DNA of 64,000 nt from Hyalangium ruber (lineage in GTDB: Bacteria; Myxococcota; Myxococcia; Myxococcales; Myxococcaceae), in assembly GCF_034259325.1 (NCBI RefSeq), contig NZ_JAXIVS010000007.1:248001-312000 (forward strand), in the 5' to 3' direction. Positions 1 through 64,000 of the stretch are shown in pieces. The position numbers and the translations under genes were made by a program. A model generated the notes under the pieces. The model had not been told where the DNA came from and did not search any database. It was given only the letters and a program-made list of their open reading frames with translations. Each line of letters starts with the position of its first letter. The stretch's first letter is position 1.

Positions 1-168
1 CTCTCGCCTGGGGAAGCACTCGGGAGAGCGACAGGGCCCAAGCGCCGCGCTCACGCCACGGAGCGGGGTGCCTGGAGGCTCGCTCTGCCACCAGCCGAGC
101 CACCGAAAGACAGCAGCCTCCCTACCTGCGGGGTGCTACGGTGCCGGTCCGTGGCGCGCGATGAATCC

Positions 169-957
169 ATGGCAGAGCGGGCGGACCGGCTGGAACTGCC
201 GTTCAACGAGTTCGGCGTGGATCCGTATGGCATCTCCAAGAAGCACATTGCCCTGGCGGCGTCCGTCCTCGCCGTCCTCTACCGGAACTACTTCCGGGTG
301 AAGTGCTACGGCATCGAGCACGTGCCGCCGCGGGGGCGCGGCATGCTGGTGGGCAACCACTCCGGCGGCTACGCCGTGGATGGGGCCATGGTCCTCACCT
401 CCATGTTCCTGGAGATGGAGCCCCCCCGGCTCGCCCAGGGCATGGCCGAGAAGTTCATCAACCGCTTCCCCGTCGCCTCCCTCTGGACGAGCCGCACCGG
501 CCAGTTCACCGGCCTGCCCGAACATGCGCGACGGCTGCTCGAGGACGACCGGCTGCTCATGATCTTCCCCGAGGGTGCGCGCGGCACCGCCAAGCTCTAC
601 AGCGAGCGCTACTCGCTGGTGGACTTCGGCACCGGCTTCATCCGCCTGGCCCTCCAGACGCGCAGCCCCATCATCCCCTTTGCCTTCCTCGGCGGCGGCA
701 CGGCGCTGCCCACCGTCGCCAACCTCTATGGGCTGGGGCGCCTGCTCGGAGTGCCCTACATCCCCGTCACGCCCTATCTGCTGCCCCTCCCCCTGCCCGC
801 GCCGCTGGAGATCCACTACGGCGAGCCGCTCACCTTCTCCGGCAACGGGGACGAGGACGACGAGGTCATCGCCGGGTACGTGGAGCAGGTGAAGTCGCGC
901 ATCGCCGGGCTCATCGAGAAGGGGCGCGCGACGCGCGGCCGGAGGAAGGCGGAATGA
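169..957 (+). CDS. Lysophospholipid acyltransferase (PlsC-like)
   Basis: Probably transfers an acyl chain to lysophosphatidic acid or a related glycerolipid at the inner membrane. The 262-residue product has the acyltransferase blocks: NHSGG...D (His64, Asp71) and FPEGARGT (133-140). The His-to-Asp spacing is six residues rather than the classical four, a variant that I recall from other PlsC-like families. I chose the ATG at 169; an in-frame GTG at 133 would add 12 residues, and neither has a strong ribosome binding site. The stop overlaps the start of the following epimerase gene (ATGA), so the two are probably co-transcribed. The exact acyl acceptor cannot be told from sequence. Confidence 0.85.
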   Translation: MAERADRLELPFNEFGVDPYGISKKHIALAASVLAVLYRNYFRVKCYGIEHVPPRGRGMLVGNHSGGYAVDGAMVLTSMFLEMEPPRLAQGMAEKFINRFPVASLWTSRTGQFTGLPEHARRLLEDDRLLMIFPEGARGTAKLYSERYSLVDFGTGFIRLALQTRSPIIPFAFLGGGTALPTVANLYGLGRLLGVPYIPVTPYLLPLPLPAPLEIHYGEPLTFSGNGDEDDEVIAGYVEQVKSRIAGLIEKGRATRGRRKAE

Positions 958-1889
958 GGGTCCTCATCCTCGGCATCGCGGGAGGCATCGCCCGGAAGCT
1001 GGCCACGCGGCTGCACAGCGCCGGGCACGAGGTGATTGGCATCGACGTCCGCCCCTGGTCGAGCGCGCCCCAGGGCATCGAGTTCCACCGGGTGGACGTG
1101 CGCAAGCGCGCCGCGGAGGACGTGTTCCGCCGCCGCCGCCCCGAGGCCGTGGTGCATATGGCCACCATCACCGCCCTCACCATGCGGGGCGGAGAGCGGG
1201 GCCGCATCAACCTGGACGGCACCAAGGCCGTCTTCGACCACTGCCGCGCCTACGGCGTGAAGCAGGTGCTCTTCGTGGGGCGCCACACCTTCTATGGCGC
1301 CGCGCCGGACTCGCCGCTCTACCACACCGAGGATGAGCCCCCTCGCGCCCTGGAGAAGGTGCCGGAGCTGGCCGATCTCGTCGCCGCCGACCTCTTCGCC
1401 GCCACTGCCCTGTGGCGCATGCCCGAGATCACGGCCGCCGTGCTGCGCATCTGCTACACGCTGGGCGCTCCGGGCACCGGCACGCTCGCGGGCTTCCTGC
1501 GCGGCCGGCGCGTGCCGATGGTGCTCGGCTATGACCCGCTCTTCCAGGTGATGCAGGAGGAGGATGTCGTCACCGCCGTACAGCTCGCGCTGGAGAAGCG
1601 CGTGCGCGGCATCTTCAACGTCGCGGGACCGCCTCCGGTGCCGTTCTCCGTCATCATTCGCGAGACGGGCCGCACGCCCGTGCCGATGCCCGTGTTCCTG
1701 CTCGCCCGATTGCTCGGGCGCGCGGGGTTCCCTCCGCTCTCACGGGGCGCGCTGGACCACATCAAGTACCCCATCGTCGTGGACGCCAAGCGCTTCCGCG
1801 AGGCCACCGGCTTCCAGTACGCCTTCGACGAGGGCCGTCTCATCCGCATCTTCCGGGAGTCCGCGCCGCTGCCGGGGGCGAAGTGGTGA
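954..1889 (+). CDS. NAD-dependent epimerase/dehydratase (SDR superfamily)
   Basis: A 311-residue extended short-chain dehydrogenase. It opens with a beta strand and glycine-rich nucleotide loop (MRVLILGIAGGIA), an acidic residue after the second strand (GIDVRP), and later segments typical of nucleotide-sugar epimerases (RINLDGTKAVF). The canonical YxxxK catalytic pair is not obvious: the tyrosine near HTFYGAAPDS lacks a clear lysine four residues on, so it may have a divergent active site or a binding role. It begins at the ATG overlapping the upstream acyltransferase stop; the pairing suggests a lipid or envelope task, but the substrate is unknown. Confidence 0.8.
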   Translation: MRVLILGIAGGIARKLATRLHSAGHEVIGIDVRPWSSAPQGIEFHRVDVRKRAAEDVFRRRRPEAVVHMATITALTMRGGERGRINLDGTKAVFDHCRAYGVKQVLFVGRHTFYGAAPDSPLYHTEDEPPRALEKVPELADLVAADLFAATALWRMPEITAAVLRICYTLGAPGTGTLAGFLRGRRVPMVLGYDPLFQVMQEEDVVTAVQLALEKRVRGIFNVAGPPPVPFSVIIRETGRTPVPMPVFLLARLLGRAGFPPLSRGALDHIKYPIVVDAKRFREATGFQYAFDEGRLIRIFRESAPLPGAKW

Positions 1890-1910
1890 GGCGGCGCGCC
1901 TGAGCGGTCG

Positions 1911-2654
1911 TCACGCCGCGCGGAGCAGGTAGAAGACGTAGCCGTAGCTGTCCCCGAAGCGCTCGTAGAGCTCGATCTCCCGAGCGGTGGAGGCGATGAC
2001 TTCGGCGAGCGCCGGATCCGTGGCCGCCTCGGCTCGAAGCGTGGCCATGCGGCCCTGGAGCGGGCGGTAGTAATCGTCCCACCATGCCGAGGCCGGCAGG
2101 GGGAAGGTGTCCAGCACCTCGTACCCTGCTCCTCTCGCCGCCTGGGCGTTGGTGGTGACGGTCCCCATCGTGGGGTAGGCCTCCCGCCAGAACGCCGCCG
2201 CTTCCGCGGGGGGATGGTCCGTGAGCCAGGTGGCCTCGGTCGCGGCCATCAAGCCACTTGGGGTGAGCAGCGGGCGCCAGCGCCTCAGCCCCTCCGACCA
2301 GCCCAGGTGGTAGATGGCGCCCTCCGACCAGAGCAGGTCGTAGCTGCCGGGAGGATCCTGGAGGCTCCCGAAGTCAGCGCACCGGGTGCGCACCAGGTGA
2401 CGCAGGCCGCTTCGCTCCGCCGCTGCCTCCAGTTCCGCGAGGAATGGGGCATGGAGGTCCACGGCGGTGATGGGGCTCCCAAGCTCCCGGGCAAGCACCA
2501 ACGTCTGCCGCCCTGGCCCGCAGCCCAGGTCGATCACCCGAGGGGAGGCGGGGAGCGCGGGGAGACGCCGGAGGGCTTCGCGCGTCGCGTCGTCGCTTCC
2601 TGGACCCTCGCGCGGCAGTTCACTGAAGAGACGGAAGAAGGCTTCAAGGCTCAC
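1911..2654 (-). CDS. Class I SAM-dependent methyltransferase
   Basis: A 247-residue protein with the Rossmann methyltransferase motif I (VIDLGCGPGRQTLVLA, about residues 40-55), an acidic motif after strand 2 (TAVDLHAP), and a post-motif segment YDLLWSEGAIYHLGW. This resembles small-molecule methyltransferases such as the UbiE/Methyltransf_11 group. The start is a GTG without a clear Shine-Dalgarno, so the N-terminus is uncertain. It converges with the epimerase gene and diverges from the PABA operon. The substrate cannot be inferred. Confidence 0.8.
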   Translation of the reverse strand: MSLEAFFRLFSELPREGPGSDDATREALRRLPALPASPRVIDLGCGPGRQTLVLARELGSPITAVDLHAPFLAELEAAAERSGLRHLVRTRCADFGSLQDPPGSYDLLWSEGAIYHLGWSEGLRRWRPLLTPSGLMAATEATWLTDHPPAEAAAFWREAYPTMGTVTTNAQAARGAGYEVLDTFPLPASAWWDDYYRPLQGRMATLRAEAATDPALAEVIASTAREIELYERFGDSYGYVFYLLRAA

Positions 2655-2756
2655 CGGGACACTCTATCCAGCCCTTCGAGGAGCCTGCTTGCCTGCTCTT
2701 CGCTCACGTACACCTTCCGGCAGCCCCGGGCATTCCTGATAGGAAGGGCTCGACGC

Positions 2757-4220
2757 ATGCTCCCCCCGCTCCCGCCAGAGCCCTCTCCGCCCACGCTTGA
2801 CCGGGAGCGCTTCGATGCGCTCGTGGCCCAGGGCTACAACCAGGTGCCGCTCGTGCGTCGGCTCGAGCTGGGCGCGCTGCGGCCCGTGGATCTGCTGCGC
2901 GTGTTTCCGGAAGGCAGCCGCTTCCTGCTGGAGAGCTCTCGCGTGTCCAGCGAGGGGCGCTACTCCTTCCTCGGCGCGCGGCCCTTCCTGAGCTTCACCG
3001 CCAAGGAGAGAACATGCCGTGTCCAGGGAGAGCCCCACCCGGGCGAGCCGCTGGAGGTCCTGCGGGCCCTGCTCCAGCGCTGGCGTGGCGTGCGACTGCC
3101 GGGAATGCCTCTGTTCTGCGGCGGCGCGGTGGGCTTCTTCGGCTACGAGGCAAACCACTACTTCGAGGCGCTGCCTCGCCACCCGCGTGACGACCTGCGG
3201 TTGCCGGATATCGCCTTCCACTTCGTGGACACATTCCTCGCGGTGGACCACCTCACGCACAGCCTCCTCGTGGTGGCCTCCGGCTCCGACTTCGATGACT
3301 GTGTCCGCCGGGCCGATGCGCTGGAGGAGAGCGTACACCGCGCGGTCCCCACGCCACCGCCCGCGCCACCACCCCTGGAGGCGCCCACCCTCACGCCTCG
3401 CTCCAACTTCACGCTGGAGGGCTACCTGCGTTCCGTGGAGCGCGTGCAGGAGTACATCCGCGCGGGCGACACCTACCAGGTGAACCTCTCCCAGCGCCTG
3501 GAGGTGGAGTACTCCGGCGCACCGCTCGCGCTCTACGAGACGCTCTGCGCCACCAACCCCGTCCACTTCGCCAGCTACCTCGAGTTCGACGGCTTCCATG
3601 TCGTGAGCGCCTCGCCCGAGCGACTGGTGCGCGTGGAGAACGGACGCGCCACCACGCGGCCCATCGCCGGCACCCGCCGCAAGGGTACGGCCGAGGAGAA
3701 CGCCCGCTTCGCCCAGGAGTTGCGCACCAGCGAGAAGGAGCGCGCCGAGCACGCCATGCTCGTGGACCTGGAGCGCAATGATCTCGGCCGCGTGTGCGCC
3801 TATGGCTCGGTGGAGGTGACCCGGCTGATGGAGATCATCGAGTACGCCCACGTCCTGCACATCGAGTCCGAGGTGGTGGGCACGCTGGCCCCCGGCGTGG
3901 GCCTGCTGGAGGTGGTGGGCGCGGTCTTCCCCGGCGGCACCATCACCGGCGTCCCGAAGATCCGCACCATGCAGATCATCACCGAGCTGGAGCCCCACGC
4001 CCGCGGCCTCTACACGGGCTCCATCGGTTACCTGGGCTTCGCGGGGGGAATGGACCTCAACATCGTCATCCGCACGTTGGTGCTCCAGGGCGGCAAGGCC
4101 TACGCCCAGGTCGGAGGCGGCGTGGTCCACGACTCGCAGCCTCGGCAGGAGTACAAGGAGACGCTCCACAAGGCGCGCTCGCAGCTCATCGCCCTGTCCG
4201 CCTGTGGGGCCAAGGCGTGA
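2757..4220 (+). CDS. pabB: Aminodeoxychorismate synthase component I (chorismate-binding)
   Basis: Converts chorismate plus ammonia into 4-amino-4-deoxychorismate for folate synthesis, working with the amidotransferase encoded next. The 487-residue length and the chorismate-binding signatures fit the TrpE/PabB family: [10 protein letters not shown] (301-310), [36 protein letters not shown] and the C-terminal [10 protein letters not shown]. Residue 304 is alanine, as in TrpE, not the lysine of E. coli PabB, so motif alone does not separate it from anthranilate synthase; the downstream pabC-like gene favours the folate role. The ATG at 2757 is preceded by AGGAAGGG. The stop overlaps the next gene's GTG start. 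Confidence 0.8.
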
Positions 4221-4786
4221 TCCTCCTCATCGACAACTTCGACTCCTTCACCTTCAACCTCGTGCAGGCGCTCGGCGGCCTGGGGGCGGAGCTGAAGGTG
4301 GTGCGCAATGACGCCATCTCCGTGGCGGAGGTGGAGGCGCTGCGGCCGGACCACATCGTCATCTCTCCGGGGCCGTGTACGCCGCGACAGGCGGGGGTCT
4401 CCCTGGAGGTCATCCGTGCCTTCGCGGGCCGGGTTCCCCTGTTGGGCGTGTGCCTGGGGCACCAGTGCATCGGAGAGGTGTTCGGCGGCCAGGTGGTGCG
4501 CGCTCCGGTGCCCGTCCACGGGAAGACGGCGGCCGTCGAGCACACCGGGCAGGGCGTCTTTCGCGGCATGCCTCAGCCGTTCGTCGCCGCGCGCTACCAC
4601 TCGCTGGTGGTGGAGCGCGCCACCCTCCCCGAATGCCTGGAGGTGACGGCCTGGTATGACGGCCTCGTCATGGGCCTGCGGCACCGCGAGCTGCCAGGGC
4701 TCGAAGGTGTGCAGTTCCACCCCGAGTCCTTCCTGACGCAGGATGGGAAGCGACTGCTCGCCAACTTCCTGGCGACGGGGCGCTGA
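4217..4786 (+). CDS. pabA: Aminodeoxychorismate/anthranilate synthase component II (glutamine amidotransferase)
   Basis: Supplies ammonia from glutamine to the chorismate-binding partner. The 189-residue product is a class I glutamine amidotransferase: it starts [14 protein letters not shown], has [11 protein letters not shown], the nucleophile elbow LLGVCLGHQ (Cys), and the catalytic His-Glu in GVQFHPES. It starts at a GTG that overlaps the pabB stop (GTGA), indicating translational coupling. TrpG and PabA are often one amphibolic protein, so it could also serve tryptophan synthesis; the pabB-pabA-pabC order favours folate. Confidence 0.88.
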
Positions 4787-4804
4787 CACCGGGAGGCCTT
4801 CCGC

Positions 4805-5617
4805 ATGTTCGGCACGGTCGCGGTGAATGGGGCGGTACACCGGCTGGAGGAGCTGCGCCTCCAAGACTTCCCTTCCGCGTTCTTCTTCGGCGCGGGCTTC
4901 TTCGAGACGTTCCTCGTTCGCGACGGTGCGCCCATGTTCCTGGAGCGACACCTCGCCCGGCTGCGCACGAGCCTGGCGGCACATGGGGGCTGCGTTCACG
5001 GGCCTCCCGCCGAGGTGCTCGCTCCCGCCGCCGTGCGCGAGGCGCTGGGTCGATGCCTGGAGGCGGATGCCGCCCTGGGGCCTGGCTTCACCGGCGTGGG
5101 CAAGCTCACCGCGGGAGATGGACGACTGCTGTTGTCCTTCCGGTCGCTTTCGCCGAACCATGAGCACCTTCAGCGCCACGGGCGGAGCCTCGATTCGGTG
5201 GAGGACACCTGCTACCGGCGGGGTGACCGTACCCTCCAGCACAAGAGCCTCTCGTACCTCCGGCAGCACCTGCACATGGAGCGCATGCCCGTGTTCCTCA
5301 ATGAGGCGGGCGAGGTGTGCGAAGTGCCCAACGCCAACCTCTTTCTCCAGCTCGGAGAGGTGCTCGTCACCCCGCCTGTCGATGCGCCCTGCCTCCCTGG
5401 CATCATCCGGGAAGTGCTGCTGGAGGCAGGCCATGTGGCTGGACTCCCGGTGGTGGAGCAGCCCGTGCATCTCTCACGGTTGAATGATGCGCGTGCCTGC
5501 TTCCTCACCAACTCGGTGGGACTCGCGATTGCCGTGACGCACCTGCTGGGACGAAGCCTCCCTGAGAGCCTCGGTCTCGCCGAGGACACCCGGAAGCTGA
5601 TTGAGAGCGCAGGTTGA
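4805..5617 (+). CDS. pabC: 4-amino-4-deoxychorismate lyase (class IV aminotransferase fold)
   Basis: Likely releases pyruvate from aminodeoxychorismate to give p-aminobenzoate. The 270-residue product is a fold-type IV PLP enzyme; the PLP lysine is probably in LQHKSLSYLRQ, which matches the HKxLxY arrangement of PabC, followed by EAGEVCEVPNANLFL and a cofactor-phosphate loop later. A good ribosome binding site (GGGAGG) precedes the ATG by about nine bases, and only 18 bases separate it from pabA, so this is the third gene of a pabB-pabA-pabC operon. A D-amino-acid or branched-chain aminotransferase is the alternative. Confidence 0.82.
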   Translation: MFGTVAVNGAVHRLEELRLQDFPSAFFFGAGFFETFLVRDGAPMFLERHLARLRTSLAAHGGCVHGPPAEVLAPAAVREALGRCLEADAALGPGFTGVGKLTAGDGRLLLSFRSLSPNHEHLQRHGRSLDSVEDTCYRRGDRTLQHKSLSYLRQHLHMERMPVFLNEAGEVCEVPNANLFLQLGEVLVTPPVDAPCLPGIIREVLLEAGHVAGLPVVEQPVHLSRLNDARACFLTNSVGLAIAVTHLLGRSLPESLGLAEDTRKLIESAG

Positions 5618-5651
5618 GCCCGCCAGGGCCCACGGGCAGACTCCATGAACC

Positions 5652-6230
5652 ATGGAGCGATCCCTCTTCATCGTCCCCCGCTGGGCTGGACGGCCCGATA
5701 CCGACTTCTACGCCTGGCTCGAAGGAAAGCTTCGCGAGTCCCCTCAGGGGTTCGCTTCGGTACGCACGCTCGACATGCCCAACCCCTCCACGCCCACCAT
5801 CGAGGCGTGGGTGGGGGCACTCGCCGGCTCCGTGGGTTCCGCGCCCGCCTCCTCCACGGTCCTCATGGGGCACAGCGTCGGGTGTCAGGCCATCATTCGC
5901 TACCTGGCGACCCTGCCGCCGGGGCACGCCATCGACGGCGTGGTGCTCGTAGCGGGCTGGTGGGACGTGGACAAGCCCTGGGAGAGCATCGTCCCGTGGA
6001 TCGAGACGCCCGTGGAGCTCGCGCGCGTGCGCGCCGCGGCCCGCCGCTTCGTGGTGCTCCTGTCGGACAATGATCCGTTCACCGCGGATCATGTCCGCAA
6101 CCGGCGCCTGTGGGAGGAGCGGCTTGGCGCGGAGGTCACCCTCGCTCCCGGTGGGCGCCACTTCAACAATCCTCACGAACCCGCGGTGTTGGAAACGCTC
6201 CTGTCGCGGTTCGGCTCCTCGGCGAACTAA
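5652..6230 (+). CDS. Small serine hydrolase, RBBP9/YdeN-like alpha/beta fold
   Basis: A 192-residue alpha/beta hydrolase with the nucleophile elbow LMGHSVGCQAI, an acid loop in LLSDNDPFTAD, and a C-terminal histidine in GGRHFNNP, giving the full Ser-Asp-His triad. The short length and the WxxxL/VAGWWDVD region are typical of the RBBP9/YdeN group of cytosolic serine hydrolases of unsettled substrate. It follows pabC by 34 bases and precedes the next gene closely, so it may be read through from the PABA operon. Confidence 0.78.
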   Translation: MERSLFIVPRWAGRPDTDFYAWLEGKLRESPQGFASVRTLDMPNPSTPTIEAWVGALAGSVGSAPASSTVLMGHSVGCQAIIRYLATLPPGHAIDGVVLVAGWWDVDKPWESIVPWIETPVELARVRAAARRFVVLLSDNDPFTADHVRNRRLWEERLGAEVTLAPGGRHFNNPHEPAVLETLLSRFGSSAN

Positions 6231-6244
6231 AGGTGGATTCCACC

Positions 6245-8782
6245 GTGTCCTCCTCCACTCCGGAAGCCGCTCGCGAAGTCCTCTCCGGCACGCCCTCCTT
6301 TCTCACCTTCGGTGCCTGGGAAGCGGAAGGCACCGTCTTCGAAGTCGCCAGCCGCCGCCGACTCGACACCCGTCAGGTCATCCCCTACTTCGAACACCTG
6401 GGCCGGTTGCACGTCGGCGTGCTCCAGCGGCGGCGTGCCTCTCGCGCCTTGCGCGGCGCGCCCCTGCTCGGCCTGGAGCCCATCGGCATCGACTTCGGCG
6501 GCGTGGATGAGACCGGTGACATCCTCGAGTACGGCCGCTCCGTCTTCAACGCGCGCACCCGCGTCCCCATCGATGAGCAGCGCCTGAAGGTCCCGCTGCC
6601 CAGCTACGCGCGCTCCATCGGCTACCTCACCGAGCTCACCCTTCCCCTCTTCCTCGCCATCCACCCTCCTTCCTCTCCGGAGATCGACGTCGAATGGGAC
6701 GGGGCTCGCCATCGGCTCCTCTTCCGCCCGGCGGACGCGCTCTTGAACGAGGTGGAGGCCGGAGTTCATCCGCACAGCGAGGATCTGCTCCTGCTGCTGC
6801 GTGCCCTCCTGGGTCCCGTCACGGCTCCGGCGCGTCCTCCCCCGGAGGATTCTCCCGGAGCGCGCGCCCTGATCGAACGCGAGCCAACCCGGGTCTGGGA
6901 CGTGGAGCGGCTCGCGGCTTTCGTCGAGCGCGCGCTGGATGCACAGACAGCGGCCGGGTTCCGGCGGCGACCGCCTCTCACGGGCGCGGAGCTGCGCTTC
7001 CTCCATGCACACCGCGTCCATCTGGACGGACAGTGGTGGGAAGTGGTGACGCCGGGAACGGGCCAGTCCCTCACGGTCCTCCCCTTCGTACGCCATGGGG
7101 GCGAGACGTACTTCGTCCTGTGGTCCGAGACCCGCGTCGCCGCCCTGGAGCGCCGCGTGCTCCAGCCGCTCTACGACCTGCCCATGCACCCGCGCTATGT
7201 GAACGCGACGGGCTTCTTCCTCACGCAGGCCGAGACCCGGGCACTGCCATCGGACACGGCGCTTCAAGAGCTGGTCGCCCGTCGGCTCGGCTCGGCGCTC
7301 GGGCAGCCCGTGGGGGTACGTTCGCTGCGGCGGCTCGGAGCCGGGGCGGAGCCCGCGCCGGCCGTGAGCGCCGAGGTGCGCCACCGCGTCGCCTGTGAGT
7401 TGGATGTCTCGGAGCTGCGCACGCTCCCGGACGAGGTGTTCCTCATCCGCGCGGCGGAGCTCTCGCGTGCCGTGGCCGAAGGCCGCGTGCGAGATCCGGT
7501 CATCGTCTCCGGGCTGCTCACGCTGGGAGCGGAGCTGGCCGTGGACCCCTTCCGAGAGGCCCGAACGGCCCCTGTCGAGTCGCGGCTGGGGTTCCTCGAC
7601 ACGATGACGCACGGCTCGACGGTGCAGCGGCGCCTGAAGACGTACTCCTCCATCGAGCAGGAACAGCTCCAGGCCCCCACCTACGCGCGGCTGATGACGC
7701 TGCTACAGCACGAGTACGGCGTACGGGTGGCCTACCCCCAGAACGAGGCGGACCGCTCCTTCTTCAAGGCCGCCTTCCGCGTCTTCATGGCGGCTGACCG
7801 TGGCGAGAACCGGGCGCTCCAGGGGCTTCACTGGTCCCATGACGCGTTCCACTTCGCGCTGGGCAACCACACCCTGCCCCCTCCCGCCGACTTCGAGCGC
7901 TGGTACGTGGAGGGCGAGCCGGTTCCTCCCGCCCCGCCCCCCGAAGGCCCTGCCTTCGAGCAGTACGCACGGGCGCTGAAGTCCTCGGAGGACGAGGCGA
8001 CGTTCTTCAGCTTCTGGACGCTGTACCAGGAGGTCCCCTCCCTGGCCCGCTACGTGGGCTCGCTCACTTTCCATGAGGCGCTGCGCGACATGGGCATCAC
8101 GGAGCGCGCGACGAGCCGATCCCTCTTCGACGCCCTGACGGTGCGCGCGGAGATCCCCACTGAGGCGGAGCGCTCGGAGGCCTACCGGAGCCGCAAGGAC
8201 ATCCGAGACCTCTTCGAGTACATGCGGGGCTTCCGGGACTACCACCTGAAGGACATCCGCGAGGCCTGGAAGTACGCCACGCGTGACATGTATCGGGGAT
8301 TCTTCCTGCGCTTCGGCCTCTACTCGGGAGAAGCGGACGCGTACGTCCATGGGGTGAAGGCCTTCCAAGCCCGGCTGGATGCGTACCCGCCCGGCCTCAA
8401 CCCGCTGCTGGCACAGTGCGCGGATGTACGGGTGGCGCTGGCGCTGCGTGTGTACGACGGCACCAAGGCACTCCGGCTGGTCCGCACCACCCAAGCGGAC
8501 ACGCAGGAGACCGCGCGCCAGCGGCGACGGGAGTTCCTGCACAGCGTGGTGGAGCCCTACTTCGCAGCGCTGGAGGAGCAGCACCGGGCACTGGAGGCGC
8601 TGCGCGCGCGCGTGCGGAACGCGGAAATGGTGCCGCTCAATGAGTACACCCACGCGGACATCCAGGCCCTGGCCGCCACGGTGGAGACCCTGCGAGGACG
8701 GCTCTGGGATGACGTGGAGCGGACCGGCCTGCTCACGGCCGAAGCGCTCGCTTCCGAGCGAACCCGCGAGCTCCCACGCTGA
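6245..8782 (+). CDS. Large two-part protein of unknown function (possible Nudix-like N-terminal half)
   Basis: I do not recognise this 845-residue protein with confidence. Residues about 20-180 contain a segment (PLLGLEPIGIDFGGVDETGD...) resembling substrate-handling Nudix-like folds, and a second mixed alpha/beta block around 260-340 (GQWWEVVTPGTGQSLTVLPFV). The C-terminal half from about 450 is helical and carries the histidine-rich stretch LHWSHDAFHFALGNH, and then a GFRDYH segment, which could bind metal. No signal peptide or membrane segment. The GTG at 6245 follows AAAGGTGG; another GTG at 6233 is in frame. It ends one base before the convergent pseudouridine synthase gene ends. Confidence 0.6.
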   Translation: MSSSTPEAAREVLSGTPSFLTFGAWEAEGTVFEVASRRRLDTRQVIPYFEHLGRLHVGVLQRRRASRALRGAPLLGLEPIGIDFGGVDETGDILEYGRSVFNARTRVPIDEQRLKVPLPSYARSIGYLTELTLPLFLAIHPPSSPEIDVEWDGARHRLLFRPADALLNEVEAGVHPHSEDLLLLLRALLGPVTAPARPPPEDSPGARALIEREPTRVWDVERLAAFVERALDAQTAAGFRRRPPLTGAELRFLHAHRVHLDGQWWEVVTPGTGQSLTVLPFVRHGGETYFVLWSETRVAALERRVLQPLYDLPMHPRYVNATGFFLTQAETRALPSDTALQELVARRLGSALGQPVGVRSLRRLGAGAEPAPAVSAEVRHRVACELDVSELRTLPDEVFLIRAAELSRAVAEGRVRDPVIVSGLLTLGAELAVDPFREARTAPVESRLGFLDTMTHGSTVQRRLKTYSSIEQEQLQAPTYARLMTLLQHEYGVRVAYPQNEADRSFFKAAFRVFMAADRGENRALQGLHWSHDAFHFALGNHTLPPPADFERWYVEGEPVPPAPPPEGPAFEQYARALKSSEDEATFFSFWTLYQEVPSLARYVGSLTFHEALRDMGITERATSRSLFDALTVRAEIPTEAERSEAYRSRKDIRDLFEYMRGFRDYHLKDIREAWKYATRDMYRGFFLRFGLYSGEADAYVHGVKAFQARLDAYPPGLNPLLAQCADVRVALALRVYDGTKALRLVRTTQADTQETARQRRREFLHSVVEPYFAALEEQHRALEALRARVRNAEMVPLNEYTHADIQALAATVETLRGRLWDDVERTGLLTAEALASERTRELPR

Positions 8783-9574
8783 TCAGGCGCTGAAGCCGAG
8801 CCCCTCCGCGACTTCACGGCCTTCCAGCATCCGCCAGGAGCCCACGGGCACATCCAGCACCACGGAGCCCACCGCCTCGCGGTGCAGCGTGCGCACCGGG
8901 TGCCCCACCGCGGCCAGCATGCGCTTGACCTGGTGGTGCCGCCCCTCGGTGAGCACCAGCTCCACCCGATCCGGCGCCAGCAGCCGCGCCTGCGCGGGAA
9001 GCGTCGGCCCATCGTCCAACACCAGCCCCTGCCTCAGCCGCGCAAGGGCCTCCTCCGAGGGCCGCCCCGCCACCTCGGCCACGTAGCGCTTGGGCAGGTG
9101 CGTCTCCGGGGCCGTGCCGTGCCGCACCACCCGCTCCTCGTTGGTGAACAGCAGCAGGCCCGTGGTGTCCCGGTCCAGGCGCCCCACCGCGTACCACTCG
9201 AAGCCCCGTAGCTCCGCGGGCAGCACCGCGCGCAGGCGCTCGAACACCGTCCCCACCGCCTCCGGGTCCGTCCCCGCCACGACGACGCCCGCGGGCTTGT
9301 GGAACATCAACACGTGCAGCGGCGCATCGAGGCCACGCACCTGCCCGTCCACCCGCACCTCGACTCCGGGAGGCACGGGCGCGAAGGGCTCCCGTTCGAC
9401 CCGGCCCCCCACCTCCACCCGGCCCTCTTGAATGGCCCGCTCGGCTTCGGCCCGGGGCATTACTCCCGCACGCCCCAGCGCCCGCGACAGCCAGTCCGCC
9501 CGGCCACCGGGCGGCACCGGCTCCGTGCGCCGCCGCGCTGCTTCCAGCCACCGGGGGGTCTTCTTCCTCCGCAC
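8783..9574 (-). CDS. Pseudouridine synthase, RsuA/RluB/E/F family
   Basis: Isomerises a uridine in ribosomal RNA to pseudouridine. The 263-residue product has an N-terminal S4 RNA-binding domain (about 25-75, DWLSRALGRAGVMPRAEAERAI) followed by the catalytic domain with the aspartate motif GRLDRDTTGLLLFTNE and the C-terminal block HHQVKRMLAAVGHPVRTLHR. These are the expected RsuA-family landmarks. A basic N-terminal extension precedes S4. The target uridine is not predictable. Its stop codon directly abuts that of the convergent upstream gene. Confidence 0.9.
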   Translation of the reverse strand: MRRKKTPRWLEAARRRTEPVPPGGRADWLSRALGRAGVMPRAEAERAIQEGRVEVGGRVEREPFAPVPPGVEVRVDGQVRGLDAPLHVLMFHKPAGVVVAGTDPEAVGTVFERLRAVLPAELRGFEWYAVGRLDRDTTGLLLFTNEERVVRHGTAPETHLPKRYVAEVAGRPSEEALARLRQGLVLDDGPTLPAQARLLAPDRVELVLTEGRHHQVKRMLAAVGHPVRTLHREAVGSVVLDVPVGSWRMLEGREVAEGLGFSA

Positions 9575-9794
9575 CGTGACGTCCTCGCCTGCTCGGGTTT
9601 ATTCCCGAGGTGGACCACCGTACACCGCCGCGCTTCATTCCAGCGCATGCGCTCCTGGCCTCTGCCGCCTGCTCCGCGAGCGGTGCGCCTCCCGCGTCCG
9701 GCGGATCTCTCGCCGTGCATAGCTTTCTCTACATGAGGCGTCGTGCGGGCGGGCGGAACCCTGCCGCGATGGCGCACCACTCACGGGAGGCAAC

Positions 9795-10235
9795 ATGGCC
9801 AGTTTCATCGAAGGCAGTGGGATCCAAGGATCCAGCTACGTGAACAAACCCGGGCTCGGCGGAGACATCTCCGGCCAGGCCGGGACAGGCGCCGGAATCG
9901 CGCAGGCCGGCAAGGAGCAGGTGAAGCGACTGGGCGGTGTCACGCGCGAGCGCGTCTATCACCAGGTGGATGACAAGAAGGAGGAGTTCATCAAGAGCCT
10001 GCATGGCATCGCCGACTCGCTGCAGGGCGTGGGCAAGGAGGGAAACCTCGGCGCCGTACAACCCCTGGTGGAGAGCGCCGTCCAGGTCATCCACAAGGTG
10101 TCGGACCGCCTGGAGAAGGGTTCCACCGAGGAGCTGATTCGCGACGCGCAGACGCAGATCCGTCAGCGCCCCGGGCTCTTCATCGCCGGCTGCGTGGCCA
10201 TTGGCTTCCTCGCGGGTCGCGTCCTGAAGATCTGA
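9795..10235 (+). CDS. Small membrane-anchored protein, YqjD/ElaB-like position in an envelope cassette
   Basis: A 146-residue protein with a Gly-rich N-terminus, an amphipathic helical middle (KKEEFIKSLHGIADSLQ...) and a single C-terminal membrane segment (about 127-144, GLFIAGCVAIGFLAGRVL). A C-terminal anchor after a charged helix is the layout of ElaB/YqjD ribosome-associated stress proteins, though I do not claim homology. The ATG follows GGGAGG. It heads a three-gene set with the next two membrane proteins, separated by 11 bases from the second. Confidence 0.75.
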   Translation: MASFIEGSGIQGSSYVNKPGLGGDISGQAGTGAGIAQAGKEQVKRLGGVTRERVYHQVDDKKEEFIKSLHGIADSLQGVGKEGNLGAVQPLVESAVQVIHKVSDRLEKGSTEELIRDAQTQIRQRPGLFIAGCVAIGFLAGRVLKI

Positions 10236-10246
10236 CCGAGGGCGCC

Positions 10247-10732
10247 ATGGAACCTTACGACTCTCGAACGAACGGACAGAGCACGAACGGCTCCTCCTCC
10301 TTCCAGTCCGCTGGGGTGGAGCGTGAGCCGTCCCGGCCCATCAAGGAGCTCGTCTCCGAGCTTCTCGACCAGGGCCGGCGCCTGGTGCGCGCGGAGGTGC
10401 AGCTCGCGCGGGCCGAGGTGAAAACGGAAGTGAAGAAGGCGTCGGTCGGCGTGGGCCTGACGGCGGGCGGTGGCCTGGTGGTGCTCCTGGGAGCGTTCAC
10501 CTTCGTCGCCTTCCTCGTCATCGCGCTGGCGGGCGTCATGCCGCTGTGGCTGTCGGCGCTGCTCGTCGCGGTGGTGTTGCTCGCCGGTGGCGCGGGCATC
10601 GCCTACCTCGGCCTCCAGCGGATGAAGACAGTTCACGGACCCACGAAGACCCTTCAAACCCTCAAGGAGGACGGACAATGGGCGAACAGGACCATGCACT
10701 CCATGAAATCGCAGATGCACGGGCACGCATGA
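10247..10732 (+). CDS. Phage-holin-family/YqjE-like (DUF1469) membrane protein
   Basis: A 161-residue inner-membrane protein. After a polar N-terminus comes the conserved amphipathic stretch PIKELVSELLDQGRRLVRAEVQLARAEVKTEV (about 31-62) and two hydrophobic segments (about 66-94 and 98-122) typical of the Actinobacterial holin-X/DUF1469 family, which includes YqjE. Function in the family is poorly defined; it is often linked with envelope or osmotic stress. Its 3' end overlaps the start of the next gene by 55 bases in another frame, so the two are probably translated from the same message. Confidence 0.82.
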   Translation: MEPYDSRTNGQSTNGSSSFQSAGVEREPSRPIKELVSELLDQGRRLVRAEVQLARAEVKTEVKKASVGVGLTAGGGLVVLLGAFTFVAFLVIALAGVMPLWLSALLVAVVLLAGGAGIAYLGLQRMKTVHGPTKTLQTLKEDGQWANRTMHSMKSQMHGHA

Positions 10733-11616
10733 GCGAGATCGCCGACGAGCTGGCGCTCCACGCCCAGCCCGAGCGGGTGAAGGAAATCGCCTCGGAGAAG
10801 GTGTCCGAGTGGAAGGAGAAGGCCAAGGAGCTGGCCACGGAGAAGGCCGGCGAGCTGAAGCAGCAAGCCAAGGATGTGGCGGTGGAGAAAGCCACCGAGA
10901 TCAAGACGCGCGCCAAGGAGGCGGTGATGAACAGGACGATGGAGTTGAAGGAGCGGGCGGACACCCCGCGAGGCTGGAGCCTCCTGGGGGCCATTCTCGG
11001 GGCCGGCGTGGGTGCGGTCCTCATGAAGAAGGCGTTCGCCGTTCGCGAGGAGCGCGCGGGCGATGGCTATGACCCCTCGGAAGCCATGCACTCGGTGAAG
11101 GACAAGGCGCACGAGCTGAAGGACAAGGCCGTGGGCGCCGTGGGGCAGGTTCGCGACCAGGCCTCGCACCTTCGCGAGAGAATCCCCTCTGGCGGTGAGA
11201 TGAAGGTCCGGACCTCGGACTGGTTTGACCGGACCCTGGAGAGCCAACCCCTGATGCTCGCGATAGGTGGCATCGCGCTGGGCATGTTCGCCTCCATGCT
11301 CCTGCCTGTGAGCAACCGCGAGCGCCAGCTCATCGAGCCCGCCAAGCGCAAGGCGCAGGAGAGCCTCTCCCAGTTGGGGGACCAGCTCGAGCAGAAGCTT
11401 CAGGGCAATGCGGGAGACGTGAGTGCCTCCAGCAGTTCCATGAGCAGCTCCATGGACAGCTCGACGATGGGCTACATGGGAAGCTCGGAAGGCCTGATGG
11501 GGGCCGAGCGTCCGGGCTTCGAGGAGTCAGACCGCTCCGAAACCCTGGCCTCGCCCACGGGCTCGCGCATCCCGCCGCTGGCACCGTTGGATGACCTGAC
11601 GTCGAAGATCCACTGA
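10678..11616 (+). CDS. DUF3618-like protein with LEA-like helical repeats and membrane segments
   Basis: A 312-residue protein. The N-terminus (ADARARMSEIADELA) resembles DUF3618. Residues about 36-92 are Lys/Glu/Ala-rich degenerate 11-mers (EKVSEWKEKAKELATEK...) like late-embryogenesis-abundant or apolipoprotein-type helices. Two hydrophobic segments follow (about 100-117 and 186-207), then a Ser/Met-rich tail. It starts at the ATG at 10678 with GGAGG upstream, inside the previous coding region. Together with the two upstream genes it probably forms a membrane-stress complex; this is inference from the membrane topology and operon structure. Confidence 0.78.
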   Translation: MGEQDHALHEIADARARMSEIADELALHAQPERVKEIASEKVSEWKEKAKELATEKAGELKQQAKDVAVEKATEIKTRAKEAVMNRTMELKERADTPRGWSLLGAILGAGVGAVLMKKAFAVREERAGDGYDPSEAMHSVKDKAHELKDKAVGAVGQVRDQASHLRERIPSGGEMKVRTSDWFDRTLESQPLMLAIGGIALGMFASMLLPVSNRERQLIEPAKRKAQESLSQLGDQLEQKLQGNAGDVSASSSSMSSSMDSSTMGYMGSSEGLMGAERPGFEESDRSETLASPTGSRIPPLAPLDDLTSKIH

Positions 11617-11677
11617 GCCGTCAGGGCTCAGGTGGCTGCCGGGCGCGCGGAGTGGGCTCCCGGCGGCCACCCCTCCG

Positions 11678-12226
11678 TTAGCGGCGTGGGCGCGCGGCCC
11701 ACTCCCGGTCGAGGATGGCGTGGATGAGCGAGTCGCACCACTCGCCCTTGAGGAACACGTTCTCGCGGAAGTGCGCCTCCCGGCGCATGCCCAGCTTCTC
11801 CTGCACCCGAATCGAAGCGGTGTTGCGCGGATCGCAGTCGCCCCACACCCGGTGCAGCCCGAGCGTCCCGAAACCGAAGTCCAGCATCGCCTCGGCCGCC
11901 TCGGGGATGTAGCCCTTCCCCCAGCGCGAGGGATCGAGGATGAACCAGAGCGCCCCTTCGCGCTGCTCGGCATCCGTCACCTTCAGCCCACAGCGGCCGA
12001 TGAGGGTCCCCTCCTCCTTCAGGACGACGGCCAGGTCATGGATTCGCCGGGGTGACTCGCGCGCCGTGGCCATGGAGTCCTGGATGTACTTGCGGCTCTC
12101 CTCCGGCGTCCGCACCCCATGGGACTGATAGCGCACGACGTCCGGATTGGACTCGTAAGGCCAGGTGGCACCCCAGTCCTCCTCCACGAACTCACGAAGC
12201 TTCAGCCGGGCGGTGAGCAGTTCCAT
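11678..12226 (-). CDS. GNAT-family N-acetyltransferase (RimJ/RimL-like)
   Basis: A 182-residue acetyltransferase of the Acetyltransf_3 group. It begins ELLTARLKLREFVEEDW, the usual RimJ-type opening, has IGRCGLKVTD, the acetyl-CoA loop in PSRWGKGYIPEAAEAML and the conserved NTASIRVQEKLGMRREAHFRE. The acceptor may be a protein N-terminus, an antibiotic or a small amine; sequence does not decide. I start at the ATG at 12226 because the 30 residues in front of it are low-complexity and unlike the family. Confidence 0.85.
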   Translation of the reverse strand: MELLTARLKLREFVEEDWGATWPYESNPDVVRYQSHGVRTPEESRKYIQDSMATARESPRRIHDLAVVLKEEGTLIGRCGLKVTDAEQREGALWFILDPSRWGKGYIPEAAEAMLDFGFGTLGLHRVWGDCDPRNTASIRVQEKLGMRREAHFRENVFLKGEWCDSLIHAILDREWAARPRR

Positions 12227-12297
12227 GGGGAGCAGCGCACAGCGAAGGGGCCCGAGCGTCAAGCAGGGAGTTTGACTCGCCCCGGAGGCTCTGCCAT

Positions 12298-13548
12298 GTG
12301 CCGCGCGTGATTCCACCCGAAGAGCACGCCTCGTTGAGCGAGCCGCCCCCCGGCCCGGCGGTAGCGTTCACGCTGCGACTGGGTCAGGCCCTCCACCGCT
12401 ACGGCACTCCAGCCCACCGCCTGGAGGAGCAGATGCGGCAGGTGTCGGAGCGCCTCGGCCTCGAGGCGCGCTTCTTCTCCACGCCCACGTCCATCTTCGC
12501 CTCGTTCGGGCCGCCCGAGGCGCTGCGCACGAGCCTCATCCGCACCGAGCCCGGCGCCATGGACCTCGAGCGACTGACGCTGCTGGATGCGCTCGCGCTC
12601 GAGGTCATCCAGGGCAAGCTCACCCCGGAGGCGGGCGCGGCGCGAGTGGAGGCCATCCTCGCCGCGCCGACGCGCTATGGCCCGCTCATCACCCTGCTGT
12701 GCTGGACGGTGGGCGCCGCGGCGGCGGCGCGGCTCTTCGGCGGAGGGCCTCGGGAGATGGGCGTCGCGGCGCTGAGCAGCCTGCTCATCGGCGTGTTGGA
12801 GCAGCTCACGCGGGCGCGACCCACGACGGCCCGGGTGCTGGAGCCCGTGGCCGCGCTCCTAGCCTCGGCGCTCGCGGTGACGGCGGCCAGTATCATCGGC
12901 CCGCTGTCGGTCCAGGTGGCGACCCTCTCGGGGCTCATCGTGCTGCTGCCCGGACTGGGGCTGACGGTGGCCCTCAATGAGCTGGCCACGCGAAACCTCA
13001 TCTCGGGCAGCTCGCGGCTGATCGGCGCGGCGATGGTCTTCCTCCAGCTCGCCTTCGGCGTGGCCCTGGGTGGGAAACTGGCCGAGCTGCTGCCCCCAGC
13101 CCTGCCGCTGCCCGCTCCGGAGCCCCTGCCCCTCTGGACGGCGCTGGTGGCCCTGGCCGTGGCGGCGCTGGCGGTGACCGTCCTCTTCCGGGCGCGCCCC
13201 CAGGACGCTGTGTGGATCATCCTCCTGGGAGGGCTCGCCTTCGGCGGAGCGAGGTTCGGAGCCCAGGGCCTTGGCCCGGAACTGGGAGCCTTCGTGGGGG
13301 CGCTGCTGCTGGGCATGGCGAGCAACGCGCTGGCGCGGCTGCGCAACCGACCGTCGGTGGTGACGATCGTCCCCGGGATGATGCTCCTGGTGCCGGGAAG
13401 CCTCGGCTTCCGCAGCCTGGAGTCCCTGCTCGCCCGGGACGTCCTGGCCGGCGTGGGCACCGCCTTCTCCATGGTGATGGTGGCGGTGGCCATCGCCGCG
13501 GGCCTGCTCATCGCCAACGCGCTGGTGCCCTCGCGCCGGGTGCTCTGA
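12298..13548 (+). CDS. Threonine/serine exporter family protein (ThrE-like)
   Basis: A 416-residue inner-membrane protein. The N-terminal soluble domain (about 20-130; TLRLGQALHRYGTPAHRLEEQM, FFSTPTSIFASFG) is the DUF1212/ThrE hydrolase-like domain, followed by roughly ten membrane segments covering the ThrE and ThrE_2 halves in one chain. The family exports threonine and serine, though in many bacteria the substrate is untested. Start is GTG at 12298, with another GTG at 12310. The gene converges with the xanthine dehydrogenase operon with only 21 bases between stops. Confidence 0.85.
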   Translation: MPRVIPPEEHASLSEPPPGPAVAFTLRLGQALHRYGTPAHRLEEQMRQVSERLGLEARFFSTPTSIFASFGPPEALRTSLIRTEPGAMDLERLTLLDALALEVIQGKLTPEAGAARVEAILAAPTRYGPLITLLCWTVGAAAAARLFGGGPREMGVAALSSLLIGVLEQLTRARPTTARVLEPVAALLASALAVTAASIIGPLSVQVATLSGLIVLLPGLGLTVALNELATRNLISGSSRLIGAAMVFLQLAFGVALGGKLAELLPPALPLPAPEPLPLWTALVALAVAALAVTVLFRARPQDAVWIILLGGLAFGGARFGAQGLGPELGAFVGALLLGMASNALARLRNRPSVVTIVPGMMLLVPGSLGFRSLESLLARDVLAGVGTAFSMVMVAVAIAAGLLIANALVPSRRVL

Positions 13549-13569
13549 AGCCCGAAGTTCGCCCGAACT

Positions 13570-15942
13570 TCAGCGCCCGGTGCTTCTCGCGGCCTCCACC
13601 GCGCGGAGGATGGCTTCGGGCGTCGCTGGAGAGGCCAGCTGCACCTCCGTGCGCGGCGGACCGAACCCCGCGATGGCATGCCGCAGCGCCGTCACCGCGC
13701 CGATGGCGAGCATGAACGGGGGCTCCCCCACCGCCTTGCTGCCATGGATGGTGTTGTCCTGGGGCGCGCGCTCCAGCAGCGCGACTCGGAAGTCCTCGGG
13801 CGCGTCTCCCAGCGCCGGAATCTTGTACGTGTCCGGCGAGTGGGTCAGCAGCTGCCCCTTCGCGTTGAAGAGGACCTCCTCGCAGGTGAGCCACCCCAGT
13901 CCCTGGATGAAGCCGCCCTCCACCTGGCCCTTGTCGATGCTGGGCACCAGCGAGCTGCCCACGTCATGGAGGATGTCCACCCGACGCACGCGGTGCTCGC
14001 CCGTGAGGCCCGACACCTCCACCTCCACCACGGCGGCGCCAAAGGCGTAGTAGTGGAAGGGCTTGCCCCTGCCCGTCGCCCGGTCGTAGCCGATGTCCGG
14101 CGTGCGGTAGTACCCCGTCGCGGACAGGGACACCTGGGCCAGGTAGGCCGCCTGCGTCACCTCCTCGAAGCTCACCCGGCGCTGCGCTCGCTCCGGGTGG
14201 AACACCCCGCCCCCGGAGAACACGAGCTCCGCGCCACGCTCCACCTGCAAGAGCCGCGCGGCGACGGGCCGCAGCCGCTCGCGCAGCGTCTCGCAGGCGG
14301 CCTGGATGGCCATGCCGTTGAGGTCCGAGCCGCTGGAGGCCGCCGTCGCCGAGGTGTTGGGCACCTTGTCCGTCGCGGTGTGCATGACTCGCACGCGCTC
14401 GACGGGCACACCCAGCTCGTGCGCGCACACGGCCCGCATCTTGGTGTGCAGGCCCTGCCCCATCTCCGTGCCGCCGTGGTTGAGCTGCACCGAGCCGTCC
14501 GCGTAGATGACGACGAAGGCGCCCGCCTGGTTCAGGAAGCTCGTGGTGAAGGAGATGCCGAACTTCACCGGCTGGTAGCCGATGCCGCGCTTGGTCCACC
14601 GGGAGCCGGCATTGAACGCGTCGATCTCCTCCCGGCGGCGCGCGTAGTCACTGGAGGCCATCAGCTCCGCGTGGATGCGCGGTAGCCGGTTGCCCTCCAC
14701 CGGCTGCTCGTAGTGCGTGCGGTGCTCCGGCCCCTGATAGAGGTTGCGGCGCCGCACCTCGGCCGGATCCAACCCCAGCCGCTCGGCGGCGCGGTTGAGC
14801 ACCTCCTCCATCACGAACATGCCCTGCGGCCCACCGAAGCCTCGGAACGCCGTGTTGGAGGGGTAGTTCGTCCGCGCCACCTTCCCCAGCACGTCCACGT
14901 CCGGCAGGAAGTAGGCGTTGTCCAGGTGGAACATCGCCCGGTCCAGGATGGCGTGCGACAGGTCATTGCTCCACCCGCCGTCGGACACCAGCTCGGCCTT
15001 GATGGCCAGCAGCCGGCCCTCCGTGTCGAAGCCCGCGTCGAACCGAGCCCAGAACGGGTGGCGCTTGCCCGTGCGCTCCATGTCCTGGTCCCGGTTGAGC
15101 CACACCTTCACCGGCCGGCGGGTGACCACCGCTCCCAGCGCCGCGAGCGCCGCGAAGGGCGCCGCCTGCGTCTCCTTGCCGCCGAAGCCGCCGCCCATGC
15201 GCGGCACCTCCACCGTCACCTGGTGCCGGCCCAACCCCAGCACCTCCGCCACCTTCTCCTGCACCTCGGAGGGGTGCTGCGTGGAGGACCACAGGCGCAC
15301 CGCCCCGTCCTCCTCCGGCACCGCCAGCGACACCTGCGTCTCCAGGTAGAAGTGGTCCTGCGCGCCCGTCATGCTCTCGCCCTGGATGCGCACCGGGGCC
15401 GAGAGCAGCACCTGCTCCGGATTCCCACGGCGAATCCGGTGCGGATCCGGGAACTTCGGGTGGGGAAGGAAGGACTCCTTCGCGATCGCGTCCCGGATGG
15501 TGAGGATCGCCGGCAGCACCTCGTACTCCACCTCCACCAGCGCGGCGGCCTGGCGGCAGAGCGCCGCGCTCTCGGCCACCACGAACGCCACCAACTGCCC
15601 CACGCAGTACACCGCGTCCACCGCCAGCAGCGGCTCGTCATGCACGCCCTTGACGGCGCACACGTCGTTCACCCCGGGGATGTCCTGGGCGAAGAGCACG
15701 GCGTGGACTCCCGGCAGCGCCCGCGCCCGCGTGGCATCCCGGCGCACCAGGCGCGCGTGGGCATGGGGCGAGGCGATGACGAGGCCCACCAGCGAGCCCG
15801 GCGGCGTGGGCAGATCATCCACATAGAGGGCTTCGCCGCTGGTGTGCTTCAGCCCACTCTCGTGGGGCGAGGGAGCGTGCAGCGGGCTCCTGGGCTCGGG
15901 CTGCTGCCGAGGAGCGATATCGGAGGAGGGTATGGCGACCAT
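13570..15942 (-). CDS. xdhB: Xanthine dehydrogenase, molybdopterin-binding subunit
   Basis: Oxidises hypoxanthine and xanthine to urate using a molybdenum cofactor. The 790-residue product shows the N-terminal a/b hammerhead domain (GLKHTSGEALYVDDLPTPPG), Moco-binding segments GGGFGGKE, AFRGFGGPQGMF and GGTEMGQGLHTKM, and the catalytic glutamate loop GSKAVGEPPFML. The length fits XdhB. It starts four bases after the end of xdhA in the same direction, so they form one operon. No XdhC maturation gene is in the window. Ureidoglycolate lyase at 21.9-22.4 kb belongs to the same purine pathway but is not contiguous. Confidence 0.93.
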   Translation of the reverse strand: MVAIPSSDIAPRQQPEPRSPLHAPSPHESGLKHTSGEALYVDDLPTPPGSLVGLVIASPHAHARLVRRDATRARALPGVHAVLFAQDIPGVNDVCAVKGVHDEPLLAVDAVYCVGQLVAFVVAESAALCRQAAALVEVEYEVLPAILTIRDAIAKESFLPHPKFPDPHRIRRGNPEQVLLSAPVRIQGESMTGAQDHFYLETQVSLAVPEEDGAVRLWSSTQHPSEVQEKVAEVLGLGRHQVTVEVPRMGGGFGGKETQAAPFAALAALGAVVTRRPVKVWLNRDQDMERTGKRHPFWARFDAGFDTEGRLLAIKAELVSDGGWSNDLSHAILDRAMFHLDNAYFLPDVDVLGKVARTNYPSNTAFRGFGGPQGMFVMEEVLNRAAERLGLDPAEVRRRNLYQGPEHRTHYEQPVEGNRLPRIHAELMASSDYARRREEIDAFNAGSRWTKRGIGYQPVKFGISFTTSFLNQAGAFVVIYADGSVQLNHGGTEMGQGLHTKMRAVCAHELGVPVERVRVMHTATDKVPNTSATAASSGSDLNGMAIQAACETLRERLRPVAARLLQVERGAELVFSGGGVFHPERAQRRVSFEEVTQAAYLAQVSLSATGYYRTPDIGYDRATGRGKPFHYYAFGAAVVEVEVSGLTGEHRVRRVDILHDVGSSLVPSIDKGQVEGGFIQGLGWLTCEEVLFNAKGQLLTHSPDTYKIPALGDAPEDFRVALLERAPQDNTIHGSKAVGEPPFMLAIGAVTALRHAIAGFGPPRTEVQLASPATPEAILRAVEAARSTGR

Positions 15943-15946
15943 CTCT

Positions 15947-17398
15947 TCACCTCACCTGGACCGTGGCGGCGTGGCGTTCCTGGAGTCGCGGAGCGGGCTC
16001 CGCCAGCGTCTCTTGGAAGAACCCTCGCAGCAGGTTCTTCGCTACCAATGCCCGGTACCAGGTCGAGCCGCGATGATCCGTGAGCGGCGTGAAATCCTCA
16101 TCGAGGTGGGGGAGCGCCGCCTCCACGCTCGCCTCCTCCCAGGGCTTCCCCACGAGGGCCTCCTCGGTGCGCCGCGCACGGGCCGGCCGAGCCGCCATGC
16201 CGCCGTAGGCAAGCCGCGCCTCCGCCACCCGTCCCTGCGCGTCCACCACCACCCGGAAGCCCGCGGCCACGGCGCTGATGTCCAGCTCGCGGCGCTTCGA
16301 CACCTTGTAAGCGATGGTCCGCGCGCCAGCGGGCTGAGCCGGCACCTCCACGAAGGCGAGGATCTCCCCCCGCTGGAGCGCCGTGCGGCGGTAGGCCACG
16401 AAGAAGTCCTCCAGCGGCAGGCGCCGCTCGCCCGCGCGCGAGAGCAGCACCGCCTCCGCGCCCAGGGCGATGAACACCGGCGCCAGGTCTCCAATTGGCG
16501 AGGCGTTGCACAGGTTGCCGCCCACCGTCGCGCGGTTCTTGATCTGCCGCGCGCCGAAGTAGCGCAGCATCCGCTCCAGGGGCGGGCAGGCCGAGCGCGC
16601 GTAGTCCTCCAGGTCCGTCAGCGACACCGTGGCGCCCACGCGGTGCCCACCCGCGCGCGGCTCCAGGGCTCGCAGCGATGGCAGCGCCTCCAGGGACACC
16701 AGGATCGGCGGCTCCGCGTAGCGCTTGGTCACCTCCAGCGACAGGTCCGTGCCGCCCACCACGAAGCGGGCCTCCGGGTTCGCGTCCAGCACGTCCCACA
16801 GCGCCTCGAGGGTGGCCGGCGTGAAGAAGCGCTGGGAGCCCGCCGCGTAGCTCAGCTCCATGGGCTCGGGCTTCGTCTGCACCAGGGCCTTGGAGAAGCG
16901 ATCCACCGGGTTCAGCCCCGCCACGCGCGCGGTGGCCTCGCGGATGGGCCGATAGCCGGTGCAGCGGCAGAGGTTGCCGCACATCTGGGCATCCAGCTTC
17001 CAGGGCTCGTCGAAGTCCTTGCGGTGACAGGCCTCCAACATCGCCATCGCCACGCCCGGGGTGCAGTAGCCGCACTGAGAGCCCAGCGCCTTCGAGAGCT
17101 CCTCCTGCACCACGTGGTACTTGCCGCTCTCCTTGAGCGCCTCCACGGTGTAGACGCGCTTGCCCTGCAGCATGGGCAGCAGCAACAGACAGGAGTTGAT
17201 CGCCCGAAGGGCTTGGGCCCCCTTCCCGTCCTGCTCCAGCACGGCCACCGTGCAGGCGCCGCAGTCACCCTCCGCGCACCCTTCCTTGGTGCCTGTCAGG
17301 TGTGCGCGTTCGCGCAGGTAGCGCAGCAGCGTCGTGGTGGGAGAGAGGCCCGACTCTTCGACGAGCCGGTCATTGAGGTAGAAGCGCAGCCGGTCCAT
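15947..17398 (-). CDS. xdhA: Xanthine dehydrogenase, iron-sulfur/FAD subunit
   Basis: Carries electrons from the molybdenum site to NAD through two [2Fe-2S] clusters and FAD. The 483-residue product has a plant-type ferredoxin domain (CAEGDCGACTV), the second cluster domain (CGYCTPG and CGNLCRCTGY), and a FAD domain (VVGGTDLSLEVTKR, then ATVGGNLCNASPIGD). Fusion of Fe-S and FAD domains is the Rhodobacter-type XdhA arrangement. I start at the ATG at 17398, which gives the normal MDRLRFYLNDR opening. The gene lies 34 bases downstream of a DoxX-like gene on the same strand. Confidence 0.93.
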   Translation of the reverse strand: MDRLRFYLNDRLVEESGLSPTTTLLRYLRERAHLTGTKEGCAEGDCGACTVAVLEQDGKGAQALRAINSCLLLLPMLQGKRVYTVEALKESGKYHVVQEELSKALGSQCGYCTPGVAMAMLEACHRKDFDEPWKLDAQMCGNLCRCTGYRPIREATARVAGLNPVDRFSKALVQTKPEPMELSYAAGSQRFFTPATLEALWDVLDANPEARFVVGGTDLSLEVTKRYAEPPILVSLEALPSLRALEPRAGGHRVGATVSLTDLEDYARSACPPLERMLRYFGARQIKNRATVGGNLCNASPIGDLAPVFIALGAEAVLLSRAGERRLPLEDFFVAYRRTALQRGEILAFVEVPAQPAGARTIAYKVSKRRELDISAVAAGFRVVVDAQGRVAEARLAYGGMAARPARARRTEEALVGKPWEEASVEAALPHLDEDFTPLTDHRGSTWYRALVAKNLLRGFFQETLAEPAPRLQERHAATVQVR

Positions 17399-17432
17399 TC
17401 CGGGGCACTCTACCCCAGCGGCGCCCGCCGCC

Positions 17433-17858
17433 TCACCCTCGGTTGAAGAAGACAGCCGCCAGGCTGACCAGGAAGTAGGGGGCAATGCCCGCCGCTCCCG
17501 CGTAGTCCTTGGCCAGGCGCTGGCCGCCCAGCAGGGCCAGGAAAGTCACGCCGCTGAGCATCCCTCCGATACAGGCGATGCGCCCCGAGCCGGTGGCCAC
17601 CAGCATCACGAGGCCCACCGCGCACAACAGCCCGTCGAGGATCTCCAACACTGTGAGTGTGGCCAGCGCGGGCTTCACCTGTCCCCGCAGCACGGGCACC
17701 TTGGAGAAGAGCTGCGTCTGCCAGCCCAGGTTGCCCTTCCAGTCGAGGACCTTGTCCAGGCCGGACTGGAGGAAGGTGATGGCCAGGTAGGCCACTGGCA
17801 GCACCTGCAACATCCAGGTGGCGAACTGGGGCGAGTCGAGGGGCGGCATCGCGCCCAC
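17433..17858 (-). CDS. DoxX-like small membrane protein
   Basis: A 141-residue protein with four hydrophobic segments, consistent with the DoxX/DoxD-like four-helix membrane fold (YLAITFLQSGLDKVLDW near the start, where DoxX proteins have a similar FxxSGxxK segment). An alternative in-frame ATG nine bases in gives a slightly shorter product. It is immediately upstream of xdhA in the same orientation, so it may be the first gene of the xanthine dehydrogenase operon. The role is unknown; links to respiratory electron transfer in this family are only suggestive. Confidence 0.75.
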   Translation of the reverse strand: MGAMPPLDSPQFATWMLQVLPVAYLAITFLQSGLDKVLDWKGNLGWQTQLFSKVPVLRGQVKPALATLTVLEILDGLLCAVGLVMLVATGSGRIACIGGMLSGVTFLALLGGQRLAKDYAGAAGIAPYFLVSLAAVFFNRG

Positions 17859-17967
17859 TCTACCCGCCTCGCGCCCGTCCCCAAGCGCATCTTCAACGTG
17901 TGGAATTCACCGTTGCGCGCCGATTCTCCCTTCCACCCCGCTCGGGACGTTCTTAAGTCGGCGCCAT

Positions 17968-19059
17968 ATGGCCTCCGACTTGACTGCCCGGCGCGTCTTC
18001 ACGGCACTCATCATCATCTCGATCCTCTTGCTGGCGCTGGTCATCCAACCCTTCGCCAAGGGCCTCTTCCTGGCCGCGGTGCTCGCCGGAGCGCTCTATG
18101 GCACCCACAAGCGGCTCACCCGCGCCTTCCGCGGGCGCCCCAACCTGTCGGCGGGCCTGCTGTGCTTCGGCGTCATCATTGCCCTGCTGCTGCCGCTCAC
18201 CGGCTTCACCGCCTTCCTCGTCACCGAGGCGGCCGATGGCGTGCGCTTCATCCAGGAGACGGTGAACAAGGAGGGCATCGAGGGACTCGTGGATCGGCTC
18301 CCCGGCCCGGCGCGCAAGCTCACCGAGAACCTGATGGACCGGCTCGCGGTGGAGGAGACGCAGCTGGACAAGACCCTGGAGCAACAGGTGAGCAGCCAGG
18401 GCGGTACCGCCGCCAAGGCCGTCACCGGCGTGGTGGCCGCCACCGGCTCCTTCGCCTTCCAGACGGCGATGATGCTCATCGCCTTCTTCTTCCTCCTCGT
18501 GGATGGACGCAAGCTCGTCGACTGGCTCGAGAGCATCTCCCCGCTCCAGACCGGGCAGACCACGGAGATCCTCATCGAGTTCCGCCACGTCGTCATCGCC
18601 GTGCTGATGTCGTCCCTGGCCACCGCGGGCGTGCAGTCCGTGGCCGCGCTCGTGGGCTACCTCATCGCCCGGGTGCCCGTGCCCTTCTTCTTCGCTGGGG
18701 TGACGTTCTTCCTGGCCCTGGTGCCCGCCATCGGCGCGGCCGTGGTGTGCCTCGTCGCCGCGCTGATCCTCCTGGCCACCGGCCACCCCTGGGCCGCCCT
18801 CTTCCTGGCCGTCTGGGGCGTGGTGGTGGTGGGCCTGGTGGACAACGTCATCAAACCCCTGCTCGTGCGGCGAGGCCTGCACCTGCACGGGGCCATCGTC
18901 TTCTTCTCGCTGCTGGGAGGCCTGGCCGCCTTCGGGACGGTGGGCCTGCTCATCGGCCCGCTCATCGTCTCCTTCTTCCTGGCGCTGCTGCGCATCCACG
19001 AGCGCGACTACGGGCGGGCCTCTCCTCAGCCCTCGGCGCCGGCGACGCCGCCCACCTGA
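17968..19059 (+). CDS. AI-2E transporter family permease (PerM/YdiK-like)
   Basis: A 363-residue inner-membrane protein with about eight membrane segments. The layout fits the family: an N-terminal helix pair (VFTALIIISILLLALVIQPFA), a central soluble stretch (about 95-155), the long hydrophobic block around FAFQTAMMLIAFFFLLVDG, and a C-terminal conserved region with VDNVIKPLLVRRGLHLHGAIVF and GLLIGPLIVSFF. Members have been tied to autoinducer export, ion antiport or unknown transport, so the substrate is open. The ATG at 17968 gives a normal transmembrane start; the open frame extends upstream without support. Confidence 0.87.
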   Translation: MASDLTARRVFTALIIISILLLALVIQPFAKGLFLAAVLAGALYGTHKRLTRAFRGRPNLSAGLLCFGVIIALLLPLTGFTAFLVTEAADGVRFIQETVNKEGIEGLVDRLPGPARKLTENLMDRLAVEETQLDKTLEQQVSSQGGTAAKAVTGVVAATGSFAFQTAMMLIAFFFLLVDGRKLVDWLESISPLQTGQTTEILIEFRHVVIAVLMSSLATAGVQSVAALVGYLIARVPVPFFFAGVTFFLALVPAIGAAVVCLVAALILLATGHPWAALFLAVWGVVVVGLVDNVIKPLLVRRGLHLHGAIVFFSLLGGLAAFGTVGLLIGPLIVSFFLALLRIHERDYGRASPQPSAPATPPT

Positions 19060-19071
19060 GGCGCCCCTGCC

Positions 19072-19251
19072 CTACCAGGATGCGAAGGACTCCTCCCACA
19101 GGTCGTCCACATCCTCGACCAGGGGCTTGTCCCGGCGCGTACTCGGAGGCCGCGTCCCCCACTCGTAGGGCTGAGAGGCCGCCGCCGCCCGGGGATTGGA
19201 GGCGTCAAGGCGCTGCGGGTCGAGGGCGGTGTCGAACTCTGGAGTGGTCAT
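19072..19251 (-). CDS. 59-residue orphan acidic peptide
   Basis: A short reading frame with a good ribosome binding site (AGAGGGAACC then ATG). The 59-residue product begins MTTPEFDTALD and ends in an acidic, aromatic tail DVDDLWEESFASW. It has no cysteine, no signal peptide and no membrane segment. Its stop lies 12 bases from the convergent AI-2E permease stop. I do not recognise it. The leader-like acidic composition made me consider a modified-peptide precursor, but no modifying enzyme is next to it. Confidence 0.5.
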   Translation of the reverse strand: MTTPEFDTALDPQRLDASNPRAAAASQPYEWGTRPPSTRRDKPLVEDVDDLWEESFASW

Positions 19252-19668
19252 GGTTCCCTCTGCGTTCGGTCCGTGGCGGGTGTTCAGCGCAGGATGAAGG
19301 CAATCCGCATGCCAGCTCAGCCAAGCCTGATAAACGTGTAAATCCTGCCCACTCGTGAATCTGGGGCTTCCTACCTGGAACCGGAAGCGGGGGGAAGCCA
19401 ATTTCGGGGGGTTGGCGACCCCGTCCTCCCCCGCATTTGTTGCGTGTTCGCGCATCTTTGACGTCCCCGGAGGTAGGGCACCCTAGTGCGGCGATCTGAC
19501 ATTTCTGTCCTGTCGCGCGCATTTGCCCGAACGGCGGGCGCACTGGTGCCTGAAGGGGCTCCCTGCGTCCAGGGCCCCCTGCCCGCCGGCTATCCGTCAG
19601 TGGACGGAACCGCGTGACCTGGGGGCCACACTGTCCGAAAGGCGAGGCTCCGAGGCCACACCGCTGCG
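19252..19668. other. Intergenic stretch without a recognised gene
   Basis: This 417-base gap lies between the orphan peptide gene, which starts at its left edge and reads leftward, and the 3' end of the M49 peptidase gene. The left half must hold the promoter of the peptide gene. I found no convincing sigma-54 -24/-12 element or terminator; a GC-rich imperfect hairpin around 19558-19590 has no U-run. No long reading frame here looks like a gene. Confidence 0.5.
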
Positions 19669-21795
19669 TCAGGGCGACGCGGAGGGCTGGGCCGATACCG
19701 CGGCCGGGGCCTTCACGACGAGGGTCTTGTAGACGTCCTTCAACGTCTCGGGCGCGCCCGCCAGCTGGGCGGCGACCTTGGTGGCCTCGGCGGGAGGCAG
19801 CTTGCCGAGCACGCTGCGCTCGAGGTGCTGGGCGATGAAGCCCTGGGTGGACTCCACCTTCAAGTCCATCACCTGCCCCTTGGCGTCGAGCACGGGCACC
19901 AGGCGCGGCGCGGTGAGGAAGAGCACCGCCGGCACATCCGCGGCCTTCACGCGCGCGGCCACCTCGTCGCGCAGCTTCGGATCGAACTTGATGCCCTTCT
20001 GCGTCACCAGGTCTCGAATGGCCGCGTAGTCGCCGGTGGCCTTGATGACCATCAGCTTGGAGAGCAGCTCGCCCACCGCCTCGCGCATCTTCGCGAAGTC
20101 CGTCACCACCCAGTAGGTGCGCTCGCCCTCCACCACCTGCTTCACCACGCCCTTGTCGATGAAGAAGTTCACCGTCATGTGGTGGCCGCGCTGGTGGTCC
20201 TCCTCGAACTCGGCCCCCTTCTCGACGCGTGCCAGGTTGGTGAGCCCCTCGACGAGGAAGTCCCGGTACATCTGCTGGGCGATCTTCTCGTGGTCCGGCG
20301 ACAGCTCCGCCAGCGAGGGGTCGAAGGCGTGCCAGAGCGCCACGAGGTCGGCGCGCGCCTCCTCCAGCGTGTTGTCGTACTCCTTGAGGAACTTCGAGGG
20401 CGGCTGGTTCTTGAGCTTCTTCTTGTCCACCTGGCCGGAGGCATGGCCGAGCACCTCATGGAAGGCCACCAGCCACTTGCGCGCGGTGGCCGAGTACTTC
20501 TCGGCCTGGGCGCGATCCTCGGGCGTGCGGGAGAACTCGAGCGCCAGCGGCAGCCGGCGCAGCGCCGAGGCCGCCTCCATCACGTTGGCCACCAGCACGC
20601 TCTTGCTGCCGTACTTCTCGCGGATGTTCTGCTCGTTGGGCAGGTTGATGCCGGCGGGGGGCTGCGGATAGGTGGCCACCAGGCTGATGGCCTTGGCCAC
20701 CGGCAGCGCCACCTTCTTGCGCTTGTAGGCCTGGGGCCAGGGCATGCGCTCCTCGAAGTACTGAGCCCGCTTGCCGATGAGCACCATGATCTGGTTCTCC
20801 GTGGGGTCGCGGTAGTTGATGAGCGCCTCCCACTGGCCCTTCTGCCCGCGCGGATCCACGTACGTCTCGACGAAGCCCATGGTGGCGTCCACCGGCGGAT
20901 CCGCCTTCAGCCAGGCGATGTTGTAGGCGTCCCAGTCCTTGGGGTTGCCCGTCTGGAAGTAGCGCACCAGCTTGCCGAGCACCGGCTTCTGCAGCTTGTT
21001 GGCGGACTTCGTCGCCTCCTGCAGGTGGGCGATGACACGCGAGAGTTCCTCGGCATACAGCCCCGCCGGCACCTTGCGGTCTCCGGCGCGGAACACCTGC
21101 TCCACCAGCTTGCCCTTCACCTTCACCACGCGGGAGTTGAGCGGGTTCTTCTCCTTGAAGTCCTCCAGGTCCTTCAGCGTCACCCCGGGCCCGTAGGCGG
21201 TGTTCGCCGAGGCGGTGATCATGTCCTGCCCCTGCGGCGGAGACTTCGAGGTGAGCGAGGGCTCGAAGTTGGCATCGAAGATCGTCGGCTGCAGGTCCTT
21301 GAGCCAGGTCCGCAGGGCCCGCTCGTCCTTCACGCCGAAGGGAGCGCCCGCGCGGTAGGCGCGCACCGCGGCGGCCTCCAGCTCGCCGGAGGTGAAGCCG
21401 GGGACGAACTTCTGGCCCGTCACCTGGTCGTGGTTGCCGGAGTGGCCGTAGAAGCGCTCCAGGTAGGCGGTCAGCCGTTGGTCGAAGAGGCCGGGGCCGC
21501 CCGCGCCCTCCTGGCCGAAGAGGTAGACGCCCTCCAGCAGGCGCTTGAGCTCCACCACCCGCCAGCCGAGCTGGTCGTAGGCGATGTCCTCGCCCGCGTG
21601 AGCCGCGAGCGTCAGGTGCCAGGCGACGCGCTTGTCATCCGCCGAGAGCTCGGTCACCCCGGGCGCGAAGATCTGCGCGATGGCGGTGTTGCCCGAACGC
21701 GCCTTGAGGAACGTCTTCGCCGGGACGGGGCCGGGGGCCTCGGGCTTCGCCTGGGGGGCGGCGGCGAGCAGGGCGACCAGGAGAAGGGCGTTCAT
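19669..21795 (-). CDS. Dipeptidyl-peptidase III-like zinc peptidase (M49 family), exported
   Basis: A 708-residue metallopeptidase expected to remove dipeptides from peptide N-termini. The M49 hallmark is visible: HEVLGH (446-451) supplies two zinc histidines and the catalytic glutamate, and EEARAD (477-482) supplies the third ligand, close to the classical HExxGH...EExRAE. The N-terminus MNALLLVALLAAAPQAK is a signal peptide, so the enzyme is exported to periplasm or outside, unlike cytosolic eukaryotic DPP III. I start at the ATG at 21795 because it places the signal peptide correctly. It follows ureidoglycolate lyase by 81 bases. Confidence 0.88.
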   Translation of the reverse strand: MNALLLVALLAAAPQAKPEAPGPVPAKTFLKARSGNTAIAQIFAPGVTELSADDKRVAWHLTLAAHAGEDIAYDQLGWRVVELKRLLEGVYLFGQEGAGGPGLFDQRLTAYLERFYGHSGNHDQVTGQKFVPGFTSGELEAAAVRAYRAGAPFGVKDERALRTWLKDLQPTIFDANFEPSLTSKSPPQGQDMITASANTAYGPGVTLKDLEDFKEKNPLNSRVVKVKGKLVEQVFRAGDRKVPAGLYAEELSRVIAHLQEATKSANKLQKPVLGKLVRYFQTGNPKDWDAYNIAWLKADPPVDATMGFVETYVDPRGQKGQWEALINYRDPTENQIMVLIGKRAQYFEERMPWPQAYKRKKVALPVAKAISLVATYPQPPAGINLPNEQNIREKYGSKSVLVANVMEAASALRRLPLALEFSRTPEDRAQAEKYSATARKWLVAFHEVLGHASGQVDKKKLKNQPPSKFLKEYDNTLEEARADLVALWHAFDPSLAELSPDHEKIAQQMYRDFLVEGLTNLARVEKGAEFEEDHQRGHHMTVNFFIDKGVVKQVVEGERTYWVVTDFAKMREAVGELLSKLMVIKATGDYAAIRDLVTQKGIKFDPKLRDEVAARVKAADVPAVLFLTAPRLVPVLDAKGQVMDLKVESTQGFIAQHLERSVLGKLPPAEATKVAAQLAGAPETLKDVYKTLVVKAPAAVSAQPSASP

Positions 21796-21876
21796 ACGGG
21801 CTCCAGAAGAGGACAGGAGCCTCGCAGTTAGCACCCGTCCACCCTCTGTTCCAGTTTGGGACCGCCCTCCGGCCGC

Positions 21877-22389
21877 TCAATCGCTGGTCACGAGCAGCGG
21901 CGCCGTCAGCGGGCGCTCCTCGCAGTCGCGCGCGGAGCCATCCTCCCAGGCCAGCATCAGGAAATCGGCCGGCCCCTCGAGGGCGATGATGGGGTGGTGC
22001 CAGACCCCGGCGCGGTAGTTCACTCCTTGTCCGGGCCCACAGAGGAAGGCCCGCAGGCCGGCGAGATCCGGCTCGCCCTGGGCATCATCCGGGCAGACGA
22101 CGACCAGGAAGCGCCGGCAGGCCATGGGCACGAACATCTGCGTCGAGCAGGGGTGGCGCTCCAGCAGACGCACCTGGAAGGGCAGCGCCTTGGGTACCGA
22201 GTGGAACACGGCCAGGTTCGGCCGCGCCTCGGGCCGGCTGCTGGCGAGCTGGGCGACGTGGTTGTACCGGGTGGCCGTGCCCTGGTTGGCGCTGGCGCCT
22301 CCGGCGAGTTCCGAGCCAATGACTTCCCCGAATGGGGCGAAGGCCTCTCGTGTGAGGGGCTGTGCCTTCAATGGAGCGCGTGTGCTCAT
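21877..22389 (-). CDS. allA: Ureidoglycolate lyase
   Basis: Splits ureidoglycolate into glyoxylate and urea, a late step of purine/allantoin breakdown. The 170-residue length and the conserved blocks fit AllA: the N-terminal LTREAFAPFGEVI, the metal-site HPCSTQMFVPM segment, and GQGVNYRAGVWHHPIIAL near the C-terminus. Together with xanthine dehydrogenase at 13.6-17.4 kb it suggests purine catabolism, although urate oxidase and allantoinase genes are not in the window. It lies 68 bases downstream of the DUSAM gene in the same direction. Confidence 0.88.
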   Translation of the reverse strand: MSTRAPLKAQPLTREAFAPFGEVIGSELAGGASANQGTATRYNHVAQLASSRPEARPNLAVFHSVPKALPFQVRLLERHPCSTQMFVPMACRRFLVVVCPDDAQGEPDLAGLRAFLCGPGQGVNYRAGVWHHPIIALEGPADFLMLAWEDGSARDCEERPLTAPLLVTSD

Positions 22390-22457
22390 TCGAGAGAATC
22401 TTCGCTCCGTTCTGGCCTATGACGCCAGCACGGTCCGGGCTCGCAGTGGCGCGACTG

Positions 22458-22844
22458 CTACTCCACTTCACCGAGGCATTCCAGCTGCCCCTCAGCAATG
22501 TCCCGGTAGTGTGGCACGACCTCGACAGCCAGGATCTCACGCATCTGCTGACATGCCCCCTCGAGGTCCCCCGCATCCCGCAGGCGGTACATCTGGTGCA
22601 GTCCTCGTGAGAGTCGGCGCGAGCCCTCCGTGATGCGGCGCCGGATTTCGTGGAGCAGCGTGGTGGCGCTCTCCGTGGAGGTGAGAGCCGCTTCCGCTTC
22701 TGCCTCATGGATCGCCACCGTTGGAGCGGTGCGCCGGAGGAGGGCGCGTGCCTCGTCAGTGAGTACAAGCGGCTCGCCCTGCTGCACCCGATTGTCCAGC
22801 ATCCGGATGGGATACCAGTCGTCCTCCAGGTTCTTCTCCGTCAT
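22458..22844 (-). CDS. DUSAM-domain protein
   Basis: A 128-residue protein matching the DUSAM family, a paralogous family known from Myxococcus and Stigmatella genomes. Recognisable segments are a tryptophan-proline start (DDWYPIRMLDNRV), QGEPLVLTDEARALLRRTAPTVAI, LLHEIRRRITEGSRRLSRGL, MYRLRDAGDLEGACQQMREILAVEVVP and IAEGQLE. It is all-alpha by appearance, with no signal peptide. The function of DUSAM proteins is unknown. The ATG is preceded by AAAGGG inside the upstream lipoprotein gene and sits two bases after that gene's stop, so the two are translationally coupled. Confidence 0.88.
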   Translation of the reverse strand: MTEKNLEDDWYPIRMLDNRVQQGEPLVLTDEARALLRRTAPTVAIHEAEAEAALTSTESATTLLHEIRRRITEGSRRLSRGLHQMYRLRDAGDLEGACQQMREILAVEVVPHYRDIAEGQLECLGEVE

Positions 22845-22846
22845 CT

Positions 22847-23383
22847 TCACAGCCCTTTCTTGCCGGGCGGCCAGCACATCCCGAATGGCCAGTCTTGCTG
22901 TCCCTCACAGCGTCGGAGGCAAGCGTAACAGGGGCCTTGCCAGTTCGGTTCGGCCTGGCAAGCCACGTAGTTTCGGATGCACTCCTGTTTCCACTCTGGC
23001 AAGTGGGTGTTGTTGGCGAAGTCATCCGCCTTTGCAGCGTCTGCTTCTGCTGCCTCCTCACCATCCTGTGTGGCCATCGTCGCTGTCTCGGTCCGCACGT
23101 CCCCGCCGAGTTGCTCCAGGACGGAGAGGATGCGTGCCGCTTCCAGGGGATCCGCGCCACATCTCTCGACGAAGGTGAGGGGGTGGTTCTGGATACAGCA
23201 GCTCATCGAGTTCCAGCAGGTTCCAGCAGCCTGCGCCAAGTAGATCGGGTCGCTCGGGGCGATGGAGTGGCTCGCCTCGGGCTGACGGCTCGCCGTGGAG
23301 TGAGCCCCGGAGGAACAGCCCCCCATCAGGCCCGTGAGGATGACAGGCAACCAGGGCGCAAGGGCGCGACTCAGTGATTTCAT
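22847..23383 (-). CDS. Cysteine-rich lipoprotein of unknown function
   Basis: A 178-residue predicted lipoprotein: a signal peptide ends in LMGGC with the lipidated Cys23. The mature part has ten more cysteines in two clusters: CWNSMSCC...VERC (about 57-75) and a C-terminal module QECIRNYVACQ...CYACLRRCEGQQDWPFGMCW. A linker of acidic and Ala residues separates them. The C-terminal CxxC/RCEGQ..WP module reminds me of small cysteine-rich C-terminal domains in myxobacterial secreted proteins, but I cannot name a family. It is coupled to the following DUSAM gene (two-base gap). Confidence 0.75.
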   Translation of the reverse strand: MKSLSRALAPWLPVILTGLMGGCSSGAHSTASRQPEASHSIAPSDPIYLAQAAGTCWNSMSCCIQNHPLTFVERCGADPLEAARILSVLEQLGGDVRTETATMATQDGEEAAEADAAKADDFANNTHLPEWKQECIRNYVACQAEPNWQGPCYACLRRCEGQQDWPFGMCWPPGKKGL

Positions 23384-23453
23384 GAATTACGTTATAGAAG
23401 ACCGGGCGCGGAGGGCTGAAAGTCAATCAAGGGAGGCTGAGGTGTCGCCCCCA

Positions 23454-23469
23454 GGCAAACCATGCGCCT
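23454..23469 (-). promoter_or_regulatory. Candidate sigma-54 promoter for lipoprotein-DUSAM operon
   Basis: Read on the minus strand the element is AGGCGCATGGTTTGCC. It keeps the invariant GG and GC with the correct spacing and the TTGC of the -12 box, but the -24 box is imperfect (AGGCGC instead of TGGCAC). The lipoprotein start is about 70 bases downstream, and the triple palindrome is about 145-230 bases upstream, a normal enhancer distance. Confidence 0.4.
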
Positions 23470-23611
23470 CGCGCCCCGGACATCCTTCATGAACTGGCTG
23501 TGGGCCTCGCATAAGGGAACGCCGTTCGACGAGTCATGCCTTCGACGAGAGTTCCTCCGCTTCTTTCGATCGCCCTACTCTGCACATCCCTCGTGTGGCC
23601 CTGGCTCCCAC

Positions 23612-23682
23612 TTCCAACGGGTTGGAACCAGGCCGCACTTCCAACGGGTTGGAACCGGGCGCTCACTTCCAACGGGTTGGAA
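23612..23682. repeat. Three tandem 16-bp palindromes, 27-28 bp apart
   Basis: Exact copies of TTCCAACGGGTTGGAA lie at 23612-23627, 23639-23654 and 23667-23682. Each is an inverted repeat of TTCCAAC around a GG centre, preceded by CAC. The spacing of 27 and 28 bases puts successive copies slightly less than three helical turns apart. The array looks like a set of operator or enhancer sites for a dimeric regulator. Confidence 0.85.
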
Positions 23683-23690
23683 GTGAGCGC
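23659..23690. terminator. Perfect 15-bp-arm hairpin, possible terminator
   Basis: The third palindrome copy is extended to arms of 15 bases (GCGCTCACTTCCAAC and its complement) around a GG centre. It sits 32 bases after the stop of the minus-strand endonuclease gene, where a terminator would be expected, but no clear U-run follows on that strand. It may therefore be only a strengthened protein-binding site. Confidence 0.4.
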
Positions 23691-23721
23691 CTATCCTCGC
23701 GTGGATTTTCAGAGGGTTACG

Positions 23722-25428
23722 TCAGTACGCGGTGCCGTTGGCGCGCTTGCCCGGCGAGGACGCGGTGCTCCCCACGCTGGTGTGTAGGACAAAGGAGCCA
23801 GTGCTGCTGCCATCCGGGCTCCGGTTGGCCGACACGCCGTCGGTGCCCGAGAGCGACGAGCTATAGGTGAGGGTGTCCATCGCCGTGCCCGACGCGTTCT
23901 TCAGCGTCACGGTGTCCCCGCTGTTGGACAGGTTGAGCTGCGCGGTCGAGGCCCCCACCGCGTTGGTCAGCCCCGCCGGGATGCCAGCAGCCGCCCCGAA
24001 GACCACGATCGCCTTGCCCGCGGCCAGGCTCGTGCCGCTCGCGAAGGTGTGCCGCGTGCCCGTGGCGTCGGAGATCGTCCAGCCCGACAGGTCCACCGCC
24101 GCGGTACCCGAGTTCACCAGTTCCACGAACTCGCCGTTCACGTCCGAGCCCGCCTCGTTGGCCAGCACCTCGTTGATGAAGACCTTGCCCGTGCCCGTCG
24201 GCGTGGTGGTGATGGTGAAGGCCGTGTTGCTCATGTCGGTGAGGGCGGAGTTGGACGCATCGCTCACGCGCACCCGCGCGGCGGTGGAGGCGGTGCTCGG
24301 CACCGTCCAGGTGTAGCTGCTCGCGGAGGCCGCCGTGCTGGAGGTGATGACGGTCCAGGTGCTGCCATTGAGCGTGTACTCCAGCTTCACGTTCGTCACG
24401 CCCGTGGCCGCCCAGGTGATGCTCTGCGAGCTGCCCGCCGTGAAGCTCTCACCGCCATTGGGCGAGTTCACCGTGACGCCCGCGGTCACCGTGTCGCTGG
24501 GGATGAGGAAGTCCTTGATGACGGCCATGTGCTGCATGTTGGTGGCGCCGCTGTCGGAGCTCAGCGCCGGGGAGATCTCCGAGATGGGCGAGTAGACGCG
24601 CGTATCAATCACCGTGCCGGCGGCGAAGCTGCTGCCGCCGATGACGGTGGCCGTCTGATAGGCACGCAGGTCGCTGTCGACGAGAACGTGGTCATACGGC
24701 TTGCCGCGGCTCGCGTTGGTGTTGGTGTTGCCGTTGCGGTCGGCCGGGTACGGGGACGCCGTCGACACCACCTGCGAGAAGGTGGAGAAGGCGGCCTCGG
24801 AGCGGCTGTCGGTGTTGAAGTCACCACCGATGGCCAGGTAGTCGCCCGTGGGGATGTTGGCCTTGATGAAGTTGACCAGGTTGACCGCCTCCGTGTTGCG
24901 CACGCTGGAGCTGGCCGTGAGCAGGTGCACGCTCACCACCCAGAGGTCCTTCGGGCCGGGGACGTCGATGCGGGCCCAGGCGAAGTCACGGTTGGTGACC
25001 TGGTTGTCGTCCCACTCGCCCGAGGCGATGATCGGGTAGCGGCTGATGACGCCGTTGGGGATCTGCGCGCCGGCCTCGCGGTAGTAATAGAAGCTCGAGC
25101 CGAACGCCGTGTTGACGAAGCTCCGGATGGCGGTGGCCGAGTTGTCGCCGTAGTTGAACTCCTGAATCATCACCACGTCCGGATCGGTGCCCTGGAAGAT
25201 ACGGGTGCCGTTGCCAGGGTCGTAGCTCTGGAGGTTGCCACTGGTGGTGTTGGCGGCCATCAGGCGCAGCCGGACGCTGGCCAGCGCGTTCTCCTGGGTC
25301 GCCAGGGCTTCATCGCCCGCTCCTTCCAGTTCCGTGCCTCCACACGCCGCGAGCGTCAGGGAGAGCACGGCCGCCAGCAATCGACGGTCGAGGAGTGAGT
25401 GCCTCAAGGAGGGTTCGATGATTCGCAC
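23722..25428 (-). CDS. Lipoprotein with endonuclease/exonuclease/phosphatase and lamin-tail domains
   Basis: A 568-residue predicted surface lipoprotein (signal peptide LLAAVLSLTLAAC, lipidated Cys29). About 50-320 is an EEP-fold domain: IQEFNYGD carries the metal glutamate, GGDFNTDSR the Asp-Asn pair and KPYDHVLVDS the catalytic Asp-His. A Ser/Thr-rich Ig-like module follows (VNSPNGGESFTAGSSQSITW), then a lamin-tail domain (about 425-545: VFINEVLANEAGSDVNGEFVELVNSG...DLSGWTISDATG). This fits an extracellular DNase or phosphodiesterase. The GTG at 25428 is chosen to place the signal peptide; the frame is open further upstream. Confidence 0.85.
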   Translation of the reverse strand: MRIIEPSLRHSLLDRRLLAAVLSLTLAACGGTELEGAGDEALATQENALASVRLRLMAANTTSGNLQSYDPGNGTRIFQGTDPDVVMIQEFNYGDNSATAIRSFVNTAFGSSFYYYREAGAQIPNGVISRYPIIASGEWDDNQVTNRDFAWARIDVPGPKDLWVVSVHLLTASSSVRNTEAVNLVNFIKANIPTGDYLAIGGDFNTDSRSEAAFSTFSQVVSTASPYPADRNGNTNTNASRGKPYDHVLVDSDLRAYQTATVIGGSSFAAGTVIDTRVYSPISEISPALSSDSGATNMQHMAVIKDFLIPSDTVTAGVTVNSPNGGESFTAGSSQSITWAATGVTNVKLEYTLNGSTWTVITSSTAASASSYTWTVPSTASTAARVRVSDASNSALTDMSNTAFTITTTPTGTGKVFINEVLANEAGSDVNGEFVELVNSGTAAVDLSGWTISDATGTRHTFASGTSLAAGKAIVVFGAAAGIPAGLTNAVGASTAQLNLSNSGDTVTLKNASGTAMDTLTYSSSLSGTDGVSANRSPDGSSTGSFVLHTSVGSTASSPGKRANGTAY

Positions 25429-25581
25429 GTTGTCAGGTCCTGCCCCGGGGGGAGCGGTGGGAGGGTTGACGGAGACACCAGGTCTCCATGGGAAGCAGGG
25501 CTGAAGACCTGCTCCTCCAAGTATCTTTATCGATTTCGAGAGCAGGCGCGTTGCGTGAAACACAGTGAAATACACAATCGC

Positions 25582-26052
25582 TCACAGTGCGGTCATCACG
25601 GACACCGCAACGAACGCGTAACGCAGGCCCTTGCCCAGCGTGGTGAACACCAGGAAGGGCACCGCGCGAACTCCGACGACCCCCGCGGCGAGCACAAAGG
25701 CGTCGCCCACCACGGGCAGCCAGGAGAGCACGAGCGCGGGCGCTCCCCACCTGCGCAGCCGCTCGCGGGCGCGCTCCAACCGAGGCCCTTCACGCTCCAT
25801 GCGCCGCGAGGCCCACCGACCCAGGCGCCCTCCCCCGCCCCGCGCCACCCAGAGGCCGAGCAGGTAGAGCGACAGCGCGCCCAGCACGTTGCCCACCGTC
25901 GCCACCATCACCGCCCACACAGGAGACCCGCCGCCGTGGAGAATGGCCACAAGCAACGCCTCGGACGGCATCGGCACCACCGAGCCCGCCAGCATGGCGA
26001 CGACGAAGAGCCCTGGCAGACCCCAGGTGGCGAGCGTGGAGGGATCAAACAT
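25582..26052 (-). CDS. DedA/YqaA-like (SNARE-associated) membrane protein
   Basis: A 156-residue inner-membrane protein with the VTT/DedA-type layout: a hydrophobic start (LPGLFVVAMLAGSVVPMPSEALLVAI), a glycine-rich helix (VGNVLGALSLYLLGLWVARGG), a basic loop, and the characteristic SWLPVVGDAFVLAAGVVGV re-entrant segment. The short length matches the YqaA branch. The wider family handles lipid scrambling or undecaprenyl-phosphate recycling; which applies here is unknown. The ATG at 26052 is adjacent to a palindromic operator-like element. Confidence 0.83.
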   Translation of the reverse strand: MFDPSTLATWGLPGLFVVAMLAGSVVPMPSEALLVAILHGGGSPVWAVMVATVGNVLGALSLYLLGLWVARGGGGRLGRWASRRMEREGPRLERARERLRRWGAPALVLSWLPVVGDAFVLAAGVVGVRAVPFLVFTTLGKGLRYAFVAVSVMTAL

Positions 26053-26057
26053 GTCTG

Positions 26058-26075
26058 GGTACACTTTCGTGTACC
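26058..26075. promoter_or_regulatory. Palindrome GGTACAC-N4-GTGTACC, candidate operator
   Basis: A perfect 7-bp inverted repeat (GGTACAC, spacer TTTC, GTGTACC) lies five bases upstream of the DedA-like start codon, in the gap between this gene and the divergent diiron-protein gene. Its position suits a repressor covering the translation or transcription start of one or both genes. Confidence 0.45.
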
Positions 26076-26244
26076 ACACCCCGGGTGAAACACTCCGGGG
26101 AGCCGCACATTTTGCACCGCGCCCCGCACGCTCCTGGCACTCGCGCAGGACTTGCGTGCGGGGCAGGACTTTCGGGCAGCCCTCGGGGTGGCATGTCCGT
26201 TGCTCCGTGCAGGGGCATCCCTCTTCCTGGACACCTCTGCATCG

Positions 26245-27381
26245 ATGAGCACTTCTGTCCCGAGTCCTGACCTCCGCCTGGTCCCCGTCGAGATTGCCCC
26301 CGAGACCTTCTGGGTCGGCAAGCGCGAGCAGGGCAGCATCTTCTACGCGAACCCCTACCTGCGGCGCTTCCGCGGCACGGATCCCAAGACGCAGAAGCAG
26401 ACCGAGTTCAACCTGCTGATCGACCCCGGCTCCAGCAGCGACTTCTCCACCATCCACACCAAGGTGACGTCGCTCATCGGCGGGCTGGATCGCCTCTCGG
26501 CGCTCTTCATCAACCACCAGGATCCGGACGTCGGCTCCTCGGCGGCCATCCTCTCGGCGCGCTATGCCCCTCGGGCCGGCATCGTCTGCTCGGAGGACAC
26601 GTGGCGGCTCATCGTCCACTTCAACCTGCCGCGCAACCGCTTCATCGCCACGGAGAAGTTCGCCCAGGGCTTGAACGTGCCCACCGGGCACCGCCTGGTG
26701 CCGGTGCCCTCGCCCTTCTGCCACTTCCGCGGCGCGGTGATGCTCTATGACCCGCAGACGCGCGTGCTCTTCACGGGGGACCTGTTCGGCGGCCTGACGG
26801 ACGCCAATGCCCAGGGGCTGTGGGCTCAGGAGTCCGACTGGACGGGCATCCGCGCCTTCCATCAGATCTACATGCCGGTGAACGCGGCGCTGATACGCGC
26901 GGTGGCCGCCATCCGCAAGCTCGAGCCGGGCGTGGAGATCATCGCGCCCCAGCACGGGCGCGTCATTCGCGGGGCGCTGGTGCAGCAGTTCCTGGACCGC
27001 ATGGAGCGACTGCAGGTCGGCCTGGACATCATGGACGAGGCCCAGGACCGCACCCACCTCCAGGCATGGAACTCGGTGGTGGACCGCGTGGTGACGCTGG
27101 CGCGCGGCTACCTGGGCACCTCCGTGGAGGCCAAGCTCGCCACCAGCCAGGAGCTCACGGACACGGCCGCCTTCGATGGCAAGCGCCTGAAGGTGAACCG
27201 GATGGGCAAGTGGACCCTGGAGCATGTGGTGGATCTGCTGTGCCAGGGCGAGCCGCCGGAGATCTCCGGTCCCATCATCGTGGAGGCCACGAGCGCCGCC
27301 GCCGAGTACAACCTGCCCACGCCGCACCTGGACCTCGAGGGCACCGCGGCCCCCGCCCAGGTGTCGCTGCTCAACAACTGA
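26245..27381 (+). CDS. ODP-like MBL-fold diiron protein (flavodiiron-related, no flavodoxin domain)
   Basis: A 378-residue metallo-beta-lactamase-fold protein of the oxygen-binding diiron (ODP/FprA-like) type. Candidate metal ligands are in HQDPDV (91-96), His160 (SPFCHF), Asp179 (LFTGDLFGG) and His237 (APQHGRV). The flavodoxin domain of true flavodiiron reductases is absent; instead there is a C-terminal extension of about 130 residues (RMERLQVGLDIMDE... onward). Such proteins sense or bind oxygen in other bacteria. The ATG at 26245 is chosen since upstream residues look non-coding. Its stop directly abuts the kinase start, so the pair is coupled. Confidence 0.82.
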   Translation: MSTSVPSPDLRLVPVEIAPETFWVGKREQGSIFYANPYLRRFRGTDPKTQKQTEFNLLIDPGSSSDFSTIHTKVTSLIGGLDRLSALFINHQDPDVGSSAAILSARYAPRAGIVCSEDTWRLIVHFNLPRNRFIATEKFAQGLNVPTGHRLVPVPSPFCHFRGAVMLYDPQTRVLFTGDLFGGLTDANAQGLWAQESDWTGIRAFHQIYMPVNAALIRAVAAIRKLEPGVEIIAPQHGRVIRGALVQQFLDRMERLQVGLDIMDEAQDRTHLQAWNSVVDRVVTLARGYLGTSVEAKLATSQELTDTAAFDGKRLKVNRMGKWTLEHVVDLLCQGEPPEISGPIIVEATSAAAEYNLPTPHLDLEGTAAPAQVSLLNN

Positions 27382-28428
27382 GTGGCGCCCGTGGAGGATC
27401 CTGTGCGGCGCAAGGACGAAGACTCGACCGGAGTCACCTACCTGGGCTCGGGAGAAGCCTCTCCCCTGCCCTCCCCGGCTCGTACACCGTCTGGGACATT
27501 GATTCAGGGGGCGGTGACGCCGGTGCCCTCCGGCGCGCCCGTGGTGCGTGGGCTGGTGCCTGGGCAGCTCGTCGCCAGCCGCTACCGCGTGGAGCGGTGG
27601 CTGGGCGCCGGTGGCAGCGCGACCGTCTATGCCGCCATGGACCTCCAGAAGGGCACCGAAGTGGCGCTCAAGCTGCTGACGGCGCCGGGGCCTGACGCGG
27701 CGCTCGTGGCCCGCTTCCGACAGGAACTGGAACACGCGCGGGTGCTCGACCACCCCAACATCCTGCACGTGCTCGATGTGGGGATGGATGGGGAGCGCCA
27801 CTTCCTCATCGTGGAGCTGCTGCGGGGGATGGACCTGCGGCGCGTGCTGCAGTCGCGGCGCCTCACCCTCGCCGAGTCCCTGCGCTGGCTCACCCATGCC
27901 GCGTGCGCGCTGGAGCACGCGCATGAGCACGGCGTGCTGCACCGGGACGTGAAGCCCGGCAACCTCTTCGTCACGCACACCGGGGTGCTCAAGCTGATGG
28001 ACTTCGGGCTCGCCAAGAGCGAGCACGTGGCGGGCATCACGGCCCAGGGAGCGGTGTTCGGCACGCCCGAATACATGGCCCCCGAGCAGGTGATGGGGAC
28101 CGCCGTCTCGCCCGCCACGGACCTGTACTCACTGGGCGTGGTGGCCTACGAGCTGCTCACCGGGCAACTGCCCTTTCGTCACACCCAGCCCGTGCCGCTG
28201 ATGTTCCTGCACGTGCAGCAACAGCCCGTGCCGCCCCGCACCTTGAATCCCCAGGTGCCCGAACCCTTCGAGCGCGTCGTCCTCGCGCTGCTCGCCAAGC
28301 AGCCCGAGGCGCGCTACTCGAGTGCCGGAGCATTGCGCTCGGCACTTCGGGAACTCTGGCCGCTGGTGTTGCCAAGCGTGCCCAAGGTCCGCCCGACGAC
28401 TACGGGCCCTCGGATCGAGCACGTCTGA
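27382..28428 (+). CDS. Ser/Thr protein kinase, soluble (Hanks type)
   Basis: A 348-residue kinase. After a low-complexity N-terminus of about 65 residues the domain shows GAGGSATVY (glycine loop), VALKLL (Lys97), HRDVKPGN (187-194), DFG (207-209) and APEQ followed by DLYSLGVVAYELLTG. All catalytic residues are present, so it should be active. No transmembrane segment or extracellular sensor follows; the chain ends soon after the kinase domain, so input must come through a partner. The GTG start directly follows the TGA of the diiron-protein gene, making that protein the obvious candidate. The 3' end overlaps the convergent gene by 29 bases. Confidence 0.9.
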   Translation: MAPVEDPVRRKDEDSTGVTYLGSGEASPLPSPARTPSGTLIQGAVTPVPSGAPVVRGLVPGQLVASRYRVERWLGAGGSATVYAAMDLQKGTEVALKLLTAPGPDAALVARFRQELEHARVLDHPNILHVLDVGMDGERHFLIVELLRGMDLRRVLQSRRLTLAESLRWLTHAACALEHAHEHGVLHRDVKPGNLFVTHTGVLKLMDFGLAKSEHVAGITAQGAVFGTPEYMAPEQVMGTAVSPATDLYSLGVVAYELLTGQLPFRHTQPVPLMFLHVQQQPVPPRTLNPQVPEPFERVVLALLAKQPEARYSSAGALRSALRELWPLVLPSVPKVRPTTTGPRIEHV

Positions 28429-29080
28429 GCGTCACGTCCACGGGTGCGCCTTGCGGCAAGCGCGAGAGGTGCATGAGCTGATGGGGGGTGTTGCACAGCT
28501 CGATGTGCTGGCCCCCGGGGTGGAGGAAGTAGAGCGCCCGGGGAGCCTGGAAGGCCGTTGGGATGGAGACCTCCTGAGAGGGCACCACCTGTCGAACCAC
28601 GCGCCAGTGACGCACCACGGGCCGATGACGCAGGTGGTGGTGTACCTCCACCGTCACGGTGTCGACGCCCGCCATGATCCAATCGATCGAGAGGTTCGGG
28701 CCATGCTGCCGCCGTTCGCTCAGCAGCGGATAGGCGCGGGCGCCGACGTACGCCGTCACATCCACCTTCGCCCCGTCGAGGGAGCTGAGGAAGTCCACCT
28801 CCATCCGGGAGGCATCCATGGGTACGCGGAAGGTGTAGCGCATCCGCCCCATGTTCCGCTCGGTGGCGCCCAGATAGGTGTTCGGCGGATCCACCTCGGT
28901 CAGCTGGGCGCGCTCACCGGCGCGGAACTGCTCCACCCACCTGGGAGCCGCCAGGGCGGGGGCCTCGTCGAGCAGCTCCACCCGCTTCCAGCCGGCGGTC
29001 TGGTCCGAGGGGGTATAGCAGGGCTGTACGGGACTGCTGGCCAGGACCAGCGCACCGGCCAAGGGGAGCATCGGTCCCAT
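28400..29080 (-). CDS. Exported protein of unknown function
   Basis: About 226 residues from the ATG at 29080, with a short hydrophobic N-terminus (MLPLAGALVLASSPVQPC) that could be a signal peptide. The rest is beta-rich with a conserved-looking middle (MRYTFRVPMDASRMEVDFLSSLDGAKVDVTAYVGARAYPLL) and HHHLRHRPVVRHWR. I do not recognise a family. The start is close to the end of the upstream membrane-protein gene in the same direction, so the two probably form an operon. Its 3' end overlaps the convergent kinase gene. Confidence 0.6.
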   Translation of the reverse strand: MGPMLPLAGALVLASSPVQPCYTPSDQTAGWKRVELLDEAPALAAPRWVEQFRAGERAQLTEVDPPNTYLGATERNMGRMRYTFRVPMDASRMEVDFLSSLDGAKVDVTAYVGARAYPLLSERRQHGPNLSIDWIMAGVDTVTVEVHHHLRHRPVVRHWRVVRQVVPSQEVSIPTAFQAPRALYFLHPGGQHIELCNTPHQLMHLSRLPQGAPVDVTLRRARSEGP

Positions 29081-29081
29081 C

Positions 29082-29771
29082 TCAGGCGCTCCGGGCCGTG
29101 GAGCGGGTGGAGAGGTATGCGCCACCGAGCATTAGCAGGCCCGCGCCCGCCAGCCCCACCACGCGCAGCGTGCCGCTGAGGTGCGTGGTGTCATAGATGA
29201 GCGCCTTGCCCAGGGAGATGGCGACGAAGGCGAAGCCCGCGTCGCGGATGACGGCCTCGCCGCGCTTGCGACCGTGGAGCACCAGGGCCACGCCCGCGAC
29301 GAGCCAGCCCAGGGTGAGCACGAGGCGACGGGCCACGTCATCCTCCGCGAAGCCCAGGGTGAGGAAGTGGAAGTAGAAGGCCCAGGACGCGGCGATGGCC
29401 GCCGCCGTCAGGCCGTACCAGGTGAGGAAGGACTGGACGCGATCGGGCTCCTCCGCCGAGCGCCGAGAGCGCCAGACGGCGAAGGCCGCGGCGACGAGCG
29501 TCACCGCCAGGCCGATGAGCAGCAGGCCGGACTTGGTGGCCGCGTACCAGGCGCCTCCGAGCACCGCGGAGGTGAGCACGAGGATGGGCCCCGCCAGGGG
29601 TCGCTCTCGGGGCACACCGGCAGCGGCGAGGCCCACGGCGCCCACCGCCACCACGCCGAGCAACATCTCCGAGGGCACCTGCAGGTCCCTCCAGAGAAAC
29701 ACCGCTGCGAGCGCCAAGAGCCCCACGCCCGCGATCGCCAGGACACGCACATCCCACTTCGTTCCGTTCAT
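29082..29771 (-). CDS. DUF2339-like integral membrane protein
   Basis: A 229-residue polytopic membrane protein with about seven or eight hydrophobic segments. The C-terminal part (SLGKALIYDTTHLSGTLRVVGLAGAGLLMLGGAYLSTR) resembles the end of DUF2339 proteins, where a similar KxxxYDxxxLxGxxRVxxxxxxGxxLL pattern occurs. It starts at ATG 29771 with a strong CGGAGGAG ribosome binding site. Function in the family is unknown. It ends next to the start of the exported protein gene. Confidence 0.7.
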   Translation of the reverse strand: MNGTKWDVRVLAIAGVGLLALAAVFLWRDLQVPSEMLLGVVAVGAVGLAAAGVPRERPLAGPILVLTSAVLGGAWYAATKSGLLLIGLAVTLVAAAFAVWRSRRSAEEPDRVQSFLTWYGLTAAAIAASWAFYFHFLTLGFAEDDVARRLVLTLGWLVAGVALVLHGRKRGEAVIRDAGFAFVAISLGKALIYDTTHLSGTLRVVGLAGAGLLMLGGAYLSTRSTARSA

Positions 29772-29975
29772 CCGAGTTCTCCTCCGTATGGCGGAGGGGC
29801 ATTGCAGCGCGCGCGCCAACGGTTGACGCACGGCGGCATGGGGACTTACGAGGGCGGGTGTGCAGGGCTGTGCAGAGGGACGCACAGCCCCGCGGCGCGC
29901 GCATGCACACAGCCATCCCCCTGACTCCAGGAGAGCGCTAGGGTCCGGGCGCCACACAACCTGGGAGGTCACCTC

Positions 29976-30434
29976 ATGCCTCAGTTGGACAGCTTCGTGC
30001 AGTACACCCTGGAGTTGTTGGAGCCGCTCGGGCCGGTGCAGGCGCGCGCCATGTTCGGCGGCTGGGGCGTGTACTCCGGCGGGATGATGTTCGGGCTCAT
30101 CGGCAACGGCCGGCTCTACCTCAAGGTGGACGACGTCACCCGCCCGGCCTTCGAGGCCGCCGGCTGCGAGCCCTTCGTGTACGACAGCGGCAAGGGCAAG
30201 CCGCCCGTGGCCATGTCCTACTGGACGCCCCCCGCGGACGCGAGCGACGACTCCCACGCGCTGCTGCCCTGGGCTCGCCGCGCGGTGGAGGCGGCCCAGC
30301 GGGCCGCTGCGAAGAAGGCCCCTGCCAAGGGCAAGGCCAAGGCCAAGAAGGCACCCGCGGCAAAGAAGACCGCCAGCAAGGCCGCCGCCCCCAAGAAGCC
30401 CGCCCGCACCGCGAAACGGCTCAAGCGGTCTTGA
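29976..30434 (+). CDS. TfoX N-terminal-domain protein with histone H1-like Lys/Ala tail
   Basis: A 152-residue protein. Residues 1-100 are a TfoX/Sxy N-terminal domain ([33 protein letters not shown], then [10 protein letters not shown]). From about 105 to the end the sequence is almost only Lys, Ala and Pro ([16 protein letters not shown]...), like bacterial histone H1-like proteins, and should bind DNA or RNA nonspecifically. TfoX proteins promote competence in gamma-proteobacteria; the role in myxobacteria is not established. The last 14 bases overlap the convergent acyl-CoA ligase gene. Confidence 0.85.
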
Positions 30435-32064
30435 TGGCGTCCGCGGTCTGAAGGCCCAGCTCGGCCACGGACACCTCGCGCATCCGGAACTTCTGCACCT
30501 TGCCGGTCACCGTCATCGGGAACTCGCCCACGAACTTCCAGTAGCGAGGCACCTTGAAGGTGGAGATACGGCCGGTGCAGAACGCCACCAACTCCGCCTC
30601 CGTCAGCGTGACGCCCGGCTTCGCCTTCACCCAGGCCATCACTTCCTCGCCGTACTTCGCGCTCGGAACGCCGATGACCTGGGTCTCGCTCACGCCCGGG
30701 TGCGTGTGAAGGAACTCCTCCACCTCGCGCGGGTAGATGTTCTCCCCTCCCCGGATGATCATGTCCTTGATGCGGCCGACGATCTTCACGTACCCGCCCG
30801 CATCCATCGTCGCCAGGTCCCCGGTGTGCATCCACCCCGCCGTGTCGATGGCGAGCCGGGTGGCCTCGGCGTTGTTCCAATACCCGAGCATCACGCTGTA
30901 GCCCCGCGTACACAGCTCTCCCGGCGTGCCCTGGGGCACCACCGCGCCCGTCTCCGCGTCGACGATCTTCACCTCGACGTGCGGGTGGACCCGCCCCACC
31001 GTGGAGACGCGCCGGTCCAGCGGATCATCCAGCGAGCTCTGGGTGGACACGGGCGAGGTCTCCGTCATGCCGTAGCAGATGGTCACCTCGCGCATGTTCA
31101 TCCGCGACTGCACGTTCTTCATCACCTCCACCGGGCAGGGCGAACCAGCCATGATGCCGGTGCGCAACGTGGACAGGTCGAACTCCCCGAACCGCGGGTG
31201 GTCCAGCTCCCCGATGAACATGGTGGGCACGCCGTAGAGCGAGGTGCAGCGCTCGGCCTGCACCGCCTCGAGCACCGCCAGCGGCTCGAATGCCTCGCCC
31301 GGAATCACCATGCACGCGCCATGGGAGGTGCAGGCCAGGTTGCCCATCACCATCCCGAAGCAGTGGTAGAAGGGCACGGGGATGCACACCCGATCCTCCG
31401 GGCCGTAGCGCAGCACCTCTCCCACGAAGAAGCCGTTGTTGAGCACGTTGTGGTGCGACAGCGTGGCGCCCTTGGGAAAGCCCGTGGTGCCCGACGTGTA
31501 CTGGATGTTGATCGGATCATCGAACTGGAGTGACGCCTCGCGGGCCTCCAGCTCGCGCGCGCTCGCCCTCTCCCCGCTGGCCAGCAACCGCTCCCAGTCG
31601 TCCTCCAGCACCAGCGCCTGCCGCAGCTGCGGGCAGCGGGGACGCACCTCCTCCAACATCTGGCGGTAGTTGGCCTGCCGGAAGCCTCGCGAGAGCAGCA
31701 GCACGCTCGTGCCGGACTGGACCAGCGCGTACTCCAGCTCCGCCGTCTTGTAGGCGGGGTTGAGGTTCACGAGGATGGCCCCCACGCGTGCCGCGGCGTA
31801 CTGGGTCACCACCCATTCGAAGCGGTTGGGAGACCAGATGCCCACCCGGTCCCCCTTCTGCACGCCGGCCGCCATCAGCCCGAGCGCCACCCGCGTGGTC
31901 AGCTCCCAGAGCTGCCGATAGGTGGCTCGAAACCCCTGCGAGCGAACCACCAGCGCCTCGCGCTCCCCGTACCGCTCCACGGTGCGGCGGAGGTTCTGCC
32001 CCAGGGTGTCTCCCAGGAGCGGCGTGACGCTGGTGCCATGAGCGTAGGAAGGAGCGGAGGCCAT
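30421..32064 (-). CDS. AMP-dependent acyl-CoA synthetase (fatty acid-CoA ligase)
   Basis: Activates a carboxylic acid, probably a medium- or long-chain fatty acid, to its CoA thioester through an acyl-adenylate. The 547-residue product has all ANL motifs: [18 protein letters not shown] (P-loop), [62 protein letters not shown] and the C-terminal [10 protein letters not shown] carrying the catalytic lysine. No carrier-protein domain is attached. It is divergent from cysE. The chain-length preference cannot be read from sequence. Confidence 0.9.
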
Positions 32065-32192
32065 GGCCGATCATCCCCCCACGCGCCCGGCACGCGGAGT
32101 GAAAAGCCTTGGAGCAGCGCACCATTGAACCATCCGTTATAGTGGAAAAGCCTCCGTTCTTCTGCCCGGGTTGGGTTAACGTCGCGCTCCCC

Positions 32193-33044
32193 ATGGATGC
32201 CCCTTACGACAGGCTGTTCTCGGTCCTGCTGGAGAGCCGCGAGCGCCAGTGCTTCCCCTCGGAGATCCGCACCGCCGCGCCGGAGTTCGTGCAGCACGTG
32301 CTGGGGCTGCTCTTTCCCCACTTCGCCGAGCGGGTGGAGTGCGGCGCGGCCGCCGTGCGGCGCGACGTGATGGCGGTGGAGGCCAACCTCGTCCGGCTGC
32401 TGGCCCTGCTGGGGCCCCTCTACCCGGGCACGGACGCCACCATCCCCCAGCGCTTCATGGAGGAGCTGCCGGACATCTATGACTTCCTGCGGCAGGACGC
32501 CCAGGCCATCTACGAGGCGGATCCGGCCGCCCGCAGCGTGGACGAGGTGCTGCTCACCTATCCGGGCTTCTACGCCATCGCCATCTTCCGCGTGGCGCAC
32601 GCGCTGCACGCGCTGGGCATGCCGCTGCTGCCCCGGCTGCTCACCGAGTTCGCCCACCAGCGCACCGGCGTGGACATCCACCCGGGCGCCACCATCGGCC
32701 GGCGCTTCGTCATCGACCACGGCACCGGCGTGGTGATCGGCGAGACGACGGTCATCGGCGACGGCGTGAAGCTCTACCAGGGCGTGACGCTGGGCGCGCT
32801 CGTGGTGGAGAAGAGCCTGTCGGACAAGAAGCGCCACCCCACGTTGGAGGATGACGTGGTGGTGTACGCCAACGCCACCATCCTCGGCGGCGGCACCGTG
32901 GTGGGCCGCGGCAGCATCATCGCCGGCAACGCCTGGCTCACCCAGAGCGTGCCGCCCCAGTCCGTCGTCAGCCGTCGTACCGAGGTGCGCCACCGCACCT
33001 CCAGCGCCGCCGAGGAACTCGGCGAGCTCGAGTTTCACATCTGA
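32193..33044 (+). CDS. cysE: Serine O-acetyltransferase
   Basis: Acetylates serine to O-acetylserine, the first committed step of cysteine synthesis. The 283-residue product has the helical SATase N-terminal region ([23 protein letters not shown]) followed by the left-handed beta-helix with hexapeptide repeats and the active-site histidines in [48 protein letters not shown]. The C-terminus ends in isoleucine, as needed for binding cysteine synthase. The ATG at 32193 is favoured; a TTG at 32109 would add 28 unlikely residues. cysK follows by 35 bases. Confidence 0.92.
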
Positions 33045-33079
33045 ACCGCGAAGTCCCTCAACCCCCGAGGCTCACCCGA

Positions 33080-33991
<912 letters not shown>

Positions 33992-33998
33992 GGCCCGC

Positions 33999-35261
33999 TC
34001 AGGCGAGCCCGCGCAGCATGAACCCCCAGTAGAGCCTCGGCAGGCCGTAGCGCTTCATCAGCCACATGTCGTGCCGCTCCTGGAGGGTGTTGATGAGCGG
34101 GAAGCTCGGAGTGGGCTTCCCGTCGTAGTCGAACTCGGCCAGCAACAGCCGGCCGTAGCCCGTGGTGAGCGGGCACGAGGCATAGCCGTCATAACGCGCC
34201 ACGGGCTCGCGGCCCGCCATCACCGCCAGCAGGTTCTCCACCAGCACGGGCGCCTGCTTGCGGATGGCGGCGCCCGTGCGCGAGGTGGGCAGGTCCGAGG
34301 CGTCTCCCAGCGCGAACACCTCCGGGTAGTCCGGGTGCCGGAGCGTGTACTTGTCCGCCTTCACCCAGCCCTTGCTCGGGCCTTGTTGGTGCGCCAGGGG
34401 ACCGCGCTGGATGAAGTCCGGCGCGCTCTGCGGCGGCGTGACGTGCAGCAGCTCGTAGGGGATGACCACCTGCTCCTGGCCGCCCTCCCCGCGCGTCACC
34501 TCGAAGACGGCTTCGCGCTTGTCGCCCCGTACCTCCACCAGGTTGTGCTGGAAACGCGTGTCGATGCCGTAGCGCGCCACCACGCCCTGGAGCACCTCGG
34601 CGAACGGCTTGACGCCGAAGATGGCCTTGCCGGCCGAGCCGAAGATGACCTTCGCCCGAGAGAGCTTCCCGGTGCGCCGCCAGTGGTCGGCCGCCAGGTA
34701 CATGATCTTCTGCGGAGCCCCGGCGCACTTCACCGGCGTGGCTGGGTGCGTGAAGAGCGCGGTGCCCCCCTGGAAGCCACGGATCAGATCCCACGTCTTC
34801 GGCGCCAGCGCGAAGTCGTAGTTGCTGGACACGGAGGGCGTCTTCAGCGCCTCGCGCAGCCCCCGCACCTTGTCCCAGTCGAGCTGGATGCCCGGCGCCA
34901 CGACCAGATAGTCGTAGCCCACGCGCAGGCCCTCGGCGGTGCGCACCTCGCGGGCGACGGGGTCCACCTCCACCGCCCGATCCTGGATCCACCGCACGTC
35001 CCGGGGGATGAGGCGCGCCTCGTCCCGCACGGTGTCCTCCGCGCGCGCCACGCCCGCCCCCACCAGCGTCCACATCGGCTGGTAGTAGTGCTGGCGGGAG
35101 GGCTCGATGATGGCCATGTCCTTCACGCCCCGGCGCCGCAGCCGCGCCGCCACGGAGATGCCCGCCGTGCCTCCGCCAATGAGCACGACGCGGAAATGCT
35201 CACGCGCGGGTACCAGGGCGATCGGTGAAGCAGGAGCCTGGGTTGTCGGAACAGTGCTCAT
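33999..35261 (-). CDS. sqr: Sulfide:quinone oxidoreductase
   Basis: Oxidises sulfide and passes electrons to quinone, producing sulfane sulfur. The 420-residue flavoprotein has an FAD loop (VVLIGGGTAGISVAARL), the catalytic-cysteine segment THPATPVKCAGAPQK (Cys179) and a second cysteine at YDGYASCPLTTGYG (Cys363), plus the C-terminal FAD motif FALGDASDLPTSRTG. The CAGAPQK and ASCPL motifs match the SQOR/SqrdL type found in mitochondria and many bacteria. It diverges from a sigma-54 regulator gene, and a sigma-54 promoter lies 46 bases upstream of its start. Confidence 0.9.
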   Translation of the reverse strand: MSTVPTTQAPASPIALVPAREHFRVVLIGGGTAGISVAARLRRRGVKDMAIIEPSRQHYYQPMWTLVGAGVARAEDTVRDEARLIPRDVRWIQDRAVEVDPVAREVRTAEGLRVGYDYLVVAPGIQLDWDKVRGLREALKTPSVSSNYDFALAPKTWDLIRGFQGGTALFTHPATPVKCAGAPQKIMYLAADHWRRTGKLSRAKVIFGSAGKAIFGVKPFAEVLQGVVARYGIDTRFQHNLVEVRGDKREAVFEVTRGEGGQEQVVIPYELLHVTPPQSAPDFIQRGPLAHQQGPSKGWVKADKYTLRHPDYPEVFALGDASDLPTSRTGAAIRKQAPVLVENLLAVMAGREPVARYDGYASCPLTTGYGRLLLAEFDYDGKPTPSFPLINTLQERHDMWLMKRYGLPRLYWGFMLRGLA

Positions 35262-35306
35262 GGAGTCTCCCTCACTGGAACGTTTGGGTTGGGTCTCTCC
35301 CCGTAG

Positions 35307-35322
35307 AGCAGGGACCGTGCCA
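35307..35322 (-). promoter_or_regulatory. Sigma-54 promoter of the sulfide:quinone oxidoreductase gene
   Basis: Minus-strand reading TGGCACG-GTCC-CTGCT matches the -24/-12 consensus TGGCACG-N4-TTGCW except for one C for T. The GG and GC dinucleotides have the exact required spacing. The predicted transcript starts near 35295, leaving a leader of about 35 bases before the ATG at 35261. Confidence 0.78.
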
Positions 35323-35382
35323 GGGAGGTCCCGCGTCGGTCCTCGCCTGGGCGCGCAAACCTTGCGCCTGGGCGCTCTCTCC

Positions 35383-35412
35383 TGAAACGCTTCACGAAAC
35401 GTTGCTGAAACG
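35383..35412. promoter_or_regulatory. Candidate enhancer sites (GAAACG repeats) between sqr and its activator
   Basis: Three copies of GAAACG occur in 30 bases (35384, 35396, 35407), including the sequence GAAACGTTGC at 35396-35405. The cluster is 60-100 bases upstream of the minus-strand sigma-54 promoter. The same TGAAACGTTGC sequence reappears upstream of the persulfide dioxygenase promoter, which suggests a shared activator binding there. Confidence 0.65.
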
Positions 35413-35442
35413 CCCGGCTGCCTGGGTCAGGAGAGAACATCC

Positions 35443-36783
35443 ATGAAGAGCGGTGCCAGGCTCCTGCCTGAAGAAGTGCTGAGGCACTCGCTGAGGGCCC
35501 TGGAGCTGTTCGCCGGTCCCACCGTGCTGCTCGATGCGCAAGCCCGGGTGCTCGCGCTGGGAACCGAGGCACAGGCCCTGACCGAGAACCGCCTGAGCCC
35601 TGGGCAGCGACTCCATGAGGGCTTCGCCAAGACGGCGGAGAATGAACTTCAGGCGGCGCTGCGCTCGCCACGCGAGGCGGTGGTCTCGCTGGCGGGCCCC
35701 ACGGCCAGCCCGAGGACACGGGCGCTCCGGGTGCGCGCCACGCCCTTGGCGGAAGAAGGTCGGAGCACGGGCTGGGCCGTTCACCTGTCCCCCTGCCACG
35801 TGGACCCCAACAGCCGCGAGGAACTCTTCCACGGCCTGTGGACACAGGACCTGCGGATGCGGCGGCTCTTCCGCATCATCGAGAAGGCCGCGCGGACGGA
35901 GGCCAATGTCCTGGTCCGAGGCGAGAGCGGCACCGGCAAGGAGCGGGTCGCCACCGCCCTGCACGCCCTCTCGTCCCGAGCCCGAGGCCCCTTCCGGGCC
36001 ATCAACTGCGCGGCGCTCTCCCCCAGCCTTCTGGAGAGCGAGCTGTTCGGTCATGTGCGCGGTGCCTTCACGGGGGCCGTACGCGACAGCCCGGGTCACT
36101 TCCGCCTGGCCCAGGGAGGCACGCTCTTCCTGGACGAGGTGGCGGAGCTGTCTCCGGAGCTGCAGGCCAAGCTGCTGCGCGTGCTGGAGACTCGCACCAT
36201 CATCCCCGTGGGCGGGCGCGAGCCCATCTCGGTGGACGTGCGCATCGTGGCCGCCACCCACCGCGCCCTGCGCCAGGAGGTGGAGCAAGGCCGCTTCCGC
36301 GCGGACCTCATGTACCGGCTGCGCGTGGTCCCCATCTTCCTGCCGGCCTTGCGCGAGCGCCCGGGCGACATCCTCCCGCTGGCCGAGCGCTTCCTCGCCG
36401 AGCTCAACGCCCGCGGGAGCCATCCCGTCCTGCGCATCTCCGCCCAGGCTCGGCGCCAGCTCCAGGAGTATGCCTGGCCCGGCAACGTGCGAGAGCTGCG
36501 CAACGTCATGGAGTACGCCCACGTCATGAGCGAAGGGCCCACGCTCACGGAGGCCGAGCTGCCGCCCGAGTTCAACGAGCAGGCACGCCCCGCGCGTCTA
36601 CGTCGCTCCCTCGCCAGCCCTGCTCCCACCGCCGTACAGCCTCGGGACCTCCACCTGGAGGACATCCACCGGGCACTCGAGCAGACCCAGGGCAACCGTG
36701 TACGCGCCGCCTCCCTGCTGGGCATCAGCCGCGTCACCCTGTGGCGGCGACTTCGCGAAGGGCAAGGGGCCAAGGCGCGCTGA
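35443..36783 (+). CDS. Sigma-54-dependent activator of sulfur-oxidation genes (enhancer-binding protein)
   Basis: A 446-residue enhancer-binding protein. The N-terminal about 120 residues resemble a PAS-like sensor ([17 protein letters not shown]...), not a receiver domain. The AAA+ domain has Walker A GESGTGKE (160-167), the sigma-54 contact loop GAFTGA (207-212), Walker B GGTLFLDE, and an arginine-finger region. A Fis-type helix-turn-helix ends the protein ([20 protein letters not shown]). It lies between sqr and the persulfide dioxygenase operon, both of which carry sigma-54 promoters, and its likely binding sites flank its own gene. The inducer is probably sulfide or persulfide; the N-terminal Cys118 could sense it, but this is inference. 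Confidence 0.87.
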
Positions 36784-36810
36784 AACGTTGCATGAAACAC
36801 TTCCGCAACG
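36781..36810. promoter_or_regulatory. Candidate enhancer site upstream of persulfide dioxygenase operon
   Basis: TGAAACGTTGCA (36781-36792) is a near-palindrome starting in the activator's stop codon; a second GAAAC and a GCAACG (the reverse complement of CGTTGC) follow within 30 bases. It lies about 55-85 bases upstream of the -24 element at 36864. The shared GAAACGTTGC core with the sqr side points to the same regulator. Confidence 0.65.
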
Positions 36811-36863
36811 CTTGGAGCTGGCCCGCTCGGGTGAGGTCGGCTTGGCACGAGGGGGATTCCTGC

Positions 36864-36879
36864 TGGCACGCGGCTCGCA
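36864..36879 (+). promoter_or_regulatory. Sigma-54 promoter of the persulfide dioxygenase operon
   Basis: TGGCACG-CGGC-TCGCA keeps the full -24 box and the GC of the -12 box at the required spacing, with one T-to-C change. The predicted start is near 36890 and the GTG start codon follows at 36908 after GGAGGGA. Confidence 0.75.
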
Positions 36880-36907
36880 ATGAGAGTTCGGCCGGAGGGA
36901 TGACGCC

Positions 36908-37606
36908 GTGCTCTTTCGTCAGCTTTTCGATCCCGAGTCCTCGACGTACACGTATCTGGTCGCTGATCCGACGACCCGGCAAGCCGCCCTCATCGACCCC
37001 GTGCTGGAGCAGCTCGAACGGGATCTCACGTTGGTGAAGGAGCTGGGTCTGACGCTGACGCACGTGCTGGAGACGCACGTCCACGCGGACCACGTGACAG
37101 CCTCGGGGCAGCTGCGCGAGCACACGGGCTGCCAGGTGGTCGCGAGCCAGGGCGGAGCCTCCTGCGCGGACCGGCACGTTCGGCACGGCGAGAGGGTGAA
37201 GGTGGGCGAGCTCTCCTTCCAGGTGCTCTCCACGCCAGGCCATACGGACGACAGCGTGAGCTACCTGCTGGGAGACCGTGTCTTCACGGGGGACGCGCTC
37301 ATGGTGCGCGGCACTGGCCGCACCGACTTCCAGAACGGCGACGCCGGGCAGCTCTACGACTCCATCACCCGCACCCTCTTCACGCTGGCGGATGAGACGC
37401 TGGTGTACCCCGCCCACGACTACAAGGGCCGCACGGTGACAACGATCGGCGAGGAGAAGCGGTTCAACCCGCGCCTGGCCGGCAAGGACCGCGCCGCCTT
37501 CATCCAGCTCATGGACGAGCTCCACCTGCCGCCCCCGAAGAAGCTCGACATCGCGGTCCCCGCCAACCGCTCCTGTGGCCTCGGCCCGGCGCTTCCCCAG
37601 GTCTGA
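36908..37606 (+). CDS. Persulfide dioxygenase, ETHE1-like MBL-fold protein
   Basis: Oxidises glutathione persulfide or similar sulfane sulfur to sulfite. The 232-residue product has the metal motif THVHADH (56-62), the PGHTDDSV histidine, the aspartate region VFTGDALMVRGTGRTDFQNGD and the ETHE1-type end PAHDYKGRTVTTIGEEK..NPRL. GRTDFQ and the single-iron HxHxDH pattern are ETHE1 signatures. It is the first gene of a five-gene operon and starts at a GTG with GGAGGGA seven bases upstream. SQR makes its substrate, and the rhodanese and exporters downstream handle the products. Confidence 0.9.
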   Translation: MLFRQLFDPESSTYTYLVADPTTRQAALIDPVLEQLERDLTLVKELGLTLTHVLETHVHADHVTASGQLREHTGCQVVASQGGASCADRHVRHGERVKVGELSFQVLSTPGHTDDSVSYLLGDRVFTGDALMVRGTGRTDFQNGDAGQLYDSITRTLFTLADETLVYPAHDYKGRTVTTIGEEKRFNPRLAGKDRAAFIQLMDELHLPPPKKLDIAVPANRSCGLGPALPQV

Positions 37607-37611
37607 TCTTC

Positions 37612-38208
37612 ATGCATTCGGAACGCATCCTCTCCGTGGCTCCCGCTGGCCTGGAGGATCTGCCAGCTTCCGTGCGTCGCATCGACGTGCGCGAGCCCTC
37701 TGAGTTCGCGGGGCTCCTCGGCCGCCTCCCGCGCACCGAGTTGATTCCCCTCGCCAGCCTCCCAGCGGCCGCCGAGTCCTGGGCGCGCACCTCACCACTC
37801 CTCCTCATCTGCCGATCGGGAGCGCGCTCCTTGAAAGCAGCGCAACTGCTGACGACCAGCGGCTTCACCACGCTCTACAACCTGGAGGGTGGAATGCTCG
37901 CGGTGCGCGAAGCGGGCTTCACGGTAGAGGGGCCGTCCCAGCCCATGCACACGAGCCCTGGACAGATTCGGGAGGCCTTGTGTGCCGCGCTGCGAGAACT
38001 CTACCCCTCGCCTCCCCCGTATGAGTCGCTGTTCACGGACCACACCTCAGCCTCCCACCCGAACCGTCAGGAATTCCTCGGCGCCCTAGAACGACTGCGA
38101 GCGCGGGCCCACGCGGACAGGCTGGAGGCCCATGCCATCGACACGCACATGCGGCATCTGAGGGATCTGGTGGCGCTCCTCCAGGAACAGCAGGCGTGGG
38201 TGCCATGA
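37612..38208 (+). CDS. Rhodanese-domain protein with C-terminal helical extension
   Basis: Single-domain sulfurtransferase, 198 residues. The rhodanese part (1-110) has IDVREPSEF, the active-site loop CRSGAR with Cys67, and [15 protein letters not shown]. The remaining about 85 residues ([15 protein letters not shown]... [22 protein letters not shown]) form a helical extension I cannot name. It follows the dioxygenase by five bases and overlaps the next gene (ATGA). It likely passes sulfane sulfur between SQR, the dioxygenase and acceptor thiols. Confidence 0.87.
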
Positions 38209-39083
38209 CGACGCTGCTGCTCGGTGCCGCCCTCATGCTGGTGGCGGGGCTCTCGCTGGGGCTGCTCGGCGGCGGCGGCTCCATCCTGACGGTGCCCATC
38301 CTCGTGTACGTGCTCGGCATGGAGCCACGGAGCGCCATCGCCACCTCCCTGGTGGTCGTCGGGGTGACGAGCGCGACGGGCATGCTCTCGCATGCGCGGG
38401 CGGGTCGTTTGGAATGGCGGGTGGGCCTCCTCTTCGGCGCGGCGGGAATGGTGGGAGCGGCGGTCGGCGGTCGCGTCGGGAAGTTCGTTCCCCCGGCGCT
38501 GCTGCTCGTCGCCTTCGCGGGCATGGTGCTCGCCACGGCCATCGCCCTGTTGCGCTACCACCCGGCTCCGGTCTCCCTTCCCATGGGGTCCGCGCGGCAG
38601 CGCTTGTTCGTGGTGCTCCGCAACGGCTTCGGCGTGGGCCTCCTGACCGGCCTGGTCGGCGCGGGCGGAGGCTTCATGGTGGTGCCCGCCCTGGTGCTCT
38701 TTGGCGGACTCTCCATGCCGCGAGCAGTGGCCACCTCGCTCCTCGTCATCACGCTCAACTCGGCCTCGGGGCTCTTCAGCGCCACCCAGTCCGGCGCGCC
38801 CGTGGACTGGGTGCTGGCCGGGGGCATGTCGGGGACCGCCATCGCCGGCTCGCTCGTGGGAGCCCGGCTGGGTCGTGGCCTCTCCCCCGAAGGGCTGCGC
38901 ACCGGCTTTGCGCTCTTCATCGCGGCGCTCGGTGTCTTCATCCTCACCCGCGAGCTCGCTACGCTCGTCCATGTCACCTCCGGGAGGGCTGCCCTGGCGG
39001 GTGGCCTCTCCGCCGGAGCGCTTATCCTGGTCAGCGCTCCCCTCTTGAGGAGACGCTGGGTACGCGAGCAGCCTTCTCCATGA
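38205..39083 (+). CDS. TauE/SafE-family sulfite/sulfonate exporter
   Basis: A 292-residue membrane protein with about eight segments and two repeated halves, each with the glycine-rich TauE motif: [21 protein letters not shown] near the start and [21 protein letters not shown] around 150. TSLVVVG and [13 protein letters not shown] are the matching second segments. The family exports sulfite, sulfoacetate or similar anions. Here it probably removes the sulfite made by the persulfide dioxygenase. The start overlaps the rhodanese stop. Confidence 0.88.
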
Positions 39084-39523
39084 TGACCTTCCCCATGCAC
39101 CCCTTCATCACCGCCCTCATCGGGGGCGCGCTCATTGGCCTGAGCGCCTCGCTCCTTCTGCTCTTCAACGGCCGCATCGCCGGCATCAGCGGAATCGCGG
39201 GAGGACTCCTCTCCACTCCCAACCGGAGCGAGTGGGCCTGGCGGCTCGCCTTCCTGTGCGGACTGCTGGGAGGAGGGCTGCTGCTCCGGGCCTTCTGGCC
39301 TCATGTGCTGGGGGCGCCCATCGTGTCCGGAGCGGCCTGGGTGGTGGCCTCCGGGCTCCTGGTGGGATTCGGCACGCGGCTGGCCAACGGCTGCACCAGC
39401 GGGCATGGCGTGTGCGGTATCTCCCGGGGCGCCCCACGCTCCCTCGTGGCCACCCTCACCTTCATGGCCACCGGCGCCATCACCGTCTTCCTCGTCCGCC
39501 ATGTCCTCGGCGGTGCGCCATGA
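39080..39523 (+). CDS. YeeE/YedE-family sulfur-compound transporter, first half
   Basis: A 147-residue membrane protein with four to five segments. The signature [19 protein letters not shown] with two cysteines is the thiosulfate-conducting motif region of YeeE. Two tandem ATGs (39080, 39083) overlap the TauE stop. In single-chain YeeE two such halves are fused; here they are separate overlapping genes, so the two products probably assemble into one transporter that moves thiosulfate or a related sulfur species. Confidence 0.85.
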
Positions 39524-39996
39524 GCACGTGGGTCACGGCGGCGGTGGCAGGGCTCCTCTTCTCGCTCGGCCTGGGTATGGGAGGCATGACGGATCCAGCC
39601 CGAGTCCAAGGCTTCCTGGACTTCACGGGCGCCTGGGATCCCACCCTTGCCTTCGTGATGGGCGGCGCGCTCGCGGTCCATGCTCCCTTCTCCTGGCTCA
39701 TCCGCCGCCGGAGCGCTCCGGTGCTGGCCCCTGCCTTCCCCGAGTTGTCGAAGACACGGGTGGACGGGCGGCTCCTCCTCGGGGCCTCGCTGTTCGGCAT
39801 GGGCTGGGGACTCTCCGGCTACTGTCCGGGCCCGGCCCTGACCTCTCTCGTCACGGGAGGCGGAATGGTGGCCCTCTTCGTCCTCTCCATGTTGGGAGGC
39901 ATGTGGCTCTTCGACAGCCTCTCCAACTCCTCCGGCAGGGCGAAGAAGAGACAGACTACCGAGCGCGTCGGCGAGCCCACACGGGAAGCAGCATGA
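39520..39996 (+). CDS. YeeE/YedE-family sulfur-compound transporter, second half (DUF6691-like)
   Basis: A 158-residue membrane protein that completes the split YeeE pair. It has [19 protein letters not shown], typical of the DUF6691 half, and a second motif [15 protein letters not shown] with one cysteine. A charged tail follows the last segment. The ATG overlaps the upstream stop (ATGA), so the five operon genes from the dioxygenase onward run with almost no gaps. The 3' end overlaps the convergent ELWxSDGT protein gene by 41 bases. Confidence 0.85.
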
Positions 39997-42427
39997 GCAC
40001 CACCCACGCCAGGCTCGCCGCTCCTCCGGGCCCGGATTGGCAGCCGCTCTTGGGCGCCTCGGGGCTCAGCTCCACCGTCACCGTGAAGGTACAGCTCGCC
40101 GTCTTCCCGCCCGCGTCACTCGCGGTGGCGGTCACCACCGTCTCTCCCAGAGGCAAGGTGCTGCCGAAGGCAGGGCTGTAGCTCACCTCGGGCTCCGTGA
40201 GGTTGTCCGTCGCGCTCACCCCGGAGAAGCTCACCACCGCCCCCTCCTCCGTCGAGGCCTTGGCGTACTGCGGGCCTGGACAGGTGATGGACGGATCCAC
40301 CCTGTCGATGAGGTTGACGCGGAAGGTGCATTGGGAGCTGTTGCCCGCCACATCCTCCGAGGAGAGGGTGACGAGCGTGTCCCCCACCGGGAAGGTGCTC
40401 CCGGAAGGATGGCTGGCGCTCACCTGCGGCGGGGAGACGGCCTCCTCCACCTGGGGCTCATAGGTGACGACCAGCTCCTCCGCGCTCGTGACCACCCGCG
40501 CCACATCCGGCGGGCAGGTGAGCCGCGGCGCTGTCGTGTCCCGAATCTCGACCGGGAAGGTACAGCGGGACTCCTTCAACGCCGCATCGCGCGCGACGAC
40601 CTCGACGAGCGTCGTCTGGATCGGGAACGTGGTCCCGGGGGCCTGGCTGTACTCCAGCGCCACCGTGCTCGAGACGGCGTCGCTCGCCACCACGAAGTAG
40701 TTGGCCACCGCGCCCGCCGCGCTCGTGGCCTCCTGCTGCACCCGCTCCGGACACAGCAGCAGCGGAGGGGTGGTGTCGTTTACGCGCACCTGGAAGGTAC
40801 ACATGTTGCGGTTCCCCCCCAGGTCCCTGGCGGTGACGCTCACCGGCTGCGCCCCCACGCCGAAGGCATGCCCGGAAGGCAGGGAGTAGTTCACCGTGAG
40901 GCCCGAGAGAGCGTCATCCAGCACGGTCGCGGGTGGGTAGGAGACCACCGTGCCCTGGGAGCTGACGGCCTCCACCTCCAAGTCCCCCGGACAGGCGAGG
41001 CTGGGCGTGGAGCAGTCCACCCCGCCGAACGGCAGGACAAACAGCTCCTCGCCCCTGGAAGGATCCGTCGCCACGAAGAAGAGGCTCTGACCGGAGAGCA
41101 CGAAGCCGTGGGGACTGGAGCTCCCGGCCGGCATGAGGTCCGCCATCCGGAAGGTGCCCTCGGGCGTCCCGTCGCTCCTCCAGGGCTCATTGCCGGAGAC
41201 GAGATCATCCAGCGACATCAGGAGCATCCCCGGCCCCGGCGTCAGCGACCAGTCCGGCGGGTTGCCCATGGGAACGATGTCCTTCACCAGCCGGGTCCCA
41301 TCCCTCGTCCCGTCGCTGCGCCACAGCTCCAACCCGCTCACGCCGTCATTGGCCACGAAGAACAGGGTGTTGCCCATGGCGGTGAGCGTCTGGGGATCCG
41401 AGCCCGAGTTGCCCGCCTGGATGTCCTTGACGATGACGGTGCCGGCGCCCGTGCCATCGCTCTTCCACAGCTCCTTGCCAGACACCCCCTGAACCTCCAG
41501 CACGAAGAAGAGCGTGTTCCCCATGGCCTCGAGGTCCTGCGGGGAGGGATCATTGGGGCCGGTGAAGTCCTTGACGAGCGTCACCCCCGTGCCGTTGCTC
41601 TTCCAGAGCTTGGCGTTGCCCGTGGCACTGCCCTCGACGGCGGTGAAGAAGAGCGTCTGCCCCACGGGCGTCAGCTCACCGGGAAAGCTGGACTCGATCC
41701 CGGGAGCGAGGTCCGCCACGCGCAGGGTTCCCAGATCCGTCCCATCGCTCTTCCACAGCTCATAGCCGCTGTCGCCGGTGCTGCTGTCCCGACCGTTGGC
41801 CGAGAAGAAGAGCAGGTTGCCCATCGCCGTGAGGCCCGTCGGGTACGAGCCCCCCAGGCCCTCGGCGATGTCCTTGACGCGCACCGTGCCCGAGGGCGTG
41901 CCGTCGCTCTTCCACAGCTCGACGTCGTCGTTCGGCCCTTCGTACGCCACGAAGAACAACGTGCTGCCCACGGCGGTGAGCTCGGCGTTCAAGGCCGGCA
42001 CCATGTCCGGGAAGCTCTTGAGCCGCACGGTGCCCACGTCCGTCCCATCGCTCTTCCACAGCTCCAGGCCCACGGGCCCCAAGGGCACCAGGAAGAACAG
42101 GGTGCTGCCCACGGCGGTGAGCTCTCGGGGAGAGGCATTGGCGCCCCCCGGCCGGATGTCCGCCACGCGCTGGGTCCCCGCCTCGGTCCCATCGCTGCGC
42201 CACAGCTCGACGCCGGACACGCCATCGTCGGCGGCGAAGAACAGCGTCCCATTCACATCCACCAGCTCGGAGATGAAGGAGCTGTCGGCGCCGGGAGCGA
42301 TGTCCCGCACCACGACCGGCGCGGCACACGGCTGGGTCGACCCCAGCGCCGCCGCCCTGTGCCAGGGCCAGAAGCTCGCCGCCACGAGGAGCAGGAGGAA
42401 CAACCGCGGGTGTGTCGCGCGCTGCAT
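39956..42427 (-). CDS. Secreted ELWxSDGT-repeat/HYR-domain protein with MYXO-CTERM-like tail
   Basis: An 823-residue surface protein. A signal peptide (RLFLLLLVAASFWPWHRAAA) precedes about eight repeats of roughly 50 residues, each with ELWKSDGTxxGT and a TAMGNTLFFVA-like strand, probably a beta-propeller. Then come four HYR domains (from about 520; PPLLLCPERVQQEATSAAGAVANY...). The C-terminus has Gly-Cys, a hydrophobic stretch and RRRAR, matching the MYXO-CTERM sorting tail, so it is probably anchored at the surface. It starts at ATG 42427 and follows the giant Ig-like gene by about 150 bases. Function unknown. Confidence 0.82.
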   Translation of the reverse strand: MQRATHPRLFLLLLVAASFWPWHRAAALGSTQPCAAPVVVRDIAPGADSSFISELVDVNGTLFFAADDGVSGVELWRSDGTEAGTQRVADIRPGGANASPRELTAVGSTLFFLVPLGPVGLELWKSDGTDVGTVRLKSFPDMVPALNAELTAVGSTLFFVAYEGPNDDVELWKSDGTPSGTVRVKDIAEGLGGSYPTGLTAMGNLLFFSANGRDSSTGDSGYELWKSDGTDLGTLRVADLAPGIESSFPGELTPVGQTLFFTAVEGSATGNAKLWKSNGTGVTLVKDFTGPNDPSPQDLEAMGNTLFFVLEVQGVSGKELWKSDGTGAGTVIVKDIQAGNSGSDPQTLTAMGNTLFFVANDGVSGLELWRSDGTRDGTRLVKDIVPMGNPPDWSLTPGPGMLLMSLDDLVSGNEPWRSDGTPEGTFRMADLMPAGSSSPHGFVLSGQSLFFVATDPSRGEELFVLPFGGVDCSTPSLACPGDLEVEAVSSQGTVVSYPPATVLDDALSGLTVNYSLPSGHAFGVGAQPVSVTARDLGGNRNMCTFQVRVNDTTPPLLLCPERVQQEATSAAGAVANYFVVASDAVSSTVALEYSQAPGTTFPIQTTLVEVVARDAALKESRCTFPVEIRDTTAPRLTCPPDVARVVTSAEELVVTYEPQVEEAVSPPQVSASHPSGSTFPVGDTLVTLSSEDVAGNSSQCTFRVNLIDRVDPSITCPGPQYAKASTEEGAVVSFSGVSATDNLTEPEVSYSPAFGSTLPLGETVVTATASDAGGKTASCTFTVTVELSPEAPKSGCQSGPGGAASLAWVVLMLLPVWARRRAR

Positions 42428-42584
42428 GGTTCCGCTCTTCCCAGGGCCGAGGCCCTGGCTCCTGTCTACCTCAGTTTCGCCATGGGCGGGAGCCCTGTTC
42501 CCGGCTCGGGCCGAGCCCCCAAAAAGACAGCGGCCGGTGCCCCTGTTCCGGGCACCGGCCGCCTGAGACTTCACTCGGTCAGGA

Positions 42585-45500
42585 CTAGCGCTTGGCCAGC
42601 GTGCCCTCGCCCTTGACCGTCGTGGGAGCCACGATGCCGTTGGAGGGCACGGACACCGTGCACGCCGCGGACGTCGTGTTGCCCGAGCTATCGCCCACCA
42701 GGAAGTTCACCGTGTACACGCGGGTCTGACCGGGCTGGGTCTTCGCCTTCAGGGTGAACTTGCTGTTGTCGACGATGATGATGTCATCCGCGTCGGTCGC
42801 AGGCTGGTTGCTGGTGATGTCCGTGATGAGACCCAGGCTGTTGATGTCCATGTAGCCCTCGCAGACATCCCAGGCGAACGTGCACTCGCTCAGCTGCATC
42901 GTGCGCATGGTGTTGTCGGCGGGCGTGAGCCGGATGGTGGGCTTCACCGTGACCTCGGGCTGGAAGGTATCGACGACTTCCACCGTGCGGCTGACCGGGT
43001 CGGCCCAGTTATAGGCACCGTCACGCACCTGGTACTGCAGGGTGTACGTGCCGGGGATCTGCTTGTTCACCTCGCCGAAGCGGAGCACCGCCGCGGACAG
43101 GTCGCCGTAGCACTGGTCCTCGGCCCAGGCGCCCTGATCGACGTAGGGGTTCGGATCCTCTTCCGGATCCTCATCCGGATCGTTCGGGTTGTCGGTGGGC
43201 AGGAAGCACTCGACCTGCTCCGTGTCCGAACCGACGAGGCCGAGCACCGGCTTGAGGGTATCCGTCACGTAGACCGAGAGGATGGCGCTGTCGGTGTTGT
43301 AGGCCTCATCCCACGCCAGGTACTGCACATAGTAGAGACCCTCGACCTCGGTGGTCGGGCCGGGACCGAAGTCATCCGGATCGCCGCCCGGGCCGCCGGG
43401 CAGGCCGTCCTCGTCGTCGTCGCCCGTGTTGTACTGGTGCACGGGGATGGAGCCCTCGCAGGTGTCGGTCGCGGTGGCGACCGGCGCCTCCCAGATGTTG
43501 CCAATCGCGTGGCCCGTGCACTCGTAGTAGATGTTCTGGTCCTCCAGAGACAGCTCCGGAACCCCCGTGTCCTCGACCGTGATGGTGCGAGTCACCGGCA
43601 CCGTGCTCGTGTTGCCCGCCGTGTCCGTGGCCGTGTAGGTCACCGTGTACTGGCCCGGCACGCTCGGCAGCGAGGACGGGGTAGCGGTGATCGTCACGCC
43701 GTTGGGGTAGCAGGCATCCGTGGCCGTCACACCCAGCGCGGGCTGAGTGCCGCACTCGATGGTCTCACCGTCGTTGTTGGCGATGATGGTCGGCGCCGTC
43801 GTGTCCTGCACGTGCAGGTTGATGGTGTCGAACGCCAGGTGGCCCACGTTGTCGCGCGCCTGGTAGCGAGCGATGTAGTCACCCTCGACGTTGATGTTCA
43901 GGTCCGTGAACTCGCGGAAGATGGTCGAGGAGACGTTGCCCTGGCACTGGTCCGTCGCCGTACCGGTCGGATCGGTGAAGGTGCTGATGGCGCACTCGAG
44001 GGTGACGTCCTCCACGCTCATGGTCAGCGTCGGACCTTCGTTGTCCTGGACGATGACGTTGCGCGAGGCCGGCGTGGTGTTTCCGCTGCTGTCGGAGGCC
44101 TGGTAGTTGACCAGGTAGCCGCCCGGCACCTCCAGGTTCACGTTGTTGGAGACCACCGTGACCGGACGCGCGCCCGAGCAGATGTCGTTGGCCGTGCCGC
44201 CCAGCTCCTCGTACGCGTTGCCTTTGCACTCGAGGAACGTCGGGTTGGGCCCGTTGAGCGAGATGGTGGGCCCCAGCGTGTCGAGCACCGTCACGAAGCG
44301 CGTCACCGTGGGCGAGATGTTGCCCACCGTGTCCTGCGCCGTGTAGCGCAGCGGGTAGGTGCCCGCCGTGGTGTGGTCCACCGTGCCCGTCACCGTCACC
44401 GGCACCGGCCCCGCGGTGCACAGGTCGGTGGCCGTGGCGCCCGGATCCTCGTACGGAGAACCGCACTCCATGACCTGGTTGCTCGGACCATTGAGCGTGA
44501 TGGTCGGCGGCGTGTTGTCGTTCACGCGCACCGTGCGGACCACCGGCGAGACCGTCTGGTTGCCGGACGGATCCGTCACGCTGTAGGTGATGCGGATGGC
44601 ACCCGGCTGGCTCGGATCCGGCGTCTGGGTGGCGACGATGACCGGCGTCAGGTTGCCGGCGCACACGTCGCTGGCCGTAGCGCCCGGATCGACGTAGCTG
44701 GTGCCGCACTCGAACGTGTCGTTGACCGGGCCCTGCACCGTGATGGTGGGAGCCAGGGTGTCGCTCACGTTCACCGTACGGCTGAGCGACGGGGCAGCCT
44801 GACCGGCGGGGTCAACCACGTTGTAGACCACCGGGTAGGAGCCAGGCACGCCCGTGTTCACCGTGCCGCTGACGGTGATGGAGCCCGTCAGGTCCCCGAA
44901 GCACGCGTCGTTGGCCATGGCACCCGGGTCGTTGTACGGCGAACCGCACTCGAGGTTCTGGGTCGCCGGGCCGTTGAGGGCCAGGGTGGGCGGAGCGTTG
45001 TCGTTCACCGTCACCGTGCGAACCACCGGAGAGGTGACGCTGTTGCCGGACGGATCCGTCGCGCTGTAGGTGATGGTGAAGGAAGTGCCCGGAGCGCTCG
45101 GGTTGCCGCTCTGCTGAGCGACCACCGTCACGTTGCCGGCGCACTGGTCGGTCGCCGAGGCGCCCGGATCGACGTAGGCCGAGCCGCACTCATGCACCTG
45201 GTCGGCGGGGCCGTTGACCGTGATGGCCGGGGCCAGCGTGTCACGCACCGTCACCGCGCGGTTGACCGGCGCGGCGGCATTCCCGCCCACGTCGGACACG
45301 TTGTAGGTGACCGTGTAGGTGTTCAGCACCGCGGGGTCCACCGTGCCGCTGCGCACGATGCGAGCGGTCAGGTCGCCCTCGCACAGGTCGTTGGCCTCGG
45401 CGCCAGGGTCGACGTAGGCGCTGTTGCACTCGACCAGCTGCGTGGCAGGACCGACGAGCGACAGGGTGGGCGGCAGCTCGTCGCTGACGTTCACCGTGCG

Positions 45501-48500
45501 CTGCACCTGGGCGCTCTGCACGCCGTCCGACGCGCTGTAGGTGATGGTGTAGCTGCCACCCTGGTTCGGGTTCACCACACCGCTGATCTGGACCGTCAGG
45601 TTACCGACGCACGCGTCGTTGGCCGTGGCGCCCAGCTCGTTGTAGGGCGAACCGCACTCCAGGCCCACGGTGGCCGCGCCGTTGAGCGCGATGACCGGAG
45701 CGGAGCTGTCGGTCACCGTCACCGTGCGCGACTCCGCGGCGGTGGTCTGGTTGCCCGACGGGTCGGCCACGCGGTAGCTCAGGGTGTAGGTGCCGCCCGC
45801 GCCCGTGTTCACCGAGCCCGTGCGGACAATGGCGCCCGTCAGGTCACCGGCGCACACGTCGCTGGCCGTCGCACCCGGATCCGCATACGGACCATTGCCG
45901 CACTCGAACTGCTGGTTGAGCGGGCCGAGGACCGTGATGGAGGGAGCCAGCGTGTCGCTGACGTTGACGGTGCGGTTGACCGCCGGAGCGCTCTGGCCCG
46001 CCTGATCCGTCACGTTGTAGGTCAGCGTGTAGGGGGCCGGCACCATGTGGTTCACCGTGCCCGAGACCGTGATGCGGCTCGTCACGTCCCCGAAGCACAC
46101 GTCGTTAGCCGTGGCGAGCGGATCGACGAACGGAGTGCCGCACTCGAGGCCCTGGGTGGCAGAGCCATTGAGCACCAGCACCGGCGGCTCGTTGTCGTTC
46201 ACCGTCACCGAGCGGGTGACCGGCGAGGTGTACGAGTTACCCGACGGATCCGTCACGCTGTAGGTGTAGGTGATGACACCCGGCTGAGAGGGATTGCCCG
46301 TCTGAGCGACCGTGATGCGGTTGGTCACGTTACCGGCGCACGCATCCTCGGCCGTGGCGCCCGGGTCGATGTAGTTGCTGCCGCACGCATACGTGTCGTT
46401 CAGCGGCCCCTGAAGCGTGAGGCTCGGAGCCAGCGTGTCGTCGTACGTCACCGTGCGGGTGACCGCCGGAGCGCTGCGGCCCGACGGATCCGTCACGTTG
46501 TAGGTCAGCGTGTAGGGGACGTCGATGACGGTGGGGTCCACGGTGCCGGTGCGAACGATGCGAGCCGAGATGTTGCCGGCGCACAGGTCGTTGGCCGTGG
46601 CGCCCGGATCGTTGAACGGCGTCTTGCACTCCAGCGTCTGGTTGGCAGGGCCGGTAAGGGCCAGCGTCGGAGGCAGCGTGTCAGCGACCGTCACCGTGCG
46701 GCCGGTGGCCGAGGTGCCGGTGTTGCCCGACGGGTCGGTGGCCGTGTAGCGGATGACGTAGTCCTGCGGCGCGTTCGGATCCACCACGGTGCTGGGCACC
46801 GCGGGCAGCGCCCCGGCGCACGCATCGTTGGCCGTCGCGCCCGGATCGGCGTACGGGCCGTTGCCGCACTCGATCTGCTGGCTGAGCGGACCGGTGACGG
46901 TGACGACAGGGGCCAAGGTGTCGCTGACGTTGACGGTGCGGTTGACCGCCGGAGCGCTCTGGCCCGACGGATCCGTCACGTTGTAGGTCAGCGGGTAGCT
47001 GCCCGGCGCACCCGTGTTCACCGTGCCGGTGACCGTGATGCGGCTCGTCACATCCCCGAAGCACACGTCGTTGGCCGTGGCGCCCGGATCGGCGTACGGG
47101 TTGCCGCACTCCAGGCTCTGGGTCGCATTGCCCAGCAGCACCAGCGTGGGCGGCTCGTTGTCGTCCACCGTCACGGTGCGAACCACCGGCGAGGTGACGC
47201 TGTTGCCGGCCGGATCCGTCGCGCTGTAGGTGATGGTGAAGGAGCCCGGCTGGCTCGGGTTGCCGCTCTGCTGGGCGACCACCGTCACGTTGCCGGCGCA
47301 CAGGTCATTGGCCGTGGCGCCCGGATCCACGTAGGTGGAGCCGCACTCGAAGGCATCATTGGTCGGGCCGTTGACCGTGATGGACGGAGGCAGCGAGTCG
47401 CTGACGCCCACCGGGCGAGTGGCCGTGACCGTGTGGCCCTGGCCGTCCGACACGCTGTAGCCCAGCTCGTAGTTGCCAGGCGTGCCCGTGTTCACGCCGC
47501 CGGTGGTCACGATGGCGCCCGTGAGGTCGCCAGCGCACAGGTCGTTAGCGGTGGCACCCGGATCGTTGTACGGCGAGGCGCACTCCACGTTGGAGGGACC
47601 AGGCCGCAGCGTCAGCGTCGGCGCCAGCGTGTCGCTCACCGTCACCACACGGCCGCCAGCGGCGGTGCCCGTGTTGCCCGACGGGTCCGTGGCACTGTAG
47701 GTGATGGTGGAAGAGCCCGGCACTCCCGGGTTCACCACACGGCTAGGCACCGCGGGCAGGGCCCCGGCGCACGCGTCGTTGGCCGTCGCGCCCGGGTCAG
47801 CGTAGGAGCCGTCACCGCACTCCACCGCGATGGCGGAGGCACCCACCATGGTCACGGCGGGAGCCAGCGTGTCGCGCACGGTCACCTGGCGGTTGGCCGT
47901 AGCAACATGGCCCTCGTCGTCCGTGGCGGTGTAGGTCAGCGTGTAGGGCGCAGGCGCCATGTTGTTCACGCTGCCGGAGATGACCGGCGTCAGCGGACCG
48001 TCGCACTGGTCGTTGGCCGTGGCGCCCTGCTCCGTGTACGCCGTGGCGCACTCCAGGTTCTGAGTCGCCGCGCCGTTGAGCGAAAGCACCGGAGCCAGCG
48101 TGTCGCTCACCACCACCGTGCGGCTGCCCGCCGAGGTGCCCGTGTTACCCGACGGGTCGGTGGCGCTGTAGGTAATCGTGGTGGAGCCCGTCTGGCCCGG
48201 GTTCGCCACGCGGCTGGGCACCGCGGGCAGCGTCCCGGCGCACGCGTCGTTGGCCGTCGCACCCGGATCGGCGTAGTCGGTCGCACCGCACTCCACCGGC
48301 AGGGTGGAGGGGCCCACCATCGTCACCGTGGGAGCAATCGTATCGGTGACGTCCACCACGCGCTCGGCCGAGGCCGTACGACCGGCAGGATCCGTCACGG
48401 TGTAGCCAACCTGGTAGGTGGCCGGCTGCTGGGCGTTCACGGCGCCCGTGGTCACGATCGAGGCCGTCAGGTCACCGGCGCACTGGTCGTTGGCGGTGGC

Positions 48501-50636
48501 GCCCGGGTCGTTGTACTCCGAGGCGCACTCCACGTTGGAGGGACCGGGCCGAACCGTCAGCACCGGAGCCAGCGTGTCGCTCACCACCACCGTGCGGCTG
48601 CCAGCGGCGACGCCGGTGTTACCCGACGGGTCCGTGGCGCTGTAGGTAATCGTGGTGGAGCCCGGCTGGTTCGGGTTCGCCGTGCCGTTGGCCACGGCGG
48701 GCAGCACGCCCGCGCACGCATCGTTGGCCGTCGCGCCCGGGTCGGCGTAGGAGCCGTCACCGCACTCCACCGGAATGGTGCCCGGGCCCGTCATGGTCAC
48801 CACGGGAGCCAGCGTGTCGGAGACCGTGACGACGCGGCTCTTCTCATCGGCCGCGTGGCCGGTGGGGTCCGTCACGTTGTAGCGAACGATGTAGCTGTTG
48901 GGCGCCATGTGGTTCACGGAGCCCGCGATGGTCGGGGTCAAGGTGCCCGCGCACTGGTCATTGGCCGTGGCGCCCGGCTCGGCGTACGCCGTGCCGCACT
49001 CCAGGCCCTGATTGGCCGCGCCATTCAGGGTGATGACCGGCTTGAGCGTGTCGGACACCGCGACGGTGCGCGTCACCTCGGGAGCGCTGTTACCCGCCTC
49101 ATCCTGAACGTTGTAGCGAACCGTATAGGAGGCAGGCGTGTTCGGGTTCACCGCGCCCGTCACCACGATGGCACCCGTCAGGTCCATCTCCGGGCACGCA
49201 TCGTTGGCGGTGGCGCCCGGATCCGAGTACGCCGAGCCGCACTCCAGCGACTGGTTGGAAGAACCGGAGAGCGCCAGGGTCGGAGCCTGGTCATCCGTCA
49301 CGGTCACCGTGCCGGTGCAGGAAGACGACTGGCCCGAGTTATCCGTACACGTCAGGGTCACCACCGTCTGGCCGAGGCCGTAGACGGGCATGGGGTCCTG
49401 ACTGCAGTTGCCATCCTCGAGGTCTCCATCCTCATCGTAGGAGCCGTTGTTGATGTCCGCGTAGGCGCCGCAAGCGGACCCGGCGCCGACCGTCACGTTC
49501 CGGCACACGGCCACCGGAGGATGAGACTCATTGGGGATATTGGGGAACTTGCAGGACGCAGTGCAGGTGCCCAGGTTACCGCTGATGTCACGACCGTTGC
49601 CGAAGCCCAGGTCGCACTCCTCACCGGCGTTCACGATGCCGTCGCCGCACCAGTCGTACTTGCACGACCACGAGCAGGTGTCCTCGCGACTCGCCGGGAA
49701 GTTGGTGGCGCGCTGGCCGTTGACGCCGTCACCCAGGTCGCACTCCTCACCCGACGGCATGTAGTCCGGGTTACCGCAGCCCAGGGACCTGGCCATGGCG
49801 CCGCGAGCGAGGATGTAGGGCGTGCCCGCGATCCCCTCACCCGCATCGTAATCGAAGTAAGGCCAGGAGCCGGGCATGCTGCCATCCGTATCCACGGCAA
49901 GCGCGGCGATGGCGAAGTTGCGCTCCGGGTAGCTGGTGAACACCGACCTCGCCACACAGGCCGAGTCGCCGCCCAGCAGCCAGTTCCCCACGTTCATCAT
50001 GGGATTGTTGTCGAACGGGGCCATGGCGATGGCGTGACCGGTCTCCGAGCAGGGCACACCCGCAACGGTGAAGCTGCCGAACGGCTCCAGCAGCGTCACG
50101 GCCGTGTTGGGCGCGGCATCCTGATAGGCGCAGCCCAGCGAGATGTACATACCCGTCGTGCGGACACCACCCGAGGTAACGAAGTTGACGCTGCTCGTCA
50201 CCATGTCGGAGATGTTGTTGCTGGCGGGGTTCGTGCCGAAGATCACGACGGGACCATCGACGATGGCGCCCCACTTGGCCCGGGTCTCAATGGCGGCCTG
50301 GAAGGCCTCCTCACCCGCCTGACAGGCCGCGTCACCGATGATGAGGGCGCGGTACGTCATGAACTGCTCGGCCGTCTTCTCGCGCCACCCGTCGGCGTCG
50401 ACGATCTCTACCGCCATCGTGCCGTTCGAGCTGTTTTCCGCCGCGAAGGCCTCGAGGCTGCCCTCACCACTGGAACCCAGGATGAGCACCTTGCGCTCAC
50501 TGCGTGCTTCCTGACGTGTCGTGCGCACATTCGCCGGGGTCGGCTCTGGCTGCGGCGCACTTTGCTCCTCGTCGCAGGAGCTGGCCGCCAATGCGACCAT
50601 CACCAGCGACGCTCCCCATACGCCTTTGAGTTTCAT
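42585..50636 (-). CDS. Giant lipoprotein with about 26 Ig-like (DUF5011/HYR-type) repeats
   Basis: A 2683-residue predicted lipoprotein (MKLKGVWGASLVMVALAASSC). The N-terminal about 290 residues (KVLILGSSGEGSLEAFAAE...) look like a folded alpha/beta domain. Two Cys-rich myxobacterial disulfide repeats follow (GEECDLGDG..., CGDGIVNAGEECDLGFG). From about 410 come some 26 modules of about 75 residues with the recurring ECGxxYxDPGATANDxCxGxL and YxxTDPSGN patterns; the last three are degenerate. A distinct C-terminal domain (about 110 residues) ends the protein. It probably extends from the surface as an adhesin or matrix component. I start at ATG 50636 to place the lipobox. Confidence 0.85.
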   Translation of the reverse strand: MKLKGVWGASLVMVALAASSCDEEQSAPQPEPTPANVRTTRQEARSERKVLILGSSGEGSLEAFAAENSSNGTMAVEIVDADGWREKTAEQFMTYRALIIGDAACQAGEEAFQAAIETRAKWGAIVDGPVVIFGTNPASNNISDMVTSSVNFVTSGGVRTTGMYISLGCAYQDAAPNTAVTLLEPFGSFTVAGVPCSETGHAIAMAPFDNNPMMNVGNWLLGGDSACVARSVFTSYPERNFAIAALAVDTDGSMPGSWPYFDYDAGEGIAGTPYILARGAMARSLGCGNPDYMPSGEECDLGDGVNGQRATNFPASREDTCSWSCKYDWCGDGIVNAGEECDLGFGNGRDISGNLGTCTASCKFPNIPNESHPPVAVCRNVTVGAGSACGAYADINNGSYDEDGDLEDGNCSQDPMPVYGLGQTVVTLTCTDNSGQSSSCTGTVTVTDDQAPTLALSGSSNQSLECGSAYSDPGATANDACPEMDLTGAIVVTGAVNPNTPASYTVRYNVQDEAGNSAPEVTRTVAVSDTLKPVITLNGAANQGLECGTAYAEPGATANDQCAGTLTPTIAGSVNHMAPNSYIVRYNVTDPTGHAADEKSRVVTVSDTLAPVVTMTGPGTIPVECGDGSYADPGATANDACAGVLPAVANGTANPNQPGSTTITYSATDPSGNTGVAAGSRTVVVSDTLAPVLTVRPGPSNVECASEYNDPGATANDQCAGDLTASIVTTGAVNAQQPATYQVGYTVTDPAGRTASAERVVDVTDTIAPTVTMVGPSTLPVECGATDYADPGATANDACAGTLPAVPSRVANPGQTGSTTITYSATDPSGNTGTSAGSRTVVVSDTLAPVLSLNGAATQNLECATAYTEQGATANDQCDGPLTPVISGSVNNMAPAPYTLTYTATDDEGHVATANRQVTVRDTLAPAVTMVGASAIAVECGDGSYADPGATANDACAGALPAVPSRVVNPGVPGSSTITYSATDPSGNTGTAAGGRVVTVSDTLAPTLTLRPGPSNVECASPYNDPGATANDLCAGDLTGAIVTTGGVNTGTPGNYELGYSVSDGQGHTVTATRPVGVSDSLPPSITVNGPTNDAFECGSTYVDPGATANDLCAGNVTVVAQQSGNPSQPGSFTITYSATDPAGNSVTSPVVRTVTVDDNEPPTLVLLGNATQSLECGNPYADPGATANDVCFGDVTSRITVTGTVNTGAPGSYPLTYNVTDPSGQSAPAVNRTVNVSDTLAPVVTVTGPLSQQIECGNGPYADPGATANDACAGALPAVPSTVVDPNAPQDYVIRYTATDPSGNTGTSATGRTVTVADTLPPTLALTGPANQTLECKTPFNDPGATANDLCAGNISARIVRTGTVDPTVIDVPYTLTYNVTDPSGRSAPAVTRTVTYDDTLAPSLTLQGPLNDTYACGSNYIDPGATAEDACAGNVTNRITVAQTGNPSQPGVITYTYSVTDPSGNSYTSPVTRSVTVNDNEPPVLVLNGSATQGLECGTPFVDPLATANDVCFGDVTSRITVSGTVNHMVPAPYTLTYNVTDQAGQSAPAVNRTVNVSDTLAPSITVLGPLNQQFECGNGPYADPGATASDVCAGDLTGAIVRTGSVNTGAGGTYTLSYRVADPSGNQTTAAESRTVTVTDSSAPVIALNGAATVGLECGSPYNELGATANDACVGNLTVQISGVVNPNQGGSYTITYSASDGVQSAQVQRTVNVSDELPPTLSLVGPATQLVECNSAYVDPGAEANDLCEGDLTARIVRSGTVDPAVLNTYTVTYNVSDVGGNAAAPVNRAVTVRDTLAPAITVNGPADQVHECGSAYVDPGASATDQCAGNVTVVAQQSGNPSAPGTSFTITYSATDPSGNSVTSPVVRTVTVNDNAPPTLALNGPATQNLECGSPYNDPGAMANDACFGDLTGSITVSGTVNTGVPGSYPVVYNVVDPAGQAAPSLSRTVNVSDTLAPTITVQGPVNDTFECGTSYVDPGATASDVCAGNLTPVIVATQTPDPSQPGAIRITYSVTDPSGNQTVSPVVRTVRVNDNTPPTITLNGPSNQVMECGSPYEDPGATATDLCTAGPVPVTVTGTVDHTTAGTYPLRYTAQDTVGNISPTVTRFVTVLDTLGPTISLNGPNPTFLECKGNAYEELGGTANDICSGARPVTVVSNNVNLEVPGGYLVNYQASDSSGNTTPASRNVIVQDNEGPTLTMSVEDVTLECAISTFTDPTGTATDQCQGNVSSTIFREFTDLNINVEGDYIARYQARDNVGHLAFDTINLHVQDTTAPTIIANNDGETIECGTQPALGVTATDACYPNGVTITATPSSLPSVPGQYTVTYTATDTAGNTSTVPVTRTITVEDTGVPELSLEDQNIYYECTGHAIGNIWEAPVATATDTCEGSIPVHQYNTGDDDEDGLPGGPGGDPDDFGPGPTTEVEGLYYVQYLAWDEAYNTDSAILSVYVTDTLKPVLGLVGSDTEQVECFLPTDNPNDPDEDPEEDPNPYVDQGAWAEDQCYGDLSAAVLRFGEVNKQIPGTYTLQYQVRDGAYNWADPVSRTVEVVDTFQPEVTVKPTIRLTPADNTMRTMQLSECTFAWDVCEGYMDINSLGLITDITSNQPATDADDIIIVDNSKFTLKAKTQPGQTRVYTVNFLVGDSSGNTTSAACTVSVPSNGIVAPTTVKGEGTLAKR
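42640..42935 (-). other. C-terminal domain shared by the two Ig-like giants (copy 1)
   Basis: The last about 110 residues of the 2683-residue protein are not Ig-like. They share TPADxTMRxxxLxxC, DVCxG, SxFxLxA, RVYxVxFxxxD, GNxxxxxC and VPS with the end of the 1720-residue protein. Two conserved cysteine pairs are visible. I know no named family for this region. Confidence 0.7.
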
Positions 50637-51201
50637 GCTGTACATCCCCCACGGCTTGGACACTTTTGAACGAACCTCGTGCTAGTCATCCCAGAACTTC
50701 TCTTCATCCGACTTCGGATTCACTCGCAGTTGGCGATGTGGGCGCAACCCACGGACTGCCCTTTCCGCCTATCTCGCCTATTGGAAGTGGACCTTCAGCG
50801 GCCACGCAATTTTCCCCTTTTGCTGAAGACAGGCAAGTAGATATTTTCTCGGTTTGAACGAATTCCCTGGAGTCATGTAGGGGGATGGTTACACCTGCGT
50901 ACTTGCGCTCTCCTGCGCCTCAATCCGCCGACGGCATCACACACATCCACGAGGCAGGGCACGCGCTGTTCTCCTGATAGCAGTTGAAGCAGGCAAGCGC
51001 CTCTGGATCGTGCGGGAGCAGGTGGGGGTGCCAAAGCACGGCACGCTGACTGCCCAGCTTCGTCGATCGCCACCACCGGCCCCAAGCCAAACACTCGCAA
51101 TCACTTGCACGGGCCTTCCTCGAGTGCGTGGCCCGCTGATTGCTCTTGTCTCAGCTCGCCGTCCTTCACCACTTCCCTCAACACAGACAAGGAGCAGTCC
51201 C
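50637..51201. other. Divergent intergenic region upstream of the giant lipoprotein and first pilin
   Basis: This 565-base gap contains the promoter region of the giant lipoprotein (left side, no clear sigma-54 element found) and the sigma-54 promoter of the first pilin (right side). From about 51038 the sequence is duplicated upstream of the second pilin. A short minus-strand frame ending near 50928 encodes a Cys-rich end ([12 protein letters not shown]), but it has no clear start and I leave it uncalled. Confidence 0.5.
51129..51144 (+). promoter_or_regulatory. Sigma-54 promoter of pilin 1
   Basis: TGGCCCG-CTGA-TTGCT matches the -24/-12 consensus with the exact spacing. The expected start is about 51155 and the ATG is 58 bases after the element. 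Myxococcus pilA is also sigma-54 dependent (through PilR). Confidence 0.82.
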
Positions 51202-51840
51202 ATGACGCACCGCCGTCAACGCCACGGTTTTACCCTCATCGAGCTCATGATCGTCGTCGCCATCATCGGCATCCTGGCTGCCATTGCCATTCCCAACTTC
51301 ACCCGCTTCCAGGCACGCGCTCGGCAGTCCGAGGTCAACACCAACCTCAAGAGCCTCTTCACCGGCCTGCGCACCCAGCAGCGCATGCCGCCGCCGACCA
51401 TCCACGCCTCTGGCTTCGCTCCCGAGCGCGGCAACCGCTACAGCTACCACCTCGATGACGGCTGCTCGTCCTTCGAGGATCGCTCCGGCATCAATACGGT
51501 GTCGAACGACTCCGACACGTGCATCGGCGTGGACACCTTCAAGTATCAGGGCTTCCCCAGCGCCTTCCCCGTCAACCAGCCGGCCTCCGCCACCTGGAAC
51601 AACTCGGCCACCTCCAATGGCATGGCCACCAGCGCCGGCATCTACGGCTACGCGGGCACCTGGGACTTCCTGGCCTACGGCGCCGGTGACGTCGACAACA
51701 ATCCGATGGACACCTCCGACACCTGGCTCATCTCCTCTTCCGATGGCCAGCTCTCCGCCACCTGCCCGGCCACCCCCTTCGCCGAGAACGTGTCCGCGGG
51801 TGAGCCGTTCAACGTGAGCAACGACGTCAACTGCGACTGA
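51202..51840 (+). CDS. Type IV pilin-like protein, copy 1
   Basis: A 212-residue prepilin. A short basic leader (MTHRRQRHG) is followed by the PilD cleavage site Gly9-Phe10 and the hydrophobic helix [21 protein letters not shown] with the essential glutamate at mature position 5. The globular part has three to four cysteines and ends in NDVNCD, with an acidic central region. It could be the major pilin or a minor or special-purpose pilin; no other pil genes are in the window. The ATG has AAGGAG upstream. It sits between two giant Ig-like protein genes. Confidence 0.9.
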
Positions 51841-51864
51841 TTCAAGCCCTACCCTCACCCAAGA

Positions 51865-51894
51865 CCCCGGGAGCCATACGGCTCTCGGGGTTTT
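51865..51894 (+). terminator. Rho-independent terminator after pilin 1
   Basis: CCCCGGGAGCC, loop ATAC, then GGCTCTCGGGG and a TTTT run, 25 bases after the stop. A strong stem with one wobble or mismatch. Confidence 0.85.
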
Positions 51895-52006
51895 CTCTTT
51901 GTGCTCTCAAAAGCCAGTGTCAAAGCTCGTCACGCCAACTGCCCTGCTTCGTCAATCACAGGCACTGGCCGCGAGCCAAACACCCGCAATCACTTGCACA
52001 CGCACG

Positions 52007-52022
52007 TGGCCCGCCGATTGCT
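52007..52022 (+). promoter_or_regulatory. Sigma-54 promoter of pilin 2
   Basis: TGGCCCG-CCGA-TTGCT, identical to the first copy except for one N4 base, and again 58 bases from the element to the ATG. Both copies should therefore be independently transcribed. Confidence 0.82.
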
Positions 52023-52079
52023 CTTGTATCAACTCGCTGTCCTTCACCACTTCCCTCGACACAAACAAGGAGCAGTCCC

Positions 52080-52718
52080 ATGACGCACCGCCGTCAACGC
52101 CACGGTTTTACCCTCATCGAGCTCATGATCGTCGTCGCCATCATCGGCATCCTGGCTGCCATTGCCATTCCAAACTTCGTCCGCTTCCAGGCACGCGCTC
52201 GGCAGTCCGAGGTCAACACCAACCTCAAGAGCCTCTTCACCGGCCTGCGCACCCAGCAGCGCAAGCCGCCTCCGACCATCCACGCCTCTGGCTTCTCTCC
52301 CGAGCGAGGCAACCGCTACAGCTACCACCTCGATGACAACTGCTCGTCCTATGAGGACCGCTCCGGCATCAATGCGGTGCCGAACGACTCCGACACGTGC
52401 ATCGGCGTGGACACCTTCAAGTATCAGGGCTTCCCCAGCTTCTTCCCGGTCATACAGGCGGGCGGCGCTACCTGGAACGTCTCGGCCACCGCCAACGGCA
52501 TGGCCACCAGCGCCGGCATCTACGCCGACGCAGGTACCTGGGACTTCCTGGCCTACGGCGCCGGTGACGTCGACAACAACCCGATGGACGCCGCCGACAC
52601 CTGGCTCATCTCCTCTTCCGATGGCCAGCTCACCGCCGTCTGCCCCGCCAGCCCCGGTCAGGAGAACGTGTCCGCGGGTGAGCCGTTCAACGTGAGCAAC
52701 GACGTCAACTGCGACTGA
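52080..52718 (+). CDS. Type IV pilin-like protein, copy 2
   Basis: A 212-residue paralogue of the preceding pilin, about 89% identical by eye. Leader, cleavage site and N-terminal helix are the same up to residue 33 (T34 becomes V). Differences gather in the central [15 protein letters not shown] region, here [15 protein letters not shown], and near [12 protein letters not shown], here [12 protein letters not shown], consistent with surface divergence. Cysteines are conserved. It has its own sigma-54 promoter and terminator. Confidence 0.9.
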
Positions 52719-52744
52719 GCCTTGCTCTCTCCAGAAATAGAAAA

Positions 52745-52772
52745 CCCCCGGGAGCCATCTGGCTCCCGGGGG
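52745..52772. terminator. Terminator after pilin 2, shared with the convergent giant gene
   Basis: CCCCCGGGAGCC, loop ATCT, GGCTCCCGGGGG followed by TTA, with an A-run on the other side. It lies between the pilin 2 stop and the minus-strand giant's stop, so it probably serves both directions. Confidence 0.82.
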
Positions 52773-52790
52773 TTATTCCCTCACGGAGGG

Positions 52791-55700
52791 CTATGGCGTT
52801 CCGCGGCTCGCCAGCGTCGGAGACGGAGCGCTCACCGTGTAGCCCGCCCCCGCTCCATCGTCAGCAGGCACCCCGCGTCCGGCGGCGGAGGGAACCGTGA
52901 TCTGGCACAGGCCCGGGCGCGCGTTGCCCGCGAGGTCCTTCAACTCGAAGCGCACCCCGTACACGCGGCCGTTGCCATTGCTCTGGCGCTCGGCACGCAG
53001 GCGGAAGGAGCTCCTGCCGGTGATGACGATGTCCTGCACGGTGCTGCCGTCGCTATCGCCCGAGGCGTCCTCCGGCTCATCGCTGTAGATGGAGAGGATG
53101 GTGCCGTTGTTGGCGTTGGACCAGCCATCACACACATCATTGGCGGTGACACAATCGGCCAGCGTGAAGTTGCGCATCGTCTGGTCCGCGGGCGTCACCG
53201 ACACCTGGCGGTACGTGAGCGTGGGGCCCTGGGTGTCGACCACCTGCACGGTGCGCGTGAGGGTGGGGGCCTTGAGCAGCGTGCTGTCCTGCACGTTGTA
53301 GGTGATCGGATAGGAGCCCAGCACCCAGGCGTTCACCCAGCCCGACTTCGTCACGGACTGCGTCAGGTCTCCGTAGCACACGTCGAAGGCGGAGTAGCCC
53401 GGATCGACGAACTCGCCGCTGGCGCACTCATGCTGCACGATGGACGAGCCCACCAGGGTAAGGGTCGGCTTGAGGCGATCCACCACCTTCACCGTGCGCA
53501 GGGCCATGGTGGTGTTGCCCGACACGTCCCACACCCCGTACTGGATGTTGTACGTACCCACCGCCGAGGTGTTCGCGCCGCTGCCGTAGATGTTGATGGC
53601 GCTCGTCATGTCGCCCTGGCACGCGTCATACGCCGTGGCCCCCAGCTCGGTGTACGTGTCCACCTTGCACTCCAGCTCCATGTTGGCCTGGCCGTTGACC
53701 GTCACCACGGGGCCCTTGCTGTCTCGCACGGTGACATTGCGCGTGACGCTCTCGGCCGCGTTGCCGGAAGGATCCGTGACGCTGTAGGTGATGGGATAGG
53801 TGCCCGGGGCGACGATGTTCTGCGTGCCCGAGACGGTGATGCGGTGGGTGACATCCCCCGCGCACACGTCCGTGGCCGTGGCGCCCACGTCCAGGAAGGC
53901 GTCGCGCGAGCACTCCACGGTCGGCGTACCCGAGCCCGCCAGGACGAGCGTCGGCGGACGCGTGTCCACCACCCGCACGTCCCGCACCTTCTCCGTCGTG
54001 AAGCCGTGGCCGTCCTCCACGCGGTAGCGCACCGGGTAGGCGCCCGGCACGTTCGCATCCACCTCGCCCGTGATGGCGACGGCCCCCGACAGGTTGCCCG
54101 CGCACAGGTCCTGCGCCACCGCGCCCTGCTCGGAGTAGGTGTTCACCCGGCACTCCAGCACCAGGGTCGAGCCACCGTTGAGGTAGAGGTCCGGCGGCAG
54201 CGTGTCCCGCACCTGGACGTCTCGCACCGCCGTGGCCGTGTTGGCGCCATCCGTCGCGGTGTAGGTGACCGGGTAGCTCCCCGGGGTGGCCGAGTTGATG
54301 TACCCGTGCTGGATGTTGATGGAGCCGGAGACGTTGCCGGCGCACGCATCCACCGCCGTGGCGCCCGGCTCGGAGTACCAGTCCCGCATGCACTCGAGCT
54401 GCATCGGGTTGGCGCCCGTGAGGGCGAGCGTCGGCCCCTCGCTGTCACTGACCTGCACCGTGCGCGTCACCGACGGCGCGACGTGGCCCGCCGTGTCCGT
54501 GGCGTTGTAGGTGAGCACGTAGTTGCCCGCGTGCTGGATGTCCACCGTGCCCGAGATGGTGACACGGTTGCTCATGTCTCCCAGGCACAGGTCGTGGGCG
54601 GTCGCGCCCTGCTCGATGAAGGGCGTGCCGCAGGCGAGGCTCAGGGTCGCCGGACCGTTGAGGGCCAGCGTCGGCCCCTGCGTGTCCTGCACTGTCACCG
54701 TGCGCTGCACCGGCGCCGAGGTGTTGCCGGCCGAGTCCACCGCCCGGTAGCTCAGCGTCTGAGGCCCCAGCTGAGCCGTGTCGACCGAGCCGGTGATCGT
54801 CACCTGAACACCCTGGGTGCCCATGCAGGCATCGCTCGCGGTGGCGCCCTGCTCGGTGTAGCTCGTGCCACACTCCACCGTGCTGCTGGCGGCACCGTTG
54901 AGCGCGACGGCCGGCGCCTGCGTGTCCCGCACCGTCACCGTGCGCAGCAGCGCCGGGGCGGCGTTGCCGGACGGATCAGCCACCGTATAGCGCAGCTCGT
55001 AGGCGCCGGGCTGGGCCGGGTTGACGCTGCCCGTGGTCACCACCACGGCGGCCAGATCGCCCGCGCAAGCATCGATCGCTCGGGCGCCCTGGGGCACGTA
55101 GGCCTCGCCGCACTCCAGCACCTCGTTGGCCAGGCCGTTGAGCGCCAGGGTCGGCGCCAGGGTGTCGCGCAACGTCACCGTGCGCTCCAGCGCCGGCGCG
55201 AGGTTGCCGGAGGGGTCCGTCACCGCATAGCTCAGCGTGTACGTCCCCAGCTGACCGGAATCGACCGCGCCGGTGATGACCAGCGAGCCGATCTCCGCCC
55301 CCGAGCAGGAGTCATCCGTGCTCACCCCAGGATCGATGAAGGAAGCGCCGCACTCCAGCACCTCGCTGGCCGAGCCGTTGAGCGTCACCGAGGGTGCCAG
55401 GGTATCCACCACCGCCACGTTCCGCGTCACCACCGAGGCGCTGTTGCCCGCGCCATCCGCCACGCTGTAGCGCCGGGTATAGGTGCCCGGCACCTGCGTA
55501 TCGACCGTGCCCGTGGCCACCACCTCGTCGCTCACGTCCCCCTGGCACGCGTCGTTCGCGCTGTAACCAGGCTCCGTGTAACCCGTGCCGCACTCGAGCA
55601 ACTGACTGGACGAACCCTGGAGCGTGATGACGGGCGCCCGCGTATCCACCACGTTCAACGGCGCCGAGCACTGGGCCACATTCCCCGAGGTATCCGTCGC

Positions 55701-57953
55701 CGACCAGGCCAGCGTCGCCGTGCCCAGCGGGTACCAGGCCGCCGTGGGAGCGGCCACCGCCACCGCCGAGCACCCATCCGTCGCGCTCGCCGAGCCCACT
55801 CCGCTGCTGAAGGCGCCGCCGTTGGCGCACTCGATGGTGGTCTCCGCCGGGCAGGTGATGGAGGGGGGCAGCGTGTCCACCACGCGCACGCTGCTGGTGC
55901 AGGTCTCCGAGTTCCCCGCCGCGTCCGTCGCCGTGTACGTGACGGCCGTGCTGCCCAGCGGGTAGGAGCCCGTCTCAGGCCCGCTCACGCTGACCGCGGA
56001 GCACTGATCCGTCGCCTGCGCCTCGCCCGACGCCACGGTGGCCGACTCATTGCCCGTACACTCGGCAATCACTGGAGACGCGCAGGTGATGGCCGGCGGC
56101 GAGCAGTCGCGCACCCGGATGTTCGCCGTGCAGCTGGCGCTCGAGTTCGCGTCGGACGCCGTCAGGACCACGTCCCGAGCGCCGATGCCATAGGGCCCCG
56201 CGGGAGACTGGGTGAGGGTGAGGGGATCGCCGTCCGGGTCATACGAGCCGTTGTCCACGCTGATCTGCGCGGCACAGCTGTTCTGCGTGGCGCAGACGTC
56301 GCGCGACTGGCAGAGGGCCATCGGCCCGCTGTTCTGCCGGGAGATCGTCAGATCGCTCAGCACCGGGTCCCCGCCGAAGTTCGCCGAGCGCAGGACCACC
56401 TTGATCTCGAGGAAGCGACCATCGACCCCCGTAAAGGCCTGGCCGTTCACCAGCGGGGGGTAGGTGAAGAGGCGCGAGGACAGGGCCTCGCGCGTGTCCG
56501 CGGCCCGCGCGTACACCTGGATGCTGGAGCCCGGGGGCGTGGCGCCCTGCGGCTCGCTGTTCCAGGAGACCGTTCCCCAGTGCGCCTGGGCCTGCCCGCT
56601 GTCATGCACCACGCTCCAGATGCCCTGGCGCAGCGTGAAGTGGTGGTGCTGGAAGCCCGTCATGTCCGAGGACGTGAGGGGCAGACCTCCTCCCGCGGGA
56701 TGGGTCTGGGTCGAGCCCGTGGTGGTGGGGTTGATGACCGACAGCGAGTCGCTGCTGGAGTTGACGACCCAGATCCGGTTGTCCGGAGCCACCGCCACGC
56801 CCTCGGGCCGCGTGCCCACCACCCAGGAGTTCAGGAAGGAGCCGCTGGAGCTCACGCGCAGCACGCGCCCGGAGGACCAGCACGCCGCCCAGATGTCACC
56901 CGCGGCGTCCACGGCGACTCCGTGGGTGCGTCCCACGCAGCCCCCTCCCCCGCCCACCACCTGGGCCGTACGCGCCACGAAGTCCGCGCGCACCACACCG
57001 GAGACGGAGTCGGAGTCCGCGCCCAGCCACACCATGCCATTGCGGTCCACGGTGATGCCGAAGGTGGCCACCGGCGCCGACAGCGTGTCCACCACGTGGC
57101 TGCCCGAGCTCGCGTTCGGGTTGATCTTCCGGATGGACCGCGTCGAGATCCCATCCGAGGTGTAGAGGTAGCCGCCCGGTCCAACCGCCAACCCCAGGAT
57201 GCCGGTCGTCACTCCAGTCTCGGCCCGCAGATCGATGACCTTCAGAGCCGCACCGGTATCCCCAGACAGCTTGTAGAGCTTCGAGGAGCCGTAGCCGGCA
57301 ACCCAGACGTTCTGCTCGGCGTCCACCACCAGGGAGCGGCCCGGGTCATCGACCCCCGCGTAGTTCTTCGTCCACTGGATGCAGTCATCTGACTGGCCGG
57401 CGAACTCGGCCGCGTTGCTCGTGCTGATGATGCCATCGCCGTTGGCGTCGACCGAGGTGGTGATGACGCCATCGCCGTTGCGGTCAATACACCGGGCCAG
57501 CGAGCCCGTGTACTTGGTGATGGCGGCGAAGGTGCCGGAACAGTTGCCCCGGTTGACGACGAAGACATCGCCGTTGGCGTCCACCGCCGTATGCACCGGG
57601 AAGTTGCAGGCATCGCGCGGCGGCCGCACCGAGGGCGTCGAGCCATCCCAGTTCTGCGTCAGCACCGAGTCATAGCGCGCCACCTGCTTGCCGGTGCGCG
57701 TATCCACCTTGGTGACGGTTCCCAGGTTGGAGTTGGCCACCCACAGGAATGGAGGCAGTCGCGCTCCCGTTGCGATGCGCAGCTGATCCGACTGCGGCGC
57801 ACCCGCTCGGGCACCATCGAAGGTGCCCAACGCGAAGTCCGCGTCCGTGGTGAAGGTCCGCCCTAAATCGGAAGCGGATTCCTGCGCCATGCTCGATGGT
57901 GTCCAGAGGAGGATGCCCAATGCGACGGATGCCGCAGATGCGAGAGTTCTCAT
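52791..57953 (-). CDS. Giant secreted beta-propeller/Ig-like repeat protein
   Basis: A 1720-residue exported protein. A signal peptide (VALGILLWTPSSMAQ) is followed by an NHL/streptogramin-lyase-like propeller (about 60-430; repeated GDVFVVNRG, NVWVAGYG, GYLYTSDG, MVWLGADS, DIWAACWS, RIWVVNSS). A beta-sandwich region comes next, then two HYR modules (PPAITC, PPSITC) and ten Ig-like modules with ECGxxY...GATAxDxCxG. A C-terminal domain shared with the 2683-residue giant ends the chain. It is not lipidated. Possible surface adhesin or matrix protein, perhaps acting with the adjacent pilins. GAGGG lies upstream of the ATG. Confidence 0.85.
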   Translation of the reverse strand: MRTLASAASVALGILLWTPSSMAQESASDLGRTFTTDADFALGTFDGARAGAPQSDQLRIATGARLPPFLWVANSNLGTVTKVDTRTGKQVARYDSVLTQNWDGSTPSVRPPRDACNFPVHTAVDANGDVFVVNRGNCSGTFAAITKYTGSLARCIDRNGDGVITTSVDANGDGIISTSNAAEFAGQSDDCIQWTKNYAGVDDPGRSLVVDAEQNVWVAGYGSSKLYKLSGDTGAALKVIDLRAETGVTTGILGLAVGPGGYLYTSDGISTRSIRKINPNASSGSHVVDTLSAPVATFGITVDRNGMVWLGADSDSVSGVVRADFVARTAQVVGGGGGCVGRTHGVAVDAAGDIWAACWSSGRVLRVSSSGSFLNSWVVGTRPEGVAVAPDNRIWVVNSSSDSLSVINPTTTGSTQTHPAGGGLPLTSSDMTGFQHHHFTLRQGIWSVVHDSGQAQAHWGTVSWNSEPQGATPPGSSIQVYARAADTREALSSRLFTYPPLVNGQAFTGVDGRFLEIKVVLRSANFGGDPVLSDLTISRQNSGPMALCQSRDVCATQNSCAAQISVDNGSYDPDGDPLTLTQSPAGPYGIGARDVVLTASDANSSASCTANIRVRDCSPPAITCASPVIAECTGNESATVASGEAQATDQCSAVSVSGPETGSYPLGSTAVTYTATDAAGNSETCTSSVRVVDTLPPSITCPAETTIECANGGAFSSGVGSASATDGCSAVAVAAPTAAWYPLGTATLAWSATDTSGNVAQCSAPLNVVDTRAPVITLQGSSSQLLECGTGYTEPGYSANDACQGDVSDEVVATGTVDTQVPGTYTRRYSVADGAGNSASVVTRNVAVVDTLAPSVTLNGSASEVLECGASFIDPGVSTDDSCSGAEIGSLVITGAVDSGQLGTYTLSYAVTDPSGNLAPALERTVTLRDTLAPTLALNGLANEVLECGEAYVPQGARAIDACAGDLAAVVVTTGSVNPAQPGAYELRYTVADPSGNAAPALLRTVTVRDTQAPAVALNGAASSTVECGTSYTEQGATASDACMGTQGVQVTITGSVDTAQLGPQTLSYRAVDSAGNTSAPVQRTVTVQDTQGPTLALNGPATLSLACGTPFIEQGATAHDLCLGDMSNRVTISGTVDIQHAGNYVLTYNATDTAGHVAPSVTRTVQVSDSEGPTLALTGANPMQLECMRDWYSEPGATAVDACAGNVSGSINIQHGYINSATPGSYPVTYTATDGANTATAVRDVQVRDTLPPDLYLNGGSTLVLECRVNTYSEQGAVAQDLCAGNLSGAVAITGEVDANVPGAYPVRYRVEDGHGFTTEKVRDVRVVDTRPPTLVLAGSGTPTVECSRDAFLDVGATATDVCAGDVTHRITVSGTQNIVAPGTYPITYSVTDPSGNAAESVTRNVTVRDSKGPVVTVNGQANMELECKVDTYTELGATAYDACQGDMTSAINIYGSGANTSAVGTYNIQYGVWDVSGNTTMALRTVKVVDRLKPTLTLVGSSIVQHECASGEFVDPGYSAFDVCYGDLTQSVTKSGWVNAWVLGSYPITYNVQDSTLLKAPTLTRTVQVVDTQGPTLTYRQVSVTPADQTMRNFTLADCVTANDVCDGWSNANNGTILSIYSDEPEDASGDSDGSTVQDIVITGRSSFRLRAERQSNGNGRVYGVRFELKDLAGNARPGLCQITVPSAAGRGVPADDGAGAGYTVSAPSPTLASRGTP
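52890..53205 (-). other. C-terminal domain shared by the two Ig-like giants (copy 2)
   Basis: About 105 residues near the end: TPADQTMRNFTLADC, DVCDG, SSFRLRAE, RVYGVRFELKD, GNARPGLC, ITVPS. The spacing of the shared residues matches the 2683-residue protein, with a small insertion around a DASGDSDGS stretch. A Ser/Pro-rich tail of about 30 residues follows. Confidence 0.7.
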
Positions 57954-58198
57954 ACAGCGTGCCCTCAGGGGTGAGACCGCGGTGACTTTCCCCCCGTGGA
58001 ACGGGCGCAGGCATCTGGCGCTCCGTCACACGAGGAGCGTCACGAATTGTACCGACGCGATCCTCACCTGTGCAGTGGGGCAATCACGCTCCGCTGTGCG
58101 GATAACGGAGCGGCGCTCGCACTGAATCGTCAGCGCGACAGCATTTTTCCGGCAGCAGGCGCTACTTAAAGGGTAGGGCCTTCATCACCCACCCCGGG

Positions 58199-59785
58199 TC
58201 AGGTCGGACCTTCGATGATGAAGAGCTCCTGGCGGGCGATCCCCAGCTTCTTCATCCGGCTCTGCAGCGTGGAGGGCTTGAGCCCCAACAACTGCGCGGC
58301 GCCTCCCGGGCCGTAGATGCGACCCTTGGTGAGCGCGAGCACTCGCAGGATGTGCTCGCGCTGCACCGCCGCGAGCGTAGGCACCTTGCCCGGCTTGTCC
58401 TCCGCGAGCTTCTCGGCGGGTGCCTCGGGCGCCCGCACGTGCGTGGGCAGATCGAGCGCCTGCGGCCCCAGCTCCGGCCCCCGCGAGAGGATGGTGGCGC
58501 GCTCCAGGACGTTCGCCAGTTCCCGCAGATTGCCCGGCCAGTCATAGGCCCCCAGCCGCGCCAGCGCCTCCGGCAGCACCCGCATGCCTCGCCGCCCCGT
58601 GCGCCGCGCCTGCTCATCCAGAAGGAAGGCGCACAGCTGAGGCAGGTCCTCGAGCCGCTCACGCAAGGGCGGCAGTCGCAGCGGGAAGACGCTCAGCCGA
58701 TAGTAGAGGTCCTCCCGGAAGCGACGCTGGGCGATGGCCTGCTGCAGGTCCACGTGCGTGGCGGCGAGGATGCGCACGTCGGCGCGCACCGTGCGGTCAC
58801 TGCCCACCGGCTCGAAGGTCTTCTCCTGCAACGCGCGCAAGAGCTTGGCCTGCAGCTCCACCGGCAGCTCTCCCACCTCGTCCAGGAGCAGCGTGCCCCC
58901 GTGCGCCATCTGGAAGCGCCCTGCCCTGTCCTTCGTCGCGCCGGTGAAGGCCCCCTTCACGTGGCCGAACAGCTCGCTCTCCAGGAGCCCCGCCGGAATG
59001 GCCGCGCAGTTGATGGTGACGAAGGGGTGGTCGGCGCGCGAGCTCCAGCGGTGGATCGCCCGCGCCAGCCGCTCCTTGCCCGTGCCCGTCTCGCCCAGCA
59101 GCAGCACCGGCGTGTCCGTCTCCGCCACCTGCCGCGCCCGCCGAGCGAGGTCCCTCATGGCGGGGCTCAGGCTCGTCTCCAGCACCCCTTCCGAGTCTCC
59201 GCCCAGCTGCGACTCCAGGAGCTTGGCGTGCTCGTGGTCCTGCCGGTGCAGCCGCTCGAAGTCGCTCCGCTGCTCGGCGTTCTGCAGCGCCGTGGCCAGC
59301 AGCTGCCCGTACACCTCCACCAGATCCACCACCGTCTGGGGATACGTCTCGCACTCGGAGCGGTCCAGCGTCAGCACGCCATAGCAGCGCTCGCCCGAGC
59401 ACAGCGGCACCACCATGCACGAGTGCCCCGGCGGAAGGTCCAACACCCCGTCGAAGGGATCGCCCTCGCCGCTGTGGTCCTCCTCCGTGAAGGCGCGCGC
59501 CCGCCGCGTCTCCAGGGCCTGACGCACCATGGGGAACGCCGCCAGGTCCAACACGTGGCCACGCACCCGGGCATTGGCCAAGGGCCCGCGCGCCGCCACG
59601 GCCACCAGCCGAGCCTCCCGCAACAAAAACAGCGTTGCCAAATCAAACCGGGCGATGCGGGTCAGCCAGTCCAGCCCCCGGCGCAGCAGCTCCGACACGG
59701 TCTCTTCCGTGTTCGCCAGCTCGACCAGATCCTTGGCCTCGCGGGCCAATTGCGGCGCGCCCAGCGGGGTATTCTCGTCTCCCAT
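58199..59785 (-). CDS. GAF-domain sigma-54-dependent activator (NorR-like)
   Basis: A 528-residue enhancer-binding protein. The N-terminal GAF domain (about 30-170) is followed by an AAA+ domain with [10 protein letters not shown] (Walker A), [12 protein letters not shown] and [12 protein letters not shown] (Walker B), and a Fis-type helix-turn-helix ([25 protein letters not shown]). GAF-AAA-HTH is the NorR layout, where the GAF holds a regulatory iron; here the ligand is unknown. It diverges from ahpC, which has its own sigma-54 promoter, so peroxide or related stress is the likely signal. Confidence 0.87.
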
Positions 59786-59803
59786 GCCTCACGAATACTC
59801 AGT

Positions 59804-59842
59804 GGCCACCGAAATTGCAGTGGCAAAAGGCACCGAAATTTC
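59804..59842. promoter_or_regulatory. Candidate operator/enhancer region between activator and ahpC
   Basis: Two direct repeats CACCGAAATT start at 59807 and 59831 (24 bases apart). GCCAC-N10-GTGGC surrounds the first, and CGAAATTTCG is a perfect palindrome at 59833-59842. The cluster is about 76-114 bases upstream of the ahpC -24 element, a usual enhancer position. Confidence 0.55.
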
Positions 59843-59917
59843 GTTATTCACCTACCCGGCGGCGCCGTTCCAGAGGGTTGAATTTCCAACCCCTTGAAAA
59901 GACTGAAACCCTTTTTC

Positions 59918-59933
59918 TGGCACGGCATCTGCT
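59918..59933 (+). promoter_or_regulatory. Sigma-54 promoter of ahpC
   Basis: TGGCACG-GCAT-CTGCT keeps the full -24 box and the TGC of the -12 box with correct spacing. The predicted start is near 59945 and the ahpC ATG is at 60010. Confidence 0.78.
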
Positions 59934-60009
59934 CTGGTGGTAGCTCGAAAGGCCATTTCCGGCCTGTCCCGAAGGGGGCAGGCCACCAACCCCCCATAAG
60001 GAGTCAAGC

Positions 60010-60564
60010 ATGCTGACTGTCGGCGACAAGCTTCCCAACTTCACCGTGAAGGCCACCGTGAGCCTGGAGAAGGGCAAGGAGTTCACGACCATCCACCAGG
60101 ACAGCTACAAGGGTAAGTGGCTGGTGCTGTTTGCGTGGCCGAAGGACTTCACCTTCATCTGCCCGACCGAGATCGCGGAGTTCGGCAAGAAGAACAAGGA
60201 CTTCCTGGACCGCGACGCGCAGATCCTCGGCATCAGCACGGACAACGAGTTCGTGCATCACGCCTGGCGCACGCACCACCCGGACCTGAAGAACCTGCCC
60301 TTCCCCATGCTGGCGGACATCAAGCACGAGCTGTGCTCCGCGCTGGGCATCCTCCACAAGGAGGAGGGCGTGGCGCTGCGCGCCACCTTCATCGTCGACC
60401 CGCAGGGCATCATCCGTCACGTGACGGTGAACGACCTGTCGGTGGGCCGCAACGTGAGCGAGACGCTGCGTACGCTGGACGCGTTCCAGACGGACGAGCT
60501 GTGCCCCTGCAACTGGCAGAAGGGTGAGGAGACGCTCACCAAGAAGCTGGCGAAGGCGGGGTAG
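60010..60564 (+). CDS. ahpC: Alkyl hydroperoxide reductase subunit C (peroxiredoxin)
   Basis: Reduces hydrogen peroxide and organic hydroperoxides. The 184-residue product has the peroxidatic cysteine in FTFICPTEIAEF (Cys51) and resolving cysteines in DELCPCNWQKGE (Cys165, Cys167), the arrangement of the mycobacterial-type AhpC that pairs with AhpD rather than AhpF. ahpD follows six bases after the stop. Expression is likely sigma-54 driven, which is unusual for this gene. Confidence 0.93.
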   Translation: MLTVGDKLPNFTVKATVSLEKGKEFTTIHQDSYKGKWLVLFAWPKDFTFICPTEIAEFGKKNKDFLDRDAQILGISTDNEFVHHAWRTHHPDLKNLPFPMLADIKHELCSALGILHKEEGVALRATFIVDPQGIIRHVTVNDLSVGRNVSETLRTLDAFQTDELCPCNWQKGEETLTKKLAKAG

Positions 60565-60570
60565 TCAGCC

Positions 60571-61095
60571 ATGGCCTCGCTCGAAGTCGTCCGCAGCGAG
60601 CTCGCGGACGCCCACAAGGACACCCGCCTCAACCTCCAGGCGGTGCTGGAGGGTGGAAGCCTCACCCCCGAGCAGCGCTGGGGGATTGCCGTGGCCTGTG
60701 CCTTCGCCTCTCGGAACGACCGGCTGAAGGAGACCATGCTCAATGAGGCGAAGAAGGCCCTGGCCACTCCCGAGCCCGTCATCGAGGACGCGCGCGCCGC
60801 GGCCTCGCTGATGGCGATGAACAACGTGTACTACCGCTTCCGGCACATGATCGGGAAGGAGTCCTACTCGACCAAGCGCCCGGGGCTGCGGATGAACCGG
60901 CTGGCACAGGTGGCGACGAACAAGGTGGACTTCGAGCTGGTCTGCCTCGCGGTCAGCGCCATCAACGGCTGCGAGATGTGCGTGCGCTCTCACGAGAAGG
61001 TCGTCCTCGAGGGCGGCCTGACCGAGGACCACGTCCACGACGCGGTGCGCATCGCCTCCGTCATCCACGCGGCGGCGGTGGGCCTCGAGTCGTAA
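60571..61095 (+). CDS. ahpD: Alkyl hydroperoxide reductase subunit D (carboxymuconolactone decarboxylase fold)
   Basis: Recycles oxidised AhpC. The 174-residue helical protein has the CxxC pair in INGCEMCVRSHEK (Cys134, Cys137, His141), the AhpD active site, and an upstream helical half typical of the family. It is directly behind ahpC and in the same operon; a terminator follows. Confidence 0.92.
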   Translation: MASLEVVRSELADAHKDTRLNLQAVLEGGSLTPEQRWGIAVACAFASRNDRLKETMLNEAKKALATPEPVIEDARAAASLMAMNNVYYRFRHMIGKESYSTKRPGLRMNRLAQVATNKVDFELVCLAVSAINGCEMCVRSHEKVVLEGGLTEDHVHDAVRIASVIHAAAVGLES

Positions 61096-61119
61096 GCCTT
61101 CCTGAGGCAATGCAGTCCT

Positions 61120-61160
61120 GAGCGCCCTCCGGTGGAGACACCGGGGGGCGCTCTGCTTTT
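61120..61160 (+). terminator. Rho-independent terminator after ahpCD
   Basis: GAGCGCCCTCCGGTG, loop GAGA, CACCGGGGGGCGCTC followed by TGCTTTT. A long near-perfect stem about 24 bases after the ahpD stop. Confidence 0.88.
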
Positions 61161-61416
61161 CACGCAGAGAACGTCCGTGTCTCGATTGCCGCCTCGCTCC
61201 ACGAGCGGCTGGCCGATGGTAGAGCGTCCGCCCCTCGACGGTCCGCCGTACGGAGGGGGCTGGGTTGGCGCGCTGCCGTGGAGACCCCATCGTTGGCGAT
61301 GAAGGCTCTTCCACTCCAGGCCTTTCCTCGAACGGGAGACCCGCCAACAGAGAGGGCGTCTGGCTGCTGTCCGGGAGAGGCCCGGGCAGCAGCTCCGCGC
61401 CTCACGGCACCTGCCC
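61161..61416. other. Intergenic stretch before the histidine kinase gene
   Basis: Between the ahpCD terminator and the kinase start. I see no sigma-54 element, repeat or reading frame with a recognisable product. It presumably holds the kinase promoter. Confidence 0.5.
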
Positions 61417-63891
61417 ATGAAGCAGCCGCCCGAAAGCATGGAGTCCCTGGCCACGGCTTCGGGCTGTGAAGGTCACCCCCCGCTCCTGGAGTCCATCGTC
61501 GCCAGCATGGGGGAAGGGGTCGTGGCGGCCGATGCGCATGGGCGAATCATCCTCGTCAACCCGGCGGCGGAGCAGATCCTGGGCAGGGGCCTGACAGAGC
61601 AGCCCCTCGCCCGCTGGGCGGAGCACTACGGCCTCTATCAGGCGGATGGGGTCACCCTCTTCCCGGCCGACCAACTGCCGCTGGCCCGGGCCATCCGAGG
61701 CGAGGATGTGGAGCGCACGGAGCTCCTCTTGCGCCACCCCTCGAAGCCCTCTGGGGCCTGGCTGCTGGTGAATGCCCGTCCGATCCGAGACAAGCGCGGC
61801 GCTCTTCAGGGCGGAGTCGCCGTCTTCAACGACGTCACCGAGCTCAAGCAGGCGGAAGAGGCGCGACGCAAGGAAGAGGAGAAGTACCGGTCGCTCTACA
61901 ACAGCACCCCGGTGATGATGCACTCCATCGATCAATCGGGGCGCATCCTCAGCGTGAGCGATTGCTGGCTGGAGTCGCTCGGCTATGAGCGCTCCGAGGT
62001 GATCGGCCACAAGTCCGTGGAGTTCCTGACGCCGGAGTCCAGCAAGTACGCCCGCGAGGTCGTCCTGCCTCGGTTCTTCCAGACGGGAGAGTGCAGGGAT
62101 GTCCCCTACCAGTGGGTGAAGAAGTCAGGCGAGCGGCTCGATGTGCTGCTGTCGGCCATCGCGGAGCGGGACGCCCACGGGCAGGTGGTGCGCTCGCTCG
62201 CGGTGCTCATCGACGTGACCCAGCGGAAGCGCGCGGAGGAGGCCCTGCGCGAGAGCGACCAGCGGATGCGGGCCATCCTGGACAACACGACCGCCGTCAT
62301 CTTCCTGGTCGATGCGCAGGGGCGCTACATCTTCGTGAACCGCCAGTGGGAGTTGCTCTTCCACCACACCCGGAGCGAGGTCACTGGGAAGACCCCGTAT
62401 GACATCTTCGAGCGGGAGATCGCCGACGCCTTCCAGCAGGGCAATATGGCCGTCTTCCAGACTCGCACCCCCGTGCAGCAGGAGCTGCTCGTTCCGCATG
62501 ACGACGGGATTCACACCTACCTCGCGCAGAAGTTCCCGCTCATCGACTCCTCGGGAGAGCTGTATGCGGTATGCGGCATCTCCACCGACATCACCGAGCG
62601 CAAGCGGAGGGAGGTGGCGCAGCGCTTCCTGGCCGACGCGAGCCGAGAGCTGGGGACCTCGCTCGACTATGAGACCACGCTCCAGCGCGTCGCCGAGCTG
62701 GCGGTCCCCACGCTGGCGGACCTGTGTGTCGTCTTCGTGATGGGGGCGGAGGAGACGCTGCGCCCGGTGGCGGTGGCGGACCGCTCGCCTACCCGAGCCC
62801 GGTGCGTACGTGAGTTCCTCGAGCGCTACCCACCGGCCCCGGACGCGTCCCTGGGCCCTATCCGCGTCATGGCCACGAGAAGACCGGAGGCCTCCCAGGA
62901 GGCTTCGGGGCTGCTGGGCCACGCGGCCCTGGAGGAGGAGCAGTGGCGGGCCGTGAAGGCGCTCCAGGACAAGCCTTCGATCAGTGTGCCGCTCGAGGCG
63001 CGAGGTCGCGGCCTGGGCGTGCTGTCCTTGATCTTCGCGCGGCCGCGCCAGCGGTATGTCCCCCTGGAGCTGGAGCTGTTCGAGGAGCTGGGCCGCCGAG
63101 CGGCCTTCGCGATCGACAATGCTCAGCTCTACCGTGAAGCCCAGCAGTCCATTCGCGCCCGGGACGAGTTCCTGTCGATCGCCTCCCATGAGCTGAAGAC
63201 GCCGCTGACGTCCATGAAGCTGCGCGCCCAGCAGCTGGAGCTCTCCCTGGCACGACAGCACGACGACTCGCTGTTGACCGAGAAGGTATCGGGGATGCTC
63301 GAGCTCTTCCACGGACAGATGCGGCGATTGACGCAGCTCGTGGAGCACCTGCTCGACGTCTCCAGCATCGACCAGCGGCAGATCGCCCTGCGCCTGGAGC
63401 CGATCGATCTGGCGGGCGTGGCGGGCATGGTCGTGAACAACCTCAAGGAGCAACTCGCGAAGACTGGCTGCGTGCTCCAGTTGGAAGCTGAGGGGCCCGT
63501 GATTGGGGAGTGGGACAGGCTCCGCCTGGAGCAGATGCTGATCAACCTGCTGACGAACGCGATGAAGTATGGAGCCGATGGTCCCATCCGCGTGAGCGTG
63601 GGGCTCCACGAGGGCAAAGCGTGGCTGCGGGTCGAGGACCACGGAGTGGGCATTCCCCGCGAAGCCCAGGCGAGGATCTTCCGGCGCTTCGAGCGCGCCT
63701 CCTCCCGCAACTATGGAGGGCTCGGGCTCGGGCTCTTCATCACCCGGCAGATCGTCGAGGCACACGGCGGAAGGATCTGGGTGGAGAGCGAACCGGGGAT
63801 GGGGGCGACGTTCGTCGTCGAGCTGCCCCGGCGGGGCTGCGAGGCGCCACCGCCGAACGCCCCTGAAGCCAGGAGCCCCGCCACCCGGTGA
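61417..63891 (+). CDS. Multi-PAS/GAF sensor histidine kinase
   Basis: An 824-residue soluble kinase with no membrane segment. Three PAS domains (about 15-150, 155-285, 285-405) each end in the usual DVTxxKxAEE linker; a GAF domain (about 410-575) follows. The HisKA box is SIASHELKTPLTS with phospho-acceptor His591, and the ATPase domain has NLLTNAMKYGADG, EDHGVGIP and YGGLGLGLFITRQIVEAHGG. No receiver domain is fused and no response regulator is adjacent, so it is an orphan kinase. It probably senses a cytosolic redox or small-molecule cue; the ligand is unknown. Confidence 0.9.
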   Translation: MKQPPESMESLATASGCEGHPPLLESIVASMGEGVVAADAHGRIILVNPAAEQILGRGLTEQPLARWAEHYGLYQADGVTLFPADQLPLARAIRGEDVERTELLLRHPSKPSGAWLLVNARPIRDKRGALQGGVAVFNDVTELKQAEEARRKEEEKYRSLYNSTPVMMHSIDQSGRILSVSDCWLESLGYERSEVIGHKSVEFLTPESSKYAREVVLPRFFQTGECRDVPYQWVKKSGERLDVLLSAIAERDAHGQVVRSLAVLIDVTQRKRAEEALRESDQRMRAILDNTTAVIFLVDAQGRYIFVNRQWELLFHHTRSEVTGKTPYDIFEREIADAFQQGNMAVFQTRTPVQQELLVPHDDGIHTYLAQKFPLIDSSGELYAVCGISTDITERKRREVAQRFLADASRELGTSLDYETTLQRVAELAVPTLADLCVVFVMGAEETLRPVAVADRSPTRARCVREFLERYPPAPDASLGPIRVMATRRPEASQEASGLLGHAALEEEQWRAVKALQDKPSISVPLEARGRGLGVLSLIFARPRQRYVPLELELFEELGRRAAFAIDNAQLYREAQQSIRARDEFLSIASHELKTPLTSMKLRAQQLELSLARQHDDSLLTEKVSGMLELFHGQMRRLTQLVEHLLDVSSIDQRQIALRLEPIDLAGVAGMVVNNLKEQLAKTGCVLQLEAEGPVIGEWDRLRLEQMLINLLTNAMKYGADGPIRVSVGLHEGKAWLRVEDHGVGIPREAQARIFRRFERASSRNYGGLGLGLFITRQIVEAHGGRIWVESEPGMGATFVVELPRRGCEAPPPNAPEARSPATR

Positions 63892-63904
63892 CGCCAGAGT
63901 CCCG

Positions 63905-63932
63905 GGCTGTGCATCCGGGTGCGCAGCCTTTT
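63905..63932 (+). terminator. Rho-independent terminator after the histidine kinase gene
   Basis: GGCTGTGCA, loop TCCGGG, TGCGCAGCC followed by TTTT. The nine-base stem has one U-G wobble and lies 14 bases after the stop. Confidence 0.75.
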
Positions 63933-64000
63933 GGGGTTGGCGCATCGCGGCAGTCTCTTCTTTCGCGGACTTACGGAGAGGCACGGCCGTTGCTCTTCCG

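What the first reader, a model, noticed from the sequence alone, without database searches (positions are those of the whole stretch)
22458..23682. Cysteine-rich lipoprotein coupled to a DUSAM protein, with three palindromes upstream
Seen: a lipoprotein with ten mature cysteines ends two bases before a DUSAM gene whose ribosome binding site is inside it. A sigma-54-like element (GG and GC at exact spacing) is about 70 bases upstream, and three identical TTCCAACGGGTTGGAA copies are 145-230 bases further up. Known: DUSAM is a myxobacteria-specific family of unknown function. Inference: an exported, possibly toxic Cys-rich protein plus a cytosolic DUSAM partner (immunity or adaptor), switched on by an enhancer-binding protein.
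Basis: partly seen in the sequence, partly recalled or inferred. Interest (0 to 1): 0.7.

Follow-up and report, generated by a model that had tools for sequence, protein, structure and literature searches.

The report
Cys-rich lipoprotein toxin and DUSAM immunity
A small cysteine-rich lipoprotein and the DUSAM gene that follows it look like a toxin and its antidote of the kind social myxobacteria use to tell siblings from strangers, which would give the first proposed role to a widespread protein family of unknown function.

Summary
The gene pair is real and recurrent; the promoter part of the finding is not supported. The 178-aa lipoprotein (lipobox LMGG|C, ten mature cysteines) stops two bases before a DUSAM gene. 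In 12 genomes, 69 of 72 copies of its C-terminal domain (CTD) are followed within 4-72 nt by a DUSAM gene, while only 69 of 102 DUSAM genes have a CTD: the asymmetry expected of toxin and immunity. The lipoprotein is modular. The same short N-terminal module also carries an AHH-like domain followed by an Imm11/SitI6-like gene, and a second Cys6 domain followed by an unrelated ~170-aa partner. The CTD diverges with DUSAM (r 0.56) more than with its own N-terminus (r 0.29). Every CTD-bearing genome in the family also has SitA6. Best reading: an unnamed SitA-like lipoprotein toxin probably moved by outer-membrane exchange, with DUSAM as cytosolic immunity protein. Toxicity and delivery are inferred. 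The CTD shows no nuclease signature. The sigma-54 element is at chance frequency. The palindromes are real but absent from every other DUSAM locus fetched. Thirteen CTD-less DUSAM genes sit beside one conserved kinase, which immunity alone does not explain.

The parts
22847..23383 (-). Cys-rich lipoprotein gene, 178 aa; proposed SitA-like toxin
   Evidence: ORF; lipobox and cysteine count; no Pfam, NCBIfam or PADLOC family
23315..23383 (-). type II signal peptide ending in LMGG|C (residues 1-23); +2 and +7 are Ser, predicting outer-membrane retention by the rule quoted in PMC5562445
   Evidence: sequence; family-wide check, none of 76 lipoboxes has Lys at +2 and 6 have Ala at +7
23102..23218 (-). 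short N-terminal 'CC' module (residues 56-94), shared with lipoproteins that carry other C-terminal domains
   Evidence: alignment A3; search in 12 genomes; other CTDs
22850..23002 (-). Cys6 C-terminal domain (residues 128-178), W...C-x6-C...W.G.C-x2-C-x3-CEGQ..WP...C; proposed toxin domain
   Evidence: 89 distinct homologues, 12 columns at 96-100% and four more at 90-91%; AlphaFold2 pLDDT 82-97 over residues 121-170, two helices
22458..22844 (-). DUSAM gene (TIGR02267 / PF09543), 128 aa, no signal peptide; proposed immunity protein
   Evidence: all-helical model, mean pLDDT 94.9; coordinates
22845..22846 (-). two-base gap between the stop of the lipoprotein gene and the start of the DUSAM gene; ribosome binding site lies inside the lipoprotein gene
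   Evidence: sequence
23454..23469 (-). sigma-54-like string AGGCGCATGGTTTGCC; judged a chance match
23612..23682 (.). three TTCCAACGGGTTGGAA palindromes, 27-28 bp apart, 40-110 bp beyond the 3' end of the neighbouring gene 23722-25575; judged not part of the cassette

Best explanation
The pair is a polymorphic toxin-immunity cassette of the SitA/SitI type. SHOWN: the lipoprotein is built from a signal peptide with lipobox, a short 'CC' N-terminal module, a variable linker and an exchangeable C-terminal domain; the Cys6 CTD and DUSAM form one linked, co-diverging unit. INFERRED: the lipoprotein sits in the outer membrane, passes to neighbours by TraAB-dependent outer-membrane exchange, and the CTD reaches the cytoplasm or inner membrane of the recipient and harms it; DUSAM, a soluble helical protein that is not exported, binds the CTD and protects cells that carry the locus. 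The harm is probably not classical nuclease action, because the CTD has no conserved His or Asp; the twin C-x6-C helical hairpin suggests a disulfide-locked or zinc-holding binder.
For: Linkage: 69 of 72 CTD copies lie 4-72 nt upstream of a DUSAM gene in the same orientation in 12 complete or near-complete genomes; of the 3 exceptions two have a stop within the match and one is a fragment. In a wider sample at least 98 of 136 DUSAM loci have the CTD upstream. Asymmetry: the CTD almost never occurs without DUSAM, but a third of DUSAM genes lack it. Modularity: the same N-terminal module carries an AHH-like domain followed by a protein matching Imm11 (E 3e-5, above the gathering score) and SitI6 (E 4e-4, below its cut-off); a second Cys6 domain, homologous by profile comparison (prob 95.6, E 1e-8), is followed by a ~170-aa partner with no detected relation to DUSAM (prob 0.3); nine CTDs lack the N-terminal module. 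Co-divergence: r(CTD,DUSAM) 0.56, r(NTD,DUSAM) 0.44, r(NTD,CTD) 0.29 over 71 loci; bootstrap difference 0.28 [0.19-0.38]. Window against L036: NTD 45%, CTD 89%, DUSAM 81% identical. Lipobox found in 76 of 86 distinct longer copies. All 53 CTD-bearing genomes of the family carry SitA6 (TIGR02269), against 62 of 96 overall. Some DUSAM genes lie on predicted viral contigs, one beside a serine recombinase.
Against: No toxicity, binding or transfer was tested. The CTD matches no known toxin family and no solved fold was recognised. Characterised or predicted SitA toxin domains are nucleases (PMC10433427) and this one lacks a nuclease signature. A Cys-rich domain that may form disulfides fits awkwardly with a cytosolic immunity protein. 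Thirteen of 38 CTD-less DUSAM genes lie divergently beside one conserved Ser/Thr kinase, which immunity alone does not explain. TraA/TraB were not searched for. Shared ancestry inflates the co-divergence statistics and the SitA6 co-occurrence.
Confidence: 0.7

Rival explanations
1. Toxin-immunity pair, but delivered another way (for example contact-dependent prey killing or release in vesicles) rather than by TraAB outer-membrane exchange.
For: The module is short (about 155 aa mature) and lacks the ~375-aa escort domain described for SitA families (PMC8546572); some Corallococcus copies have lost the lipobox cysteine; one CTD copy occurs in a genome of another family, whose traAB status is unknown.
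Against: A lipobox was found in 76 of 86 distinct longer copies, with residues predicting outer-membrane retention; all 53 CTD-bearing family genomes carry SitA6; the SitA6 proteins read in these genomes are also short, Cys-rich lipoproteins.
Confidence: 0.15
2. Not a toxin: the lipoprotein is an envelope sensor or structural protein and DUSAM its cytosolic signalling adaptor, perhaps linked to Ser/Thr kinases.
For: Thirteen CTD-less DUSAM genes are divergent neighbours of one conserved kinase; the C-terminal half of the DUSAM model aligns with TPR/14-3-3-like helical hairpins, a common arrangement in adaptors, but none of the matches is significant.
Against: The N-terminal module is shared with AHH-like proteins that precede Imm11/SitI6-like genes; the CTD co-diverges with DUSAM more than with its own N-terminus; copy numbers reach 13 CTDs per genome, with CTD-only remnants.
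Confidence: 0.12
3. DUSAM is a chaperone or secretion partner of the lipoprotein rather than an immunity protein.
For: It is encoded directly after its partner and is a small, acidic, soluble helical protein.
Against: The CTD, not the signal peptide or N-terminal module, is what DUSAM follows, and lipoproteins with the same N-terminal module but another CTD have other partners.
Confidence: 0.08
4. One reading: a sigma-54 promoter with an enhancer-binding protein on the three palindromes drives the pair.
For: A literal GG-N10-GC lies 70 nt before the start codon, and three identical palindromes lie further up.
Against: 166 equally good sigma-54-like sites occur in 64 kb; no other fetched DUSAM locus has the palindrome; the palindromes lie directly beyond the 3' end of the neighbouring gene and one forms a perfect 15-pair hairpin in RNA.
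Confidence: 0.05

Closest known systems
SitA/SitI outer-membrane-exchange toxins (Vassallo et al., PMC5562445, PMC8546572)
   Same: Lipoprotein with type II signal; variable C-terminal domain; cognate small gene directly downstream; many paralogues per genome; myxobacteria only; some copies on predicted mobile elements.
   Different: No match to the one family model tested by name (TIGR02269, SitA6) or to any NCBIfam or Pfam model; N-terminal module about 40-100 aa, not ~375 aa; CTD has no nuclease signature; downstream partner is DUSAM.
SitA6/SitI6 (TIGR02269 / TIGR02264; PMC12077181)
   Same: Short, Cys-rich lipoproteins; relatives of the window lipoprotein with an AHH-like CTD are followed by an Imm11/SitI6-like gene.
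   Different: Different N-terminal cysteine pattern; SitA6 is described as having a single toxin type, whereas this N-terminal module carries several.
DUSAM domain, TIGR02267 / PF09543 (DUF2379)
   Same: The downstream protein is a clear member (155 bits against 60).
   Different: No function is recorded in these libraries; the link to a Cys6 lipoprotein CTD is proposed here.
Imm11 / AHH toxin-immunity pairs of Myxococcus xanthus (PMC12077181)
   Same: The same N-terminal module is found on AHH-like proteins followed by an Imm11-like gene.
   Different: The window CTD and DUSAM show no recognised similarity to AHH or Imm11.

Membership tests
SitA lipoprotein toxins | Type II signal peptide with lipobox | tested here: met
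   LMGG|C in the window protein; lipobox found in 76 of 86 distinct longer homologues
SitA lipoprotein toxins | Outer-membrane sorting residues (no Lys at +2, no Ala at +7; rule quoted in PMC5562445) | tested here: met
   Ser at +2 and +7 in the window protein; across the family no Lys at +2, Ala at +7 in 6 of 76
SitA lipoprotein toxins | Shared N-terminal module with exchangeable C-terminal domains | tested here: met
   At least three C-terminal types on one N-terminal module
SitA lipoprotein toxins | Cognate partner gene directly downstream, specific to the C-terminal domain | tested here: met
   69 of 72 CTDs followed by DUSAM; co-divergence
SitA lipoprotein toxins | N-terminal escort domain of one of the six published families (~375 aa) | tested here: inconclusive
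   No NCBIfam or Pfam hit, including TIGR02269; module much shorter. Models for the other five escort domains were not identified, and the papers defining them are not held
SitA lipoprotein toxins | C-terminal nuclease activity | tested here: inconclusive
   No family hit and no conserved His or Asp among 89 CTDs; activity not assayed
SitA lipoprotein toxins | TraAB-dependent transfer, and occurrence only in traAB genomes | not testable with these tools
   Transfer needs an experiment; traAB not searched; SitA6 co-occurrence (53 of 53 CTD-bearing family genomes) is only a proxy
SitA6 (TIGR02269) | Model score over 85.75 bits | tested here: not met
   No TIGR02269 match up to E = 1
DUSAM, TIGR02267 / PF09543 | Model score over the curated cut-off | tested here: met
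   155 bits against 60 and 154.6 against 21.1
Sigma-54-dependent promoter | GG-N10-GC element better than background | tested here: not met
   Score 8 of 12; 166 sites as good in 64 kb

The most novel reading that the evidence does not exclude
A seventh, unnamed family of outer-membrane-exchange toxins with a minimal N-terminal module, whose main warhead is a non-nuclease, disulfide- or zinc-held Cys6 domain, with the DUSAM family as its immunity proteins and a second Cys6 branch neutralised by an unrelated ~170-aa family.
Probability: 0.45. Interest if true: 0.75.

Novelty: new variant of a known kind. Interest (0 to 1): 0.6.

Why it matters
DUSAM is a multicopy myxobacterial family (up to 17 genes in one genome of this census) for which no function turned up in the libraries or papers searched. 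A toxin-immunity role would explain its copy number, its pairing with one small Cys-rich domain and its patchy distribution. It would add a modular toxin family to the identity barcode by which myxobacteria tell kin from non-kin, and a warhead that does not look like a nuclease. One gene deletion and one competition assay would test it.

Tried and rejected
Sigma-54 promoter: at chance frequency. Sigma-70-like promoter: none in 22300-23800. RNA element: no Rfam family in 22000-24500. Palindromes as part of the cassette: absent from all other DUSAM loci fetched; a scan of viral contigs gave only scattered matches, nearly all single sites. Anti-phage defence: no PADLOC family. Phage protein families: no PHROGs match better than E 0.06. 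Fold matches: none significant for DUSAM (best Foldseek E 0.78; VIA-align Z 8.9 over 53 residues, within the range of unrelated helical bundles) or for the lipoprotein (best Z 3.5); this does not show that the folds are new. Sequence matches to solved structures: none for the lipoprotein, only E 0.12 or worse for DUSAM. DUSAM and the ~170-aa partner as one family: not supported. The papers that define the six SitA families (PMC6900543, PMC7490427) are not held, so a mention of DUSAM there cannot be excluded; the open-access papers searched held no relevant mention.

Full report
Observation. On the minus strand, 22847-23383 encodes a 178-residue lipoprotein (lipobox LMGG|C at residue 23) with ten further cysteines, and 22458-22844 encodes a 128-residue DUSAM protein (TIGR02267, 155 bits against a cut-off of 60; PF09543/DUF2379). 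The lipoprotein stop codon is followed by two bases and then the DUSAM ATG, with AAAGGG inside the lipoprotein gene. The lipoprotein has no Pfam, NCBIfam or PADLOC match. The three palindromes are real. The sigma-54-like string is real as letters, but 166 equally good strings occur in the 64 kb window.

Neighbourhood bias. The family search found DUSAM in 59 of 96 genomes over the cut-off and in none of 14 control genomes. In 12 genomes searched with complete listings there are 102 DUSAM genes and 72 copies of the lipoprotein's C-terminal domain (CTD). Of the 72, 69 are followed by a DUSAM gene 4-72 nt downstream on the same strand; two of the other three have a stop within the match and one is a short fragment. 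Only 69 of 102 DUSAM genes have a CTD. In a wider sample chosen from high-scoring DUSAM hits, at least 98 of 136 loci have the CTD upstream. A toxin that needs its antidote, with antidotes that may persist alone, gives this asymmetry.

Anatomy. Among 89 distinct full CTDs, 12 columns are conserved at 96-100%, among them six cysteines, two tryptophans and the proline of WP, and four more at 90-91%. The spacing C-x6-C ... C-x2-C-x3-C ... C holds in 88 of 89. AlphaFold2 gives block-mean pLDDT 82-97 over residues 121-170 with two helices; the N-terminal half is less certain and the linker has low confidence. There is no conserved His or Asp, so no sign of a classical nuclease. DUSAM is predicted all-helical with mean pLDDT 94.9 and has no hydrophobic export segment.

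Modularity. The N-terminal 'CC' module (residues 56-94) gave 95 matches in the 12 genomes, of which 63 carry this CTD. Of the 32 others, those read fall into several types. Three loci of this genome (L017-L019) have an AHH-like domain; in L017 the next gene was scanned and matches Imm11 (E 3e-5) and, below its cut-off, SitI6 (E 4e-4), and L018 and L019 have similar downstream proteins. Many loci have a second Cys6 domain that is homologous to the first by profile comparison (prob 95.6, E 1e-8) but precedes a ~170-aa protein with no detected relation to DUSAM (prob 0.3). One (L237) has a larger CTD whose sequence suggests, by eye only, a PD-(D/E)XK nuclease. Nine CTD copies lack the N-terminal module, and short CTD remnants precede DUSAM at C1:837k and C10:199k of this genome.

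Co-divergence. Over 71 non-redundant loci the distance matrices correlate as follows: CTD-DUSAM 0.56, NTD-DUSAM 0.44, NTD-CTD 0.29. The CTD thus follows a separate gene more closely than it follows the other half of its own protein (bootstrap difference 0.28, 95% 0.19-0.38). The window lipoprotein and L036 share 45% identity in the N-terminal module, 89% in the CTD and 81% in DUSAM. Phylogenetic non-independence was not corrected for.

Link to outer-membrane exchange. SitA toxins are outer-membrane lipoproteins with variable C-terminal toxin domains and downstream SitI genes, passed between cells by TraAB (PMC5562445, PMC8546572). The window lipoprotein has the lipobox and the sorting residues predicting outer-membrane retention. 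All 53 family genomes with the CTD carry SitA6, against 62 of 96 overall; this is nested in phylogeny and only a proxy for traAB, which was not searched. The SitA6 proteins read in these genomes are likewise short Cys-rich lipoproteins. The protein is not SitA6 by model. It could be a further SitA family or a new combination; the two papers that define the families are not held here.

What does not fit. Thirteen of 38 CTD-less DUSAM loci lie divergently beside one conserved Ser/Thr kinase, suggesting either immunity genes stranded on a mobile element or a second use of the domain. A CTD copy in one genome outside the family was seen but not located. A disulfide-rich warhead and a cytosolic immunity protein are an awkward pair unless the cysteines bind zinc or are reduced on entry.

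Promoter claim. The palindrome TTCCAACNNGTTGGAA occurs nine times in the 10.8 Mb genome, in three groups of three, and in none of the DUSAM or lipoprotein loci of other genomes. In the window the trio lies 40-110 bp beyond the end of the gene 23722-25575, and one copy extends into a 15-pair hairpin in RNA. It is better treated as a separate feature.

Verdict. Toxicity, binding and transfer are inferences. Filed as a new variant of the SitA/SitI kind, not as a member of any named SitA family.

Noticed in passing
window 23612-23682; G000:C3:669712-671132; G000:C5:369532-369608: TTCCAACNNGTTGGAA occurs only nine times in the genome, as three groups of three. The C3 and C5 groups lie near paralogous ~230-aa genes, and the C3 group flanks another lipoprotein of this family.
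   Followed up: partly
L228, L231, L232, L233, L234, L236, L238, L239, L240, L242; L157 in this genome: A second Cys6 lipoprotein CTD, homologous to the DUSAM-linked one, is followed by a ~170-aa helical protein with no Pfam or NCBIfam match above cut-off.
   Followed up: partly
L028, L075, L111, L113, L114, L121, L122, L125, L128, L140, L142, L150, L152: DUSAM genes without the toxin lie divergently beside one conserved Ser/Thr protein kinase.
   Followed up: partly
L308 (IMG/VR contig): A DUSAM gene on a predicted viral contig, with a kinase gene and a large serine recombinase nearby.
   Followed up: partly
window 23722-25575 (-): Neighbouring protein with an endonuclease/exonuclease/phosphatase domain and a lamin tail domain.
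   Followed up: no
L237: Same N-terminal module on a larger CTD that by eye resembles a PD-(D/E)XK nuclease; no family match.
   Followed up: partly
L301, L302, L303: Corallococcus-type copies that seem to have lost the lipobox cysteine but keep a signal peptide.
   Followed up: no
L263: A record titled Comamonas sp. KCTC 72670 carries a Myxococcus-type DUSAM locus on a contig of the same length (519574) as one in genome G083; probably a mislabelled Myxococcus.
   Followed up: no
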